A model generated the notes under the pieces. That model had not been told where the DNA came from. It did no database searches and saw only the letters and a program-made list of their open reading frames with translations. DNA of 64,000 nucleotides from Mesorhizobium loti (GTDB taxonomy: Bacteria > Pseudomonadota > Alphaproteobacteria > Rhizobiales > Rhizobiaceae). Each line of letters opens with the position of its first letter. Position 1 is the first letter of the stretch. The translations under genes were made by a program, and so were the position numbers. Shown in pieces: positions 1 through 64,000 of this stretch. The DNA is taken from contig NZ_QGGH01000003.1 of NCBI RefSeq assembly GCF_003148495.1, positions 558,001 to 622,000 of the forward strand. Reading direction: 5' to 3'.

Positions 1-632
1 AGCCGGTGGTGGTTGCAACGCAGATGCTGGAATCGATGATCACGGCACCGGTGCCGACCCGCGCCGAGGTGTCCGATGTTTCGATCGCCGTCTTCGAAGG
101 CGCCGATGCCATCATGCTGTCGGCGGAATCAGCGGCCGGTGCCTATCCAGTAGAAGCCGTGGCGATGATGAACCGTATCGCCACCAAGGTCGAAACCGAT
201 CCGACCTATGCCGGTATCATCAATGCCCAGCGCTCCGAGCCGGAAGCGACCGGCGCCGACGCCATTTCGCTGGCCGCGCGCGAGATCGCCGAAACGCTGA
301 AGCTGTCGGCGATCATCACCTACACGGCGTCCGGCACCACAGGCCTGCGCGCCGCCCGTGAGCGGCCGCAGGTGCCGATCATCGCGCTGTCGCCGATCCT
401 CAACACGGCGCGACGGCTGTCGCTTTTGTGGGGCACGCATTGCGTCGTCTCACCGGATGCAAGCGATCTTGACGATATGGTCAACCGCGCCTGCCGCATC
501 GCCTTCGACGAAGGCTTCGGCAAGCCGGGCGACCGCGTCATCATCACCGCCGGCGTGCCGCTGAGGACGCCGGGTTCGACCAACATGCTGCGCATCGCCT
601 ATATCGGGTCGGACACGCAGGGCAACCGGTAA
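1..632 (+). CDS. pyk: Pyruvate kinase, C-terminal part (5' end outside window)
   Basis: The reading frame is already open at the first base, so only about the last 209 residues are present. It contains the pyruvate kinase core segment [11 protein letters not shown], then [26 protein letters not shown] (positions about 50-130), where Glu, Asp and Ser residues line the active site. The C-terminal alpha/beta domain follows ([15 protein letters not shown]) and carries the usual [16 protein letters not shown] region. The enzyme converts phosphoenolpyruvate and ADP to pyruvate and ATP, the last ATP step of lower glycolysis. It lies far from the other sugar-phosphate genes of the window (39.5-47.3 kb). 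No clear rho-independent terminator is visible in the next 160 bases. Confidence 0.96.
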
Positions 633-795
633 ACCCGCTCATTTCCTGACGGAAGCGTGTCGCGCGGCAAGGACAATGATCCCAGCCTTTGTCTCGACAC
701 GGGGTTGCCGTGTTCGCCCCTACAAAACAGGATGAAGCGGCGTTAACAGTGGCTCTGCACCCGCCTGCATTTCCCATCGCTTGAAAGTATACTGA

Positions 796-1530
796 ATGTC
801 ATTTCTCGTCTCGCGCCGGTCACTTCTGACCGGGCTCTCGCTTATTGGGGTTTCCACGATCTCGGCATGTGCCCAATTTCCCAAGCAGTCGCTCAGTGTC
901 GCCAGTCCGCTGATTCCAGCGCCGCTTGAGCCGACACCGGAAAAGGCGCCGATTGAGGTTGCAGGGCCTGAAGCTGCCCGTGCGTCTCCCGACTATGCGA
1001 ACATGTATGCCGCGGTCGAAGACGGCGGCCGGGCGCTGCCGGCGATTCCCTTCGCCAAGGTCGATGAACGGTTTCTGCGACAGATCGTCGTCGACGACCC
1101 GACGGGAGAAAAGCCAGGCACGCTCGTCGTCAACACGACCGACAAATACCTTTACTGGGTCCTCAAGGATGGCAAGGCCATGCGCTATGGCGTCGGGCTG
1201 GGGCGCCAGGGCTATTCCTGGAAGGGTCGTGCGATCGTTCAGTGGAAACGCAAATGGCCGACCTGGACGCCTCCGTCGACAATGATCAGCCGGGATCCAA
1301 AGCTGGAGAAATGGCGTCAGGGCATGCCGCCGGGCATCAGCAATCCGCTGGGGTCGCGCGCGCTCTACATCTTCAAGGACGGCGTCGACACACTCTATCG
1401 AATACACGGATCGCCGGACTGGAAGTCCATCGGCAAATCCGCGTCGTCCGGTTGCGTGCGCATGTTCAACCAGGATGTCATGGACCTTTACGATCGCGTT
1501 CCCAGCAAAACACCATTGCTGGTCATCTAG
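796..1530 (+). CDS. L,D-transpeptidase (YkuD family) lipoprotein
   Basis: A 244-residue protein that starts with two arginines, a hydrophobic stretch and a lipobox ending at Cys25 (TISAC), so it is probably exported and lipid-anchored; the RRSLL context is also Tat-like. The YkuD domain fills the C-terminal half. Its signature is complete: His204-Gly-Ser, then SSGC at Cys220 followed by VRM. Cys220 is the predicted nucleophile that forms or exchanges 3-3 peptidoglycan cross-links, or attaches proteins to peptidoglycan. Rhizobiales carry many such paralogues in connection with polar growth; which role this one has cannot be told from the sequence. Confidence 0.93.
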   Translation: MSFLVSRRSLLTGLSLIGVSTISACAQFPKQSLSVASPLIPAPLEPTPEKAPIEVAGPEAARASPDYANMYAAVEDGGRALPAIPFAKVDERFLRQIVVDDPTGEKPGTLVVNTTDKYLYWVLKDGKAMRYGVGLGRQGYSWKGRAIVQWKRKWPTWTPPSTMISRDPKLEKWRQGMPPGISNPLGSRALYIFKDGVDTLYRIHGSPDWKSIGKSASSGCVRMFNQDVMDLYDRVPSKTPLLVI

Positions 1531-1587
1531 AGTATGGCGCTGCGTGCCTGCGCTTAGCTTGCTGCCCCAGCCGTTAGAGGACGTGCT

Positions 1588-2655
1588 TCAGGTCGGCGCG
1601 AGCTCCGCCTGCGGCACCTTGATGTCGGCGCATCTGTCCGTGCCATAAGCGTCGCCGGCGATGCGCGCCTCCACGGTCTTTGCCAGTGCCTGCAGGTCGA
1701 TGTCCTTGCCGGCGACCTTCTCGATGGCGCCGACGACGAGGTCGGGCGCGATCCAGTCCGGCTTGTGGCCGAGATTGTGCACCCAGACGAGTTCGGCGCC
1801 GGCAATGTCGCGCACCAGGCCGACCGAGTGGATATGCGCGTAGACCACCTTGTCGCGATCGCCCGAAATCACCACGGTAGGCGCCTCGATCTCGGCGTAG
1901 TGGGGTGCGGCGCCAAGGGCATAGCGATAGAGCCCGGCGACGTCGGTGGCGTTGGCGCGAAAGGCCGACGGTCGCAGCACCAGCGGGATCGAAGCCTCGC
2001 CGGCATAGTTGTTCGGCACCTTGTTTGGCGAGAAGACGCAGGTGGTGGCGTCTGCCATCTGCAGCGTTCCTGCCGGGTAGGTCAGCGTTTCGGAAAACAA
2101 CCAGCCGACCACCGGCATGGTGGTCAGATTGTAGTACCAGGACGTTGCGCCGCCCGGCCAGGGGTGGGTGGCGGGCGAGACAAAGACCAGCCCGAGTGTC
2201 TTGTCTGGATGCTCGCGGCCAAACGCCGTGGTCACCGCTCCGCCGAAGGAATGGCCGACGATGACAGCCTTCTTCATGCCGAGACGGTCCATCAGCGCGG
2301 CAATGGTGTTGGCCTGCGCCGACGGATCCTCGTTGTTGCCGGGGCCGCGCCCCGACCAGCCGTGGCCTGGCCGATCGAAGAACAGCATTTCGGCGCGCCG
2401 ATCCAACAGCGGGCGCAGCGGTAGCATCTGGTCCCTGAGATTGGCGCTGGCGCCGTGGATGAAGACGATCGGCGGCAACTCGGCATTGGCGGGTGCCGGA
2501 ACATGGACGTAGTGGATGCGGGCGCCGTTGATGTCGGCGAATTCGCCGATCGGCGGATTGCGGCGCTCGATCAGCCATGAGCCGACGCGGGTGACGCCAG
2601 CCAGGCTGAACACAAGCGCCATCAGGAAGGCGAGGACGGCGTAGATCAGGTTCAT
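1588..2655 (-). CDS. Alpha/beta hydrolase, membrane-anchored
   Basis: A 355-residue protein with an N-terminal hydrophobic segment (residues about 5-22) that looks like an uncleaved anchor. The alpha/beta-hydrolase fold is clear: oxyanion loop FIHGASAN near 66-72, DRPGHGWS near 94-101, and nucleophile elbow GHSFGGA with Ser136. A late HNLGHKPD motif supplies the catalytic histidine. Substrate cannot be inferred; such proteins are usually called generic hydrolases or haloperoxidase-like esterases. The start ATG is followed upstream by the octamer repeat array, which therefore sits in its promoter region. Confidence 0.88.
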   Translation of the reverse strand: MNLIYAVLAFLMALVFSLAGVTRVGSWLIERRNPPIGEFADINGARIHYVHVPAPANAELPPIVFIHGASANLRDQMLPLRPLLDRRAEMLFFDRPGHGWSGRGPGNNEDPSAQANTIAALMDRLGMKKAVIVGHSFGGAVTTAFGREHPDKTLGLVFVSPATHPWPGGATSWYYNLTTMPVVGWLFSETLTYPAGTLQMADATTCVFSPNKVPNNYAGEASIPLVLRPSAFRANATDVAGLYRYALGAAPHYAEIEAPTVVISGDRDKVVYAHIHSVGLVRDIAGAELVWVHNLGHKPDWIAPDLVVGAIEKVAGKDIDLQALAKTVEARIAGDAYGTDRCADIKVPQAELAPT

Positions 2656-2693
2656 GGGGAGAGATACGGGGGTGGAGAGGGATAAGTTGTGGG

Positions 2694-2761
2694 TAGGCAG
2701 TAGGGCAGTAGGGCAGTAGGGCAGTAGGGCAGTAGGGCAGTAGGGCAGTAGGGCAGTAGGG
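2694..2761. repeat. Tandem array of an 8-bp unit (TAGGGCAG)
   Basis: Seven perfect head-to-tail copies of TAGGGCAG (2701-2756) are flanked by a 7-base variant before and a partial unit after. Bases 2783-2820 carry degenerate copies of the reverse complement (CCCTACTGCC, TACTGCCCTA, CCCTTACTCCC), so the locus can form an imperfect hairpin. It lies between the divergent-from-centre starts of the hydrolase (leftward) and the end of the TPR gene. A perfect short array of this kind is expected to vary in copy number. Confidence 0.95.
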
Positions 2762-2827
2762 TGTGTGTTCCGCAGTGCAATCTACCCCTACTGCCTTACT
2801 GCCCTATTCCCTTACTCCCTTGGGGCA

Positions 2828-3436
2828 TCAAATGCCCTCGCCGGCAAGCTCTTCCGAAATCGTGCCGACCTGGTCCTGGGCGCTGCGCATCATCGGATAG
2901 ATGGCCAGCACCTTCTGCCAGGCTTCGAGTGCAGATTGCTTGTGGCCGGTCAGCGCCATGATCTGCGCCAGACCGGACAGCGCACCGAAATGGCGCGGCT
3001 CGAGTTGCAGCGCATGGTCGATGTCGGACATCGACTTGCCGTAGTTCTTCATCATGAAATGCACCGTGGCGCGCCGGTTCCAGCCTTCGGCATAGGTCGG
3101 CTGCAAGGTCACCACCTGGTCAAGGAAATCGAGCGCAACGTCGAACTTCTGGCCTTCGACGGCCTTTTGCGACCATTGCATCATCAGGTCGATCGAGGCG
3201 CTGCCGGATTGCGACCACTCATTCCAGATGTTGCCGGCAATGCGCTCGGCCGCCTTTTCGTTGCGCTCGCGTTTCAGGTCGCTGAACAACTGGTCGAGCC
3301 GGGCCTGCTTCGTCGTTGCCACCGGCGGCGCGTCCTGGGTGGCCGGCGGCGCGACGGCATCATCCGCCCATGCCGGGCCATAAATGGCGCCGGAAACGAG
3401 CAGGGATGTCAAAAATGCAAAAAAAATCCGCATCAC
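2828..3436 (-). CDS. Exported TPR-repeat protein
   Basis: A 202-residue protein with a Sec signal peptide (MMRIFFAFLTSLLVSGAIYGPAWA, cleavage after AWA) and a C-terminal solenoid of tetratricopeptide-like helices (about residues 85-190: WSQKAVEGQKFDVALDFLDQVV, AEGWNRRATVHFMMKNYGKS, PRHFGALSGLAQIMALTG). It is likely periplasmic and acts in protein-protein contacts. No enzyme motif is present. Homologues in Rhizobiales are annotated only as TPR proteins. Its 3' end abuts the inverted arm of the octamer repeat. Confidence 0.85.
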   Translation of the reverse strand: MMRIFFAFLTSLLVSGAIYGPAWADDAVAPPATQDAPPVATTKQARLDQLFSDLKRERNEKAAERIAGNIWNEWSQSGSASIDLMMQWSQKAVEGQKFDVALDFLDQVVTLQPTYAEGWNRRATVHFMMKNYGKSMSDIDHALQLEPRHFGALSGLAQIMALTGHKQSALEAWQKVLAIYPMMRSAQDQVGTISEELAGEGI

Positions 3437-3542
3437 CGGACTCTAGTCCCGGGCGGCGGAACATCAAAGTGATTTTAGCGTGAGAAGGCCGGCAAACAAA
3501 CATCAAATGGGCGGAGGCAACAACAGCCTCCAGCCCGAAAAC

Positions 3543-3668
3543 TCAGCCCTGGCGCGCCTTGTAACGCGGGGCAGTCTTGTTGATGATGTAGACGCGGCCC
3601 TTGCGGCGAACCAGCTGGTTGTCGCGGTGACGCGCCTTCAGCGCCTTGAGCGAATTCTTGATCTTCAT
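3543..3668 (-). CDS. rpmJ: Ribosomal protein L36 (bL36), zinc-free type
   Basis: A 41-residue basic protein beginning [18 protein letters not shown] and ending [11 protein letters not shown]. Length and sequence match the long, cysteine-free form of bL36 (YkgO type), which lacks the Cys-Cys-Cys-His zinc ribbon of the classic form. It is a late-assembling component of the large ribosomal subunit. The frame stays open upstream for 28 more codons, but the homologous part starts at the ATG at 3668. In alphaproteobacteria this form is usually the only L36. Confidence 0.95.
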
Positions 3669-3896
3669 GGTCTTGCCTGTCGGTGTGGACCCGCTTCGGG
3701 TCGAAATCTTAAGGCACGCCAGAGACGCGCCTTTGAACTGTGGGTGGCTCATAAACGAGGAGCCTTGTCCGTGTCAACCGCAAGCGTGCTCCGTCTCTCC
3801 ATATCATCAAATATCCGCCATCTCCACCTGGCGGCATTGCGCGGCCGTGGGCCGGCTGGGATGATGCGGCTGCCGCGAAGTGATTTGGAGACGACC

Positions 3897-4319
3897 ATGC
3901 GCCGAATGTTCCTGTCCGCCTGCCTTCTCCTGCTGGCGGGAGCCTCGGTTGCCCATGCGCAGGAATGCGACCGCAGCGACGACGGCCAGCAGATGATGAA
4001 CATCTGCGCGGGCGAGGATTACCAGGCGGCCGACGCCAGGCTCAACACGGCCTACCAGGACCTCATCAACTCGGATGACGCCGACAGCAAGAGATTGCTG
4101 CAGGTGGCGCAACGCGCCTGGATCACTTTCCGCGATGCCGAGTGCGCGCATTCCACCGCCGCCAGCGAGGGTGGCTCCATCCATCCGATGGAGGTTTCAC
4201 AGTGCCTGACCAGATTGACCAACGATCGCATCAAGCAGCTCGCCGCCGCGGCCAATTGCGAGGAAGGCGATGCGAGTTGCGCCAGTCCCGGCGAGGACGA
4301 GAGCGACGACTTCCAATAA
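3897..4319 (+). CDS. LprI-like (DUF1311) exported protein
   Basis: A 140-residue protein with a signal peptide (MRRMFLSACLLLLAGASVAHA) followed by a DUF1311/LprI-type domain: paired cysteines (ECDRS, NICAGED), a helical stretch LNTAYQDLI, then RAWITFRDAEC and the closing CLTRLTNDRIKQL. Members of this family are periplasmic; the mycobacterial LprI inhibits lysozyme, but for proteobacterial members that role is not established. The tail is acidic (GEDESDDFQ). The open frame extends upstream, but the ATG at 3897 gives a proper signal peptide. Confidence 0.87.
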   Translation: MRRMFLSACLLLLAGASVAHAQECDRSDDGQQMMNICAGEDYQAADARLNTAYQDLINSDDADSKRLLQVAQRAWITFRDAECAHSTAASEGGSIHPMEVSQCLTRLTNDRIKQLAAAANCEEGDASCASPGEDESDDFQ

Positions 4320-4333
4320 GCGGGTTTATTGGG

Positions 4334-5410
4334 TCAGGCGCGACGGCTGATCCGGGTGAAATGACCCATCTTGCGGCCGGGACGCGCCTCGGCCTTGCCG
4401 TAGAGATGCAGCATCAGATCGGGCTCGGCGAGAAGCTCCGGGACACGCAGCACATCGTCGCCGATGAGGTTCTCCATCATGCAGTCGGAATGGCGGTCTG
4501 GGCTGCCCAGCGGTAGGCCGGCGACAGCGCGGATGTGCTGCTCGAACTGCGAAACGATGCAGGCTGCCTCCGTCCAATGGCCGGAATTGTGGACACGCGG
4601 CGCGATCTCGTTGGCCAGCAGCGAGCCGTCGGCCAGCACGAAGAACTCGACGCCGATGACACCGACATAGTTCAGCGCCGACAGGATCTTCGATGCGGCC
4701 GTTCGTGCTGCTTCCGCCGTCTCGGGCATAATGGCGGCCGGCAAGGTCGATGTGTGGAGAATGCCGTTGCGGTGGACATTCTCGGCCGGATCGTAGGCGA
4801 CGACCGCGCCGTCCAGCCCACGCGCCGCGATCACCGATATCTCGCGCTCGAACGGCACGAAGGACTCCAGGATCAGCGGCACATTGCCCATCGCCTCGCA
4901 GGTGCCGGCAAAGCCGCCGGTTTCCATGTTGCGGAAGACGCGCTGGCCTTTGCCGTCATAGCCCATGCTGCGCGTCTTCAGGATGCCGCTGCCGTCGAAC
5001 GCCTTCAGCGCCGCCGTCAACTCATCATCATTGTCGACGGCGTGGAAATCCGCGGTGGCAATGCCGATGCCATTGAGAAATGCTTTTTCGCCCACCCGAT
5101 CTTGCGCCACTTCCAGCGCGCGCGCCGGCGGATAGACCGGAACCTTGGCGGCCAACGCGCTGGCCGCCGCGACCGGCACGTTTTCGAACTCGTAGGTGAC
5201 GACGGAACTCGACGCTGCCAGTTCGGCAAGGGCTGCCGGGTCGTCATAGGCGGCTATTATCTGCCGGTTGGCGACCTGCGCGGCGGGGCAGTCCGCTTGC
5301 GGCTCCAGCACCACGGTGCGGTAGCCGAGGCGGGCGGCGGCAACAGCCAGCATGCGGCCGAGCTGGCCGCCGCCAATGATGCCGATGGTCGATCCGGCGG
5401 GCAGGCTCAC
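4334..5410 (-). CDS. purK: 5-(carboxyamino)imidazole ribonucleotide synthase
   Basis: A 358-residue ATP-grasp enzyme. It starts with the nucleotide-binding motif [14 protein letters not shown] and the sequence [10 protein letters not shown], and has YEFENVP near 75 and the ATP-grasp core [13 protein letters not shown] near 145. The metal-binding end [13 protein letters not shown] is near 265. It makes N5-CAIR from AIR, bicarbonate and ATP in de novo purine synthesis. Its start overlaps the stop of purE by four bases, so the two are translationally coupled and transcribed leftward. Confidence 0.98.
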
Positions 5411-5925
5411 GGCGTATCCGTCGGTTCGGTGGCGACCTTGGCGGTCTGCGCGGCGCGCCAGGCATCCAGGCGGACGGCAAGCTTGTCATCGTTCAGCGCC
5501 AGCACGGCCGCGGCCAGAAGGGCTGCGTTGGTGGCCCCGGCCTTGCCGATGGCCAGCGTTCCCACGGGAATCCCGGCCGGCATCTGGACGATGGACAGCA
5601 GCGAATCCTGCCCGGAAAGCGCCTTCGATTCCACCGGCACGCCGAACACCGGCAGCGGCGTCATTGCCGCCGTCATGCCGGGCAGATGCGCCGCACCGCC
5701 GGCGCCGGCGATGATCACCTTGTAGCCGGCCGCCTTGGCGCCCTTGGCGAAATCATAGAGCCGGTCCGGCGTGCGATGCGCGGAGATGATCAGCCGCTTG
5801 TGCGGGATGCCCAGTGCTTCCAGCGTTTCGGCGGCATGACGCATCGTCGCCCAGTCGGACTGGCTGCCCATGATGATGGCGACGTCCGCGCGTTGATCGT
5901 CCAAGTCTGTGTTCCCCGGCGACAA
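5407..5925 (-). CDS. purE: N5-carboxyaminoimidazole ribonucleotide mutase
   Basis: A 172-residue class I PurE. Hallmarks are [12 protein letters not shown] near 17-28, SAHRTPDRL near 48-56, and the [14 protein letters not shown] loop near 74-87 that binds the substrate. It moves the carboxyl group of N5-CAIR to give CAIR, the step after PurK. It is the first gene of the leftward purE-purK pair. A later in-frame start would remove the variable first 12-14 residues without harming the domain. Confidence 0.98.
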
Positions 5926-6003
5926 AGGCGCGCCTTAGCGGAATTCGCGCGAAGCCGCAAGGATAGGCGGCCGCCGCAGCTGTTTGTTGAGACGCAAACC
6001 AGC

Positions 6004-6936
6004 CTATACCGCCGCCTTGCGGAAGCGAGCGACGAAGTCGTCGAGTTCTGGCCGCTCCATGTCGGAGATCGCCCAGTAGGAGAAGGCGCCGTCGCTCCAG
6101 TGCACCAGCGAAAAGCCGCCCGACGAGAGATCGGCCGGCTCAATGGTGCTGCCGCCCTGCTGCGGCTCGGCGACCAGCGTGATCAGGTGCTCGCGGTGGC
6201 GGTAGACCAGCGCAGGCACCGGCCGGTCTGATATCACCTCGACCCGACCGCCGATGAGTGTGTAGCCGTCCTGTGCGAGGTCGGGCGCTGGCGGCGACAC
6301 GCCGATCCGGGCGTCGAGCCATGGCTTGACCGTGTGGCGGTCGGACGAGACGATGTCGATCGGGCTGGCGGCAAGCAGGCTGCGGCGATGTCCGCTGGCG
6401 ACTCCAGCTGCGAAACTATCGGACGCGTTGTCGACCATCACCCATTGCGTCGCCCCGCTGGCCAGCACCGCACTGACCACGATCGACGCAGCCAGAGCGC
6501 GCCAGTCGAACGAGCCGAAGCGGCGCGCCCTTGGCAGCGCCCGCGTCTGCGACGGACGTGTCTCGGCGTTTCGTCTCTGGCCGCCCCCGACCGGTGCACC
6601 CGCGATCAGTCCCGGTTGCGGCGGCGGTGTACCCCGCAGCGGCCCGGCCGCTTCGTCCTGCGTCGGTACGTCTTGCACCGGACGTGCCGTGGCTGTCGCA
6701 CCAAGTGCGGCGATGCGCGCCCGAAAGGCGTCGCTGACATCGGGGCGCGGCAAACGGCCGAGTGCGCCCCGCAAGGCAATGATGCGGGCATGTTCGGCGG
6801 CAAGCTGCGGGTCGGCGGCGATGCGCCGCTCGACCGCGAGTGCGGCTGCCGCGTCGAGTTCGCCATCGACGAGGGCATGGATCATCAGCCTGATGCCCTC
6901 GGGATCGTTGGGCAGTCCGTCGTCATGCATGGTCAT
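6004..6936 (-). CDS. Membrane anti-sigma factor
   Basis: A 310-residue protein with an N-terminal anti-sigma segment (LMIHALVDGELDAAAALAVERRIAADP, typical of transmembrane regulators of ECF sigma factors, here without the zinc motif HxxxCxxC). A long proline/arginine-rich linker is followed by a single membrane span near residues 150-168 (LAASIVVSAVLASGATQWV) and a C-terminal periplasmic region. It should hold the cognate sigma factor at the inner membrane until a signal arrives. Its start codon overlaps the sigma stop by four bases (ATGA), the usual arrangement for an ECF/anti-sigma pair. Confidence 0.87.
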   Translation of the reverse strand: MTMHDDGLPNDPEGIRLMIHALVDGELDAAAALAVERRIAADPQLAAEHARIIALRGALGRLPRPDVSDAFRARIAALGATATARPVQDVPTQDEAAGPLRGTPPPQPGLIAGAPVGGGQRRNAETRPSQTRALPRARRFGSFDWRALAASIVVSAVLASGATQWVMVDNASDSFAAGVASGHRRSLLAASPIDIVSSDRHTVKPWLDARIGVSPPAPDLAQDGYTLIGGRVEVISDRPVPALVYRHREHLITLVAEPQQGGSTIEPADLSSGGFSLVHWSDGAFSYWAISDMERPELDDFVARFRKAAV

Positions 6937-7493
6937 GGCGCTCTCCCCAGTGCAGATACAAGCAGGCCGCGAGCCCGCGCCAGCCGTGACATCACGGTGC
7001 CCATCGGTACCCCCAGCATGGCCGCTATCTCGCGGTAGCTGAGGCCGTTGATGTCGCGCAGCACCAGCGTCTCGCGGAATGGCGGCGGCAGTGCTGCGAT
7101 TGCCGCCTCAAGGGCTGCCGTATCGGCCCTGGCGATCAGGCTCGCTTCCGGGCCATCCTCGTCGGGCAGGCTGGTGCCGTGTGCCGCCGCCATCTCGTCG
7201 AGATCGCCGAGGTCACCGACTGCGAGGATGCCGCGCGACCGGTTGCGCGACATCCAGGTGTAGGCGGTGTTGCGCACGATGGTCAGCAGCCAGGCGCGGG
7301 CATTGCCGCCGGCATAGCCTGATATGCCGGCATGCGCTTTCACGCAGGCTTCCTGCACCACATCCTCGGCGTCGGCGGCGTTGCCGGTCAACCAGCGGGC
7401 GAGCGCAAGCGCATCACCGAGATGGGGCAGCACCACCTCGCCGAAGCGCTCGGCCAAGGCCTTCTCGCTCAACACCACAGCATGATCCGGCAC
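6933..7493 (-). CDS. ECF-family RNA polymerase sigma factor
   Basis: About 186 residues from the GTG at 7493; GTG at 7478 or 7475 are alternatives, and the frame open further upstream runs into the cupredoxin gene. Region 2 is clear (DALALARWLTGNAADAEDVVQEACVKA, then ARAWLLTIVRNTAYTWMSRNR) and region 4 gives LPPPFRETLVLRDINGLSYREIAAMLG followed by GTVMSRLARARG. There is no C-terminal extension. It is the third gene of a leftward operon with the metallophosphoesterase and cupredoxin upstream and its anti-sigma factor downstream. Confidence 0.92.
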   Translation of the reverse strand: MPDHAVVLSEKALAERFGEVVLPHLGDALALARWLTGNAADAEDVVQEACVKAHAGISGYAGGNARAWLLTIVRNTAYTWMSRNRSRGILAVGDLGDLDEMAAAHGTSLPDEDGPEASLIARADTAALEAAIAALPPPFRETLVLRDINGLSYREIAAMLGVPMGTVMSRLARARGLLVSALGRAP

Positions 7494-7518
7494 TCCGGGC
7501 AGGATTTGCCGCGCCCGC

Positions 7519-7863
7519 TCAGGGAGCGACGGTGATTTTGCCCTGCATATGCGGGTGAAGCCCGCAGAAATAGGCAAAGTCGCCTGCTTTGGTGAAGGTG
7601 AATTCATAAGTGTCACCGGTGTCAAGCGCCTTGGAGCGGAAGGAGGAATCGCTGGCGACGACCAGATGCGGAATATCGTCGTCGTTTCTGAAGGTCACCG
7701 TGGTGCCGGGCTTGACCGTCAGCACCGGCGGCGTGAAGGCAAAATTCTCGATTTTGACCATCGGCGCATCGGCCGCGCGCAGCGGCTGGCAGTTCGCCGT
7801 GGTCAAGGTGAAGGCGGCGAGGATCGCGGCCATGTGCCGGGCCGGAAGGCGTATGCAAAGCAT
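7519..7863 (-). CDS. Cupredoxin (plastocyanin/azurin-like blue copper protein)
   Basis: A 114-residue protein with a signal peptide (hydrophobic run MAAILAAFTLTTANC, cleavage after LRA) and a single cupredoxin domain. The copper ligands are all present: His in DDIPHLV, then the C-terminal cluster YFCGLHPHMQG giving Cys, His and Met. It is a periplasmic electron carrier or copper-binding protein. Being sandwiched between a metallophosphoesterase and an ECF sigma factor suggests that it is part of a stress response controlled by that sigma factor. Confidence 0.92.
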   Translation of the reverse strand: MLCIRLPARHMAAILAAFTLTTANCQPLRAADAPMVKIENFAFTPPVLTVKPGTTVTFRNDDDIPHLVVASDSSFRSKALDTGDTYEFTFTKAGDFAYFCGLHPHMQGKITVAP

Positions 7864-7887
7864 GTTGATTTCCTTTGCTGTTCCGGC

Positions 7888-8835
7888 TCAAGCCAGCGTC
7901 GAGTCGATGATGGCGAGATCCTGCCCGCCTTGCTTCACGGTGACGCTGCTGGTGCCGAGCAGGCCGCGCAGCTGTCCGGCCGGCACTGTCATCGGCCCGG
8001 GCGAGGCGGCGGTGCCTGGCGCCGGCTGCGGGAAGGCGGTCGAGCGCGCGGTGTGGAAGGTGACGTTGCCTTCCACTTTCTGCATGATCTGGTGGATGTG
8101 GCCGTTGAGCACGGTGACCGAGCCGAAGCGCTTGAGCAGGCCGAGCGCCTGTGCCGCGTCGTCGGTGCCCCAGCCCCATTCGGGATAGACGGCCCATAGT
8201 GGGATGTGAGCGAAGACGACGATCGGCGTCGAGGCGCTGACCGCTTTCAGATCATCCGCCAGCCACGCCAGCTGCTCAGGCCCGAGATTGCCGAGCCCAC
8301 CCGCCTTGAGGTTGACGACATTGACCAGCGCCACGAAATGCACGCCGTTCTGGTCGAACGAATACCAGCCGGCACCCCTGGTGCCCTTGCCGTAGCGGTC
8401 GAGATAGGCCTTGCCATTGCCGTCGTCGATCAGATCGTGCTCGCCCGGCACGTAGTGCACGTCGAAGCCGGCGCCGCCGATGATCTCAGCCGCATTGTCG
8501 AATTGTGCGGGCTTGGACAGATGGGTGATGTCGCCGGTATGGATCATGAAAGCCGGCTTTTGCGGCAGCGCCTGGATCTTGCCCATCGCTTCCTTCAGCG
8601 TGTCGATGGCATGCGGGTTGGCCGCCTTGTCGAAGCCGATGTGGCTGTCGGATATCTGCAGGAAGGTGAAGCCCGTGGCCATGGCTTCGGCAGCTTGTGC
8701 GGCGCCGAGCAGGTTGAGCGACACCGGTATGCCGCCTGAAATCGTCCACAGCACGCCGGTGCCGGCCCAGATCATGCATTCCAGCGCATGGCGGCGGCTG
8801 ATGTGCCCGTTCTCGTCGTCGTGATGATGGGTCAT
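7888..8835 (-). CDS. Calcineurin-like metallophosphoesterase, Tat-type export signal
   Basis: A 315-residue protein. A histidine-rich start (MTHHHDDENGHISRRHALE) leads to a hydrophobic stretch and AQA cleavage site; the SRRHAL pair suggests Tat export. Phosphoesterase metal ligands follow in order: DSH near 62, HTGD near 97, GEHD (variant of GNHD) near 133, FAHIP near 210, and GHIH near 247. Substrate is unknown. It is the first gene of the sigma/anti-sigma operon, and its ribosome binding site lies inside a strong inverted repeat. Confidence 0.9.
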   Translation of the reverse strand: MTHHHDDENGHISRRHALECMIWAGTGVLWTISGGIPVSLNLLGAAQAAEAMATGFTFLQISDSHIGFDKAANPHAIDTLKEAMGKIQALPQKPAFMIHTGDITHLSKPAQFDNAAEIIGGAGFDVHYVPGEHDLIDDGNGKAYLDRYGKGTRGAGWYSFDQNGVHFVALVNVVNLKAGGLGNLGPEQLAWLADDLKAVSASTPIVVFAHIPLWAVYPEWGWGTDDAAQALGLLKRFGSVTVLNGHIHQIMQKVEGNVTFHTARSTAFPQPAPGTAASPGPMTVPAGQLRGLLGTSSVTVKQGGQDLAIIDSTLA

Positions 8836-8838
8836 GTC

Positions 8839-8878
8839 GGTCTCCTCAACGCCAGGAGTGGCGTATGCTGAGGAGACC
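8839..8878 (-). promoter_or_regulatory. Stem-loop covering the ribosome binding site of the metallophosphoesterase gene
   Basis: Read on the minus strand: GGTCTCCTCA, a 4-base bulge, ACGCCA, loop CTCC, TGGCGT, TGAGGAGACC, then GAC and the ATG. The two arms pair over 16 bases without mismatch. The Shine-Dalgarno AGGAG lies within the outer stem, six bases from the ATG. If transcribed as a whole it would hide the ribosome binding site; alternatively it is a DNA operator. Confidence 0.75.
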
Positions 8879-8901
8879 CGGGACGGCGGCGGTTTATTCC
8901 C
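8878..8901 (-). promoter_or_regulatory. Candidate ECF-type promoter
   Basis: On the minus strand GGGAATAAA (8901 to 8893) is followed after 15 bases by GTCTCC. The GGAA-type -35 element with a short GTC-type -10 resembles ECF sigma promoters in general. It stands directly in front of the operon that encodes an ECF factor, so autoregulation is plausible. This is inference from one site; a start here would leave part of the stem-loop untranscribed. Confidence 0.35.
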
Positions 8902-8988
8902 GGCTGGTGCGAGTCCAGCCGTTCACGGTCGCGTGATCGCGCGTGCCGATTGCGACCGGCGCATTTCAGGCAGTGGCCTGCTGGCGTT

Positions 8989-10209
8989 TCAAACCGGCCA
9001 GCGCAAGGCGCCGGACGAATCCTTGTTAGGCATCTTCATGGCATTGGCGGGCCGCTCGGCCGCGGTCAGTATGGCGCGCAGGCGTTCGGCGACAATCTCG
9101 GCCTCGCCGGGATGAAGATTGCAGGGGTCGAGGAAGAAATGGCCGCGCTCCACTTCGTGGTTGCGTACGATGATCGGCGGCGAGCCGGCGGCCAGCGCCG
9201 AGGTGAGACCGGCCGCGGTGAACCGGCTTTCGGGGAGTACAAAAATCTGCAACCGATCGAGAGGGTTGGCGGTCGGGTCGGGAATGATCTGCGCAATGAT
9301 GCCCGGCAGCCCCTGCACCGTGTCCTTCCACAAATTGAGTGCTGCCTCTTCGCGGCGGCGGATGCCGGCATGGTCGCGTTTTTCCCAGGCTTCCAGTGCG
9401 GCCATGGTGCCGGCGATGCTTTCCTTGCCGACCTTCATGGCGCGCGCGACGCCGCGGTTCTGCAGATAGGCGGCTCGAACCAGATCCTTGCGCCCGGTGA
9501 CGATGCCGCTGGTCGGCCCACTCAGGAATTTGTGGCCGCTGTAAATGACAATGTCGGCGCCGCGCGCGAGGAAGCCGCGCAGGTCATATTCGGAAGCCGC
9601 ATCGACAATCACCGGAACGCCCCTGGCGTGGCAGATCTCGCAGAATTCCTCCAGCGACAGCATGCCATACTGCACGGTGTGGTGGGCGACGACATAGAGG
9701 CCCGCCGCCGTGCGGTCACGGATTGCGTCGCGGACGTGATAGTCCTGCGTCACGCTGACCGTGCCGGCCGGCACGACCTTGGCACCCGCCAGCCGGACCG
9801 ACTGGTCGATAGGCGCGCCGTAGTTGACGATGTGGCCGAGCTGGACGATCACCTCCGATTTTAGGCCTTCTGTGTCGTCCGGCAGGCGTTCGATGGCAAG
9901 CAGGTTGGTTCCTGTCATCGCCCCGGCGATCGCCATGGTGATGCCGCTGGCGCAGCAAGCAGTGATGAAACCGGCCTCGCCGCCGGTGAGGCGCGCGACG
10001 ATCGTGCTTGCGGCACGCTGCAGATCGTCCATCTCCACCCATTGCGAGGCCATTTCCGCCATGGCGCTGATCGCTTCCGGGACGATGATCGACGCGCCGA
10101 GCGCCGTCATCGTGCCGGAGACGTTGATGATCGGGCGAAGGCCGAGCCGTTCGCGAATCGTGGTGTTGGAGCCGTCGGCGGAATAGGTTTTCATTTCTGC
10201 GGTTCCCAT
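8989..10209 (-). CDS. SelA/DgaE-like PLP-dependent lyase
   Basis: A 406-residue fold-type I PLP enzyme of the family that holds selenocysteine synthase SelA and D-glucosaminate-6-phosphate ammonia-lyase DgaE. The N-terminus [16 protein letters not shown] is typical. [14 protein letters not shown] near 85-98 forms the phosphate-binding loop, Asp203 in [10 protein letters not shown] pairs with the pyridine nitrogen, and Lys227 in [12 protein letters not shown] is the Schiff-base lysine. No selA/selB/selC context is present, so a catabolic amino-acid or amino-sugar ammonia-lyase role is more likely. It closes a leftward operon with RidA and an amino-acid ABC importer. Confidence 0.85.
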
Positions 10210-10221
10210 TTTCTCGAGAGG

Positions 10222-10683
10222 TCAGGAGGCGATCTCGACGACCGCCTCGATTTCAACGGTGATATTTCCAGGCAAGGAGCCGACGCCGATCGCCGAGCGG
10301 GCATGGCCGCCGATACTGTCGAACACGTCGGCGAACAGATCGGAACAGCCATTGACCACTTTCGGGTGGTCGCTGAAGGTCGGTATCGCGTTGACGAAGC
10401 CGAGCAGCTTGACGATGCGCACGATGCGACCAAGGTCGCCAGTGGCCGCGTGCATGACGGCGAGCAGATTGAGGCCGGTGAGGCGGGCATGGCCATAGGC
10501 CTGCTCGACGGTGACATCGTCTCCCACCTTGCCGGTGAACAGCGTGCCGTCTGTCCGCAGCGGTCCCTGGCCGGACAGGAAGATCAGCCGGCCGCTTTCG
10601 GCATGGGTGACGAAATTGGCGATCGGGGTCGGCGGCTCGGGCAGCGTCAGGCCCAACGCGGCGAGCCGGATATAAGGCGTCAT
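10222..10683 (-). CDS. RidA-family enamine/imine deaminase
   Basis: A 153-residue member of the RidA (YjgF/UK114) family. Visible features are SGQGPLRTDG near 41, the central helix YGHARLTGLNLLAVMHAATGDL, and the terminal HARSAIGVGSLPGNITVEIEAVVEI, in which the Arg of ARSA is the residue that binds the carboxylate of imine substrates in active members. Such enzymes hydrolyse reactive 2-aminoacrylate-type intermediates released by PLP lyases. Its place 12 bases before the PLP enzyme gene fits that partnership exactly. Confidence 0.92.
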   Translation of the reverse strand: MTPYIRLAALGLTLPEPPTPIANFVTHAESGRLIFLSGQGPLRTDGTLFTGKVGDDVTVEQAYGHARLTGLNLLAVMHAATGDLGRIVRIVKLLGFVNAIPTFSDHPKVVNGCSDLFADVFDSIGGHARSAIGVGSLPGNITVEIEAVVEIAS

Positions 10684-10721
10684 GAAAGAAGGCTCCTTGC
10701 GACAGCTTTTGCTGTCTCGTT

Positions 10722-11516
10722 CTAGAAATGCGAGGCGCGGAAGCGTGCCAGGAAGGTGCGCAGGCGCTCGTTGTCGGTGTCCGCCGCCAGGATTTCGCTA
10801 GGTGGACCCGCCGCGCTGACGCCGCCATCGGCCATGAAGATGATGCGGCTCGAGGCATCACGGGCAAAGGCCATTTCGTGCGTGACCATCACCATCGTCA
10901 TGCCGTCCTCGGCCAGGCTGCGCACAACCTCGAGCACCTCGCCGACCAGTTCCGGGTCGAGCGCGGAGGTTATCTCGTCGAGAAGCAGGATCTTCGGCCC
11001 CATGGCCACGGCACGGGCAATGCCGACACGCTGCTGCTGGCCGCCGGACAGTTCGGCGGGCAGGCTGTCGGCCTTGTGGGCGAGGCCGACCCGACCGAGC
11101 CAGTGGTCGGCGATGGTGCGGGCCTCCGCACGGCTCTTGCCGCGCACCTTGGTGAGGCCGAGCATGATGTTGCCGGCGGCCGTCAGGTGCGGAAAGAGGT
11201 TGAAGCTCTGGAACACCATGCCGGTCTCGGCGCGCATCGCGGCGAGGTCGCGTTCGCCGCGGCGCTGGCGGGCGCCTGTTTCGCGAAAGCCGACCTCCTT
11301 GCCGTCGATGCGGATCGAACCGCTGTCATAGCTTTCGAGGAAGTTGACGCAGCGCAATAGCGTGGTCTTGCCACTGCCCGATGGGCCGATGACCGTCACC
11401 ACTTCGCCGCGCGCCACCCGCAGGCTGACCGAACGCAAGACCTGGACGGTTCCAAAGGATTTGGAAACATCGGTGACATCGAGAAGGGCCGGGATGTTGG
11501 TCGAGCTGGTGGACAT
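10722..11516 (-). CDS. Amino-acid ABC transporter, ATP-binding protein
   Basis: A 264-residue ATPase of the polar-amino-acid uptake family (HisP/GlnQ type). Walker A GPSGSGKTT, Q-loop MVFQSFNLFPHLT, signature LSGGQQQR, Walker B ILLLDEITSALDP and switch His in VMVTHEM are all intact. The open frame extends to 11615, but that part overlaps the permease gene; the ATG at 11516 follows the permease stop after four bases. It energises import with the two permeases upstream in the operon. Confidence 0.95.
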   Translation of the reverse strand: MSTSSTNIPALLDVTDVSKSFGTVQVLRSVSLRVARGEVVTVIGPSGSGKTTLLRCVNFLESYDSGSIRIDGKEVGFRETGARQRRGERDLAAMRAETGMVFQSFNLFPHLTAAGNIMLGLTKVRGKSRAEARTIADHWLGRVGLAHKADSLPAELSGGQQQRVGIARAVAMGPKILLLDEITSALDPELVGEVLEVVRSLAEDGMTMVMVTHEMAFARDASSRIIFMADGGVSAAGPPSEILAADTDNERLRTFLARFRASHF

Positions 11517-11520
11517 CTTG

Positions 11521-12171
11521 CTATTCCCGGATGAAGGAGAAACGCCGCTCGAGCCGCCGGCTGGCCAGCGAAAGCGCGTAGTTGACCGCGAAGTAGATGA
11601 GCGCGCCGAGAACATAGAGCGGCATGGCTTCGTAGGTGCGGCCGATGACCTGGTTGATGGCCTGCATCAGGTCGGTGATGCCGAGCAGCGACACCAGCGC
11701 GCTGCCCTTGACCGCGTCGGTGACGCCGTTGATCCAGGGCGGCAGGAAGCGCCTGAACGCCTGTGGGAAGATGACGTAGGCGAGCCGCTGGCGAAAGGTC
11801 AGTCCGATCGCCATGGCCGCCTCGGATTGCCCTCTCGGAATGGAGCCGACCGCACCCCTGAGATATTCGACCACCTGCGCCGTCTTGAACAGGGTCAGCG
11901 CCAGCACCGCTGCCCAGAAGGATGGCAGATGAAGCCCGACCGCAGGCAGGCCGTAGTAGACAAAGAAGATGAGCACCAGGATCGGGATGCCGCGAATGGT
12001 GTCGCTGAAGATGCGCACGGCCCATTGCAACGGTATGGGGCCATAGACGAGGCCGACACCCATGATCACGCCAGCGATCAGTGAAAACACCACGACCAGC
12101 AGGGACACCCACAGTGTCAGGGCAAAGCCCTGGGCGAGGAAAGGCAAGGCATAGGCGATCTGGGTGAGCAT
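11521..12171 (-). CDS. Amino-acid ABC transporter permease (second)
   Basis: A 216-residue inner-membrane permease of the HisM/GlnP family from the ATG at 12171. It has about five membrane spans and the cytoplasmic EAA loop AAMAIGLTFRQRLAYVIFPQAFRRFLP that docks on the ATPase. The TQIAYALPFLAQGFALTLWVS start is typical. The ATG lies one base after the stop of the first permease, which supports this start over the upstream one at 12204 and indicates coupled translation. Confidence 0.94.
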   Translation of the reverse strand: MLTQIAYALPFLAQGFALTLWVSLLVVVFSLIAGVIMGVGLVYGPIPLQWAVRIFSDTIRGIPILVLIFFVYYGLPAVGLHLPSFWAAVLALTLFKTAQVVEYLRGAVGSIPRGQSEAAMAIGLTFRQRLAYVIFPQAFRRFLPPWINGVTDAVKGSALVSLLGITDLMQAINQVIGRTYEAMPLYVLGALIYFAVNYALSLASRRLERRFSFIRE

Positions 12172-12172
12172 G

Positions 12173-12838
12173 TCAGCGCGCCGCCCTGAACCGGCGCTCG
12201 ACAAGGCGAAGCGCGAAAAGCAGGATGTAGCCGGTCACCAGATACATCGCGGTGACCACGAGATAGACCTCGACGATGCGGAAGGTGTTGAAGTTGATCC
12301 ACTGGGCGCCATAGGTCAGCTCCGGCACCGAGATGACCGACGCGATGGACGTGTCCTTGAACAGCGATATGAAGGTGTTGGACAGCGCCGGCAGCGTGAT
12401 GCGCAGCATGGTCGGCAGGCGCACGTTGAGCAGCCTTTGCCACGGCGTCAGGCCGATTGCCTTGCCGGCATCCAGCTGTCCGCGCGGAACGGCTTCGAGC
12501 CCGGAGCGGAACACCTCGACCAGATAGGCGCCGCTGTAGAGCGACAGCGTCACGACAAACGAGGTCGGCGCGCTGTAGGCGATATCGACCACCGTCGGCA
12601 GGCCGTAGAAGACGAGATAGACGAGCAGGATCAGCGGCACGTTGCGGATGAATTCGACATAGGCGGCGATGATGGTGCGCACGATGCGTCCGGCAGACAC
12701 GTACCAGACCGCCAGAACCAGGCCGATGACGATGCCGATGGCGATCGATATGACGGCAAGCTCGAGACTGAGCAGCAGGCCGCCCCAAAGCTTGTCGAAG
12801 TGCCGCCAGATCAGGTTGAAATTAAGGGCATAGCCCAT
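12173..12838 (-). CDS. Amino-acid ABC transporter permease (first)
   Basis: A 221-residue permease with about five membrane segments and the EAA loop LDAGKAIGLTPWQRLLNVRLPTMLRITLP. It pairs with the next permease to form the membrane channel of a polar amino-acid importer. The gene is separated from the binding-protein gene by 215 bases that hold a palindromic repeat element, while the downstream genes are tightly packed, so the repeat may tune the ratio between binding protein and membrane components. Confidence 0.94.
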   Translation of the reverse strand: MGYALNFNLIWRHFDKLWGGLLLSLELAVISIAIGIVIGLVLAVWYVSAGRIVRTIIAAYVEFIRNVPLILLVYLVFYGLPTVVDIAYSAPTSFVVTLSLYSGAYLVEVFRSGLEAVPRGQLDAGKAIGLTPWQRLLNVRLPTMLRITLPALSNTFISLFKDTSIASVISVPELTYGAQWINFNTFRIVEVYLVVTAMYLVTGYILLFALRLVERRFRAAR

Positions 12839-12850
12839 GCGTCCGCCTTA

Positions 12851-12994
12851 AAGGCTTGTTGATATTCAGGTGATGCCGGCCTGCAAACGCCGGCTTTCTG
12901 CGCTTCCGGTGCTCACGTACTTTAAGTACGCTCCGCTCCGGTTCTCGAAAACCACCGTTTTCGACTCGGCCTGGCCTGAATCTCAACAAGCCTT
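12851..12994. repeat. 144-bp palindromic intergenic element
   Basis: The ends are 20-base inverted repeats with one mismatch: AAGGCTTGTTGATATTCAGG (12851-12870) and CCTGAATCTCAACAAGCCTT (12975-12994). Inside is a second palindrome, CGTACTTTAAGTACG-like (12916-12931), and a CGAAAACCACCGTTTTCG stem (12947-12964). The layout resembles the small non-coding mosaic elements (RIME type) scattered between rhizobial genes. It sits inside the ABC operon between the binding-protein and permease genes. Confidence 0.8.
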
Positions 12995-13053
12995 GGTGCC
13001 GAGGGTTGTCGGAGGTGGAAGGGCGCTGGATACGCCCTTCCGCCCGATGCAGG

Positions 13054-13926
13054 TCAGATGGCCGGGAAGCCGGGATGGCGCGCCGGCGGCTCCTGTCCGA
13101 AATAGTCCTTGAAGGCGGCATCGTAGAGTGCGTTTTCGTGACCGAACATGGCGATGGTGAAGGTCGCGTTGACGAAGGTCAGCCAGTCGAGGTCGCCTTG
13201 CCGCAGGGCTGCGCCATAAAGCATGCTCAGCCAGCTCTTGCCGGCGTCGAAATATTTGTCCGGATTGCGCGAGGCGAGCCAGCGCACCGTGGACAGATCG
13301 ACGGCAGCGGCGTCAACGCGTTTCGATTCCAGCGCCTGCAGCACGTTGGCCTGGGTATCGATCTGCATGACCTGGCACTGGGGCAGGACCGAATGCACCT
13401 GCGCTTCGGCATCGACATTCTGCAGGATGGAGACGCGTGTTGCCGCGCCGCCGGCAAGCAGCTTGTCGAAGGTCTTGTTCTCGGCGGTCGGAAGGCTCAG
13501 CAGGGCGATGCCCTCGACGTAGTAAGGCCGGGAAAAATTGACCAGCTGCGAGCGTTGGGCGCTCATCGTCATGAACTGGATGGTGATGTCGACCTTGTTG
13601 GTGGTCACGTTGGGAATGCGCTGAGCCGGATCCTGCATGACGAATTCGACCTTGGTCGGATCGTCGAAAAGGCCCTTGGCGAGAATGCGCCCCATGGTGA
13701 TGTCCATGCCGACGAGTTCGCCGGCATCATTCTCGAAGTGCCAGGGTGCGTTGGTGCTGCCGGTGCCGACGATCAGCTTGCCGCGATCGAGCACGGTGCG
13801 CAGCAAGCTGTCGGGTGCCGCCTGGGCAGCGGCCTTCTGGGCATCGACGGTTGCCAGCACGCCAGCCGTGGCCAGCCCTGCCATTCCCAATTTCAGAAAA
13901 TCACGTCTTCCGGATGTGTCGTTCAC
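13054..13926 (-). CDS. Amino-acid ABC transporter, substrate-binding protein
   Basis: A 290-residue periplasmic binding protein (SBP family 3). The GTG at 13926 is chosen because an excellent ribosome site AGGAGGT precedes it by five bases; the longer frame has none. The N-terminus NDTSGRRDFLKLGMAGLA with a cleavage site at AQA is a Tat-type signal. Domain markers include LRTVLDRGKLIVGTGSTNAPWHFEN, GELVGMDITMGRILAKGL, and MTMSAQRSQLVNFSRPYYVEGIALL. It is the first gene of the operon and should define the amino acid imported. Confidence 0.93.
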   Translation of the reverse strand: MNDTSGRRDFLKLGMAGLATAGVLATVDAQKAAAQAAPDSLLRTVLDRGKLIVGTGSTNAPWHFENDAGELVGMDITMGRILAKGLFDDPTKVEFVMQDPAQRIPNVTTNKVDITIQFMTMSAQRSQLVNFSRPYYVEGIALLSLPTAENKTFDKLLAGGAATRVSILQNVDAEAQVHSVLPQCQVMQIDTQANVLQALESKRVDAAAVDLSTVRWLASRNPDKYFDAGKSWLSMLYGAALRQGDLDWLTFVNATFTIAMFGHENALYDAAFKDYFGQEPPARHPGFPAI

Positions 13927-13987
13927 GGCGACCTCCTTTCGTGTTGTGTTCCCCTTGTGCACAGGCAAGACACGCGTTGGTAATTTT

Positions 13988-14019
13988 GTCTCTTACAAGA
14001 GACGAGTGTACCCTGTACA
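13988..14019. promoter_or_regulatory. Palindromes between the ABC operon and the IclR gene
   Basis: GTCTCTT-AC-AAGAGAC (13988-14003) is a perfect 7-base inverted repeat and TGTAC-CCT-GTACA (14007-14019) a perfect 5-base one. They lie 62 bases upstream of the binding-protein start and 29 before the IclR start, a natural place for IclR operators that control both directions. Confidence 0.55.
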
Positions 14020-14047
14020 AGACAGATATTAACACTAGGAATCGACA

Positions 14048-14836
14048 ATGCAAGATGGCAATGCCTCGGCAGTTTCGGCCGGCGAGAAGATCTCGGGCTC
14101 CCGTGAAAAGGGGCTCAACCGGGTGCTCGAGATTCTGGAGTTTCTTCACACGACCCAGCGGGCGATCGGCATTGGCGACCTTGCCAAAGGCGTGAATGCG
14201 CCCCGCTCGACGACCTACACGCTGGTGCGGTCGCTGGTCGATGCGGGACTGCTGGAAATGGAAAGCGACGGCAATCGCGTCTATTTCGGCAAGAAGCTCT
14301 ATCTCTATGGAATGGATTATGTGCGGGGCAACGACCTCTTGAGGCGGGGGCGCCAGGAGGTCGACAATCTGTCGCGCGAGACCGGCGAGACCTCCGAACT
14401 GTGCATGCTGCAAAGCGGGCGCTATACGATCGTCCACGCGAGTCCCGGCACCAGGCCGTTCCGCATCAGTTCCGCCACCGGCTTGCAGATACCGCTGCCC
14501 TGGACGGCCTCGGGGCGGCTGCTTCTGGCGGGACTGGAGAAGGCTGAGATCGAAGACATGGTGTCGGACGACGATCTCGTGCTGCCCGACGGGCGCAAAC
14601 TGCGGCTCGACGATTTCGTCGCCGATATCGCAAAAGCGCGGATCACCGGCTATTGCGTCACTTCGGGCCTTGTCGATGCCTATACGAAGTGCCTTGCCGC
14701 GCCGGTGTTTTCAGCGCCGGGCAAGGTCGAAGCGACGATGTGCCTGGTGGTTCCCATCGATACGTCCGAGGAGCGGACCGGCGAACTCATCGGCCTGCTG
14801 CGCAACCGCGCCGCGAAGCTTTCGACCGTGGCCTAG
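14048..14836 (+). CDS. IclR-family transcriptional regulator
   Basis: A 262-residue regulator. The N-terminal winged helix reads KGLNRVLEILEFLHTTQRAIGIGDLAKGVNAPRSTTYTLVRSLVDAGLLE (about 22-70), and the C-terminal effector domain has YTIVHASPGTRPFRI, PLPWTASGRLLLAG and a final YTKCLAAPVFSAPGKVEATMCLVVPI. IclR proteins bind small metabolites through this domain. It is divergent from the ABC/RidA/PLP operon and is the obvious regulator of it, probably responding to the imported compound or its breakdown product. Confidence 0.93.
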   Translation: MQDGNASAVSAGEKISGSREKGLNRVLEILEFLHTTQRAIGIGDLAKGVNAPRSTTYTLVRSLVDAGLLEMESDGNRVYFGKKLYLYGMDYVRGNDLLRRGRQEVDNLSRETGETSELCMLQSGRYTIVHASPGTRPFRISSATGLQIPLPWTASGRLLLAGLEKAEIEDMVSDDDLVLPDGRKLRLDDFVADIAKARITGYCVTSGLVDAYTKCLAAPVFSAPGKVEATMCLVVPIDTSEERTGELIGLLRNRAAKLSTVA

Positions 14837-14860
14837 GCGCGCCAGCCAGCCAATGCTGGT

Positions 14861-15064
14861 TCAGGCAATGATGTCGGGAATGATCTTGTCTTCGAGCGCC
14901 ATCAGCCGGTCCTTGAGGAACAGCTTTTTCTTCTTCATGCGCTGGATCTGCAGTGGATCGCAGGCCATGGCGATCATCGCGTTGATGGCCGCATCGAAAT
15001 CCGCGTGCTCCTGCTTCAGCCGGGAATATTCGAGGCGGATATCAGCCTGTTCCTGATCGGACAT
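14861..15064 (-). CDS. YdcH/DUF465 mini-protein
   Basis: A 67-residue all-helical protein: IRLEYSRLKQEHADFDAAINAMI, a short connector with DPLQIQRMKKKKLFLKDRLMALED. This is the DUF465 helical-hairpin pattern, in which a conserved lysine-rich KKKLxLKD segment forms the second helix. Function is unknown in the whole family. A second member lies 240 bases away on the other strand, so the two are divergent. Confidence 0.88.
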   Translation of the reverse strand: MSDQEQADIRLEYSRLKQEHADFDAAINAMIAMACDPLQIQRMKKKKLFLKDRLMALEDKIIPDIIA

Positions 15065-15305
15065 TATCTACCGTCTGCACGTCTGCGGCGCCCAAAAATG
15101 GGCCTGATTGGGCGGGGCCGGCGTGATTTTGCAACCGGCGCGCAGCCCATATCACATTTCACATTGTCGTGGAATGCTACCACGGATCATTCGACATCGT
15201 TGCCGGAAGGTGGCACACTGTCACCGTGCCGTCACAGAAAGCGAACCTGCGGTGGACGCGCCGTGACGGTTGCAATCGAGGAAACCATGAAAGGGAGAAC
15301 CAATC

Positions 15306-15485
15306 ATGTCTCTTGCATCCCATCTTGATGAGTTGCAGCGGAAACACGGCGACATCGAACGTGAAATCGATGACGCGATGAACCATCCATCGGTCGACGA
15401 CCTCGAAATCGTGAATCTCAAGCGACGCAAGCTGGCACTCAAGGATGCGATTGAAAAACTAAGAGGGAAACCGACCACGCATTGA
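15306..15485 (+). CDS. YdcH/DUF465 mini-protein (second copy)
   Basis: A 59-residue protein, MSLASHLDELQRKHGDIERE followed by an acidic middle (DDAMNHPSVDDLEI) and the family motif VNLKRRKLALKDAIEKLR. The start ATG follows GGGAGAACCAATC with a ribosome site at suitable distance. The order of helix, proline break and KRRKLxLKD helix is that of DUF465. Role unknown; it is divergent from its paralogue at 14861-15064 and convergent with the small gene at 15506-15715. Confidence 0.85.
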   Translation: MSLASHLDELQRKHGDIEREIDDAMNHPSVDDLEIVNLKRRKLALKDAIEKLRGKPTTH

Positions 15486-15505
15486 TGCCCTGCTGACCTA
15501 GCCGC

Positions 15506-15715
15506 TTACGATCCGCGGCCTTTTTTCCCGGCGGTTCCCGCCGCCGGCATGGTGGGTTTTGATTTCCAGTACTGGGCTATCGGTCGAGTCTGGACTGCCA
15601 TCCGTTCAATTTCCACTTCGGCCGTCGCCAGCTTTCGCCAGATTATCGATTGTTTCTGGCCCATGGCGGCGGACCGATTCCGGCCAGTGGCGACCTGTCG
15701 CCATTGACAAGCCAT
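15506..15715 (-). CDS. Small protein of unknown function
   Basis: A 69-residue basic protein ([20 protein letters not shown]..., ending [12 protein letters not shown]). I do not recognise the family. The case for it being real is a strong ribosome site: GGTGGAGGAGCAAAG directly before the ATG at 15715. The middle part [16 protein letters not shown] is predicted helical. An internal ATG at residue 18 would give a 52-residue form. It lies between ydcH-like and ispG genes in the opposite direction. Confidence 0.45.
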
Positions 15716-15818
15716 CTTTGCTCCTCCACCTCATGCCCGGACTTTAGCGCATCGGCCCGGAGCGCATTTTGTGCGTCCAGTTGGACGCATGGCGCTCCAG
15801 AGACAAAAGGCTGCCGGC

Positions 15819-17069
15819 ATGACCGGATATTTTTCCTCTCCTTTTCCCCGCCGCACCTCGGTCGGCGTCGACGTCGGCGGCGTGGTCGTCGGTGGCGGCG
15901 CGCCCGTTGTCGTGCAGTCGATGACCAACACCGACACGGCCGATGTCGACCAGACGGTTGCGCAAGTCGCAGCACTCCACCGGGCCGGCTCGGAGATCGT
16001 GCGCATCACCGTCGATCGCGACGAGAGTGCTGCTGCTGTGCCGCGCATTCACGAGCGGCTTCAGCGGCTTGGCATCAACGTGCCGCTGGTCGGAGATTTC
16101 CACTATATCGGCCACAAGCTATTGGCCGATCATCCGGCCTGTGCCGAGGCGCTGGCCAAATATCGCATCAACCCCGGCAATGTCGGCTTCAAGGACAAGA
16201 AGGACCGGCAGTTCGCCGCGATTGTCGAGATGGCGATCAAACACGACAAGCCGGTGCGCATCGGGGTCAACTGGGGCTCGCTCGACCAGGAGCTTTTGAC
16301 TCGGTTGATGGACGACAACCAGGACAAGGGTTTTCCGCTGACCGCGCAAGAGGTGACGCGCGAGGCGATCGTGCAGTCGGCGATCCTTTCGGCCGAGATG
16401 GCGGAAGAGATCGGCCTTGGCCGCGAGAAAATCATCCTGTCGGCCAAGGTCAGCGGCGTGCAGGACCTGATCGCCGTCTATACCGAGCTCGCCACCCGCT
16501 CCAACCACGCGCTGCATCTCGGCCTCACCGAGGCCGGCATGGGCTCGAAAGGCATCGTCGCTTCGTCGGCCGCGATGGGCATCCTGCTGCAGCAAGGCAT
16601 CGGCGACACCATTCGCATCTCGCTGACGCCGGAGCCGAACGGCGACCGAACGCGTGAGGTGCAGGTGTCGCAGGAGTTGCTGCAGACCATGGGGTTCAGG
16701 CAGTTCGTGCCGATCGTCGCCGCTTGCCCGGGCTGCGGCCGCACGACCTCGACCGTGTTCCAGGAACTTGCCCAGAACATCCAGGCGGATCTGCGCAAGA
16801 ACATGCCGGTGTGGCGCGAAAAATATCCAGGCGTCGAGAACCTCAAGGTCGCCGTGATGGGTTGCATCGTCAACGGTCCGGGCGAGTCCAAGCATGCCGA
16901 CATCGGCATTTCGCTGCCCGGCACCGGCGAGACACCGACCGCGCCTGTCTTCGTCGACGGCAAGAAGGCGGCGACCCTGCGCGGGCCATCGATCGCGGCG
17001 GATTTCGAGAAAATGGTCGCCGACTATATCGAGCAACGGTTTGGTCGCGGCAAGGCCGCGGCGGAGTAG
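15819..17069 (+). CDS. ispG: 4-hydroxy-3-methylbut-2-en-1-yl diphosphate synthase (flavodoxin)
   Basis: About 416 residues from the ATG at 15819, which has an AAAGG ribosome site; GTG 15771 and ATG 15789 are possible but lack one. The TIM-barrel part has [11 protein letters not shown] near 30 and [15 protein letters not shown] near 85. The three iron-sulfur cysteines lie in ACPGCGRTT and [10 protein letters not shown] near 300-350. It is the penultimate enzyme of the MEP pathway and makes HMBPP for isoprenoids. It is followed after five bases by a lytic transglycosylase gene. Confidence 0.97.
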
Positions 17070-17074
17070 GTGCG

Positions 17075-17929
17075 ATGCAGCGTTTCCTCAGGGCGACGCT
17101 CGTTTTACTTTGCGCCCTGGTCTGCTCGACAGCTGTTCAAGCGGATCCGCCGCAATCCGCCAAGCAGCGGCTGATCGACAGGGTCTGCACCCTGATCCAG
17201 GCGCATGCCGATCAGAACGGCCTGCCCAGGGATTTCTTCGCCCGGCTGATCTGGAAGGAGAGCCGTTTCGATCCCAACGCCGTCAGTCCGGTCGGCGCCG
17301 AAGGCATCGCCCAGTTCATGCCGGGCACCGCCAAGATGCGGGGGCTCGCCAATTCCTTCGACATCGACCAGGCGATCCCGGCCTCGGCTAGATATCTCGC
17401 CGAAATGAAAACCGGCTATGGCAATCTCGGCCTGGCGGCGGCCGCCTACAATGCCGGTGAGAGCCGGGTGTCGCGCTGGCTCAGCTCCGGCGGCTTCCTG
17501 CCGATGGAAACCGAAAGCTATGTCTTCGACATCATGGGCGAGCCGGCCGACAAGTTCACCGACCGGGCCTATGCCGGAAAGATCGAGCCACTCGATGCAA
17601 AGACGGATTTTGCCATCGCATGCCGCAGGCTGCCGGTGATCATGTCGCGGACCGTGGCGATGGCCTCGATCAACATAAAGCCGTGGGGCATCCAGGTGGC
17701 TGGCAATTTCCGCCGCAGTGCCGCGATCAACCAGTGGCTGCGGGTAAGGAGCCGGTTCCCGGCCCTGCTCAACGGGCACGATCCGGTGGTCAGCCGGGTG
17801 CGCACGCCAATCGGCCGGCGCGGCATCTACGCAGTCAGGATCGGTGTCGACCACCGCGCCGATGCCAACGTCATCTGCCAGAAATTGCAAAGTGTCGGCG
17901 GGGCATGCGTGGTGGTGCGCAACCGGTAA
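17075..17929 (+). CDS. Lytic transglycosylase, SLT domain
   Basis: A 284-residue exported protein: signal peptide MQRFLRATLVLLCALVCSTAVQA, then the SLT domain with catalytic Glu in FFARLIWKESRFDPNAVSP near 60, EGIAQFMPGTA, and AAAAYNAGESRVSRWL near 128. It cleaves peptidoglycan glycan strands to anhydromuropeptides. The C-terminal part ends in a sequence reminiscent of a SPOR-like repeat (GIYAVRIGVDHRADANVICQKLQS), which could bind denuded glycans. It overlaps no other gene and shares an operon with ispG. Confidence 0.92.
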   Translation: MQRFLRATLVLLCALVCSTAVQADPPQSAKQRLIDRVCTLIQAHADQNGLPRDFFARLIWKESRFDPNAVSPVGAEGIAQFMPGTAKMRGLANSFDIDQAIPASARYLAEMKTGYGNLGLAAAAYNAGESRVSRWLSSGGFLPMETESYVFDIMGEPADKFTDRAYAGKIEPLDAKTDFAIACRRLPVIMSRTVAMASINIKPWGIQVAGNFRRSAAINQWLRVRSRFPALLNGHDPVVSRVRTPIGRRGIYAVRIGVDHRADANVICQKLQSVGGACVVVRNR

Positions 17930-17975
17930 TTTGACCCCTGCCGGCACGATGTCTTGTCTGAGAGAGGGGCTGTAG

Positions 17976-18527
17976 GTGAAAGCCAGGATCATTTTGCTCA
18001 ACGGCGTCGGCAGTGCCGGCAAGAGCTCGATCGCCAAGGCGTTGCAGACAATCACCGCCGCGCCCTTCTTGCATGTCGAGATGGACACTTTCATCGCGAT
18101 GCTGCCCGACGCCTTGCAGGACCATATGGATGGTTTTTCCTATCAAACCATCCAACGGGACGGCAAGCCTTCGGTCGTGATCGGTACCGGACCGGTTGGG
18201 GCGCGAACCCTGCGCGGCATGCGCCACGCCATCGCGGCGATGGCCGGGCAAGGCAACAACCTCATCGTCGATGACGTGCTTTGCAATGGCGAACTGCCGG
18301 ACTATCTCGAACTGCTATCGGCCTTCGATCTCCATGTCGTTGGTGTCCGGGCGCCGCTGGAAGTGCTGGAAGCGCGTGAGGCCCTGCGGGGCGACCGAAT
18401 GCCAGGGCTGGCGCGCTGGCAATATGAACGCGTGCACAAGGGCATAGATTACGACCTCGAAGTCGACTCCGGCGTCCTTACGCCACTCGATTGCGCCCGT
18501 CGCATCCAGCAAAGATTTCAGCTATAG
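17976..18527 (+). CDS. Chloramphenicol-phosphotransferase-like kinase
   Basis: A 183-residue P-loop protein: Walker A GVGSAGKSS at residues 10-18, then HVEMDTFIAMLPD near 33 and the lid VVGVRAPLEVLEAREALRGDRMPGLARWQYERVHKG near 125-160. This is the pattern of the chloramphenicol 3-O-phosphotransferase (CPT) family, where the Asp after the P-loop acts as the base. Many family members in non-producing bacteria have other, unknown substrates, so resistance should not be assumed. The gene stands alone between the transglycosylase and the sulfotransferase. Confidence 0.85.
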   Translation: MKARIILLNGVGSAGKSSIAKALQTITAAPFLHVEMDTFIAMLPDALQDHMDGFSYQTIQRDGKPSVVIGTGPVGARTLRGMRHAIAAMAGQGNNLIVDDVLCNGELPDYLELLSAFDLHVVGVRAPLEVLEAREALRGDRMPGLARWQYERVHKGIDYDLEVDSGVLTPLDCARRIQQRFQL

Positions 18528-18587
18528 CGGCGGCCATCTTCACCAGGGGCGACAGCCCTGCCTTTGACGAGCAGCCTGGGCCGCAAC

Positions 18588-19340
18588 ATGTTCGATGGAT
18601 ACATTATCTGCGGCACGCCGAGAACCGGAAGCACTCTGTTGTGCAAGCTTCTGGAGTCCACGAAGACGGCCGGCACGCCCCACTCATTCTATCGGCGGCA
18701 GGACGTGTCGGAGTGGGCCGAAGAGTGGAAGCTTCCTGATCGCGACACGATCAGCGAACTCGAATTCAATGTCGCCTATCTCAACGCGGCGATCGCCGCC
18801 GGCAAGGGTGGGACCGGCCTCTTCGGCCTTCGCTTGATGCGCGAAAATCTGGATGAACTCTCGGCCATCCTCGACCGGATTTTCCCAAAACTGCCATCCG
18901 ATAGAGCGCGTCTTGAAAAGGCCTTTGGCCTCATCCTCTACATACACCTCTCTCGGGAGGACAAGCTTGCGCAGGCTGTCTCTCTGATCAAAGCCGAGCA
19001 GACCGGCCTTTGGCATATCGCTCCCGACGGCACCGAGATCGAAAGGGTCGCACCGCCGAAAGAGCCCCAATATGATTTCGAGCGGATCAGGCGTGAGGTC
19101 ACGGAACTCGAGACCTATGATGCAGCCTGGAACATTTGGTTCGCGGAGCAAGGCATATCCCCGCTGCGGGTCGGCTATGAGCGTCTTGCCGCGAACCCGG
19201 CTGCGACATTGCTAGGCATCTGCGAAGCCCTGGGGGTCCGAGCCCCTGGCGCCGAGGATGTAAGCCCCGGCGTTGCAAAGCTCTCTGACGACACGAGCCT
19301 CGACTGGATGCGCCGCTATCGTCTGGACGCAGCCGTCTGA
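18588..19340 (+). CDS. Stf0-type sulfotransferase
   Basis: About 250 residues from the ATG at 18588; a TTG at 18564 would add eight. The PAPS-binding motif is at the very N-terminus (YIICGTPRTGSTLLCKLLE), as in the mycobacterial trehalose 2-sulfotransferase Stf0. It is followed by GTGLFGLRLMREN and IYIHLSREDKLAQAVSLIKAEQTG, the 3'-phosphate-binding region, and RVGYERLAANP. The acceptor is unknown; in rhizobia possible acceptors are surface sugars or Nod-like molecules, but nothing nearby supports that. Confidence 0.86.
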   Translation: MFDGYIICGTPRTGSTLLCKLLESTKTAGTPHSFYRRQDVSEWAEEWKLPDRDTISELEFNVAYLNAAIAAGKGGTGLFGLRLMRENLDELSAILDRIFPKLPSDRARLEKAFGLILYIHLSREDKLAQAVSLIKAEQTGLWHIAPDGTEIERVAPPKEPQYDFERIRREVTELETYDAAWNIWFAEQGISPLRVGYERLAANPAATLLGICEALGVRAPGAEDVSPGVAKLSDDTSLDWMRRYRLDAAV

Positions 19341-19357
19341 CGCATCTGTAGACGCGG

Positions 19358-21697
<2,340 letters not shown>

Positions 21698-21846
21698 GCG
21701 CAACCCCAACACATACGCACCATTTTAATGGTCGGGATTACGCTTCATTTACATTAAAATTTCGTGTGGATAGGCGAGCCATGCGAACCGCCGGATGGAT
21801 GACAGCTTCTTGACCCTGACAATCCTTCCGAGGTCACTTTCGGGTC

Positions 21847-22653
21847 TCAGGCCGCCACGGCGACGAGGGCGCGGATGCGGCCACTCACCGGGCCCTCCCC
21901 GAACCGTTTCCCCATGGCATTCGCCACGTATCGCGTCGCCTCCTCCAGCGAGCCGCCGCGCGCCTCGATCTCGGCACGCAGGGGTGTGCCCTGGCAATAG
22001 GCCGCGGCCGCCTCATAAGGCGACGGAGCGGCACTCACGGCATCCAGAGGCTCGATGGTGACGTCACGGAACCCGGCGGCATGCAGGTCGCCACGGACGG
22101 CGTCCGCATTGTGATAGCCGTGCGGCGTCCTCGCCATGAAGCGCGGCGGATCGGTGGGGAAGAAATCGCCGAGCGCCCGCGTCACTTCATCGGCGAACTC
22201 GTTCTCTTCGATGGCGCCCCAGACGTTGAACAGAAAATGCCCGCCCGGCCGCATCACCCGCCGCGCTTGGCCGTAGGCGCCCACCCGATCGGGGAAGAAC
22301 ATCGCACCAAATTGGCAGACCACGGCGTCGAACTGTGCGTCCTCGAAGGGCAGCGCCTGGGCATCGGCCTGCTGCCAGATGATCCGAGGATCGTCCGCCA
22401 TCCGCGTGCGCGCGTGGTCAAGCATGGGCTGGTTAAGATCGGTGGCCACGATGCGTGCTTTCGCCGGCAGTCTTGCTGCGAGCGCACGTGTTACCACACC
22501 GGTGCCCGCAGCCACTTCGAGCACCGATTGCGGTCCGAGTTTCGACGCCCGCTCCGCCAGATCCCGCGCATATGGCTCGAAGATCAGCGGCACCATCGCC
22601 CGGTCGTAGACCTCGGCAATGGAACCGCTGAACAGCTTGTCGGTGGTCGACAT
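21847..22653 (-). CDS. Class I SAM-dependent methyltransferase
   Basis: A 268-residue methyltransferase with motif I VLEVAAGTGVVTRALAARL near 44-62, acidic motif II VATDLNQPMLDHA, motif III ADAQALPFEDAQFDAVVCQFGAMFFPD, and ARRVMRPGGHFLFNVWG. This is the UbiE/Methyltransf_11 pattern, acting on a small molecule. Substrate is unknown. It has no close neighbour on its strand; the gap to the prenyl synthase is 167 bases. Confidence 0.9.
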   Translation of the reverse strand: MSTTDKLFSGSIAEVYDRAMVPLIFEPYARDLAERASKLGPQSVLEVAAGTGVVTRALAARLPAKARIVATDLNQPMLDHARTRMADDPRIIWQQADAQALPFEDAQFDAVVCQFGAMFFPDRVGAYGQARRVMRPGGHFLFNVWGAIEENEFADEVTRALGDFFPTDPPRFMARTPHGYHNADAVRGDLHAAGFRDVTIEPLDAVSAAPSPYEAAAAYCQGTPLRAEIEARGGSLEEATRYVANAMGKRFGEGPVSGRIRALVAVAA

Positions 22654-22820
22654 GGCATCCCTCCAACTCTGTCCGCACCGCGTGGTTGCCGTGAGGATGG
22701 CAAAGCGATGTCGATCCTCTGCTTCGGCAGGCTTCCGTTCAAGTTCAATCTCTGAACCGGTCGGCGGGGACGAGCGTGCTTTGATCAGCGATCAGCTCGA
22801 TGTCTTGGTTGGCCCCGACC

Positions 22821-23738
22821 TCAGCTGTTACGCACCGCCACGAATGTCGCCGCTTCCTTCAGCAACTGGGCATCGTCGCCATAGGGCTCAAGCAGTGCAT
22901 GCGCCTGTTCGACGAGACCGTGCAGTTGGCTGCGCGCCCAATTCGCGCCATGCAGCGCGACCAGCGTCGCCTTGCCGGCGGCAGCGTCCTTGCCGGTTGC
23001 CTTGCCCATCTGGCTGGCATCGGCGGTCAGGTCGAGCAGGTCGTCGGCGAGTTGGAAGGCAAGACCGATCGCGGAGCCGAATTCGGCCAGCCGCTCCCGA
23101 TCCTCGGCAGGAGTGCCGGCGATGAGGGCGCCTGCCTCGCAGGCAAAGCGGATAAGCGCGCCGGTCTTCATCGCCTGAAGCCGGATGATGCCGGCCTCGT
23201 CCGGTGGGTCCTGTTCGGCTTCGAGGTCGAGCTTCTGGCCACCGACCATGCCACCTGCTCCGGCCGCGCGGGCAAGCGCCAGCACAAGGGCTGCCCGCCG
23301 CTCCGCCGGCAGCGTGGTCGCCTCGCCGGCAATGATGTCGAAGGCCAGCGTCAGCAAGGCGTCGCCGGCCAGGATGGCGGTTGCCTCGTCGAAGGCCTTG
23401 TGCACGGTCGGCTGGCCACGGCGCAGATCATCGTCGTCCATGGCGGGCAGATCGTCGTGGATCAGCGAATAACAGTGCACGCATTCAAGCGCGGCGGCGA
23501 CGCGCAGTGCCGCCTCGCCGTCGGCGGAAAAAAGTGCCGCACTTTCCATGACCAGGAAGGGGCGCAGGCGCTTGCCGCCATTGAGCACGCCGTGGCGCAT
23601 CGCCGCCATCAACCGGTCGGGCCGGGCGATCTCGCCCGAAAGCGCGCGGTCGTCGAGCAATCGCCGCAGAAGCACCTCGACGGCGGCAGCCCGTCTGATG
23701 AGTGCCATTTCGAACGCCATTTCGTCGTCATTCGTCAT
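22821..23738 (-). CDS. ispA: Short-chain polyprenyl diphosphate synthase (farnesyl/geranyl type)
   Basis: About 305 residues from the ATG at 23738. It has NGGKRLRPFLVMESAALF, the first aspartate-rich motif DDLPAMDDDDLRRG, GDALLTLAFD, KTGALIRFACEAG, and the second motif FQLADDLLDLTAD. It condenses IPP with allylic diphosphates; the spacing and small residues before the first motif fit an IspA-type farnesyl diphosphate synthase. It consumes the product of the MEP pathway to which ispG at 15819 belongs. The frame extends to 23783 but the ATG at 23738 fits the family. Confidence 0.94.
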   Translation of the reverse strand: MTNDDEMAFEMALIRRAAAVEVLLRRLLDDRALSGEIARPDRLMAAMRHGVLNGGKRLRPFLVMESAALFSADGEAALRVAAALECVHCYSLIHDDLPAMDDDDLRRGQPTVHKAFDEATAILAGDALLTLAFDIIAGEATTLPAERRAALVLALARAAGAGGMVGGQKLDLEAEQDPPDEAGIIRLQAMKTGALIRFACEAGALIAGTPAEDRERLAEFGSAIGLAFQLADDLLDLTADASQMGKATGKDAAAGKATLVALHGANWARSQLHGLVEQAHALLEPYGDDAQLLKEAATFVAVRNS

Positions 23739-23867
23739 GGCCGGGACCGGTAGCCGACACTCAGACGTTGCGCAAGAAGGCAAGCGCCATTATGCCGGAG
23801 CAGGCAAATGTACGGGTTGGGCGGCTTGGCGGAACCGATCGTCGATCATGAAACCGAAAAGCTGGAC

Positions 23868-24578
23868 ATGGCGACGAGATCGCGAGGCGTAAACCGCCGC
23901 GGTCTCAAGCGCTGGGTCCGGCGCGGCATCGTCGTGGCCGCGGTGCTGGCTTTGATTCCGGTCGTGCTGACGTTCCTCTATCTGCCATCCTTCGTGCATC
24001 CGGTCTCGACGCTTATGCTGAAGGACCTGGCGACGTTCTCCGGCTATGACCGCCGCTGGGTGTCGATCGACGATGTGTCGCCGGTGCTGGCCAATTCCGT
24101 CATCATGTCGGAGGATGGGCAGTTCTGCTTCCATCGTGGCGTCGATCTCGGCGAATTGCGGGGCGTCGTCGACGACGCGCTGGCCGGCGAAGCAACGCGC
24201 GGCGCTTCGACCATCACCATGCAGACGGTCAAGAACCTGTTTCTGTGGTCACGGCCGCTGGGTTCGGTGCGCAAGGTGGTCGAACTGCCGCTGGCAGTCT
24301 ATTTCGATGCGGTGATGTCGAAACGGCGCATCATGGAAATCTATCTCAACATCGCCGAGTGGGGGCCGGGCATCTACGGCATCGAGGCCGCGGCACAGCA
24401 TCATTTCGGCGTTTCGGCAAAACAGCTGTCGCGACGGCAGGCTGCACTTTTGGCCGTTTCCTTGCCAAATCCGATCGCCCGCAACCCGGCCAAACCCGGG
24501 CCGGGCCTGAGAAGACTCGCCAACCTCATCGAGCGCCGGGCTGGTCGTTCGGGCGCCTATGTCGGTTGTCTTCGCTAG
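23868..24578 (+). CDS. mtgA: Monofunctional peptidoglycan glycosyltransferase
   Basis: About 236 residues with a basic start and one membrane span near 18-40 ([20 protein letters not shown]). The GT51 domain shows the five motifs: [12 protein letters not shown] with the catalytic Glu, [45 protein letters not shown], and [13 protein letters not shown]. It polymerises lipid II into glycan strands without a transpeptidase domain. The frame is open from 23808 but the ATG at 23868 gives the usual short cytoplasmic tail. rpmF follows. Confidence 0.96.
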
Positions 24579-24719
24579 ACAACTCAAAAAAATTCGCGGC
24601 AGTGCTGGCCAAAACGGCACAGGGCGTGTATAGGCACCCGACTTTCTCAGATTCCGGCCCCGACATGGCCCTTTCACGAGGGCGGGCGGGGCTTTTTGAC
24701 CATGTAATGGAGCATATCC

Positions 24720-24902
24720 ATGGCCGTTCCGAAACGAAAAACCTCTCCGTCCAAGCGCGGCATGCGCCGCTCGGCCGACGCTCTCAAGGCCCCGACCTAT
24801 GTCGAGGACAAGAATTCCGGCGAAATGCGCCGTCCGCACCACATCGACCTGAAGACCGGCATGTATCGCGGCCGTCAGGTGTTGACGCCCAAGGAAAGCT
24901 GA
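24720..24902 (+). CDS. rpmF: Ribosomal protein L32 (bL32)
   Basis: A 60-residue basic protein starting [20 protein letters not shown], with [28 protein letters not shown]. This is the cysteine-free bL32 form of alphaproteobacteria. A strong terminator follows 28 bases after the stop codon. It is a structural part of the large ribosomal subunit. Confidence 0.98.
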
Positions 24903-24930
24903 GACCAGCTTTTCCAAAGGTTTGAATTAC

Positions 24931-24959
24931 AAAAGGACCGGCCAGTGGCCGGTCCTTTT
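24931..24959 (+). terminator. Rho-independent terminator of rpmF
   Basis: Perfect 13-base stem AAAAGGACCGGCC / GGCCGGTCCTTTT around a three-base loop, ending in a T run on the plus strand; the matching A run also makes it usable in the other direction. Confidence 0.93.
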
Positions 24960-25147
24960 GCGTTTGGGGGCCGGGTGGCGCGCATCTCGAAGCGTGGGCG
25001 GCAATCGTCGCAGCTCTCCAGCCGAGCAACCGGCTGACATGGTTGTTGCGTGCGGTCTTCGACCGTGTTCAGGGCTGCCACCGAAACATCTTGACGGCGT
25101 GCCTGTGGCGCATTCTACAAAGGATTGCCCCCACATGGAGACGCCAG

Positions 25148-25549
25148 ATGTTCGGTGCCATTCCGCTGCTGATCGTGCCTTTCGTGCTCTACAATCTCGG
25201 ACTGCTGGGAATATTCGGCAGCGGTGACGATCCGTGGGCGAGCGAGGTCTTCTCGTTCAGCATGATGTCGGGCGGCGTGTTCTCGATGACGCTTGGCGAT
25301 CTGATGGTGCTGATTGGGCTGATCTTCCTGTTCCTCGAAATGGCGAAGTCGGTGCGCACGACCAATGCCTCGATCATGGACCACCTTCTGTCGACGCTGG
25401 TCTTCGTGGCGTTCCTGGTCGAGTTCCTGCTGGTGAAGGGCGCCGCCCACTCCGTCTTCTTCACGCTGATGGTCATCGCGCTGTTCGATGTGCTGGCCGG
25501 ATTCGCGGTGTCGATGCGGTCGGCCAGTAGAGACATCAATCTGAATTAG
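25148..25549 (+). CDS. Small integral membrane protein, four spans
   Basis: A 133-residue protein with about four membrane spans: IPLLIVPFVLYNLGLLGIF, GGVFSMTLGDLMVLIGLIFLFLE, LLSTLVFVAFLVEFLLV and VFFTLMVIALFDVLAGFAVS. Short charged loops separate them. I do not recognise a named family beyond its being common among uncharacterised rhizobial membrane proteins. The open frame begins at 25043, but the ATG at 25148 sits directly before the first span. Confidence 0.8.
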   Translation: MFGAIPLLIVPFVLYNLGLLGIFGSGDDPWASEVFSFSMMSGGVFSMTLGDLMVLIGLIFLFLEMAKSVRTTNASIMDHLLSTLVFVAFLVEFLLVKGAAHSVFFTLMVIALFDVLAGFAVSMRSASRDINLN

Positions 25550-25570
25550 AGCCGGCGCCGACGCCAGCGC

Positions 25571-26002
25571 TCAGCCCGGATCGGCGGTAAAGCCGGCTGC
25601 CTCGATGCCGGCGATTGCCGCCGTTTCGTCATTGTCCGACGTGTCGCCTGAAATGCCGACGGCGCCGATGATGGCGCCGGCCTTGTCGCGGATCAGCACG
25701 CCGCCGACGACCGGCAGCACGCGTCCGCCCGACACGTCCGAGATGCCAGCGACGAGATGCGGGCGCTCCTTGGCGAAGGCCTCGACTTTGCGCGAGCCCA
25801 TGCCGATGGCGAGCGCGCCGTAGGCCTTGCCGGCCGACATTTGCGGGCGCAGGAACGAGGCGCCGTCCTGGCGCTGGAAGGCGACCAGATGCCCGCCGGC
25901 ATCAAGCACCGAGACGCCGAGCGGCTTGAGCTTGAGATCGGCGCCCTTGGCAAAGGCAGCATCGATGATTTGCCTGGCTTTTTCGAGCGGCAGTGCGGTC
26001 AT
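25571..26002 (-). CDS. GlcG/HbpS-family heme-degrading-like protein
   Basis: A 143-residue one-domain protein: LEKARQIIDAAFAKGADLKLKPLGVSVLDAGGHLVAFQRQDGA, KAYGALAIGMGSR, GGRVLPVVGGVLIRD and GAVGISGDTSDNDETAA. This is the GlcG/HbpS fold. Family members bind heme or small molecules, or sit beside glycolate oxidase genes; none is here. A cytosolic helper of an unknown pathway is the safest call. Confidence 0.9.
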   Translation of the reverse strand: MTALPLEKARQIIDAAFAKGADLKLKPLGVSVLDAGGHLVAFQRQDGASFLRPQMSAGKAYGALAIGMGSRKVEAFAKERPHLVAGISDVSGGRVLPVVGGVLIRDKAGAIIGAVGISGDTSDNDETAAIAGIEAAGFTADPG

Positions 26003-26167
26003 GGCAGTCTCCTGGTTGAAACGCGTCGATCATTGACCGTCGACGGGCGAGATAACATCCCGGTTTCGGTTGAAATTGCTTCGCGTGAAGAGGCGGGATG
26101 GAAAGCGGCCTTCGCCGACACCATGCGGATAGGCCTTGACGCTTGTCTGGCTCCAGGCGTGGCTGGT

Positions 26168-26413
26168 CTATTTTTTCTTGGCGCGGGCCGGCTTCTTGGC
26201 GGGCGCCGCCGGCGCGTTGGCGAGATCTTCCGCTTCCTTGGCGAGACGGAGCGCCCGCAACTTGTTGGTCTTGGCCTGGCGGGCGTCGCTCTCGGCGACG
26301 TATTCGGCCATCGCCTTCTGGCGGACGGTTGCCGCCTCTTCCTGCTTCTTGAAACGCAGGTCGGCGCGCGCGCGGGCAGCATCCCGAGAGTTTTCAACCA
26401 AGACCTTATCCAA
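26168..26413 (-). CDS. Lys/Ala-rich small protein (DUF6481-like)
   Basis: An 81-residue charged, helical protein beginning MDKVLVENSRDAARARADLR and ending in a basic tail PAAPAKKPARAKKK. The family occurs widely in Rhizobiales and is sometimes labelled a transcriptional regulator without proof. The basic tail could contact nucleic acid. The family name is recalled from general knowledge and is not certain. Confidence 0.7.
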   Translation of the reverse strand: MDKVLVENSRDAARARADLRFKKQEEAATVRQKAMAEYVAESDARQAKTNKLRALRLAKEAEDLANAPAAPAKKPARAKKK

Positions 26414-26478
26414 TCCCGTAAAATGTGATTTTCCGCCTCTTCTAGCAGAGCCGGCCCTAAAACGGGAAAATAAGTTGG

Positions 26479-27000
26479 TTACGCGGCCGTGCTGGCGGCG
26501 AGGGCCTTGCTGGCGACCACCGCCTCATAGGCGGCCTGTAGGGTCGCGCGGACAGAAGGGCCAGACATCGTATCGAGCGGCATGCCGAGATGTTCGTGGC
26601 GCAACTCGTCCATGAATTTGTCCCACATCGGCTGTCCGCCCTTTTCCAGAAGTTCGGCGCGGATCGACAGTTCGTCGCTGACCGGCAGCCAGACGCGGCC
26701 CCAGGCGCCGAGATGGGCCAGGATAGGGACCAGCGTGATCGCCATCTCGGTCAGGCTGTAGATCGCCTTCTGCTTGTGCGAGGGATCATCGGCCTTGGTC
26801 AGCATGCCCAGCTCCATCAGGCGCTTCAGCCGGTCGGCGAGGATGTTGGAGGCAATGCCTTCCATCGATCCGTTGAGCATCTCGCGAAAATGGCGCCTGC
26901 CGCCGAAGATCATGTCGCGAAGGATGATCAGGCTCCAGCGGTCGCCGAACACTTCCAGCGACAGGTTGATCGGGCATCCGGACCGGCGATCCATGCTCAT
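26479..27000 (-). CDS. HxlR-family transcriptional regulator
   Basis: A 173-residue winged-helix regulator. The family core is complete: SGCPINLSLEVFGDRWSLIILRDMIFGGRRHFREM, ASNILADRLKRLMELGMLTK and YSLTEMAITLVPILAHLGAWG. The Cys in GCPI is the redox-sensitive position in some HxlR proteins. It is divergent from an alpha/beta hydrolase, and two short palindromes lie between them. Confidence 0.92.
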   Translation of the reverse strand: MSMDRRSGCPINLSLEVFGDRWSLIILRDMIFGGRRHFREMLNGSMEGIASNILADRLKRLMELGMLTKADDPSHKQKAIYSLTEMAITLVPILAHLGAWGRVWLPVSDELSIRAELLEKGGQPMWDKFMDELRHEHLGMPLDTMSGPSVRATLQAAYEAVVASKALAASTAA

Positions 27001-27016
27001 GAGATTTCTCCAAAAC

Positions 27017-27071
27017 CGGTTGCATTATCGTATCAGTTTTATTATCGTGCAACCGATTGCGAAATGCAATC
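27017..27071. promoter_or_regulatory. Two palindromes between the HxlR and hydrolase genes
   Basis: CGGTTGCA (27017-27024) and TGCAACCG (27048-27055) form a perfect inverted repeat with 23 bases between the arms; GATTGC-GAAAT-GCAATC (27055-27071) is a second one. Both share the TTGC/GCAA core and lie between the divergent starts, so they are likely HxlR operators. Confidence 0.6.
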
Positions 27072-27096
27072 AGTTTTGCAGAGAGGAAGCCGCGCC

Positions 27097-27933
27097 ATGA
27101 CGACGATCGAACGCCCCGAAATCATATCCGAAGCCTTTGGCGACCCGGCGAACCCGCCGCTTTTGCTGATCATGGGAGCCATGGCCTCGATGCTCTGGTG
27201 GCCGGAGGCGCTGTGCCGGAAACTGACTGAGGCCGGCCTGTTCGTGATCCGCTATGACAATCGCGATACCGGCCGCTCGACCAAATACAAGCCGGGCGAG
27301 CCGCCCTACACATTCGACGACATGGCGGACGATGCAATGCATGTTCTCGACGACCACGGCATCGACAAGGCGCATGTCGTCGGCATGTCGATGGGCGGCA
27401 TGATTGCACAGTTTGTGGCGCTCAAGCATCCCTCCCGCGTCGCATCGCTGACCGTCATTAGCAGCTCGCCCGTGGGAACCGACACCTCGCATCTGCCGCA
27501 AACGAGCGATGCCTATACCGAGCATTCGGCCGAAGGGGCCAAAGTCGACTGGTCGGACCATGGCCAGGTGGTCGATTTCATCGTCAGAGATGCGCGGGCG
27601 ATCGCCAGCATCGCGCATCCATTCGACGAGGCCGGGACGCGGGCTTTCATTGAGCAGGATTACGACCGCTCCGGCGGCTTCCTGAGCGCGACCAACCATT
27701 TCATGCTCAAAGGCGGCGCCGCATGGAAGGGCCGCCTTCACGAGATGGAGGCTCCGCTGCTGGTCATCCACGGCACGGCGGATCCGATCTTTCCGGTCGA
27801 ACATGGCGAGGCGCTGGCCGAGGCGGTCATTGGCGCAAAACTCATCCACATCGAAGGCGGCGGCCATGAGCTGCATCCGGACGATTGGCCGGAGATATCC
27901 GCGGCAATCGTTGCTCACATCCAAGCCAGCTGA
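27097..27933 (+). CDS. Alpha/beta hydrolase (HxlR-linked)
   Basis: A 278-residue hydrolase with the nucleophile elbow VGMSMGGMIAQ near 102, RYDNRDTGRST near 55 (the Asp/Arg region seen in cofactor-free haloperoxidases and esterases), HGTADPIFPVEHG near 229 with the catalytic Asp, and HIEGGGHELH near 258 with the His. Substrate unknown. The start ATG has the ribosome site GAGAGGAAG. Its divergent regulator suggests response to an electrophile or aromatic compound, by analogy to other HxlR systems. Confidence 0.88.
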   Translation: MTTIERPEIISEAFGDPANPPLLLIMGAMASMLWWPEALCRKLTEAGLFVIRYDNRDTGRSTKYKPGEPPYTFDDMADDAMHVLDDHGIDKAHVVGMSMGGMIAQFVALKHPSRVASLTVISSSPVGTDTSHLPQTSDAYTEHSAEGAKVDWSDHGQVVDFIVRDARAIASIAHPFDEAGTRAFIEQDYDRSGGFLSATNHFMLKGGAAWKGRLHEMEAPLLVIHGTADPIFPVEHGEALAEAVIGAKLIHIEGGGHELHPDDWPEISAAIVAHIQAS

Positions 27934-28053
27934 GGCGGCACAGGCGGGTCTTGACGGACGGCGCCTGTCGCAATAGTTAAGTGAATGCTTGAGTATTGGC
28001 TCCGGTAAGCCGTGTATCGGCCACCGACGAACCACCAAACAGACGAGCGAAAA

Positions 28054-28710
28054 ATGTCCCTGACGATTCATTTCCATCCGCTGGCCTCCTTCTGCTGGAA
28101 GCCATTGATCGCGTTGTATGAGAACGCCACGCCGTTCACGCCTGCCATCGTCGATCTCGGCGATGCAGAGTCGCGCGCGGCCTTCCTGAAGATTTCGCCG
28201 ACCGGCAAGATGCCGGCGTTGCGCGACGATGCGCGCGACCGCACGGTGCTGGAATCGACCATCGTCGTCGAATATCTGGCCGCGCACTATCCGGGGCCGG
28301 TCGACCTCGTGCCGGCCGATATCGACCTGGCGCTGGCAGTCCGCCAGGCCGATCGCTTCTATGATTTCTATGTGCAGGAGCCGATGCAGAAGATCGTCGG
28401 CGACCGGTTGCGCCCCGACGACAAGACCGATCCATTCGGCGTCGAGCAGGCCCGCGATCAGCTGCGCAATTCCTACGCCATCATCGAGCAGGACATGCAG
28501 TCGAAGACCTGGGCGATGGGCGACACCTTCACCATGGCCGATTGTGCGGCGTCCCCCGCGCTTTTCTATGCCAACAAGGTCGAGCCGTTCGGCGACAATT
28601 ATCCGGCCATGAAGCGCTATCACGACCGCCTGGTGCAGCGGCCTTCTTTCGCCCGGGTGATCGAGGAGGCGCAGCCCTACTTCAAGTTCTTCCCCTACAA
28701 CAACGGCTGA
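28054..28710 (+). CDS. Glutathione S-transferase family protein
   Basis: A 218-residue GST: N-terminal thioredoxin-like domain (SLTIHFHPLASFCWKPLIALYE, SPTGKMPALRDD, VLESTIVVEYLAAHYPG with the glutathione-binding Glu-Ser), then a helical C-terminal domain with WAMGDTFTMADCAASPALFYANKV. It is followed after five bases by an ArsR-type repressor and then an AHSA1-like gene, so the three form one small operon. Confidence 0.92.
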   Translation: MSLTIHFHPLASFCWKPLIALYENATPFTPAIVDLGDAESRAAFLKISPTGKMPALRDDARDRTVLESTIVVEYLAAHYPGPVDLVPADIDLALAVRQADRFYDFYVQEPMQKIVGDRLRPDDKTDPFGVEQARDQLRNSYAIIEQDMQSKTWAMGDTFTMADCAASPALFYANKVEPFGDNYPAMKRYHDRLVQRPSFARVIEEAQPYFKFFPYNNG

Positions 28711-28715
28711 TCGCA

Positions 28716-29051
28716 ATGCTGCACGATCCTGCCCAGCTCGACCGGATGTTCCAGGCGCTCGCCGATCCGGCGCGGCGACAGATGGTCGACCGGCTGTCGC
28801 GCGGCCCCGCTTCGGTCAGCCAGCTGGCCGAGCCGCTGGCGATGTCGCTGTCGGCTGTCGTCCAGCACCTGAATCTTTTGGAGGCAAGCGGCCTCGTGCG
28901 CACGCAAAAGCTTGGCCGGGTGCGCACCTGCCAGATCGAGCCGACGGCATTGAGAGCGGCAGAGCATTGGATCAATGAGCGGCGTCTCGCCTGGGAACGT
29001 CGGCTTGACCGGCTCGGTGATTTTCTCGCGGAAACCAAGGATGAGACCTGA
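28716..29051 (+). CDS. ArsR-family winged-helix repressor
   Basis: A 111-residue regulator: [69 protein letters not shown]. No metal-binding cysteine pair (ELCVCDL) is visible, so it belongs to the metal-free branch that is nearly always paired with an SRPBCC protein, as here, with the partner 11 bases downstream. Confidence 0.92.
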
Positions 29052-29062
29052 AGGAGGCAATC

Positions 29063-29527
29063 ATGACCCAACGTTCCGTCGTCCACTCCACATTTGTCAT
29101 CGAGCGCAGCTACCCTTCGGCGCCCGCAAGAGTCTACTTCGCGCTGAGCGATCCGGCCGCCAAGCGACGCTGGTTCGCCGACCCCGACAACCCGATGCCG
29201 AGCCGGCACGAGATGGACTTCCGCGTCGGCGGCAAAGAGGTCAATGCCGGCTGCCCGAGCGACGGGCAGATGCATTTTTACAACGCGGTCTATCAGGACA
29301 TCGTGCCGAACCAGCGTATCGTCTATAGCTACGAGCTGTTGTTTGGCGATATCCGCGTATCGGTATCGCTGGCCACGATCGAAATTCTTCCCGAGGGCAA
29401 GGGCACGCGGCTGGTGCTGACCGAGCAGGGCGCTTTCTTCGACGGCCATGACACGTCATCCACGCGCGAGCATGGCACGGGCGAACTGCTCGACGCGCTC
29501 GGCGCGTTCCTGAGGAGCGATGCTTGA
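29063..29527 (+). CDS. SRPBCC/AHSA1-like ligand-binding protein
   Basis: A 154-residue START-like fold protein: [75 protein letters not shown] and [15 protein letters not shown]. Such proteins have a hydrophobic cavity and are the steady partners of ArsR-type regulators. The good ribosome site GAAGGAGG precedes the ATG. The ligand is unknown. Confidence 0.9.
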
Positions 29528-29561
29528 GCTTCGCAGCGCGTGTTGCGGCTGGCCGAACGGG

Positions 29562-29825
29562 TCAGGCTTCCCAGAATTGATCGAGCCAGATGTTGAGTTT
29601 GAGGAAGCCGGTGTTGCTCACCGTATAGACACGCCTTGTTCCTTCCGGCTTGGCGTGGACCAGGCCGGCATCGAGCAGCACTTTCAGATGTTGCGACACG
29701 GCCGGACGTGAGACCGGCAAGCCGGCGGCCAGTTCGGTGACGGTTTTCGGGCCGCGGCGAAGTTCTTCCAGAAGATGGCGCCGGTTGGGGTCGGCAATCG
29801 CCATGAAGGCGTCGGAAAACATCAT
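29562..29825 (-). CDS. ArsR-family repressor (second)
   Basis: About 87 residues from MMFSDAFMAIADPNRRHLLEE, with LRRGPKTVTELAAGLPVSRPAVSQHLKVLLDAGLVHAKPEGTRRVYTV. No metal site is visible. It is the last gene behind the MFS transporter and overlaps its end when the longest frame (to 29861) is used; the ATG at 29825 avoids this. Probably represses the transporter or acts elsewhere. Confidence 0.85.
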   Translation of the reverse strand: MMFSDAFMAIADPNRRHLLEELRRGPKTVTELAAGLPVSRPAVSQHLKVLLDAGLVHAKPEGTRRVYTVSNTGFLKLNIWLDQFWEA

Positions 29826-29857
29826 GCCTGTATTAGTGAGGCAAAGCCTTTCGAATC

Positions 29858-31105
29858 TCAACCGTCTGCTTCTGCTTTTCTTCTGGGATCAAGCCGCAAT
29901 GCTTCCGGGGTGACTGAGCGGTCGGCCGGCTGCGTCTTGAAGGCGTCACGGTCGCCGATCGGCACCGGCGCGCGGCGGCTGATGCGCAGCAGCGTATAGC
30001 CCGCCAGGCAAAGATGCGCGAAGGCGGTCGCGAGAAACAAGCCTTCCGGGCGCATCCAGCCCATCAGGGCGGCGGCCAGCAAGGGGCCGATCATCGTGCC
30101 GAAGCCGTAGAGCAGAAGCAGGCCGCCCGACACCTTGACGAAATCCTCCGAGCGCGCGTGGTCGTTGGCATGGGCTACGGCGATCGAATAGAGCGTATAG
30201 GCGAAGGCGCCATAGGCTGCGGTGAAGACGATAACGAAAACGCTGGAGCGTGGCTCGAACAGGAAGATCAAGAGCGCGAACAAGGCCGCGCCGAAAGCTG
30301 CCCCCGCCAGCACGAAACGCCGGTCGGTCTTATCGGACAGGCGCCCGGCCGGAAGCTGCATGGCGGCGCCGGCAACGACCACCAAGCTCATCATCAGGGC
30401 GATCTCGGCCGTGGAAATGCCGATGCGGGCGCCGTAAACCGCGCCAAGCGTGCCCCAGGCGCCGTTGGCGATGCCGATCAACACGCAAGCGACCGCCGAC
30501 ACCGGCGAGTTGGCATAAAGGCCTTTGACGTCGAGCGAGACGTCCTGCAACGGCTTGGGGTGGGAAGCGCTCGAGACCGCGGTTGGAATGAGCGACAGGC
30601 AAAACAGGATGCCGGTGATCATGAACAGCGACGCCGATTTCACGTCGCCGCCGGCGACGATCATCTGCCCGCCCATGATCGAGGCATAGGTGACCATCAT
30701 GTAGAGGCCGAAGACGGTGCCGCGGTTCTCGTTGGTGGCCTTCTCGTTCAGCCAGCTTTCGATGACCATGAAGGCGCCGGCCATAGTGAAGCCGGTGAAG
30801 GCCCGCAGCAGGATCCAGACATATTCGTCGATGATCAGCCCGGTGAGTAGCGCCACGATGGCGCCGGATGCAGCAAAGGCGCCGAAGGCGCGCACGTGGC
30901 CCGCGCGGCGCACAATGCGCGGTGCGAAGAAGCAGCCGGTGACGAAGCCGCCGGCCCAGGCCGTGCCCATCAGGCCGAGCGATGCGGTCGAGAAGCCTTC
31001 CAGCTGACCGCGCAGCGGCAGGAGCAACCCGTGCAATCCAGACGCCGCGAGCAGGAAGGCAGTGCCGCGAAGCAGCGAGAGGATCGGTCGGTAGGTTGCG
31101 AACAT
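29858..31105 (-). CDS. MFS transporter (YcaD-like)
   Basis: About 415 residues with 12 predicted spans. The start at 31105 (MFATYRPILSLLRGTAFLLAASGLHGLLLP) places the first span at the N-terminus; the frame open to 31195 adds a hydrophilic part that is unlikely. Motif-A-like GRLSDKTDRRFVL follows span 8, and GTAWAGGFVTGCFFAPRIVRRAGHVRAF follows span 2. The sequence is close to the YcaD group of major-facilitator proteins, whose substrates are not known. Confidence 0.9.
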   Translation of the reverse strand: MFATYRPILSLLRGTAFLLAASGLHGLLLPLRGQLEGFSTASLGLMGTAWAGGFVTGCFFAPRIVRRAGHVRAFGAFAASGAIVALLTGLIIDEYVWILLRAFTGFTMAGAFMVIESWLNEKATNENRGTVFGLYMMVTYASIMGGQMIVAGGDVKSASLFMITGILFCLSLIPTAVSSASHPKPLQDVSLDVKGLYANSPVSAVACVLIGIANGAWGTLGAVYGARIGISTAEIALMMSLVVVAGAAMQLPAGRLSDKTDRRFVLAGAAFGAALFALLIFLFEPRSSVFVIVFTAAYGAFAYTLYSIAVAHANDHARSEDFVKVSGGLLLLYGFGTMIGPLLAAALMGWMRPEGLFLATAFAHLCLAGYTLLRISRRAPVPIGDRDAFKTQPADRSVTPEALRLDPRRKAEADG

Positions 31106-31195
31106 TGTTTGATCCGGCTCGAGTGTGGCGGGGCGCTGGGTCTGAAGACAGTCGCATTCGGGCTTTTCGGCGGCGAGCTCATTGCGCTCGCGCAC

Positions 31196-31390
31196 CTATC
31201 CGCGACGGAACAGTGCTTCGGCCGCCGATTTGGTGTTGTCCTTGGCCTTGAGCTCGGCCTCCAGCCTGGCGATCTCGTCGCGCAGGATGCCGATGCGTTC
31301 CGAAAGCTCGCCAACGGAAAGCAAGGACAGGTCCTGCCCGATCTCGTGCGGGCGTGCCTTCTTCTTGGGTTCGTCGTCGAAGATCGCCAT
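31196..31390 (-). CDS. DUF1192 protein
   Basis: A 64-residue protein MAIFDDEPKKKARPHEIGQD followed by LSLLSVGELSERIGILRDEIARLEAELKAKDNTKSAAEALFRRG. The order of a basic start and a coiled-coil of SVxELxxRIxxLxxEIxRLE is that of DUF1192, common in Rhizobiales and of unknown function. The frame extends to 31441 but the family start is the ATG at 31390. Confidence 0.9.
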   Translation of the reverse strand: MAIFDDEPKKKARPHEIGQDLSLLSVGELSERIGILRDEIARLEAELKAKDNTKSAAEALFRRG

Positions 31391-31513
31391 CGTCGCTCCT
31401 CCTCCGCCAAGACCAGATTGGCCATTTGCCTGATTTGGCAATCAGCATACATAGAGCGGGGGCGTCGATGCAAACAGCCGGTCGGATAACGGCGAGAAAA
31501 GACGGGAAATCTC

Positions 31514-32524
31514 ATGGCGAGCGGACAGAAAATTCCGGCAAGAATGACGGCCATCGCGATCTCGGAGCCAGGCGGCCCACGGGTGCTGAAGCCGGAAACG
31601 CGCGACGTGCCGCAGCCTGGTCCCGGCGAGATCCTGATCAAGGTGCATGCCGCCGGCGTCAACCGGCCCGATATCCAGCAGCGCAAGGGCGCCTATCCGG
31701 CGCCGCCCGGCGCGTCGGACCTGCCGGGCCTCGAGGCATCGGGCGAAGTGGCGGCCCTTGGCGACGACATATCGCGCTGGCGCATCGGCGACCGCGTCTG
31801 CGCGCTGACGCCCGGCGGCGGCTATGCCGAATATGTCAAGGTTCATGCCGGCAGCGTGCTGCCGCTGCCAGCCGGCTTTACCCACACCGAAGCCGCCGCC
31901 GTGCCAGAAAATTACTTTACCGTCTGGCACAATGTGTTCGAGCGCGGCGGCCTTAAGCGCGGCGAAACGCTGCTTGTCCATGGCGGCTCGTCCGGCATCG
32001 GCACCACGGCAATCCAGCTTGCCTCGGCCTTCGGCGCCTATGTCATCACCACCGCCGGCAGCAAGGAGAAGTGCGATGCCTGCCTGAAGCTCGGCGCCGA
32101 CCGGGCGATCAACTATCGCGAGGAGGATTTCGTCGCCGCGGTGAAGGAGGCGACGGGCGGCAAGGGCGCCAATGTCATCCTCGATATGGTCGGCGGCTCC
32201 TATGTCGAGCGAAACTACGAGGCCGCGGCGGTCGAAGGCCGCATCGTCCAGATCGCCGTGCAAGGCGGCGCTGTCGCAAGCGCGGACTTTTCGAAGATCA
32301 TGGTCAAGCGGCTTACCCACACTGGCTCAACGCTGAGGCCACGCACCGTCGAGTTCAAGGCGGCGATCGCGGCGGCGCTGGAAGCGCAGGTGTGGCCGTT
32401 GCTCGGCACCCGCAAGGTGGCTCCCGTCATGGACATGATCTTCCCGCTCAGCGAGGCCTGGCGGGCGCATGAGCGCATGGAAGAGGGTGAGCATATCGGC
32501 AAGATCGTGCTCGACGTCGGCTGA
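31514..32524 (+). CDS. NAD(P)H-quinone oxidoreductase (zeta-crystallin type)
   Basis: A 336-residue medium-chain reductase without structural zinc: GPRVLKPETRDVPQPGPGEILIKVHAAGVNRPDIQQRKGAYP, the NADPH-binding turn VHGGSSGIGTTAIQLASAFGA near 160-180, and GANVILDMVGGSYVERN. The usual family activity is one-electron quinone or double-bond reduction. Two starts are possible (31514 or the ATG ten codons later). A long perfect hairpin follows the stop. Confidence 0.92.
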   Translation: MASGQKIPARMTAIAISEPGGPRVLKPETRDVPQPGPGEILIKVHAAGVNRPDIQQRKGAYPAPPGASDLPGLEASGEVAALGDDISRWRIGDRVCALTPGGGYAEYVKVHAGSVLPLPAGFTHTEAAAVPENYFTVWHNVFERGGLKRGETLLVHGGSSGIGTTAIQLASAFGAYVITTAGSKEKCDACLKLGADRAINYREEDFVAAVKEATGGKGANVILDMVGGSYVERNYEAAAVEGRIVQIAVQGGAVASADFSKIMVKRLTHTGSTLRPRTVEFKAAIAAALEAQVWPLLGTRKVAPVMDMIFPLSEAWRAHERMEEGEHIGKIVLDVG

Positions 32525-32533
32525 CAGCGGCAT

Positions 32534-32563
32534 CGCTCGCTCGGCCTGCAGGCCGAGCGAGCG
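32534..32563 (+). terminator. Hairpin after the quinone oxidoreductase gene
   Basis: Perfect 13-base inverted repeat CGCTCGCTCGGCC / GGCCGAGCGAGCG with a TGCA loop, ten bases after the stop. No T run follows, so it is a 3'-end stabiliser or weak terminator rather than a classic one. Confidence 0.6.
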
Positions 32564-32716
32564 AGGTCCGCCTCCGCGGCTGCCTACAAGATGAACAGAA
32601 GCTTAATGCTGCAATGCAGCATTTGCATCATTGCTATGCAAAATCGGCCATTCAAGTCCTCATCGATGACGCCTATTTGAGCACCATCGAAACGAACATC
32701 ATTCTGGAGGACTACC

Positions 32717-32857
32717 ATGAACCCGATCCGCGCTTTCCGTAACTGGCGTATGTACACCGAGACCGTCCGCGAACTGAACCGTCTCAACGCGCGTCAGCTC
32801 AGCGATCTCGGCATCAACCGCGCCGACATCGAAAAGATCGCCCGCAAGGCCATCTAA
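32717..32857 (+). CDS. DUF1127 mini-protein
   Basis: A 46-residue protein, MNPIRAFRNWRMYTETVREL then NRLNARQLSDLGINRADIEKIARKAI. This is the arginine-rich DUF1127 (YjiS-like) pattern LxxLsdrqLxDLGIsRxdI. A good ribosome site CTGGAGG precedes the ATG. In other alphaproteobacteria DUF1127 proteins affect phosphate/carbon metabolism and RNA turnover; a direct role for this copy is unknown. A perfect 8-base hairpin (32867-32886) and a GC stem with T run (32936-32962) follow the stop. Confidence 0.93.
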   Translation: MNPIRAFRNWRMYTETVRELNRLNARQLSDLGINRADIEKIARKAI

Positions 32858-32866
32858 AGCCAGGTC

Positions 32867-32962
32867 TGGTCCGCTCCGGCGGACCAAGCCGTAGAAGCCA
32901 GAGCCGCATCAGACGACTTTCGTCGCGGTTCCGAGCCCGCTGGACCCAGTCTGGCGGGTTTT
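32867..32962 (+). terminator. Two hairpins after the DUF1127 gene
   Basis: TGGTCCGC-TCCG-GCGGACCA (32867-32886) is a perfect 8-base stem ten bases after the stop. CCCGC (32936-32940) pairs with GCGGG (32954-32958), which is followed by TTTTGTCGTTTT and so has terminator form. Confidence 0.6.
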
Positions 32963-33355
32963 GTCGTTTTAGGGCCGGGATGATCGACGACGGTCTCAAC
33001 CGATGCCGATCATCGAGCAGGATTGACCTCAGTTTTCAGCATGGCATCTTGGCTCGGGCGCTTTCACAAGGGCGAACCCTGATGGAAGCAGCGGCAAGCT
33101 CCAACATCCCGCCAAGACCGGGCGCACTTGTCTCGAACGGATCTTTGCCAAGACCGGAACCCGCCAGCAAAGCCAGCTTGTCGTTCTGCTCAAGAGTGCG
33201 GAACCGTTTCGGCAAGGCCCCGCAGCTTCCGGCGATTGCTTCCAAAAACGTTGCGAAACGGCAAGAGAGCGGTTATACAGACCGCGAATTTCCCATTTTG
33301 GTGGCTCTAAACCACCGCCCGCGCGGGAACGCGGGCGAACGAGAAGGATTTTTAA
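32963..33355. other. Gene-free stretch ahead of trcR with a leader hairpin
   Basis: About 390 bases with no convincing gene; the open frames here run into trcR or against it and lack family features. The one clear structure is CGCCCGCG / CGCGGGCG (33316-33337), an 8-base stem with a 6-base loop whose 3' end lies 18 bases before the trcR ATG, just in front of the AGAAGGA ribosome site. The stretch is long enough to hold a promoter and an untranslated leader. Confidence 0.55.
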
Positions 33356-34051
33356 ATGGCCAATACGCTGCTGATGCCCAAGGCGACCGCCGTCTGGCTG
33401 GTTGACAACACCGCGCTTTCCTTCGAGCAGATTGCGCAGTTCTGCGGGCTGCATCCGCTCGAGGTCAAGGCGATCGCCGACGGCGAATCGGCGCAAGGTA
33501 TCAAGGGCATGGACCCGATCATGACCGGCCAACTGACCCGCGACGAGATCGCGCGTGCCGAGAAGGATCCGAACCAGCGCCTGAAGCTTTCCGACCCCAA
33601 GGTCCGGGTGCCCGAATCCAAGCGCAAGGGTCCGCGCTATACGCCGCTGTCGAAGCGGCAGGACCGGCCGAATGCCATTCTCTGGCTGGTGCGCAACCAT
33701 CCCGAGCTCAAGGACGCACAGATCTCGCGCCTCGTCGGCACCACCAAGTCGACGATCGAGCAGATCCGCGAACGCAAGCACTGGAATTCGGCCAATCTGC
33801 AGCCGATGGACCCGGTGACGCTGGGTCTTTCCTCGCAGATCGACCTCGACATGGAAGTCAACCGCGCCTCGCGCGGTCGCGAACAGGCGCAGCCGGTCGG
33901 TGACACGCTGCTGCCGGCGGCCCTGACCGAGCGGCTGGTGCCGGCTCCCGAAAAGCCGAAGGACGAGGATGCCGAACTCGACGCCAACGCCGTGTTCGCC
34001 AAGCTCTCGGCCTTGAAGTCGAAGAACACGGACAACGACGACGACGAGTGA
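33356..34051 (+). CDS. trcR: Cell-cycle transcriptional regulator TrcR (DUF1013)
   Basis: A 231-residue protein: MANTLLMPKATAVWLVDNTA, LSFEQIAQFCGLHPLEVKAIADGESAQGIKGMDPI, then a second helix-turn-helix-like part AILWLVRNHPELKDAQISRLVGTTKSTIEQIRERKHWNSANLQPMDPVTLGLSSQIDLD. This matches the DUF1013 family named TrcR in alphaproteobacteria, which associates with RNA polymerase and cell-cycle control. The acidic tail DNDDDE is typical. A strong terminator follows. Confidence 0.94.
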   Translation: MANTLLMPKATAVWLVDNTALSFEQIAQFCGLHPLEVKAIADGESAQGIKGMDPIMTGQLTRDEIARAEKDPNQRLKLSDPKVRVPESKRKGPRYTPLSKRQDRPNAILWLVRNHPELKDAQISRLVGTTKSTIEQIRERKHWNSANLQPMDPVTLGLSSQIDLDMEVNRASRGREQAQPVGDTLLPAALTERLVPAPEKPKDEDAELDANAVFAKLSALKSKNTDNDDDE

Positions 34052-34070
34052 GATTGTCCGACATTCCAAG

Positions 34071-34099
34071 AAAAAAGCCCGCTTCGAGCGGGCTTTTTT
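34071..34099 (+). terminator. Rho-independent terminator of trcR
   Basis: AAAAAAGCCCGC / GCGGGCTTTTTT, a 12-base perfect stem with loop TTCGA and a T run, 19 bases after the stop. Symmetry makes it bidirectional and it also serves the convergent WYL-regulator gene. Confidence 0.94.
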
Positions 34100-34116
34100 G
34101 TGGGGCGCGTCGGGTC

Positions 34117-34836
34117 TCAGGTCCGCGCCGCGCGATCCGGCGCCATGCCATAATCCTCGCTGCGCTCCACCGCCCGGTAGAAGTCGGCAAGCTGCTTGCC
34201 GCGCTCCGGTTTGAAGATGTGGCCGGCGATGACCACGGAGGCGATGCGATCGATGCGGAAGGCGCGAAAATCATCACGCATCTCGCACCAGGCGACCAGC
34301 GTCCACACCTTGCCCCAGAACCACAGGCCAAGCGGTCGGATATCGCGAGCGGTGCCGCGGCCGGCCTCGTCGGAGTAGTCGATGGTCAGCACCTGGCGCT
34401 TTTCGACAGCGCGCTCGATCAGGTCGATCGCCTCGCGGGCGGCGTCGCTGACTACCCACATCGGCGTGTGGATCTCGGTGCGCGCGATGCGGTCTTTTTC
34501 GGCATCGGGCAGCACGGCGCCGATCTTGACCAGCGCCTCTTCGGCGGCGCGCGCCATGGCAGCACCGCCAAAGGCGCGCACCATGCGGGCGCCGGCGACC
34601 AGCGCAACGATCTCGTCACGCGTGAACATCAGCGGCGGAAGGTCGAAACCCTCCCTCATCATGTAGCCAACGCCGGCCTCGCCGTCGATCGGCACCCCTG
34701 TCGACTGCAGGTCGGCAATGTCGCGGTAGATGGTTCGCTCGGAAACCTCGAGCCACGTGCCGAGCTTCTGGGCAGTGACCAAACGGCCACCGCGCAGATG
34801 CTGCACGATCTGGAAGAGCCTGTCGGCGCGGCGCAT
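34117..34836 (-). CDS. YafY-type HTH/WYL-domain regulator
   Basis: A 239-residue regulator: N-terminal helix-turn-helix (RRADRLFQIVQHLRGGRLVTAQKLGTWLEVSERTIYRDIADLQSTGVPIDGEAGVGYMMR) and a central WYL region (KRQVLTIDYSDEAG, IRPLGLWFWGKVWTLVAWCEMRDDFRAFRIDRI). WYL domains bind nucleotides or small ligands and switch DNA binding. It is the last gene of a leftward group with a PfpI protein and DUF1127, two of whose members carry an identical palindrome in front that may be its operator. Confidence 0.92.
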   Translation of the reverse strand: MRRADRLFQIVQHLRGGRLVTAQKLGTWLEVSERTIYRDIADLQSTGVPIDGEAGVGYMMREGFDLPPLMFTRDEIVALVAGARMVRAFGGAAMARAAEEALVKIGAVLPDAEKDRIARTEIHTPMWVVSDAAREAIDLIERAVEKRQVLTIDYSDEAGRGTARDIRPLGLWFWGKVWTLVAWCEMRDDFRAFRIDRIASVVIAGHIFKPERGKQLADFYRAVERSEDYGMAPDRAART

Positions 34837-34871
34837 CGTATGGTCCCTCGGCGTTGTTTCTTTTCATGTCG

Positions 34872-34976
34872 CCCAAAACCGCAGAACACTTTTAGGCGGT
34901 GCTCATCGTGTTTTGGGCATGCCGTTATCCCAAAACCGCAGAACGCTTTTGGGTGGCATGCATCATGGTTTCAGCC
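34872..34976. repeat. Two direct copies of a 57-bp degenerate repeat
   Basis: CCCAAAACCGCAGAAC starts at 34872 and again at 34929, followed in both by CTTTT and a GG-GG core. Copy one also ends GTTTTGGG (34910-34917), so it forms a palindrome with its own start. The two copies lie between the WYL regulator and the gene at 34963. This is the form of a rhizobial intergenic palindromic repeat. Confidence 0.75.
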
Positions 34977-35370
34977 CTTCGCGCTTGCGTTGCGCGACTA
35001 TAAACGCCGCGCCGAAGGAAAGTTTCTTCGTCGTCGGCGTTTTCGCATCGAGCACGCGCCAAAACGGTGCCACATCGCTCAACATCATGCCGCGCTCCAA
35101 ATCCTCTTTGGCGGCTTCGGCAACGGTGCGCAGATGGTAGCCGATGGTAACCGGGCATGTCACTTCGGCGCCATGCTCGATGGCGAGCGCCGTGCGTAGC
35201 GCACGCACATCCATCTCGACGCCTTCGGGAATCGAGCGGATGAAATCATCGACCTGGCGCGCTGTCGGCACCAGCATCGGCTGGCCTTCGATGACATCGG
35301 CCATCGTGCGCGGCGTCGGCTTCACGCCGTTGATGCCTGGTGTGTTCAGTCTGTCGTTCCAACTCTTCAT
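34963..35370 (-). CDS. Protein of unknown function, faintly ATL-like
   Basis: A 135-residue protein starting MKSWNDRLNTPGINGVKPTP. The region VRALRTALAIEHGAEVTCPVTIGYHLRTVAEAAKEDLERG, followed by VAPFWRVLDAKTPTTKKLSFG and IVAQRKREGL, recalls the DNA-binding half of alkyltransferase-like proteins (an EGxxxxY...PWWRVV pattern), but the usual PCHR/PWHR box is not present. I cannot assign a function. The palindrome CCTCCTGACAG-N4-CTGTCAGGAGG lies 57 bases in front of its start. Confidence 0.6.
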   Translation of the reverse strand: MKSWNDRLNTPGINGVKPTPRTMADVIEGQPMLVPTARQVDDFIRSIPEGVEMDVRALRTALAIEHGAEVTCPVTIGYHLRTVAEAAKEDLERGMMLSDVAPFWRVLDAKTPTTKKLSFGAAFIVAQRKREGLKP

Positions 35371-35426
35371 CGATCGTCCTTTCGACCGCCGATGCACAGT
35401 GTCTGAGGCTTGCACCATTGCACGCT

Positions 35427-35452
35427 CCTCCTGACAGCATACTGTCAGGAGG
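35427..35452. promoter_or_regulatory. Perfect palindrome CCTCCTGACAG-N4-CTGTCAGGAGG (copy 1)
   Basis: An 11-base perfect inverted repeat around CATA, directly upstream of the gene at 34963-35370 and overlapping the stop codon of the PfpI gene. The same 22 arm bases occur again at 36328. Form and spacing suit a dimeric regulator, most simply the WYL-domain protein encoded at 34117-34836. Confidence 0.8.
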
Positions 35453-36035
35453 CTTCAGCATACTCCTTGGCGAACAGCGTCCGCATCTGCGCGAGATCGC
35501 TGCCTCTTTCGGGATAGAGCGTCTCCAGAAAGGCAAGCGCGAATGTCCCTGGTGCCGAACCGGGCGCGGAAACAATTTTGCCGTCAGTCACGGCATACGG
35601 CACATCCTGGTAGTTGCTGTCGCCGGCATAGCCGGCTTCATGACCATTGATCCAGTCACGACCATTGCTGGTGTGTTTGGCTTTCTCGAACAGGCTGGCG
35701 CGGGCCAATGCCAGCGTGCCGGCGCAGATACCGCCGACCACGCTGCCGCGCGATGCAACAGCGTTGAGCAGATCGGCGACATCCGGCGGTGCCTTGCCGG
35801 CCCACTCGTCGGAGCCGATGACGGCGATTGCGTCGAGATCGGTATTCTCATCCGCCGCGCCCGATCGATCGGGCGTCAGCCGAAAGCCGCTGATCCCGGT
35901 CACTGGCTTGCCATCAGGCGTTAGCGACACGGCACGGGCGCCGAACCATTCGACCGCCGAGGCCGCCAGCAGCCCATACTCCCAGTCGGCAAAACCTTCG
36001 ATGAAAAGGAAGCCGATTGTCTTCTGTTCGGGCAT
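35445..36035 (-). CDS. DJ-1/PfpI-family protein
   Basis: About 196 residues starting MPEQKTIGFLFIEGFADWEY. The nucleophile elbow is GGICAGTLALARA with the reactive Cys near 104, and the acidic partner in VIGSDEWAG near 75. Members act as glyoxalase III, deglycase or protease-like hydrolases; this one resembles transcription-linked glutamine amidotransferase-like proteins. It lies in the leftward DUF1127-PfpI-unknown-WYL group and its stop codon lies inside the palindrome. Confidence 0.88.
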   Translation of the reverse strand: MPEQKTIGFLFIEGFADWEYGLLAASAVEWFGARAVSLTPDGKPVTGISGFRLTPDRSGAADENTDLDAIAVIGSDEWAGKAPPDVADLLNAVASRGSVVGGICAGTLALARASLFEKAKHTSNGRDWINGHEAGYAGDSNYQDVPYAVTDGKIVSAPGSAPGTFALAFLETLYPERGSDLAQMRTLFAKEYAEAS

Positions 36036-36119
36036 AAGCTCGCTCCCATCCTCACGCACCGGATCTGTTATCTGGGCGTTGACGCGCCCACATCCAACCG
36101 CTGTGTCGAAAAATTCGTC

Positions 36120-36287
36120 TCAATTGCCGCGGAAGCGACGTTCGGCATACATGTCCGGCCAGCCGATATCCTTGCGAATGTCCGCCGGCAACGAGTTCAT
36201 GAACCGCTGGGTGCGGATCTCGTTGCGTATCGTGCGTATCTTGCCGACATAGTGCTGCACGCCGCGCAGAATGGTGGAACCGTTCAT
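36120..36287 (-). CDS. DUF1127-like mini-protein (second)
   Basis: A 55-residue protein: MNGSTILRGVQHYVGKIRTI, RNEIRTQRFMNSLPADIRKDIGWPD and a basic end YAERRFRGN. It follows the DUF1127 pattern with LPADIRKDIGWPD in the place of LSDRQLxDIG. A strong ribosome site GAGAGGAGACTAGCC precedes the ATG at 36287. It heads the leftward group and has the perfect palindrome 41 bases upstream. Confidence 0.8.
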   Translation of the reverse strand: MNGSTILRGVQHYVGKIRTIRNEIRTQRFMNSLPADIRKDIGWPDMYAERRFRGN

Positions 36288-36327
36288 GGCTAGTCTCCTC
36301 TCTCTGATGGAGACACTATCGCACACC

Positions 36328-36353
36328 CCTCCTGACAGCAGTCTGTCAGGAGG
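36328..36353. promoter_or_regulatory. Perfect palindrome CCTCCTGACAG-N4-CTGTCAGGAGG (copy 2)
   Basis: Identical arms to those at 35427-35452 with spacer CAGT. It is 41 bases in front of the DUF1127-like start. The two sites together mark a small regulon; the stretch 36354-36596 to its right has no gene and no further copy. Confidence 0.8.
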
Positions 36354-36596
36354 ATGGCAGGGCGGCGACTATAATTCCGACCGGTGTATTTGCCAGGAAG
36401 GGGATACTTCTTTCACGACGTCAGACGGTGGTTGGCACAGGCTTGCTTCATGTCGATTGTTCACCGGAGCGACCCTAATTGAGGCGCCGTTGTTCAGCTT
36501 CCGGCGACGGACTGTCGGAATGCGCGGCCTTCAGCAATGGTGCAGCAGTTCTGATATGAAGGGAGAAAATTCTTCCCCAAAACCAGGGAGACGACC

Positions 36597-37544
36597 ATGA
36601 GCCTGCAACTGACAGGAATCCACCATCTCACCGCCATCACCGCCAATGCGCCGGGCAATCTTCATTTCTATACGAAGGTCCTGGGCCTGCGGCTGGTCAA
36701 GAAGACGGTGAACCAGGACGATACCTCGGCCTACCACCTCTTCTATGCCGACGGTGAAGCGACGCCGGGCACCGACCTTACCTTCTTCGACTGGCCGGTT
36801 GGCCGCGAGAAGCGCGGCACGCACAGCATTGCGCGGACCAGCCTCAGGGTCGGCAGCCGGGAGAGCCTTGCCTGGTGGAAGCAGCACTTGGCAGACGAAG
36901 GCATTGTAACAGGAGAGATCGCCGACATCGGCGGCTACCCCTGTCTGGATTTCGAAGACCCCGAAGGCCAGCGTCTGCGCCTCGTCAGCGATGGCGGCAA
37001 GGGCGACAGCCATCCCTGGGCGCAAAGTCCGGTACCGGCCGAGCACCAGATTCGCGGGCTCGGGCCGATCGTCATCAGCGTTCCCGACATCACCAACACC
37101 GAGGCGGTGGTGACCAAGGTGATGAACATGCGCAAGGCCCGCGACTATGCCTCGCCGGAGGGTCAGGTTCACGTCTTCGAAATGGGAGAGGGCGGGCCGG
37201 CGGCGGAGTTGCATGTCCTGGTGCAGCCGGGACTGGCGCCGGCACGGCAAGGTGCGGGCGCGGTTCACCATGTCGCCTTCAGGGCGCCGGACCAGGAGAC
37301 GCTGCATCAATGGACGGCGCGGCTGGCCGAGTTCCGGCTGCCGTCGAGCGGCGAGGTCGAGCGCTATTACTTCCGCTCGCTCTATTTCCGCGAGCCGAAC
37401 GGCATTCTGTTCGAGATCGCCACCGACGGGCCGGGGTTCACTGCCGACGAGCCGCTGGAAACGCTAGGTGAAAGTCTGGCCCTGCCGCCATTCCTCGAAC
37501 CGAAGCGCGCATCGATCGAGGCCGGCCTCAAGCCGCTGAAGTAG
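36597..37544 (+). CDS. Ring-cleaving dioxygenase-like VOC protein (MhqO/MhqE type)
   Basis: A 315-residue protein with two vicinal-oxygen-chelate modules: [61 protein letters not shown] and [26 protein letters not shown], with metal ligands His8, His (VHHVAF) and Glu in [12 protein letters not shown]. Related Bacillus and proteobacterial proteins are induced by quinones and remove hydroquinones. It has a GGGAGACGACC ribosome site. Not part of the leftward PfpI group. Confidence 0.9.
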
Positions 37545-37661
37545 ATCGCTCGCGGTCAAAGGGGGGCGCCGCGTTTCCGGTTCGGGATCGCGGCGCCCAT
37601 TCTTTCTCAGGCAACGAAGGACGCGCTTTGACAGCCGGCCGCGTTGCTGGTCAAAGGCGGC

Positions 37662-37823
37662 ATGTCGAAACTCCTCGCGCTCGTCATTGTTGGCATCATG
37701 GTCATCCAGTTGATCAAGCCGCTCGGCTGGCCGGGGCTGAAACGGCGCAGCGACTTCTGGAAGCTGGCGCTGCTGGCGATGGCGGCGATTTCGATAACAG
37801 CCGTGCTTGGGCATTGGACATAG
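37662..37823 (+). CDS. Small two-span membrane protein
   Basis: A 53-residue protein with two predicted spans: LLALVIVGIMVIQLIKPLG and KLALLAMAAISITAVLG, joined by the short basic loop WPGLKRRSD. The ATG at 37662 follows AAAGGCGGC. I recognise it only as a common unnamed rhizobial membrane peptide. It lies between the VOC protein and an SGNH hydrolase, and its role is unknown. Confidence 0.7.
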   Translation: MSKLLALVIVGIMVIQLIKPLGWPGLKRRSDFWKLALLAMAAISITAVLGHWT

Positions 37824-37857
37824 ACCAGCACCCGGCAAGGTGGGCCGTGCCGGCCCT

Positions 37858-38571
37858 CTAATTGGCTAGCACAAGGTCGACGAGATGTTCTGCCCAGGCG
37901 CGGTAACCGGCTTCCGATGCGTGAAAGCCGTCGGAGGCAAAGCCGGCCTCGGGATTGGTGATCGGCAGGCGCGGCGCCGACACCGCACCGCGCTCCAGGC
38001 AAAGGCGTTCACCCATCCGGTTCATTTCGGTGGCGCGGATTTCGAGGATTTTGCCGAGCAGCGGCGGCATCGCCGGCGCCCGCGTGAACTCCAGCACCGG
38101 CGACCACACCACACGCGCTTCCGGCCATTTGGCGCGCAGGCCATAGAGCAGCCCGCCGAACTCCTTCTTGAAGCGCGGCACGGAGTGAAAATTCTTGGTG
38201 TCGTTGGTGCCGATGGCCAGCACGATATGCGTCCATGGATCGGCCGACAGATTGGGCAGTACGTGGTCGCGAATCTGGCCCGACGTCGCCGAATTGAAGC
38301 CGGCAGCACGCCAGCGCACGGCGCGGCCTGTATTCTGTGAAATCAGCACGGCGAGTTGCGCGGCAAGCCCATCTTCCGAATTGCCGATGCCGACCGAAGC
38401 GGCGGAGGAATCGCCCAGCACCAGAAGCGAGATCGCTGGCGCCTTGCCTGATATTTCGTGCATGACCGGCCCCTGCGCCGGCAGCATGCGCGTCGTGCGG
38501 CGTCGCACACCGAGGCCTTGCCAGATATAGACCGGGAAGGCGAGCCAGGTGAGGAGTGCCGGGAAGCGCAT
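37858..38571 (-). CDS. SGNH/GDSL-type esterase
   Basis: A 237-residue protein with an N-terminal hydrophobic stretch (LLTWLAFPVYIWQGLGVRRR) that may anchor it. The SGNH blocks are clear: LLVLGDSSAASVG (block I Ser), RAAGFNSATSGQ (block II), VLAIGTNDTKNF (block III Asn) and ASDGFHASEAGYRAWAEHL (block V Asp-His). It should hydrolyse an ester or carry an acyl group on a surface polymer. Substrate unknown. Confidence 0.9.
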   Translation of the reverse strand: MRFPALLTWLAFPVYIWQGLGVRRRTTRMLPAQGPVMHEISGKAPAISLLVLGDSSAASVGIGNSEDGLAAQLAVLISQNTGRAVRWRAAGFNSATSGQIRDHVLPNLSADPWTHIVLAIGTNDTKNFHSVPRFKKEFGGLLYGLRAKWPEARVVWSPVLEFTRAPAMPPLLGKILEIRATEMNRMGERLCLERGAVSAPRLPITNPEAGFASDGFHASEAGYRAWAEHLVDLVLAN

Positions 38572-38633
38572 GGTAATACCGTTAAACGATCAGCCGCAGC
38601 CTTAGCGCATGTTTGGGCTGACGTGAACGATCT

Positions 38634-39374
38634 TCAATCGCAGCAATTCGCCTGCCCCGCTTGCTTGCCCTGATATTCATCATGCAGGCGCACCCAATCC
38701 ATCAGGCCGTGATAGGGGCCGGTTTCGTTGCGGCCCTTCGGCGTCATGTCGAGATAGTCATACGTGCCGATCAGTGCCTCGCCGCCGCGGGCGCGCGACA
38801 TGAAGGTGAGGAAGAGGTCGCCGGTCTCGTCCCTGTAGAAAACACTGCTGCCGGGAAGCTCCTTCGATGTCCTGGGACGGGTCTCGAAATTGTAAGTGGT
38901 GTCGCCGGCGGCGATCTGCCTGTCGGTGAAGGAGACCTGCATGTCGAAGTTGAAATCGGAGGCATAGGACGACACCCAGTCGAACTTCCAGCCCATGCGC
39001 TGCTTGTAGGGCAGAAGTTCCGCCAGCGGCGCGCGCGAAACCACGACCAGCGACACGTCGTGATGTCTAAGGTGCTGATTGGCGCCGTCGATATGGTCGG
39101 CAAGGAACGAGCAGCCCTCGCAATGATGGCTGCAGCCCGGCCCGAACATGAAGTGATAGACGATCAGCTGGCTGTTGCCGGCAAATAGGCCGGTCAGTTT
39201 CTTCGGCCCTTGCTCGGTCTCGAAGACATAGTCCTTCCTGATCTTCAGCCAGGGCAGTTCGCGCCGCTCAGCTGCTATCCGCTCGCGAAGCCGTGTCAGT
39301 TCCTTCTCGCGGGCCAGGTGTGCCTTGTGCGCCTGGAACCAGTCTTCGCGCGAAACGATCTTGTTGCGATGCAT
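38634..39374 (-). CDS. DUF899 thioredoxin-like protein
   Basis: About 246 residues from the ATG at 39374 (MHRNKIVSREDWFQAHKAHL). Family marks are LPWLKIRKDYVFETEQG, FGPGCSHHCEGCSFLADHIDGA near 88-109 and FNFDMQVSFTD. DUF899 proteins have a thioredoxin fold with a CxxC or related motif and occur in many proteobacteria; their reaction is not known. The frame extends to 39476 but has no start-like features there. Confidence 0.92.
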   Translation of the reverse strand: MHRNKIVSREDWFQAHKAHLAREKELTRLRERIAAERRELPWLKIRKDYVFETEQGPKKLTGLFAGNSQLIVYHFMFGPGCSHHCEGCSFLADHIDGANQHLRHHDVSLVVVSRAPLAELLPYKQRMGWKFDWVSSYASDFNFDMQVSFTDRQIAAGDTTYNFETRPRTSKELPGSSVFYRDETGDLFLTFMSRARGGEALIGTYDYLDMTPKGRNETGPYHGLMDWVRLHDEYQGKQAGQANCCD

Positions 39375-39503
39375 GAACCTCTCCCTGTCTGTCACCCCAA
39401 GGACGTTTGGAATGAGCGCAACCCGACATTGCTGTCGGGTTTTGCCGAAGGGGAAATAAGGACGGAGAGGCTCCATCCCAAGCCCGGCACGTCACAAACA
39501 AAA

Positions 39504-39527
39504 AACCCGGGCGCATCGGCCCGGGTT
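39504..39527 (-). terminator. Terminator of the aldolase gene
   Basis: AACCCGGGC (39504-39512) and GCCCGGGTT (39519-39527) pair over nine bases; on the minus strand the stem is followed by TTTTTTGTTTG. It lies 25 bases after the aldolase stop. Confidence 0.9.
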
Positions 39528-39551
39528 CGAAGGAGGAAGAAAGAACTGTGA

Positions 39552-40577
39552 TTAGGCGGCCTGTTCCAGGCTTGCCTTCCATTTTCCAAGCGCCGCCAGA
39601 TGGTTCATATGGGCGCGATGGGTGAAGGCGGCCTGGCCGGCGGCGACGTTCGAGGCCTTGCCGCTCCAGGCTTTCTGCGGCGCGGCCTGCAGCGCGCGGC
39701 CATAGGAGAAGGTCAGCTTCCAGGGATGCGGGCCGATGGCGTTGATGGCGTTGAGGTTGGCGGTCGCCTCCTCGTCCTCCTGGCCGCCGGAGAGGAAGGC
39801 GATGCCCGGCACCGCTGCCGGTACGGTTTCGCGGAACAGTTTTATGGTCTTTTCCGCGACTTCTTCCGGACTGCTCACCTTGCCCGATTTCTTGCCGGCC
39901 AGCACCATGTTGGGCTTCAGGATGGTGCCTTCGAGCACCACGCGCGCCGCATGGAGCTCGTCATAGAGCTTGATCAGCGTTGCCTTCGAGATCTCGTAGC
40001 AGGTGTCGATGTCGTGGGCGCCGTCCATCAGCACTTCCGGCTCGACGATTGGCACGATGCCGGCCTCCTGGCAAAGGGCTGCATAGCGGGCGAGCGCATG
40101 GGCGTTCGAGTTGATCGAGTTGGCCGAGGGCACGCCCTTGGCCTGGTCGATGTCGATCACCGCGCGCCATTTGGCGAAGCGGGCGCCGAGCTTGTAGTAG
40201 TCGGCAAGGCGCTCGCGCAGGCCATCGAGGCCCTCGGTGATGGTGTCGCCGGGAAAGCCGGCCAGCGGCTTGGCGCCGGCATCGACCTTGATGCCGGGGA
40301 TGGCGCCGGCCGCCTTGATGATGTCGACCAGCGGCGTGCCGTCGGCGGCCTTCTGGTGGATCGTCTCGTCATAGAGGATGACGCCGGAAATGTAGCGGGT
40401 CATCGCCTCCCTGGCGCGGAACATCATCTCGCGGTAGTCGCGTCGGCTGTCGGCGGTCGATTCAACGCCAATGACGTCGAAGCGCTTCTTGATGGTGCGG
40501 GAACTTTCGTCGGCGGCCAGCAGGCCCTTGCCATCGGCGACGATCGCGGCGGCAATGTCTTCGAGACGTTCGCTCAT
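39552..40577 (-). CDS. Fructose-bisphosphate aldolase, class I
   Basis: A 341-residue class I (Schiff-base) aldolase: ADGKGLLAADESSRTIKKRFD, FLSGGQEDEEATANLNAIN, KWRAVI near 138, VEPEVLMDG and VLEGTILKPNMVLAGKKSG, the last with the imine-forming lysine of the KPNM box. It cleaves fructose-1,6-bisphosphate to triose phosphates, or runs in reverse for gluconeogenesis. It is the last gene of the pgk-fba leftward pair. Confidence 0.97.
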   Translation of the reverse strand: MSERLEDIAAAIVADGKGLLAADESSRTIKKRFDVIGVESTADSRRDYREMMFRAREAMTRYISGVILYDETIHQKAADGTPLVDIIKAAGAIPGIKVDAGAKPLAGFPGDTITEGLDGLRERLADYYKLGARFAKWRAVIDIDQAKGVPSANSINSNAHALARYAALCQEAGIVPIVEPEVLMDGAHDIDTCYEISKATLIKLYDELHAARVVLEGTILKPNMVLAGKKSGKVSSPEEVAEKTIKLFRETVPAAVPGIAFLSGGQEDEEATANLNAINAIGPHPWKLTFSYGRALQAAPQKAWSGKASNVAAGQAAFTHRAHMNHLAALGKWKASLEQAA

Positions 40578-40710
40578 TGTTGCTTCTCCTGAAGGGGTTC
40601 GTTCCGCGCTTAACGGAAGTCTACCGCCAAAGGAATGGCATCGGAAAGCGCGAATCGATTGAAAGCTGCTGGCGCCCTTGTTCGCTCTCCGAGTGTTGAT
40701 CGTCAGAGCC

Positions 40711-41907
40711 TCAGCGCTTCAGCACATCGACGCCTGGCAGCGGCTTGCCTTCCATCCATTCCAGGAAAGCGCCGCCTGCGGTCGAGACATAGGTGAAGTC
40801 GTCGGCGACGCCGGCATGGTTGAGCGCCGCCACCGTATCGCCGCCGCCGGCGACCGAGATCAGCTTGCCGGCCTTGGTGCGCGCCGCCGCGTGCTTGGCC
40901 GCCGCCACCGTCGCATGGTCGAAGGGCGCGATCTCGAAGGCGCCGAGCGGACCGTTCCAGACCAGTGTCGCGGCGCGGTCGATCCATTCGCCGATGGTCG
41001 TCACGGTTTTGGCGCCGACGTCGAGGATCATGCCGTCTGCCGGCACGTCGGAGATGGCGACGGTCTCGCAGGCCGCGCCCGCCTTGAACTCCCTGGCGAC
41101 GACGCCGTCGACCGGCAGGATGATGGCGCAGCCGGCCTCTGCCGCCTCGATCATGATCTGCTTGGCGGTCGAGGCGAGATCATGCTCGCACAGCGATTTG
41201 CCGACATCGGTGCCGCGCGCGGCGAGGAAGGTGTTGGCCATGCCGCCGCCGATGACGAGTGCGTCGACCTTCTTTACCAGGTTCATCAGCAGGTCGATCT
41301 TGGTCGAGACCTTGGCGCCGCCGACAATGGCGACGACCGGACGGACCGGTTTGCCCAGACCCTTCTCCAGCGCTTCGAGTTCGGCCTGCATGGTGCGGCC
41401 GGCAAAGGCCGGCAACAGATGCGCCAGCCCCTCGGTCGAGGAATGGGCTCGGTGCGCCGCCGAGAAGGCGTCGTTGACGAAGATATCGCCATTGGCGGCG
41501 AGCCTTTCGGTGAAGGCCGGATCGTTCTTCTCCTCGGCCTTGTAGAAGCGGGTGTTTTCCAGCAGCAGCACGTCGCCCTTGTTCATGGCGGCGATGGCGC
41601 TTCCCGCCGTATCGCCGACGCAGTCAGAGGCAAACCCAACGGGGCGGCCGAGCACCTCAGCCGTCGCCCTGGCGATCGGCTCCAGCGAGAATTCGGCCGA
41701 AGGGCCATCCTTCGGTCGGCCGAAATGGGCAAGCAGGATGACCTTGGCGCCCTTGCCGGACAGTTCGGCGATGGTCGGCGCGATGCGTTCGATGCGGGTG
41801 GCGTCAGTGACCTTGCCGTCAGCGACAGGCACGTTGAGGTCGACGCGCACCAGCACGCGCTTGCCGCTGATGTTGCCGATATCGTCGAGGGTCTTGAAGG
41901 CGGCCAT
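40711..41907 (-). CDS. pgk: Phosphoglycerate kinase
   Basis: A 398-residue enzyme from the ATG at 41907. It has [18 protein letters not shown] near 18, [34 protein letters not shown] near 197, GGGMANTFL, and [38 protein letters not shown]. It makes ATP from 1,3-bisphosphoglycerate. gap, tkt, pgk and the aldolase lie together on the minus strand as a single sugar-phosphate block, interrupted only by the antiporter gene. Confidence 0.98.
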
Positions 41908-42053
41908 GCGGGTTCCTTTTCGCGAAAAATCGCCGGGAACATACCCCGCGCCAACGATGATGCAAGGCTTAGGCCGGATTCGAAACGAAATTTTGAAGTT
42001 GGCACGATTCTGTGCCGACGGCGGATTAAGGGCAACCCCCACAATCGAAGCTG

Positions 42054-43943
42054 TCAGCTCTTGGTCGTTGCCTTCTCCTCTTTCGGCTCGGAGGCTAGTT
42101 TCTCGTCCGCCTGCACCTCTGCCAACTGCGTCTCGGTCGGCTTGCGCCAGTTGCGGATGAAGGCGGAGACACGGTCGCCGATTTCGCCGGCGCTCAGGAA
42201 AACCGGCACCCGCGCCACCGGCGCGGTCGGCTCGAAGGACAGGCCGAGGCCTGTGATCTTGCCCTTGTCGTCGACGTCACGAACGATCAGCTCGATCGGA
42301 CCGAGCAGCACGCGGTCGGCATATTCTGCATGGCCGCCGAGCCGCGCCGTGACCAGTGCGCCGACGGTGAGTTTTTGCTCCGCTTCGGTCAAGCCCGGCG
42401 TGTAGGCCGCTTCCAGTTCGGCGGCGGAGCGCGCGGGGTCGACGGCGAAGGCGCCGAAGAAATCGGCATCCTCGGGATCGACCACGGCGCGGCTGGCGAA
42501 CAGCTTGTCGAGCAGGCGCGGATAGCGGTCCGGCACGAAGATGTAGACCTGGTCGCCGGCGGCGAGCCTGCCCATGTCCTGGAAGCGCATCGAGCGGCCG
42601 TCGCGCAGCACCAGCGAGGGCCGTGCCCAGCGCGGGATGCGCTCGCCGCGCGCCACCGGGCTGCCGTGGGCAACGCGATAGGCGAGAAGCTCGTGATGGG
42701 CCGAGCCCGGCAATTCGAGCTCGACCTTGTCCAGTGGGCCAAGCCGCGCCGGCACAATGAGACCGAGGCGGCGCGCCAGCGGTCCGACCGTCCAGCCCTG
42801 GATGACCAGCGACACCAGCACGATGATGAAGGCAGTGTTGAAGATGACACGGCCGTTTTCCAGCCCGCCGAGCAGCGGAGTGATGGCGAGCAGGATCGAC
42901 ACCGCGCCGCGCAGGCCGACCCAGGAGACGAAGGCAACCTCGGGGCGCGGCAGACGGAACGGGATCAGGCAGAGCCAGACCGCGATCGGGCGGGCGATGA
43001 ACATCAGGAACAGGCCGAGCGCTACCGCCGGCACCATGATCGCCGGAAACTGCGACGGCGTCGCGAACAGGCCGAGGATGAGGAACATGATGATCTGCGC
43101 CAGCCAGGACATGCCGTCCTGGAAACGCTTGAGGATGGTGACGGCGCGGATGTCGGAATTGCCGGCGATGAGGCCGGCAATATAGACCGCGAGGAAGCCC
43201 GAGCCGCCAATGGCGCCGGCGGCGGCAAAGACCATCAGCGACAAGGTCAGCACGAAGATCGGCAACAGGCCGTGGTCGAGATTGAGCCGGTCGACGAGGC
43301 GCACGATGGCGAGGCCGCCGAGCACGCCGACGACCGCGCCGAGGCCCATGTTGAGGAGGAAGCCAAGGAACAGGCTGGTGACAAGGACATTGGTCTCGGG
43401 GTTGGCATGGGCGGCGATGATCTCGACCAGCGTGATGGTCAGGAAGATGGCGATCGGGTCGTTGGTGCCGGATTCCACCTCGAGCGTCGAGCGCACGCGT
43501 TCGCGCAGGTTGATCTCGCCGGCGCGCAGCAGGAAGAACACGGCGGCCGCATCGGTGGAGGCGACGGCAGCGCCGAGCAGGAAGGATTCCAGCCAGGTGA
43601 GGTCGAGCAGATAGTGGGCGGCGGCGCCGAACAGGCCGGTGGTGATAAGCACGCCGAAGGTTGCCAGCGACAGAGCCGGGCCCGCTGCCTGCCGCAAGGC
43701 GTTGAGCGGCGTGCCGAAACCGGAATCGAACAGGATGACGGCCAGCGCCAATGAGCCGGCAAAATAGGCGATGCGGGCGTTGTCGAACTGGATGCCGAGA
43801 CCGTCGGTGCCGCTGGCCAGGCCAATGCAGAGAAACAGGAGCAGAAGAGGGGCGCCGAAGCGGAAGGCGATCAGGCTCGAAAACGCGGCGGCGACGACAA
43901 GCGCTGTGCCGACCAGCGTAACGAGATAGATCGCATGCTCCAT
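42054..43943 (-). CDS. Potassium/proton antiporter (CvrA/NhaP2-type)
   Basis: A 629-residue protein with about 12 spans of the CPA1 fold ([58 protein letters not shown] with the ion-binding Asp), followed by a cytoplasmic TrkA_C-type part ([35 protein letters not shown]) and a terminal CorC/HlyC-like domain ([39 protein letters not shown]). It exchanges K+ for H+ across the inner membrane. The hydrophilic tail ends in charged EEKATTKS. Confidence 0.94.
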
Positions 43944-44110
43944 CCTGAAATCAGCCCCTCAAATTCGTCTGTCTCCTGCTTTACGAGAGAGTGGGGCGAA
44001 GACGTGACCAGTGCAAGGCGGCAGGGAGGCTTTTTGACCTATGCCGCTGATTTTCGGATGTTTTGGCGCTCAGGACACAAATCGGCAAGGCGCCAGCCGC
44101 CCGCATGAAA

Positions 44111-44134
44111 AACGCCCGGACAAAGCCGGGCGTT
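44111..44134 (-). terminator. Terminator of the gap gene
   Basis: AACGCCCGG (44111-44119) pairs with CCGGGCGTT (44126-44134); on the minus strand the stem is followed by TTTTTC. It lies 27 bases after the gap stop. Confidence 0.88.
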
Positions 44135-44161
44135 CCAGGTTTCGAAAAGAGAGCTTTGCGA

Positions 44162-45172
44162 TCAGGCGATGGTCTTGCCGAAGGCGACCGCGGTATCGCC
44201 CATGCGGTTGGAGAAACCCCATTCATTGTCGTACCAGGACAGCACCGAAACGAAGTTGCCGTCCATCACCTTGGTCTGGTCGAGCGCCATGATCGAAGAA
44301 CGCGGATCGTGGTTGAAATCGATCGAGACGTTCGGGTGATGGGTGACGCCGAGGATGCCCTTGAGCTTGCCGTTGGAGGCGGCGATCACGGCGTCGTTGA
44401 TCTCCTGCACGGTCGTCGCACGCTTGGCGATGAACTTGAAGTCGACGACCGAGACGTTCGGGGTCGGCACGCGGATCGAAATGCCGTCGAGCTTGCCCTT
44501 GAGGTCGGGCAACACCAGGCCGATCGCCTTGGCGGCACCGGTCGAGGTCGGGATCTGCGACAGGGCCGCGGCGCGGGCGCGGTAGAGATCCTTGTGCATG
44601 GTGTCCAGCGTCGGCTGGTCGCCGGTGTAGGAATGGATCGTCGTCATCATGCCCTTTTCGATGCCGACCGTTTCGTGCAGCACTGCTGCCAGCGGCGCCA
44701 GGCAGTTGGTGGTGCACGACGCATTCGAGATGACGATGTGGTCCTTGGTCAGTTGGTCGTGGTTGATGCCGTAGACGACGGTGAGGTCGGCGCCCTCGGC
44801 CGGGGCCGAAACGACGACGCGCTTGGCGCCGGCGGTCAGATGCGCGGCGGCCTTGTCACGGGCGGTGAAGATGCCGGTGCATTCGAGCGCGATGTCGATG
44901 CCGAGTTCCTTCCACGGCAGCTGGGTCGGATCCTTGATCGCGGTGACCTTGAACGTCTCCTTGCCGACGGTGATCTGGTCGCCGGATACCGAGACTTCAT
45001 GCGGGAAGCGGCCGTGCACGCTGTCATAGCGCAAGAGGTGCGCGTTGGTCTCGACCGGGCCGAGGTCGTTGACGGCGACGACGTCGATGTCCTTGCGGCC
45101 GGATTCATGGATGGCGCGCAGGATGTTGCGGCCGATGCGGCCGAATCCGTTGATGGCAACTCTGACGGTCAT
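44162..45172 (-). CDS. gap: Glyceraldehyde-3-phosphate dehydrogenase, type I
   Basis: A 336-residue enzyme with VRVAINGFGRIGRNILRA near 3-20, ISNASCTTNCLAP with the catalytic Cys near 155, HSYTGDQPTLD near 181, SWYDNEWGFSNRMGDT near 314 and the NAD domain VVVSAPAEGADLTVVYGIN. It makes 1,3-bisphosphoglycerate, the substrate of pgk. It is the second gene of the tkt-gap leftward pair, separated from tkt by a large hairpin. Confidence 0.98.
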   Translation of the reverse strand: MTVRVAINGFGRIGRNILRAIHESGRKDIDVVAVNDLGPVETNAHLLRYDSVHGRFPHEVSVSGDQITVGKETFKVTAIKDPTQLPWKELGIDIALECTGIFTARDKAAAHLTAGAKRVVVSAPAEGADLTVVYGINHDQLTKDHIVISNASCTTNCLAPLAAVLHETVGIEKGMMTTIHSYTGDQPTLDTMHKDLYRARAAALSQIPTSTGAAKAIGLVLPDLKGKLDGISIRVPTPNVSVVDFKFIAKRATTVQEINDAVIAASNGKLKGILGVTHHPNVSIDFNHDPRSSIMALDQTKVMDGNFVSVLSWYDNEWGFSNRMGDTAVAFGKTIA

Positions 45173-45279
45173 TATTCTCTCCCTGGGAGCTGTAGGGCAG
45201 ACGATGGGTCCGCAGTTTCATAGCGGCGGAAGCGGAAAGAATCCAGCCGCAGCGACGTGGATTTAAATCGATTAGGTTG

Positions 45280-45324
45280 GGCCAGCCCGGCGAAACCGCT
45301 TTTCGTGTTTTCGCCGGGCTGGCC
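45280..45324. terminator. 16-bp hairpin between gap and tkt
   Basis: GGCCAGCCCGGCGAAA (45280-45295) and TTTCGCCGGGCTGGCC (45309-45324) form a perfect 16-base stem with 13-base loop. There is no T run on the minus side, so it may be an attenuator or stabiliser between tkt and gap rather than a full terminator. Confidence 0.6.
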
Positions 45325-45330
45325 AGAATC

Positions 45331-47322
45331 TTACTTGGCGTGCAAGCGTGCTTCCGCCGCCTTGGCCGCCGCCTCGGCGGTGATGCCGAAATGCGGATAG
45401 AGCTGTTCGATGGTGCCCGAGGCGCCGAAACCGGTCATGCCGATGAAGATGCCGTCGCTGCCGATCAGATGGTCCCAGCCCTGGCGGATGCCGGCTTCGA
45501 TCGCCATCCTGATCGGTGCGTTGCCGATCGTCTTCTTGCGGTAGTCGGCGCTCTGCTGGTCGAACAGCTCGAAGCAAGGCACCGAGACGACGCGGGTCGG
45601 GTGGCCGTGCTTTTCGAGGAGGTCACGGGCGCCGAGCGCGATCTCGATCTCTGAGCCGGTGGCGAAGATGGTCACCGCCGCCTCGCCGCTGGCCGCGGCC
45701 AGTTCGTAGGCGCCCTGGCTGCTCAGGTTCTTCGCGGAGAATTCGGTGCGTACCGTCGGCAGGTTCTGACGGGTCAGCGCCAGGGTCGACGGCGTCCTTT
45801 CCGACTCGAGAGCGATCTGCCAGCATTCGGCGGTTTCCACCGCATCGGCCGGACGGAAGACATTGTGGTTGGGGATGGCGCGCAATGCGGCCAGATGCTC
45901 GACCGGCTGGTGGGTCGGGCCGTCTTCGCCCAGACCGATGGAATCATGGGTCATGACGAAGATCGAGCGGATGCCCATCAGCGAGGCCAGCCGCATCGAC
46001 GGACGCGCATAGTCGGAGAAGCACATAAAGGTGCCGCCATAGGCGATGAGGCCGCCATGCAGCGTCAGGCCGTTGATCGCGGCGGCCATGCCGTGCTCGC
46101 GGATGCCGTAGTGGACATAACGCTGGCCATAATCGTCCGGCGTGATGTTCTTGGTCTGGCTGGTCTTGGTGTTGTTGGAGCCGGTCAGGTCGGCGGAACC
46201 GCCGATGGTCTCGGGCACGGCGCCGTTGATGACCTCCAGCGCCATCTCGGAAGACTTGCGGGTGGCGACCTTCGGCTTGTCGGTCGACAGCTTCTTCTTA
46301 TAGTCGGCGATAACAGCGTCGAAATTGGACGGCAGCTTGCCAGCGAGGCGGCGCTCGAACTCGGCCTTCAGTTTGGCGTCGACCTTGGCCAGACGGCCTT
46401 CCCAGTCGGTACGTGCCTTAACGCCGGCCTTGCCGGCAGTGCGCCAGGCGTCGAGGATGTCGGCCGGAATCTCGAAGGGCGGCGAATCCCAGTTGAAGAA
46501 CTTGCGTGCGCCGGCGATCTCGTCGGCGCCGAGCGGCGAACCGTGCGCCTTGTTGGTGCCGGCCTTGGTCGGCGCGCCGAAGCCGATGGTCGTCTTGCAG
46601 GCGATCATCGTCGGCTTGTCGGAGTGGCGGGCGGCTTCGATGGCATAGGCGATCGCTTCCGGATCGGTGCCGTCGATGTGGCTGGCATTCCAGCCGGAAG
46701 CCTGGAAGCGGGCGACCTGATCGGTGTTGTCGGACAGCGAAACCGGACCATCGATCGAAATGTTGTTGTTGTCCCAGAAGACGATCAGCTTGTTGAGCTT
46801 GAGGTGGCCGGCAAGCGCGATGGCTTCCTGGGACACACCTTCCATCAGGCAGCCGTCGCCGGCCAGCACATAGGTGTAGTGGTCGACGAGGTCATTGCCG
46901 AAGGCGGCGTTCATGATGCGCTCGCCGAGCGCGAAGCCGACCGAATTGGCCAGACCCTGGCCGAGCGGGCCGGTCGTCGTCTCGATGCCCGTTGCATGGC
47001 CGTATTCGGGATGGCCGGCGGTCTTCGAGCCCAGCTGCCGGAAATGCTTGATCTGGTCGATGGTCATATCTTCGTAACCGGTCAGATGCAGCAGCGAATA
47101 GAGCAGCATCGAACCATGGCCGGCCGACAGGATGAAGCGGTCGCGATCGGCCCAGTGCGGGGTCTTGGGATCATATTTCAGGAAGCGCGTGAACAGCACC
47201 GTGGCGATGTCGGCGCAGCCCATGGGCAGGCCGGGATGGCCGGAATTTGCCTTCTCGACGGCATCCATGGAGAGAAAGCGGATCGCATTGGCCATCCGGT
47301 CATGTTGTTCACGCGACGTCAT
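45331..47322 (-). CDS. tkt: Transketolase
   Basis: A 663-residue enzyme from the ATG at 47322. It shows the thiamine-diphosphate N-part ([61 protein letters not shown] with the metal ligand and [11 protein letters not shown]) and the second domain ([46 protein letters not shown]). It moves two-carbon units between sugar phosphates in the pentose phosphate pathway. The frame to 47382 has no ribosome site. Confidence 0.97.
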
Positions 47323-47583
47323 GGTTCCTCCAGAAGTGGGGGTTTGGGGGCTTGGGAGAGCCCTGAAAAGGGTGCGCGACACATAGCAGGCGCGGGCTTT
47401 TAGTCAACAAATCGGGCGCACATTTGCCGGTCTTGTGATGCCGGCGGCGGGTCTACATTAGCGTTAGCAGGGGACAGTCGCGAGAGCTTTGTTGACGTTG
47501 CCTTCACCCGGTGCCTAATGTTTCCCGGATAACGCATTCTGAACGCGAACGATTCGGTGATGGGCAGGGCACAGGACGAAGCC

Positions 47584-47856
47584 ATGACCGGGGAAGCCAC
47601 ACTCAAGGAAGTCATCGCCAGGCTGGGCAAGGCCATCGAGGGGCTGGAAAACGCCGTCGCGGCCAAGCTCGAGCATGAACGCGATTACTCGGAAGCCGAG
47701 GCTGAAGTGCAGCGGATGAATGCCGATCGCTCCCGGCTGGCGCAGGAACTCGACAATTCCGAAGCGCGCGCCGAACGGCTGGAAGACGCCAACAAGGAAG
47801 TGTCGCGACGGCTGGTGACCGCCATGGAAACCATCCGCGCTGTGTTGGACAGGTAG
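47584..47856 (+). CDS. DUF4164 coiled-coil protein
   Basis: A 90-residue coiled-coil from MTGEATLKEVIARLGKAIEG on; the frame starts at 47557 but the first nine residues look non-coding. The heptad segment KLEHERDYSEAEAEVQRMNADRSRLAQELDNSEARAERLEDANKEVSRR is the DUF4164 pattern. In Rhizobiales this gene is nearly always directly before zapA, and a link to cell division is likely but unproven. The next gene begins 20 bases downstream. Confidence 0.85.
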   Translation: MTGEATLKEVIARLGKAIEGLENAVAAKLEHERDYSEAEAEVQRMNADRSRLAQELDNSEARAERLEDANKEVSRRLVTAMETIRAVLDR

Positions 47857-47876
47857 GGGGCTGGACAGGTAGGCTC

Positions 47877-48242
47877 ATGGCTCAAGTCACGGTTTCCATC
47901 GACGGCAAACAGTATCGGATGGCCTGCGACGAAGGTCAGGAAGACCATCTGATCGACCTTGCCGAACGTTTCGACCGCTATGTCTCGCATCTGAAGGACT
48001 CCTTTGGCGAGATCGGGGACCAGCGGCTGACCGTGATGGCCGGCATCATGGTGATGGACGAGCTTTCGGAGCTGCAGAAACGCGTCAAGGGCATGGAAAG
48101 CGAAGTGCTGACCTTGCGCAAGACGCGCGACGATGCGCTGACCAAGGCCGACAAGAACGACAGCGTGCTGACCAACGCGCTTGGCGCGCTGGCACAGCGC
48201 ATGGAAGACCTGACCGTGACGCTGGCGGTCAACAAGACCTGA
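47877..48242 (+). CDS. zapA: Cell division protein ZapA
   Basis: A 121-residue protein: MAQVTVSIDGKQYRMACDEG, QEDHLIDLAERFDRYVSHLKDSFGEIGDQRLTVMAGIMVMDELSELQKRVKGMESEVLTL and a C-terminal coiled coil. These are the ZapA globular head and tail. It binds FtsZ at mid-cell and bundles protofilaments. It follows the DUF4164 gene in a two-gene unit. The region after it (48243-48340) contains a structured but unassigned segment. Confidence 0.95.
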   Translation: MAQVTVSIDGKQYRMACDEGQEDHLIDLAERFDRYVSHLKDSFGEIGDQRLTVMAGIMVMDELSELQKRVKGMESEVLTLRKTRDDALTKADKNDSVLTNALGALAQRMEDLTVTLAVNKT

Positions 48243-48340
48243 GGCGGCGCGGTCTCTCCGCCCAGCCAAAAGTCTTTCCTGCGCTTTTGGCTCGACGGCA
48301 GCATAAAAATGCTCGCTCCGCCGCCGACAAGAGTTTCAAA
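48243..48340 (+). other. Structured segment after zapA
   Basis: GGCGGCG at 48244-48250 can pair with CGCCGCC near 48330, enclosing AGCCAAAAG / CTTTTGGCT (48264-48292, 9-base perfect stem) and AGCAT-AAAA-ATGCT. 6S RNA genes often lie behind zapA in alphaproteobacteria, but I do not see the typical long rod with a central bubble. Only the fold, not an identity, can be supported. Confidence 0.35.
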
Positions 48341-48460
48341 TTATCTCGCGGTCACGATTTTTGCGCTAAGATGCGGCGATGCCGGAGCGTGGACGTCGTG
48401 ATGGCGGCATGGTTTGCCGCCCCTCGCTCCTGACAGAATTTGTTGCAGGGGAGATGTGCC

Positions 48461-49120
48461 ATGAGCCTTCGTATCAACGACATTGCGCCGGACTTCAGCG
48501 CCGAGACCACGCAAGGGACGATCAAATTCCATGAATGGATCGGCGACGGCTGGGCGATCCTGTTCAGCCATCCGAAGAATTTCACGCCGGTCTGCACGAC
48601 CGAGCTTGGCACGATGGCCGGGCTGGAAGGCGAGTTCAAGAAGCGCAACGTCAAGATCATCGGTATTTCCGTCGATCCGGTCGCGAGCCATGACAAGTGG
48701 CAGGCCGACATCAAGACGGCGACCGGCCACACGATGAACTACCCGCTGATCGGCGACAAGGACCTCAAGGTCGCCAAGCTCTACGACATGCTGCCAGGCG
48801 GTGCCGGCGAGACGTCGGAGGGCCGCACACCCGCCGACAACGCCACGGTGCGCTCCGTCTACGTCATCGGACCGGACAAGAAGATCAAACTGGTGCTGAC
48901 CTACCCGATGACCACGGGCCGCAACTTCGACGAGATCCTGCGGGCGGTCGATTCCATGCAGCTCACCGCCAAGCATCAGGTGGCGACGCCGGCAAACTGG
49001 AAGCAAGGCGAGGACGTCATCATCACCGCCGCCGTCTCCAACGAGGATGCGATCAAGCGCTTCGGCGCCTACGAGACCATCCTGCCGTATCTCAGGAAGA
49101 CCAAGCAGCCCTCCGCCTGA
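48461..49120 (+). CDS. 1-Cys peroxiredoxin (Prx6 type)
   Basis: A 219-residue protein, MSLRINDIAPDFSAETTQGT, with the active-site FSHPKNFTPVCTTELG (peroxidatic Cys45) and the long C-terminal part NYPLIGDKDLKVAKLYDMLP and SVYVIGPDKKIKLVLTYPMTTGRNFDEILRAVDSMQ. There is no second (resolving) cysteine, as in Prx6. It reduces peroxides in the cytosol. The ATG at 48461 is preceded by AGGGGAGATGTGCC. Confidence 0.95.
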   Translation: MSLRINDIAPDFSAETTQGTIKFHEWIGDGWAILFSHPKNFTPVCTTELGTMAGLEGEFKKRNVKIIGISVDPVASHDKWQADIKTATGHTMNYPLIGDKDLKVAKLYDMLPGGAGETSEGRTPADNATVRSVYVIGPDKKIKLVLTYPMTTGRNFDEILRAVDSMQLTAKHQVATPANWKQGEDVIITAAVSNEDAIKRFGAYETILPYLRKTKQPSA

Positions 49121-49270
49121 CCCCCGGGCGCTTTGGAACGGTTTTTGGCTTTCCCGTCGCCGCGAGCGAAATGATGCTTGACTGAGGCATCCGAGAGGAC
49201 AACCATACTCCTCTCGGATGTCGTCAGAGAAAATCATTCCTGCCGGCTAAAGGTGGTGGGGAAGCCAAAA

Positions 49271-50143
49271 TTGGACGTAGCTTTGGCCAGACCGCAGGTC
49301 AGCGGCTTCTATGACAAGCCGACCGGGGCCATTCAGTACGTCGTCGCCGACCAGGCGACGAAACGTTGCGCCATCATCGATCCGATCCTCGATTTCGACG
49401 AGAAATCCGGCGCCACGGCAACGAAGAATGCCGACGCCCTGCTCGACTTCATCCGGGAAAACGGGCTGGAGCTGGAGTGGATCCTCGACACCCATCCGCA
49501 CGCCGATCATTTCTCGGCGGCGCATTACCTGAGTGAGAAGACCGGAGCGCCGACAGCGATCGGCGACAGGGTCGTCGACGTCCAGAAACTGTGGAAGGCA
49601 ATCTACAATTGGCCGGATTTTCCCGCCGACGGTTCGCAGTGGGACAGGCTGTTTGGAGAGGGCGAAACCTTCCAGGTCGGCACGCTTCCAGTCAAAGTGC
49701 TGTTCTCACCCGGGCACACGCTGGCCTCGATCACCTATGTGATCGGCGATGCTGCCTTCGTCCACGATACGCTGTTCATGCCCGACAGCGGCACGGCGCG
49801 GACTGACTTTCCCGGCGGCAGTGCCGCGCGGCTCTGGCGCTCGATCCAGGACATTCTGGCGTTGCCGGACGAGACACGCGTCTTTGTCGGCCATGACTAT
49901 CAAGCGGGCGGCCGCGAGCCCTTGTGGGAAAGCACGGTCGCCACACAGAAGGCGTCCAACACCCATCTCGTCGCCGCCCGCAGCGAGGCCGAGTTCGTCG
50001 CCCTTCGCGAGGCACGCGACCGGACGCTGCCGATGCCGCGGCTGATCCTGCATGCACTGCAGGTCAACATGAATGGCGGGAGGCTGCCGGAACCCGAGGC
50101 GAATGGCCGGCGGTACCTGAAGTTTCCGCTGGATGGGCTTTGA
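49271..50143 (+). CDS. MBL-fold metallo-hydrolase (ETHE1/persulfide-dioxygenase-like)
   Basis: About 290 residues. The open frame starts at 49178 (TTG); GTG 49253/49256 and TTG 49271 also fit, and homologue-like sequence begins near QVSGFYDKPTGAIQYVVAD, so the later TTG is used with a GGGGAAG ribosome site. The metal centre reads ILDTHPHADHFSAAHYL, SPGHTLASITYVIG, FVHDTLFMPDSG and VFVGHDYQ. Arg/Asp pattern matches ETHE1-like sulfur dioxygenases, though that activity is not proven. Confidence 0.87.
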   Translation: MDVALARPQVSGFYDKPTGAIQYVVADQATKRCAIIDPILDFDEKSGATATKNADALLDFIRENGLELEWILDTHPHADHFSAAHYLSEKTGAPTAIGDRVVDVQKLWKAIYNWPDFPADGSQWDRLFGEGETFQVGTLPVKVLFSPGHTLASITYVIGDAAFVHDTLFMPDSGTARTDFPGGSAARLWRSIQDILALPDETRVFVGHDYQAGGREPLWESTVATQKASNTHLVAARSEAEFVALREARDRTLPMPRLILHALQVNMNGGRLPEPEANGRRYLKFPLDGL

Positions 50144-50229
50144 GGGGCTTTGCCGGCCCCGGCGCCTTTCAGAACTTGGGTTCTTCGCCCCGGGAAGCGC
50201 CAATCGCGAAGGCAGAACCTCCAAAGAAA

Positions 50230-50259
50230 AAGGCGGCGCCAGTTTCCTGACGCCGCCTT
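50230..50259 (-). terminator. Terminator of rpoH
   Basis: AAGGCGGCG (50230-50238) pairs with CGCCGCCTT (50251-50259); on the minus strand the stem is followed by TTTTTCTTTGG, 23 bases after the stop codon. Confidence 0.9.
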
Positions 50260-50282
50260 GATGTTCATTGCCGATGCCGGCT

Positions 50283-51194
50283 TTACGCCGCGGGCTGGGC
50301 CTCGATGGTGCGCAGCGCCTGGGTCTGGCGCTTGGCTGCGGCCTTGACCGCGTCCTGCACCTTCTCGAAGGCGCGCACCTCGATCTGGCGCACGCGCTCG
50401 CGGCTGATGTCGAACTCGGACGACAGCTCTTCCAGCGTCAGCGGCTCCTCGGCGAGGCGACGGGCCTCGAAGATGCGCCGCTCGCGCTCGTTGAGCACGG
50501 CAAGAGCGCCCGACAGCATGCCGCGCCGGTTTTCCAGCTCGTCCTGTTCGATCAGCATCTCTTCCTGGCTTTCGTGGTCGTCGACCAGCCAGTCCTGCCA
50601 TTCGCCGGATTCGCCTTCGCTCGCCCGGATGGGGGCGTTGAGCGAGGCGTCGCCGGACAGGCGGCGGTTCATCGACACCACTTCGGCTTCGGAAACGTTC
50701 AGCCTGGTGGCGATCTCGGCGATCTGGTCGGGCTTCAAGTCGCCGTCATCCAGTGCCTGGATCTTGCCCTTCACTTTGCGCAGGTTGAAGAACAGGCGCT
50801 TCTGGTTGGCGGTCGTGCCCATCTTGACCAGGCTCCACGAGCGCAGGATGTACTCCTGGATCGAGGCCTTGATCCACCACATGGCGTAGGTCGCGAGGCG
50901 GAAGCCGCGCTCGGGTTCGAATTTCTTGACGGCCTGCATCAGGCCGACATTGCCTTCAGAGATCACTTCGCCGATCGGCAGGCCGTAGCCGCGATAGCCC
51001 ATGGCGATCTTGGCGACGAGCCTGAGGTGGCTGGTGACGAGCTTGTGCGCAGCGGAGGTATCTTCATGCTCGGCGTAACGCTTGGCGAGCATGTACTCTT
51101 CCTGCGGCTGCAGCATGGGAAAGCGACGGATTTCTTCCAGGTAGCGGCTAAGGCCGCCTTCGCCGGAAACGATACTGGGTAATGACTGGGCCAT
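50283..51194 (-). CDS. rpoH: RNA polymerase sigma-32 factor
   Basis: A 303-residue factor. Region 2 contains AAHKLVTSHLRLVAKIAMGYRGYGLPIGEVISEGNVGLMQAVKKFEPERGFRLATYAMWWIKASIQEYIL, the RpoH box QKRLFFNLRKVKGKIQ follows near 132-147, and region 4 has LNERERRIFEARRLAEEPLTLEELSSEFDISRERVRQIEVRAFEKVQ. It directs heat-shock transcription. Rhizobia usually have two or more RpoH factors; this is one of them. It is followed by a terminator. Confidence 0.97.
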   Translation of the reverse strand: MAQSLPSIVSGEGGLSRYLEEIRRFPMLQPQEEYMLAKRYAEHEDTSAAHKLVTSHLRLVAKIAMGYRGYGLPIGEVISEGNVGLMQAVKKFEPERGFRLATYAMWWIKASIQEYILRSWSLVKMGTTANQKRLFFNLRKVKGKIQALDDGDLKPDQIAEIATRLNVSEAEVVSMNRRLSGDASLNAPIRASEGESGEWQDWLVDDHESQEEMLIEQDELENRRGMLSGALAVLNERERRIFEARRLAEEPLTLEELSSEFDISRERVRQIEVRAFEKVQDAVKAAAKRQTQALRTIEAQPAA

Positions 51195-51384
51195 GATAGC
51201 GCCCCCTCTCTATTGGAGTGATGCCCCCGAAACGCGGCGGGCATGTGACGCGAGCACCAAAAGGCTCGCCCGCGACATCGGATCTTATACAGGAACAAAA
51301 CCAGAAAAGACAGGCATTTGTTCAACACGAAACAGTGTGTCACGCTGAAGTGAACAATGCCGCTCAGGTTTTTCTGTGGCAGGT

Positions 51385-52434
51385 TCAGAGCTTGCGGAAA
51401 CCGCCTACGAGTTCCTCCATGTCCCCCGGTATAGGCGCTTCGAACCTCATCGTTAAATGGGTAGCCGGGTGGCGAAATGCAAGGAGCCAGGCATGCAAAG
51501 CCTGCCGGGGAAATGCCTTGACCTGACTTTTCAGCGGTTCGGGCAGCCGGTTGGCCTTGGTGCGAAAGGCCTGGCCATAGTCGGGGTCGCCGATCACCGG
51601 ATGGCCGATATGCGCCATGTGGACACGGATCTGGTGGGTGCGGCCGGTCTCCAGCCGGCATTCGACCAGGCTGGCCGTGGCGAACTCCTGTTGGTTCTCG
51701 CCGAAGCGCTCCTGCACGGCGAAATGGGTGACCGCATGGCGGGCGTCGTCGCGTCCTTCGGGCACCACGGCACGGCGCACGCGGTCGGCGGCGCGGCCGA
51801 GCGGCGCGTCGACCCTTCCGGTCGGCCTCTGCGGTATACCCCAGACCAGCGCCAGATAGGCGCGCTCCAAGTCGCCGGTTAGGCCGTGATCGGCGAAGGC
51901 TTCGGACAGCGACTTGTGGGCGCGGTCGGTCTTGGCGACTACCATGACGCCGCTGGTCTCCTTGTCGAGGCGGTGGACGATGCCCGGCCGGCGCACGCCG
52001 CCGATGCCGGAAAGACTGTCGCCGCAATGATGGATCAGCGCGTTGACCAGCGTGCCGGTCCAGTTGCCGGCGCCGGGGTGCACGACAAGCCCCGCCGGCT
52101 TGTTGATGACGATCAGCTCGTCATCCTCATAGAGCACATCGAGCGCGATGTTCTCGCCTTGCGGCTCTGCCGGCTCCGGCTCCGGCATGGCGACCGAGAC
52201 GCTTTCGCCTGGCGTCATCCTGCGTTTGGTCTCGTCGACCGGTTTGCCGTTGACCGAGACCGCGCCCTGCCTGATCAGCATCTGCACGCGTCTGCGCGAC
52301 ATATCCGGGCCGAGGCTCACCGCCAGCCACTGGTCGAGGCGCAGGCCGGCCGCATCCGCGCCCGCCACCAGCACGGTGGGTTCCATGAACTGGTGCTCTA
52401 TCAATTCAGGGGCCTCTTCGCTATGAGCGCTCAT
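51385..52434 (-). CDS. RluA-family pseudouridine synthase (probably RluD)
   Basis: A 349-residue enzyme with an S4 RNA-binding domain (GLRLDQWLAVSLGPDMSRRRVQMLIRQGAVSVNGKPVD) and the catalytic core VVHPGAGNWTGTLVNALIHHCGDSL and GIVHRLDKETSGVMVVAKTDRAH with the nucleophilic Asp. It isomerises uridines in 23S rRNA; RluD type fits the domain order. A divergent small membrane protein starts 26 bases away. Confidence 0.94.
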   Translation of the reverse strand: MSAHSEEAPELIEHQFMEPTVLVAGADAAGLRLDQWLAVSLGPDMSRRRVQMLIRQGAVSVNGKPVDETKRRMTPGESVSVAMPEPEPAEPQGENIALDVLYEDDELIVINKPAGLVVHPGAGNWTGTLVNALIHHCGDSLSGIGGVRRPGIVHRLDKETSGVMVVAKTDRAHKSLSEAFADHGLTGDLERAYLALVWGIPQRPTGRVDAPLGRAADRVRRAVVPEGRDDARHAVTHFAVQERFGENQQEFATASLVECRLETGRTHQIRVHMAHIGHPVIGDPDYGQAFRTKANRLPEPLKSQVKAFPRQALHAWLLAFRHPATHLTMRFEAPIPGDMEELVGGFRKL

Positions 52435-52460
52435 TGAAAAACCGTTCCGGATTATTTGCC

Positions 52461-52844
52461 ATGGCCCGGCCTGACGCCGACGAAAACGAAGAAAAGCCGC
52501 TCGACCCCGAGATCGACAAGGTACGCGGCAAGCTCATCCGCTTCATGGCCATCAATCTCGGCCTGCTTTTGCTGGCTCTTATGGTGGTGATCGCGGCGAT
52601 TGTCTACAAATCCCGCAAAGCATCTCCTGAGAACCCGCCGTTGGCCGGCGATATCCAGACACCCGCCGGCGAACCGGTCAGCGGCGACATCGTGCTGCCG
52701 ATCGGCGCCAAGGTGGTCAGCCAGTCGCTGTCCGGCAATCGCCTCTCCATCGACGCCGAACTTGCCGACGGCAGCCGCACGATCTTCGTCTACGATATCG
52801 CCGAGCGCCGCCTCATCGGCCGCTTTGCGATCCGCAACAAATGA
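52461..52844 (+). CDS. Single-span membrane protein of unknown function
   Basis: A 127-residue protein: charged start MARPDADENEEKPLDPEIDK, a span near 28-50 (FMAINLGLLLLALMVVIAAIVY), then a periplasmic part with DIVLPIGAKVVSQSLSGNRLSIDAELADGSRTIFVYDIAERRLIGRFAIRNK, a small beta-rich repeat. It is a common rhizobial gene beside rluD, but has no assigned role. The upstream frame from 52434 lacks a start of good quality. Confidence 0.85.
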   Translation: MARPDADENEEKPLDPEIDKVRGKLIRFMAINLGLLLLALMVVIAAIVYKSRKASPENPPLAGDIQTPAGEPVSGDIVLPIGAKVVSQSLSGNRLSIDAELADGSRTIFVYDIAERRLIGRFAIRNK

Positions 52845-52874
52845 CCGGTCAGCAACGATGAACAAGCCTCAGGC

Positions 52875-53282
52875 ATGACCGGGTTCGCCGAACATCGCCG
52901 TGTCGCGACCGTGGCCCTGGTCGTCGCCAGCTATGACGAGGCGATAGCCTGGTATGTCGAGCGGCTGGGCTTCCTGCTCGTCGAAGATGTCGATCTCGGC
53001 GGGGGAAAACGCTGGGTCACGGTGGCGCCGGCCAATGGCAAAGGCGCCAGGCTGCTGCTGGCCGAAGCTTCCGACGAGGCACAAAGCAAAAGCATCGGCA
53101 ACCAGACCGGTGGGCGTGTCTTCCTGTTCCTCGAAACCGACGACTTTGCCCGCGACCATAAAGCGATGCTGGAGAAGGGCGTCGAATTCCGTGAAGCACC
53201 GCGCTTCGAGCCTTACGGCACGGTGGCGGTTTTCGCCGATCTCCACGGCAATCTCTGGGACCTGATCGAGCCGAAACGCTAG
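52875..53282 (+). CDS. VOC-family (glyoxalase-like) protein
   Basis: A 135-residue single-module VOC protein: TVALVVASYDEAIAWYVERLGFLLVEDVDLGGGKRWVTVAP, then LLLAEASDEAQSKSIGNQTGGRVFLFLETDDFARDHKAMLEKGVEFREAPRFEPYGTVAVFADLHGNLWDLIEPKR. The ligand Glu of the second half is in LWDLIEP. Members bind metal and act on small molecules; function is unassigned. It is followed by tRNA-Glu. Confidence 0.9.
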   Translation: MTGFAEHRRVATVALVVASYDEAIAWYVERLGFLLVEDVDLGGGKRWVTVAPANGKGARLLLAEASDEAQSKSIGNQTGGRVFLFLETDDFARDHKAMLEKGVEFREAPRFEPYGTVAVFADLHGNLWDLIEPKR

Positions 53283-53372
53283 ACCTGCAGCCGACTTTTC
53301 CCCGACAAGGGAAAGCGGCCGAACCCCAGTTGCTTTTTCCCAGCGCTCAGCCTATATCGCCGGTTCTTGAAC

Positions 53373-53447
53373 GCGCCCATCGTCTAGCGGTCAGGACACC
53401 GCCCTCTCACGGCGGGAACAGGGGTTCGATTCCCCTTGGGCGTACCA
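53373..53447 (+). tRNA. tRNA-Glu (anticodon CTC)
   Basis: A 75-base cloverleaf: acceptor GCGCCCA with TGGGCGT, D-arm GTCTAGCGGTCAGGAC, anticodon stem CCGCC / GGCGG with loop CTCTCAC giving anticodon CTC, T-arm AGGGGTTCGATTCCCCT, and an encoded CCA end. All four arms pair. Confidence 0.97.
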
Positions 53448-53567
53448 AGGATTTCAATGACTTAGTCGTACAGGTTTTGAGGATCTGGTCCTGCAGGCCA
53501 AAGTTTGACGCGGTCTCCGTTGGATGGCCGGCGTGGCATATGAACAGAACCGGGTGGCAGCAAGTCT

Positions 53568-54305
53568 CTAGATATGGCCAACCAGCTGCCGGCGATATTT
53601 TTTATAGAGCCACTCCATGCGCTTGTACCAAAGTGGCCTTTGTTTGTCGGGGTTTATAGACGTCAGGAAGGCGCCAGTGTGGGTGCCCTGCTCAACAAAA
53701 GGTCTCTCGAACCAAAGCACCTCCACGCCCAGCGCCGCGTCGGCACTGTCGATCTCGTGACCGATCGGCCCGGACATCTTGCGTTCGTCAAACCAGGCGC
53801 ACCTCTCCGCTGCCACGGAGCGGGTGATGATGTAGGAATCGGTGGCTTTGCCGTGGGGGGCTGGATAGAGATGTTGTCCGCGCTTCAACTTGAACGCCGA
53901 AATGTAGTAGGTGCCGGCATTGCCGATATAGATAACGGCTTTGCGGTTTGGATCGCCGAGCTCTGCCAGAGCCGCGTTGAATTTTGTATTGAAATTGGCC
54001 GCCAGGAACACGTCGTCCTCTAAGACCAGACAATAGTGCTTGTCGGTCTTCAGAAAATCACGCCAGATCCCGATGTGTTTCAAGGAGCAGGACAGTTCCG
54101 CCATTTTGAGAGCGCCTGGCGTGGTAAGTCTTTTGACGTCTTCATCAGTAATGTCCGAAACATCCCAGTGAAGGTACCAAGTGGCGGGAATACCATGGCG
54201 TCCGATCTGCCTCGCGATGTGCTGTTCTCGGTCCTCATAGCCCTTCTTGACGTGGCAAATACGCACATAGACTTGGTCGGCGGGAAATTTCAGCATGTGA
54301 TCCAT
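53568..54305 (-). CDS. Glycosyltransferase family 25 (LPS biosynthesis) protein
   Basis: About 245 residues from MDHMLKFPADQVYVRICHVKK; the frame continues upstream to 54533 but without family sequence. GT25 marks are ITDEDVKRLTTPGALKMAELSCSLKHIGIWRDFLKTDKHYCLVLEDDVFLAANF, in which the EDD box binds the sugar nucleotide metal, and YIGNAGTYYISAFKLKRG and SADAALGVEVLWFERPFVEQG. It probably adds a hexose to LPS or another surface glycan. Its lower G+C and place next to a tRNA suggest possible transfer. Confidence 0.87.
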   Translation of the reverse strand: MDHMLKFPADQVYVRICHVKKGYEDREQHIARQIGRHGIPATWYLHWDVSDITDEDVKRLTTPGALKMAELSCSLKHIGIWRDFLKTDKHYCLVLEDDVFLAANFNTKFNAALAELGDPNRKAVIYIGNAGTYYISAFKLKRGQHLYPAPHGKATDSYIITRSVAAERCAWFDERKMSGPIGHEIDSADAALGVEVLWFERPFVEQGTHTGAFLTSINPDKQRPLWYKRMEWLYKKYRRQLVGHI

Positions 54306-54414
54306 ATAGCCACTGGCGTTTTGGAAATCTACGGGCCCTGAACGTTCATAACCACAAAGCGTATTCCGGCGTGCAGTGCTTGCGCGGCACGGCATGTTGC
54401 AGCAAGTTGGCTGC

Positions 54415-54747
54415 ATGAAACAACTGGCCTTGGCCCTCCTCGTCTCCGTGTCCCTGATTGCCCAGTGTGGCCCGTCCTTCTCCAAGGACAGCAAGATCAC
54501 GGGCACCATTCGAGGTTTTGAATGCGGCGACAATTGTTACCTGACCCTTGTCGACCGCAAGAAGGCCGAGCAAGTCGGCCTGTGTTCCGCGCCCGAGTGC
54601 GAAAGCTGGAACGAGCAAACCGTGATGCCGTCCCACTACAAGGGAAAACGCGTGACGGTTACAGTCGGGCAGGGGCAGCAGGTCGATGACAGCGGCAACG
54701 TCATGGGAGAGATGATGTCTTTCACAAAGATCAGATTTCTCGATTAG
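54415..54747 (+). CDS. Exported small protein of unknown function
   Basis: A 110-residue protein with a Sec signal peptide (MKQLALALLVSVSLIAQCGPSFS) and a small OB-like part SKITGTIRGFECGDNCYLTLVDRKKAEQVGLCSAPECESWNEQ, which holds four cysteines in two likely disulfides, and VTVTVGQGQQVDDSGNVMGEMMSFTKIRFLD. No family is recognised. The frame starts at 54376 but the signal peptide defines the ATG at 54415. Confidence 0.8.
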   Translation: MKQLALALLVSVSLIAQCGPSFSKDSKITGTIRGFECGDNCYLTLVDRKKAEQVGLCSAPECESWNEQTVMPSHYKGKRVTVTVGQGQQVDDSGNVMGEMMSFTKIRFLD

Positions 54748-54964
54748 CGTGCCGGCATTGGACGCAATTCGCTTTCGATCCTAGACCACGAATCTCTTAG
54801 ATCTCTCCCTCAATCGCCCGATCCTGACCGCGTTCGTGGCTTCTGGCGCAGCGGGGCCGATTGCATTAGCATCACGTCAGGGATCCTGAGGCTCCAGCGG
54901 TGCGCAGAACGCCGGGTGCCGGCAAGATCCGGACGGGCAGTTGATGCCACGGGGGAGAAGGCCA

Positions 54965-55546
54965 ATGCAGAAACTGCAATCGCAGGGCGTCCATCACATC
55001 ACGCTGGTCGGCGCCGGGCGCCAGACCTCGATCGATTTCTGGGAAGGCGTGCTCGGCATGCCGTTCATCTTCGAGCAGCCCAACCTCGACAAGCCGAGGG
55101 AAAGCCATCTTTATTTCGATCCGGGCGACGGCCGGCTGATCACCATCTTCACCGATGAGAGTCGCACGCCGGAGAAGCGGCGCACGCCTACCGATCCGGG
55201 TTGTGTCCACCACATCGCCTTTTCGGTGTCGCGCGTGACCTTCCTGCAGGCGGTCGCCCGGCTTGACGAGCGCGGCATCAAGCACAGCGGCGTCAAGGAT
55301 CGCGGCTTCATGGATTCGATTTATTTCGAGGATCCGCTCGGCCTGCTGATCGAGCTCGCCTCCTACCGCTTCGAGCCGCCGGCGGGCTTCACCCATGCCG
55401 ACGTGCTGATGGAAGCACACAGGCTGCGGGTCGCGCGCGGCGACTACAATATCGCGGAAGTGCATCTGGCCGATGCGATCCAGGCGCTCGTCGAGCGTTC
55501 GCGCGCAACCTTGTCTGACGACCGGGCAGCGAAGAACCCATACTGA
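54965..55546 (+). CDS. VOC-family dioxygenase-like protein
   Basis: A 193-residue protein: MQKLQSQGVHHITLVGAGRQ, TSIDFWEGVLGMPFIFEQPNLDKPRESHLYFDPGDGRLITIFTDE, then GCVHHIAFSVSRVTFLQAVARLDERGIKHSGVKDRGFMDSIYFEDPLGLLIELASYRFEPP with His, His and Glu metal ligands. It is like extradiol-type or glyoxalase VOC proteins. A GGGGGAGAAGGCC ribosome site precedes the ATG. The GST-like gene follows 22 bases later, making a pair. Confidence 0.9.
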   Translation: MQKLQSQGVHHITLVGAGRQTSIDFWEGVLGMPFIFEQPNLDKPRESHLYFDPGDGRLITIFTDESRTPEKRRTPTDPGCVHHIAFSVSRVTFLQAVARLDERGIKHSGVKDRGFMDSIYFEDPLGLLIELASYRFEPPAGFTHADVLMEAHRLRVARGDYNIAEVHLADAIQALVERSRATLSDDRAAKNPY

Positions 55547-55568
55547 ACAAACCAGAGGGAGGAACAAG

Positions 55569-56423
55569 ATGGCCAAGACAGCGACGAAGAGTGCGAAGAA
55601 AACAGCCGCCAAGGCAGCCGCCAAGCCGGCGGCGAAAGCTGCGGCAAAGCCGGCAGCCGCCAAGCCCGCCGTGAAGGCGACGGCAAAAGCCGCGCCCAAG
55701 GCCAAGGCGAAGCCGGCGAAGAAACCGGCCGTGAAGCTCAGCATGCTGAAGCCCAGCGTCAACAACATGACTGTCCGGGTGTTCGCGCGCGCGGCCGGGC
55801 TGGACACCGCCGAGACCGATGCCTGGGGCCACACCCGTTCGCCGGAATTCATGGCGCGGAACCCCGCCCATTTGACGCCGATGATCGAGGACAAGGGCCT
55901 TCCCAGAGGCGTGTTGTGGGAAAGCTGCGCCATCATGCAATACCTCTCCAACAAGCACGGGCTGGAGAAATTCTATCCCAAGGCGCCGGCCAAGCGGGCG
56001 ATGATCGACAGCGCCATGTTCTACCTGGTCGGTACGCTCTACCCCTATGTGGCGCGCGCCACCTATCCGTTCCTCGGCTTTCCGCAATATGCCGGCGAGG
56101 TCGGCCACAGCGACGCCCACCCCGACAGGAAGTCCGAAGCCCAGAAGGCGGCGATGGCCGCGATCGCCGAGCCGCTGGAGGTCTTTCACTCCTTCTTCAG
56201 GGATGGCAAGCCGTTCATCGGCGGCAAGAACCCGTCCATTGCCGATATTCGCCTGGCGGCGACGCTCGAATTCCTGGCCGTCATCGACTATCCTCTGCCC
56301 AAATGGGCGAAAGACTATGTGGCAGCGGTCGAGAAGAAGCTCGGCAAGGCCTATAGCGAGCCGGCCGGCGACGTGCGCGGCTACATCGCCTATGTGAAGT
56401 CGCAGGCCAAGGCCTCAGCTTAA
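55569..56423 (+). CDS. Glutathione S-transferase-like protein with Lys/Ala-rich histone-H1-like tail
   Basis: A 284-residue protein. Residues 1-57 are a low-complexity tail of AKPAAK-type repeats (MAKTATKSAKKTAAKAAAKP and on), like the basic tails of bacterial H1-like and HU-tailed proteins. Residues 58-284 are a GST fold: SMLKPSVNNMTVRVFARAAG, RSPEFMARNPAHLTPMIEDKGLPRGVLWESCAIMQYLSNKHG (Glu-Ser glutathione pocket) and FIGGKNPSIADIRLAATLEFLAV. The ribosome site GAGGGAGGAACAAG is strong. The tail may bind DNA or RNA; no family function is known. Confidence 0.85.
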   Translation: MAKTATKSAKKTAAKAAAKPAAKAAAKPAAAKPAVKATAKAAPKAKAKPAKKPAVKLSMLKPSVNNMTVRVFARAAGLDTAETDAWGHTRSPEFMARNPAHLTPMIEDKGLPRGVLWESCAIMQYLSNKHGLEKFYPKAPAKRAMIDSAMFYLVGTLYPYVARATYPFLGFPQYAGEVGHSDAHPDRKSEAQKAAMAAIAEPLEVFHSFFRDGKPFIGGKNPSIADIRLAATLEFLAVIDYPLPKWAKDYVAAVEKKLGKAYSEPAGDVRGYIAYVKSQAKASA

Positions 56424-56785
56424 GGATTCGTTAACCAAAGCCCTGTCTACTGGAGGCAATTCGCTTTCGGCCCGCGACCACGGATGTACTGGCGCAGAAC
56501 GTCGTAGCGATAGGAAAGGTCGGCGCAATGCCGGCCTTTTTTGCTTTCGCACGCCATCTCTTTGTTGACGCAATTCCGGGACGGAAAACCGTTTCATACT
56601 TTTCCTGGAATTGCTCTATTGCCGGGGCGTGGTCGAGCAGCGATCGGGCCACGCAAGCCTCGTCTGCTGTCGCTTTTTTGGCGTCAACTTTTGCGGAGAG
56701 ATATTGTCATTGCCGGCGTTGGCCCTACCATCCATTTTGGCAGTCCGGCATGGATTGTCGGTCAGGCGCGAGATGAGGGCTGGCG
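56424..56785. other. Gene-free stretch with one terminator
   Basis: About 360 bases without a convincing gene. GGTCGGC (56518-56524) pairs with GCCGGCC (56530-56536) followed by TTTTTTG, a clear plus-strand terminator, though 95 bases beyond the GST-like stop. Open frames on both strands here overlap each other in shifted phases and show no signal peptide or family motif. Confidence 0.6.
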
Positions 56786-57154
56786 ATGAAAAGCGTTGTG
56801 AGGCGGGTTGCGGTTGCGGGCGTGATGCTGGCGAGCGCCATTCATTCTTCAGATGCGGCTGAACTGAACACCATGAACGATGTCGGGGCTGCCATCCAGG
56901 CATGCTGGACGCCGCCGGCGGATGCCGGAACTGCCAGCGTCACCTTGAGCTTCAGCTTCAAGCGGGACGGCACGCTGATCGGCCCACCGAGGCCGACAGC
57001 CATCAAGGTGGATGGCGATGCCAAGGCGAAAAAATCGTTTGTCGATGCCGCAACTACGGCCTTGCAGAATTGCCTGCCCCTGACCTTCTCAGCGAAGCTG
57101 GCGCAAGGGATCGCCGGCAACGTGTTCACGTTGCAATTCGCCTCTCCCAAGTAG
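56786..57154 (+). CDS. Exported small protein (TonB-C-like fold)
   Basis: A 122-residue protein with a signal peptide (MKSVVRRVAVAGVMLASAIHSSDA) and one domain: ELNTMNDVGAAIQACWTPPADAGTASVTLSFSFKRDGTLIGPPRPTAI, FVDAATTALQNCLPLTFSAKLAQGIAGNVFTLQFASPK. The order IQACWxPP...LxFSFxRDGTLxGPPR, with C-terminal F-x-L-x-F, resembles the TonB/TolA C-terminal energy-transfer fold. Role unknown. Confidence 0.75.
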   Translation: MKSVVRRVAVAGVMLASAIHSSDAAELNTMNDVGAAIQACWTPPADAGTASVTLSFSFKRDGTLIGPPRPTAIKVDGDAKAKKSFVDAATTALQNCLPLTFSAKLAQGIAGNVFTLQFASPK

Positions 57155-57209
57155 CTCACGAGCGGCGCAAGTCGCATTGCCAAGATGCGCTTGGCCCGTG
57201 CTGCACGGC

Positions 57210-57425
57210 TCAGTGGTGACTGCGCCTTGCCTTGGCGTGCCGGGCAAGATCGGGTGTCTCGAAGACGTAGTCGTTCCAGGCCGATTCCGGAACCTGGCCG
57301 GCCAGATAGCACTCCAGCAACAGGCTTTGCTCGGGGTTGAGAGGCCTTGGTGCGCGCTCGTGATCCAGCCCCAGCGAGTGAAACAGGTTTCTTGTCAGGT
57401 CGGAGACAGTGAAGTGGATCGACAT
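57210..57425 (-). CDS. Small protein of unknown function
   Basis: A 71-residue protein, MSIHFTVSDLTRNLFHSLGL, DHERAPRPLNPEQSLLLECYLAGQVPESAWNDYVFETPDLARHAKARRSHH. The ATG at 57425 has an excellent ribosome site AAAGGAGAACGCAG. I recognise no family. The longer frame to 57572 adds a basic stretch without features. It stands alone between two gene-poor stretches. Confidence 0.65.
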   Translation of the reverse strand: MSIHFTVSDLTRNLFHSLGLDHERAPRPLNPEQSLLLECYLAGQVPESAWNDYVFETPDLARHAKARRSHH

Positions 57426-57743
57426 CTGCGTTCTCCTTTGGCCATTCAACGCCGGAGACCGGGCAAAGGTTTCAAAAGCACATGGCGGTAACGCCGGATT
57501 GACTCCGGCCCGTTTGCGCCGTGGCTCTCGGCGATCGTGGGGCTTGCCACATTGTTTTGGAGTTCGTCTCAATCTTGAAATAAAAATGTAATATCGAATT
57601 TACATGGGGCGACATAATACACTAGGCGAAAGTCTCTTCAGGTTAAAGGCTTGTAGAAATTAGGTGTTACTTATTTAGCCGAAGCTTGCCGAAGTCAAGG
57701 ATTGTAATTCCAGGTTCTCTGCAACAAGGACCAAGTCGTCCCG
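57426..57743. other. AT-rich gene-free stretch
   Basis: About 320 bases. From 57550 to 57690 the sequence is markedly AT-rich for this genome (ATTGTTTTGGAG, AATAAAAATGTAATATCGAATTTACATG, TAAAGGCTTGTAGAAATTAGGTGTTACTTATTTAG). No gene or clear palindrome is present. It stands directly before the DUF2865 gene, so it may hold its promoter or a nucleoid-protein site. Confidence 0.6.
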
Positions 57744-58673
57744 ATGATCCGTTTCTGGCCTCTCATGATGATCGTGCTGATATCGCTGGCGGTGGTTTTG
57801 TTCGGTACGCTTTCGTCCTACGCGGACAGCTGCGGCGCGATCAGAAGCCAGTTGCTTTCGGCCGGCCGCAGCGGCGGGGCGAGCCCGGAGCTTGGCCAGC
57901 TGCGCCGGCAACTTGCCGCCATCCAGACTATCGAGAGACAGCGACAGTGCTCGGCGAAAAGTTCGCTCGGTGGCCTCTTCAACGCTTGCGCCGATCTTGC
58001 CAGGAGCCGCGCGGATGTGCAGCGCCGGATCGCTGCCGCGGCGAATTCGGACCGGGACACATCGGGCCTGCAGGCGCGCTTCGTCGCGCTTGGCTGCGCG
58101 CCTTCTGCAAAGCAACGGCCGGCGCGCGCCGCGCCCGGCACCCAATCGGCGGGGGCCACGCTCGGCGGCAATGCGATGCTGTTTTGCGTGCGCCTGTCGG
58201 ACGGGTATTTCTTCCCGGCGCCAAAGTCGCAATTCGCGGCCAGCGGCGATCTGAAGGAGACGGCCGATCAGTGCCGTTACATCTGTGATGATCCCAGCGT
58301 CGACCTCTACACGTTGAGCGACGCCAGCCTCGAAACCGACCAGATGGTCGCGCTCGATACGCGCAAGCCGTATACCGAGCTGCCGGCGGCCTTCAGATAC
58401 CGCGATGACGCGAGTTTCAAGGCATGCGACGTCAAGCGCTACTACCAGCGGGTCACCGAACTGCGAGCCAGGACGGTGACCCCCGCCGACATGAGCAACG
58501 CCATGATTCCGCTGCCGACGGTAAAGCCGGATCTTGGCACCCCGGATCTTAGCACCGTTGCAGCCGTTCCGGTGCCCGATGCCGAAGCCCAGGGCGCCGC
58601 CCAGCACCAGTCGATCGAGGCCAGCAAGCGGGCGGTGCGTGTGGTCGGCCCGGCCTTCTTCCCTGCCGACTGA
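57744..58673 (+). CDS. DUF2865 exported protein
   Basis: A 309-residue protein with a hydrophobic start (MIRFWPLMMIVLISLAVVLFGTLSSYADS) acting as anchor or signal peptide, coiled-coil part LGQLRRQLAAIQTIERQRQC, and the DUF2865 core LFCVRLSDGYFFPAPKSQFAASGDLKETADQCRYICDDPSVDLYTLSD with ARFVALGC. The four conserved cysteines suggest two disulfides in the periplasm. Function unknown; found only in Rhizobiales and neighbours. Confidence 0.85.
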   Translation: MIRFWPLMMIVLISLAVVLFGTLSSYADSCGAIRSQLLSAGRSGGASPELGQLRRQLAAIQTIERQRQCSAKSSLGGLFNACADLARSRADVQRRIAAAANSDRDTSGLQARFVALGCAPSAKQRPARAAPGTQSAGATLGGNAMLFCVRLSDGYFFPAPKSQFAASGDLKETADQCRYICDDPSVDLYTLSDASLETDQMVALDTRKPYTELPAAFRYRDDASFKACDVKRYYQRVTELRARTVTPADMSNAMIPLPTVKPDLGTPDLSTVAAVPVPDAEAQGAAQHQSIEASKRAVRVVGPAFFPAD

Positions 58674-58792
58674 GCACCATTTGCGGATGACCGGCTGCCG
58701 CAAGCCTGTTGCGATCCGGCTGGATCCTGAAATCTGCCTGGAACAGAGGGGCGCTCACGGCGTTGTGATCGACATCAGCCAGGAGAAACGCC

Positions 58793-59029
58793 ATGGCCAC
58801 GTTCAGGGAAATGCGGGTGCTGGAGATCGTCGAAGACGGCTCCCTGACCGCCGAACAGAAAATCGCTGAACTCCGCGGGATTGAATCCGAGGCGCGCGGG
58901 CTTCAGCGGGCCGCCTCGGAGAGCCCGATGGGCGACGATGATGGCTGGCAGGACGATCTGCGCCAGGTTCGTCTTGCACTCGACAAGCTCGGTGCGAAAG
59001 AGCCGAAAAAGGGCGCCGCCTCGCTGTGA
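58793..59029 (+). CDS. Small protein of unknown function
   Basis: A 78-residue acidic protein MATFREMRVLEIVEDGSLTA, EQKIAELRGIESEARGLQRAASESPMGDDDGWQDDLRQVRLALDKLGAKEPKKG, with a predicted helix hairpin. A good ribosome site CAGGAGAAACGCC precedes the ATG. I recognise no family. It is 120 bases behind the DUF2865 gene. Confidence 0.6.
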   Translation: MATFREMRVLEIVEDGSLTAEQKIAELRGIESEARGLQRAASESPMGDDDGWQDDLRQVRLALDKLGAKEPKKGAASL

Positions 59030-59105
59030 ACGCAGGCCCACCGAAAGCTATTTGCCAATCGTTTTCTTCTTATCCGAAACCAGTTCCCCTTCCAGGGATC
59101 CTGCT

Positions 59106-59462
59106 CTAGTCGCAGAGCATGCGAGCCCTCTTGCCGGGTTCGCTGACGTTCCTGCATGTGAGTGGTTTTGCCGGGGCAGACAGGGACGTTGACGCGGGTA
59201 GCCTCGTCTGGTGCCGTCTGGGCGGCGCGGCATGCGTCATGACCCGGCGCTCTGAAAACCGCCTCGGCGGCTGCGGCGCTACCGGAAAGGCGCCGTTTTC
59301 GACCTCGGATGGCCCATAGTTGACATTCGCTGGCGGACGATCCCAGAAACGCCGGACATCGAGCGGTCTCGGGATGACGACGGTCCCGTCATAACTGCGC
59401 GAGCAGCCGCTGCCGAAAAGCAGCGCTAGCCCCATGAAAAAAGGCACAATCCGTCCAAGCAT
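59106..59462 (-). CDS. Small lipoprotein
   Basis: About 118 residues with a lipobox (MLGRIVPFFMGLALLFGSGC; LFGSGC) that makes it a likely outer- or inner-membrane lipoprotein. The mature part is proline- and arginine-rich (VIPRPLDVRRFWDRPPANVNYGP) and disordered. An ATG two codons earlier (59468) is equally possible. Divergent from the large histidine kinase gene; function unknown. Confidence 0.75.
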   Translation of the reverse strand: MLGRIVPFFMGLALLFGSGCSRSYDGTVVIPRPLDVRRFWDRPPANVNYGPSEVENGAFPVAPQPPRRFSERRVMTHAAPPRRHQTRLPASTSLSAPAKPLTCRNVSEPGKRARMLCD

Positions 59463-59653
59463 CAGCAATACCCCTGCCGGTGCTTATATAGCGGCTTCGA
59501 CCCCGCCGACAACCGGGGCGGAACAACGCAGGCCGTGTCGGCCGATATGTCTAACCGGGCGTTAAGGTTAGCGGATCGTTAATGCTTCTCGGGCACATTC
59601 CGCCGACGAACCGCGGAGGAGGGTTCGGCCTTGGTTTTCGGGGTGGGGACGGC

Positions 59654-64000
<4,347 letters not shown>

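Follow-up and report, generated by a model that had tools for sequence, protein, structure and literature searches.

A hairpin linking the -10 region of an ECF promoter to the Shine-Dalgarno sequence of its operon in Mesorhizobium loti: a possible fold-back lock on translation

The window, a stretch of 64,000 nucleotides of the Mesorhizobium loti genome, carries on its minus strand an operon that begins with a metallophosphoesterase gene and includes genes for a cupredoxin, an ECF sigma factor and an anti-sigma-like protein. The genes concerned are as follows.

8989-10209, minus strand: SelA-like gene, on the same strand as the operon, its end 88 bases ahead of the -35 element
7888-8835, minus strand: metallophosphoesterase (Metallophos, PF00149), the first gene of the operon, from an open reading frame and a family match
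7519-7863, minus strand: cupredoxin (Cupredoxin_1), from an open reading frame and a family match
6933-7625, minus strand: open reading frame of the ECF sigma factor, from a family match; the real start is uncertain and lies within the frame
6004-6936, minus strand: anti-sigma-like protein, named from its position beside the sigma gene

The ECF sigma protein matches general ECF models only, its best NCBIfam match (PRK12533) falling below the cut-off of that model, and the anti-sigma-like protein has no Pfam or NCBIfam match. No publication treating an ECF sigma factor, a metallophosphoesterase and a cupredoxin together was found in the open-licence literature. Elsewhere in the window, Rfam matches are an alphaproteobacterial sRNA ar35 and a tRNA, at 56409-56545 and 53373-53444. 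The segment ahead of the operon contains the following elements.

8923-8936, minus strand: palindrome TCACGCGACCGTGA, a possible activator site, from the sequence and its recurrence in relatives
8894-8900, minus strand: -35 element GGAATAA of the ECF promoter, from the sequence, its conservation and mapped parallels in S. meliloti
8872-8878, minus strand: -10 region GGTCTCC (core GTCT, 8874-8877), which is also the foot of the first hairpin arm, from sequence and conservation
8869-8878, minus strand: 5' outer arm GGTCTCCTCA, 10 bases, the complement of the Shine-Dalgarno arm, from sequence and covariation
8865-8868, minus strand: bulge GCAT, 4 bases, from the sequence
8865-8867, minus strand: predicted transcription start, 10-12 bases past the G of GTCT, by analogy with S. 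meliloti
8849-8864, minus strand: inner stem-loop ACGCCA-CTCC-TGGCGT, which would be the 5' end of the predicted ECF mRNA, from sequence and folding
8839-8848, minus strand: 3' outer arm TGAGGAGACC with the Shine-Dalgarno AGGAG (8842-8846), from sequence and folding

The hairpin described in an earlier, sequence-only reading of this DNA, with 10 outer and 6 inner pairs, a bulge of 4 bases and a loop of 4 bases, is present in the minus-strand sequence. AGGAG lies within the outer stem six bases ahead of the metallophosphoesterase ATG, as that reading also had it, TGAGGAGACC being followed by GAC and then by ATG (8833-8835). The stem is perfect and GC-rich, with a folding energy of about -27 kcal/mol. 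A 115-base minus-strand segment folds with z -3.37 (0 of 200 shuffles equal or better), and an 81-base plus-strand segment with z -2.16 (4 of 200). Perfect 10-base inverted repeats alone are not rare here: the window contains 37 overlapping matches, or 14 places by our own count, while 60 Markov resamples give a mean of 4.5 matches and a maximum of 14. The case for the hairpin thus depends on comparison with relatives, and conservation with altered letters is, as sequence evidence, stronger than repeat statistics. Longer perfect-arm inverted repeats occur at 45280-45324, 24930-24960 and 32533-32564, as runs of 7, 5 and 5 overlapping 10-base matches. An intrinsic terminator of the upstream gene was also considered and rejected; there is no terminator-like site at 8800-9100, and the stem is followed by GACATG with no T run.

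A promoter does overlap the first arm, as previously proposed, with GGAATAA at 8894-8900, a 16-base spacer and GTCT at 8874-8877. It agrees with the ECF26-type pattern (-35 GGAATAA, -10 GTC, spacing of ~16 bases) in Table 1 of PMC6180224; of the six mapped S. meliloti ECF26 promoters used for comparison, three share GGAATA in the -35. In these six promoters the start lies 10, 11, 11, 11, 12 and 12 bases past the G of GTC, counted by eye on the reading that each 39-base string ends at the start, as the footnote and lower-case letters suggest. By this analogy we infer a start at 8867-8865 in the window, at the foot of the inner stem, so that the transcript of the ECF promoter would not include the outer arm and AGGAG would be unmasked. 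No upstream promoter emerged when 8800-9100 was scanned with the sigma-70 consensus. A search for a regulon with a loose promoter pattern gave 5 matches in the own genome and 6 for the reversed control, so that a regulon is not readable in this way.

Relatives of the phosphoesterase were collected from a scan of genome contigs (80 loci kept of 135 found) and from whole-genome searches, and 60 further regions were retrieved for comparison. A relative is present in 20 of 146 genomes of the genus at E 1e-40, and at E 1e-60 in 24 of 397 of the order and 9 of 385 of the class (the window's own genome counted in each), and in 87 of 295, 4 of 15, 3 of 20 and 48 of 199 genomes of four families. Because relatives are present in a minority of genomes, the phosphoesterase operon is accessory. 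The promoter analysis took in 246 of 252 loci, omitting L002, a weak paralogue, and the pattern matches L102-L106. From that analysis on a fixed rule was used and nothing was removed by hand: 40 of the 246 loci have no promoter, one has a start more than 70 bases off, and 21 GTTA loci were tested separately. In a first pass nine loci had no promoter or start, and L073 and L100 no -10; five more (L055, L071, L076, L083 and L095) were removed by hand for a doubtful start or promoter in the leader-shuffle test and in the stem-energy and covariation analysis that gave about -27 kcal/mol. The analyses of masking and partner position (95-98 loci) also needed an upstream sequence of 45-62 bases. Many genomes are present in duplicate, and the duplicates were taken out in the non-redundant sets; for an alignment of close relatives, 23 distinct leaders were chosen whose proteins are 79% identical or more.

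The promoter is widely conserved, with 206 of the 246 loci having GGAATA and A or T, a -10 (GTC, ATC or GTTA) at a spacing of 15-16 bases, and a start codon 30-90 bases downstream; the spacing is 16 in 181 loci and 15 in 25. Among those of L022-L101 with enough sequence, 47 loci are of the GTC/ATC type: a cupredoxin comes next in 43 of them, an ECF gene follows in 41 and both do in 37, and an anti-sigma-like relative is found downstream in 40. The corresponding counts for GTTA-type loci are 15, 7, 7 and 0 of 15. A palindrome TCAC-N6-GTGA, possibly an activator site, is present in 49 of the 184 loci scanned for it (16 of the 114 non-redundant ones), whereas six rearranged versions used as controls turn up in 0-1 of 114. 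The centre of the palindrome lies 28-29 or 17-18 bases upstream of GGAATAA in 44 of the 49; relative to the predicted start these positions are about -63 and -52, separated by one helical turn.

The relation of the first arm to its leader was examined by a swap test, in which the arm (-2 to +9, numbered from the G of GTC) is exchanged for the arms of other loci and the fold energies are compared. Over 114 non-redundant loci the own arm gives -19.5 kcal/mol and swapped arms -17.3 (z -9.3), and the effect persists as closer relatives are removed, with z -8.2 for 96 loci, -4.8 for 49 that are more than 35% divergent and -3.85 for 21. For the same four cut-offs a spacer control, the 12 bases directly upstream, gives z -1.2, -1.5, +1.2 and -0.15. 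A distant 12-base control at -60 to -49 shows a weak effect (z -2.3, -2.5, -2.6 and -1.2), and among near neighbours its mean gain of -0.56 (p 0.10) equals that of the arm; part of the swap signal may therefore be shared composition. For the cupredoxin leader, taken from 89 loci of this set, there is no swap effect (z +0.18, compared with -9.3 for the phosphoesterase leader there).

Sliding 4-base blocks across the 114 loci place the strongest signal at +12 to +17, with a peak of z -13.2 at +14 to +17. From there it declines through +8 to +11 (z -8.2), +6 to +9 (-6.8), +4 to +7 (-6.3), +2 to +5 (-6.1), 0 to +3 (-3.3) and -2 to +1 (-2.6); of six blocks starting at -14 to -4, five have z -0.6 to -1.8 and one in the spacer, -8 to -5, has -3.1. 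With swaps drawn only from the 8 nearest loci, significance is kept at p 0.0002 or less by all tested blocks from +6 onwards (+6 to +9, p 1.6e-5 and 0.0002 in two analyses), and the whole arm has p 0.02. Under the same restriction +4 to +7 (p 0.056) and +2 to +5 (p 0.09) are borderline, 0 to +3 has p 0.0007 with a tiny gain of -0.16 kcal/mol, the spacer block -8 to -5 has p 0.034, and the -10 core as a whole (-2 to +5) is not significant (p 0.25). Taken as sequence comparison, these swaps demonstrate that a region from about +2 to +19 covaries with the remaining hairpin; the covariation is firm for a few bases upstream of the predicted start, while for the -10 core as a whole it is clear only between clades.

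The 23-row alignment agrees at the level of individual pairs. The structure of the window is paired in 86.1% of its cells, and 6 of the 16 pairs, three in the outer helix and three in the inner, are altered on both sides, which 24 of 500 shuffles reach. The covariation score of 0.139 is above all 500 shuffles and all slid versions, and the pairs beside the bulge and loop are weak, being unpaired in 10, 11 and 16 of the 23 rows. The compensating changes for which a comparison of the arms had been proposed are thus found, pairing being kept with changed letters both in the 114 loci and in this alignment. Leaders taken alone exceed shuffles modestly, with a mean z of -0.77 over 31 leaders, 5 of them at p<0.05 (Fisher p 2.2e-4); 13 of 49 reach p<0.05 in a looser set and 2 of 13 in a stricter one, and GTTA leaders do so in 0 of 8.

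These data weigh against several simpler accounts. That the hairpin has no function, and reflects chance complementarity and the relatedness of the genomes, would suit the frequency of perfect 10-base inverted repeats in the window and the weak effect in the distant control, but the swap tests with their spacer and cupredoxin controls, and the pair counts against slides and shuffles, leave it with very little credence. An RNA thermometer or protein-binding leader that switches a long transcript was among the earlier suggestions, and the ribosome site does lie in a stem. A thermometer would have an imperfect stem melting near growth temperature, however, while the 10+6 pair stem found here is perfect, GC-rich and stable at about -27 kcal/mol; the hairpin has no Rfam match at gathering score, and the letters of the arms differ between clades, all of which make this switch a very improbable one. 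The DNA operator that was also suggested is unlikely if its letters are to be fixed: they are largely common to the 23 closest rows, but between clades they differ with pairing kept.

Folding predicts that the two RNAs proposed for this locus would differ at the ribosome site. In the window the full hairpin forms in a long RNA with AGGAG locked, whereas RNA from 8866 retains the inner stem only and AGGAG is free. Over 95 loci the mean unpaired probability of the Shine-Dalgarno is 0.23 in the long RNA, 0.37 with a shuffled arm and 0.58 in RNA from +11, and the short RNA is more open than the long in 86 of 98 loci. In 58 of the 95 loci the arm covers half or more of the Shine-Dalgarno. Its pairing partner is mainly at -13 to -4 from the ATG and follows the start codon with a slope of 0.86 +- 0.05 (93 of 95 loci). 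The hairpin is kept with the upstream gene in either orientation (mean gain -2.65 in 36 co-directional and -2.13 in 31 divergent loci, orientation being assigned by a rough GC-frame method), so same-strand read-through is not required.

The chief alternative to a lock on longer transcripts is that selection acts on the inner stem-loop only, as a cap at the 5' end of the ECF mRNA that guards against decay or leaves the ribosome site accessible; the outer arm would be a by-product of complementary motifs. The -10 (GTCTCC) and the Shine-Dalgarno (GGAGA) are indeed complementary as motifs, and foreign arms mask nearly as well as own ones (unpaired 0.29 and 0.23). The strongest covariation, at +12 to +17, is moreover inside the predicted transcript, and the -10 core as a whole lacks covariation among near neighbours. 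Set against this, masking by own arms exceeds that by foreign arms (p 0.0008; unpaired probability lower in 62 of 98 loci) and by shuffled arms (p 1.8e-8, although shuffling also destroys the motif), the blocks +4 to +7 and +6 to +9 covary upstream of the predicted start (near-neighbour p 0.056 and 0.0002), and 0 to +3 does so slightly. We regard this alternative as rather unlikely, yet as the one to be taken most seriously.

A second alternative moves the true start a few bases upstream, to about +6, so that most of the covarying stem would be in the ECF mRNA as a modulated leader that partly masks itself. The covariation declines smoothly with no step at +10, and the Shine-Dalgarno of RNA starting at +6 is intermediate in openness (0.45, 95 loci); the six S. 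meliloti ECF26 promoters in the table cited above nevertheless start 10-12 bases past the G, and a start at +6 seems improbable. Still less probable is a structure at the DNA level, a cruciform or a non-template hairpin over the -10 that tunes promoter opening. It would account for a covarying arm that extends to the -10 region. Folds of the reverse complement have a swap effect as well (z -7.7, N=114), and counts of G.U and A.C mismatches over the 114 loci (13 and 9, with similar fractions for swapped arms) give the RNA strand no advantage. The position of the pairing partner, however, goes with the start codon and not with a fixed distance from the promoter, and sense-strand folds have a slightly greater swap gain (p 0.019, 0.077 and 0.21, significant at the loosest of three cut-offs only).

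The hairpin is not tied to this operon in all lineages. In a lineage with a GTTA -10, mostly Acidobacteria, the gene and promoter are kept and the hairpin is mostly absent: leader energies are 0 to -3.6 kcal/mol (17 loci), the arm covers the Shine-Dalgarno in 1 of 17, and there is no clear swap effect among 14 loci (z -1.1). The hairpin device is thus not needed for the operon everywhere. Within the genus of the window, L266 keeps the hairpin leader ahead of a shortened phosphoesterase-like open reading frame, and L271 has an ECF-like open reading frame directly after it, both as judged by eye.

A search of 150 genomes with the promoter pattern gave 19 sites in 15 genomes, three of which (L255, L263 and L267) are ahead of a small secreted protein; that of L267 is a Lipoprotein_15, with an ECF gene next. 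From the Lipoprotein_15 family 90 loci were retrieved and 89 aligned, of which 27 have the promoter and 62 do not. In 18 non-redundant loci own arms fold better than swapped arms (z -2.84, p 0.0026), with z -1.87 for the core alone, -2.40 for +6 to +9 and +0.58 for the spacer control, and in 14 of 18 the Shine-Dalgarno is freer in the short RNA than in the long (0.45 and 0.35). Arms from the phosphoesterase family are equally good there, own arms being better in 9 of 18 (p 0.42), and the effect is close to what the two motifs yield by themselves. The same promoter motif also precedes small secreted proteins, with leaders of 64-72 bases, at L102 (G000:C2:878243-878269), L265, L269 and L270; these proteins we take to be DUF680-like.

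The closest known systems are phage T4 gene e and I-TevI, where, in the excerpts of PMC3014915 and PMC2988022 used here, long early transcripts have their ribosome site buried in a helix, and a late promoter lies in the DNA for its 5' strand, such that late transcripts lack that strand and are translated. The likeness would be a promoter in the 5' strand of a masking hairpin, with its own transcript lacking that strand; folding of the window and the 95 loci predicts a ribosome site in a helix in long RNA, and here the start comes by analogy. In the T4 case the promoter is a phage late one and the excerpts give experiments on gene e and I-TevI, whereas the window has a chromosomal ECF promoter in an accessory operon, approached by comparison only. 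Unlike what those T4 excerpts describe, arms of the type in the window covary mainly across Alphaproteobacteria. In IS10 and IS50, outside transcripts fold over the transposase ribosome site and the element's own transcript does not. These are mobile elements in which the arm is part of the element end, while in the window it lies in the conserved -10 of a sigma-factor operon. The autoregulated ECF26 operon SMc01418-rpoE1-ecfR1 of S. meliloti has a similar promoter, GGGAATAAA-N-GTCT, before a small sigma/anti-sigma operon with a different gene content, and the parts of PMC6180224 used here describe no hairpin. As far as it was searched, the open-licence literature yielded no fold-back lock in an ECF operon.

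The earlier reading had set an RNA switch and a promoter overlapping the arm against each other as rival models. The hairpin and the overlapping promoter both stand, the promoter being conserved in 206 of 246 loci and the arm covarying with its leader. A start within the first arm, as the analogy predicts, speaks against an RNA switch in the ECF mRNA and not against a lock on longer RNAs; the sequence comparisons suggest that both models hold, with the hairpin on RNA started upstream and opened in RNA from the ECF promoter. The anatomy and the conservation of the promoter are shown, and folding predicts a ribosome site that is masked in long RNA and open in short RNA. We lean, with a little more belief than doubt, towards a fold-back translation lock that is built into the ECF promoter and acts on transcripts not begun there. 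Transcripts entering from upstream, by read-through from the SelA-like gene or from stray promoters, would contain the -10 region, which would fold back onto the Shine-Dalgarno and leave the first gene untranslated, and polarity would extend the silencing to the downstream genes. A transcript started by the ECF sigma factor would begin inside the hairpin and lack the 5' outer arm, with the inner stem-loop left and AGGAG open. The operon, presumably driven by its own sigma factor, would then be translated only when that factor calls.

A self-driving sigma factor operon is prone to accidental firing. If its promoter locks the translation of all but the correct transcripts, one short stretch of DNA does two jobs, constraints that are read as promoter conservation are in part RNA constraints, and a trick of phage T4 would extend to chromosomal stress regulation. 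That autoregulated ECF operons of Alphaproteobacteria commonly carry such a lock, with the -10 under selection for the sigma factor and also for its pairing to the Shine-Dalgarno, is a tentative extension that we would sooner doubt than accept. Were it true, positive feedback would be shielded from read-through in unrelated operon types (phosphoesterase-cupredoxin and Lipoprotein_15).
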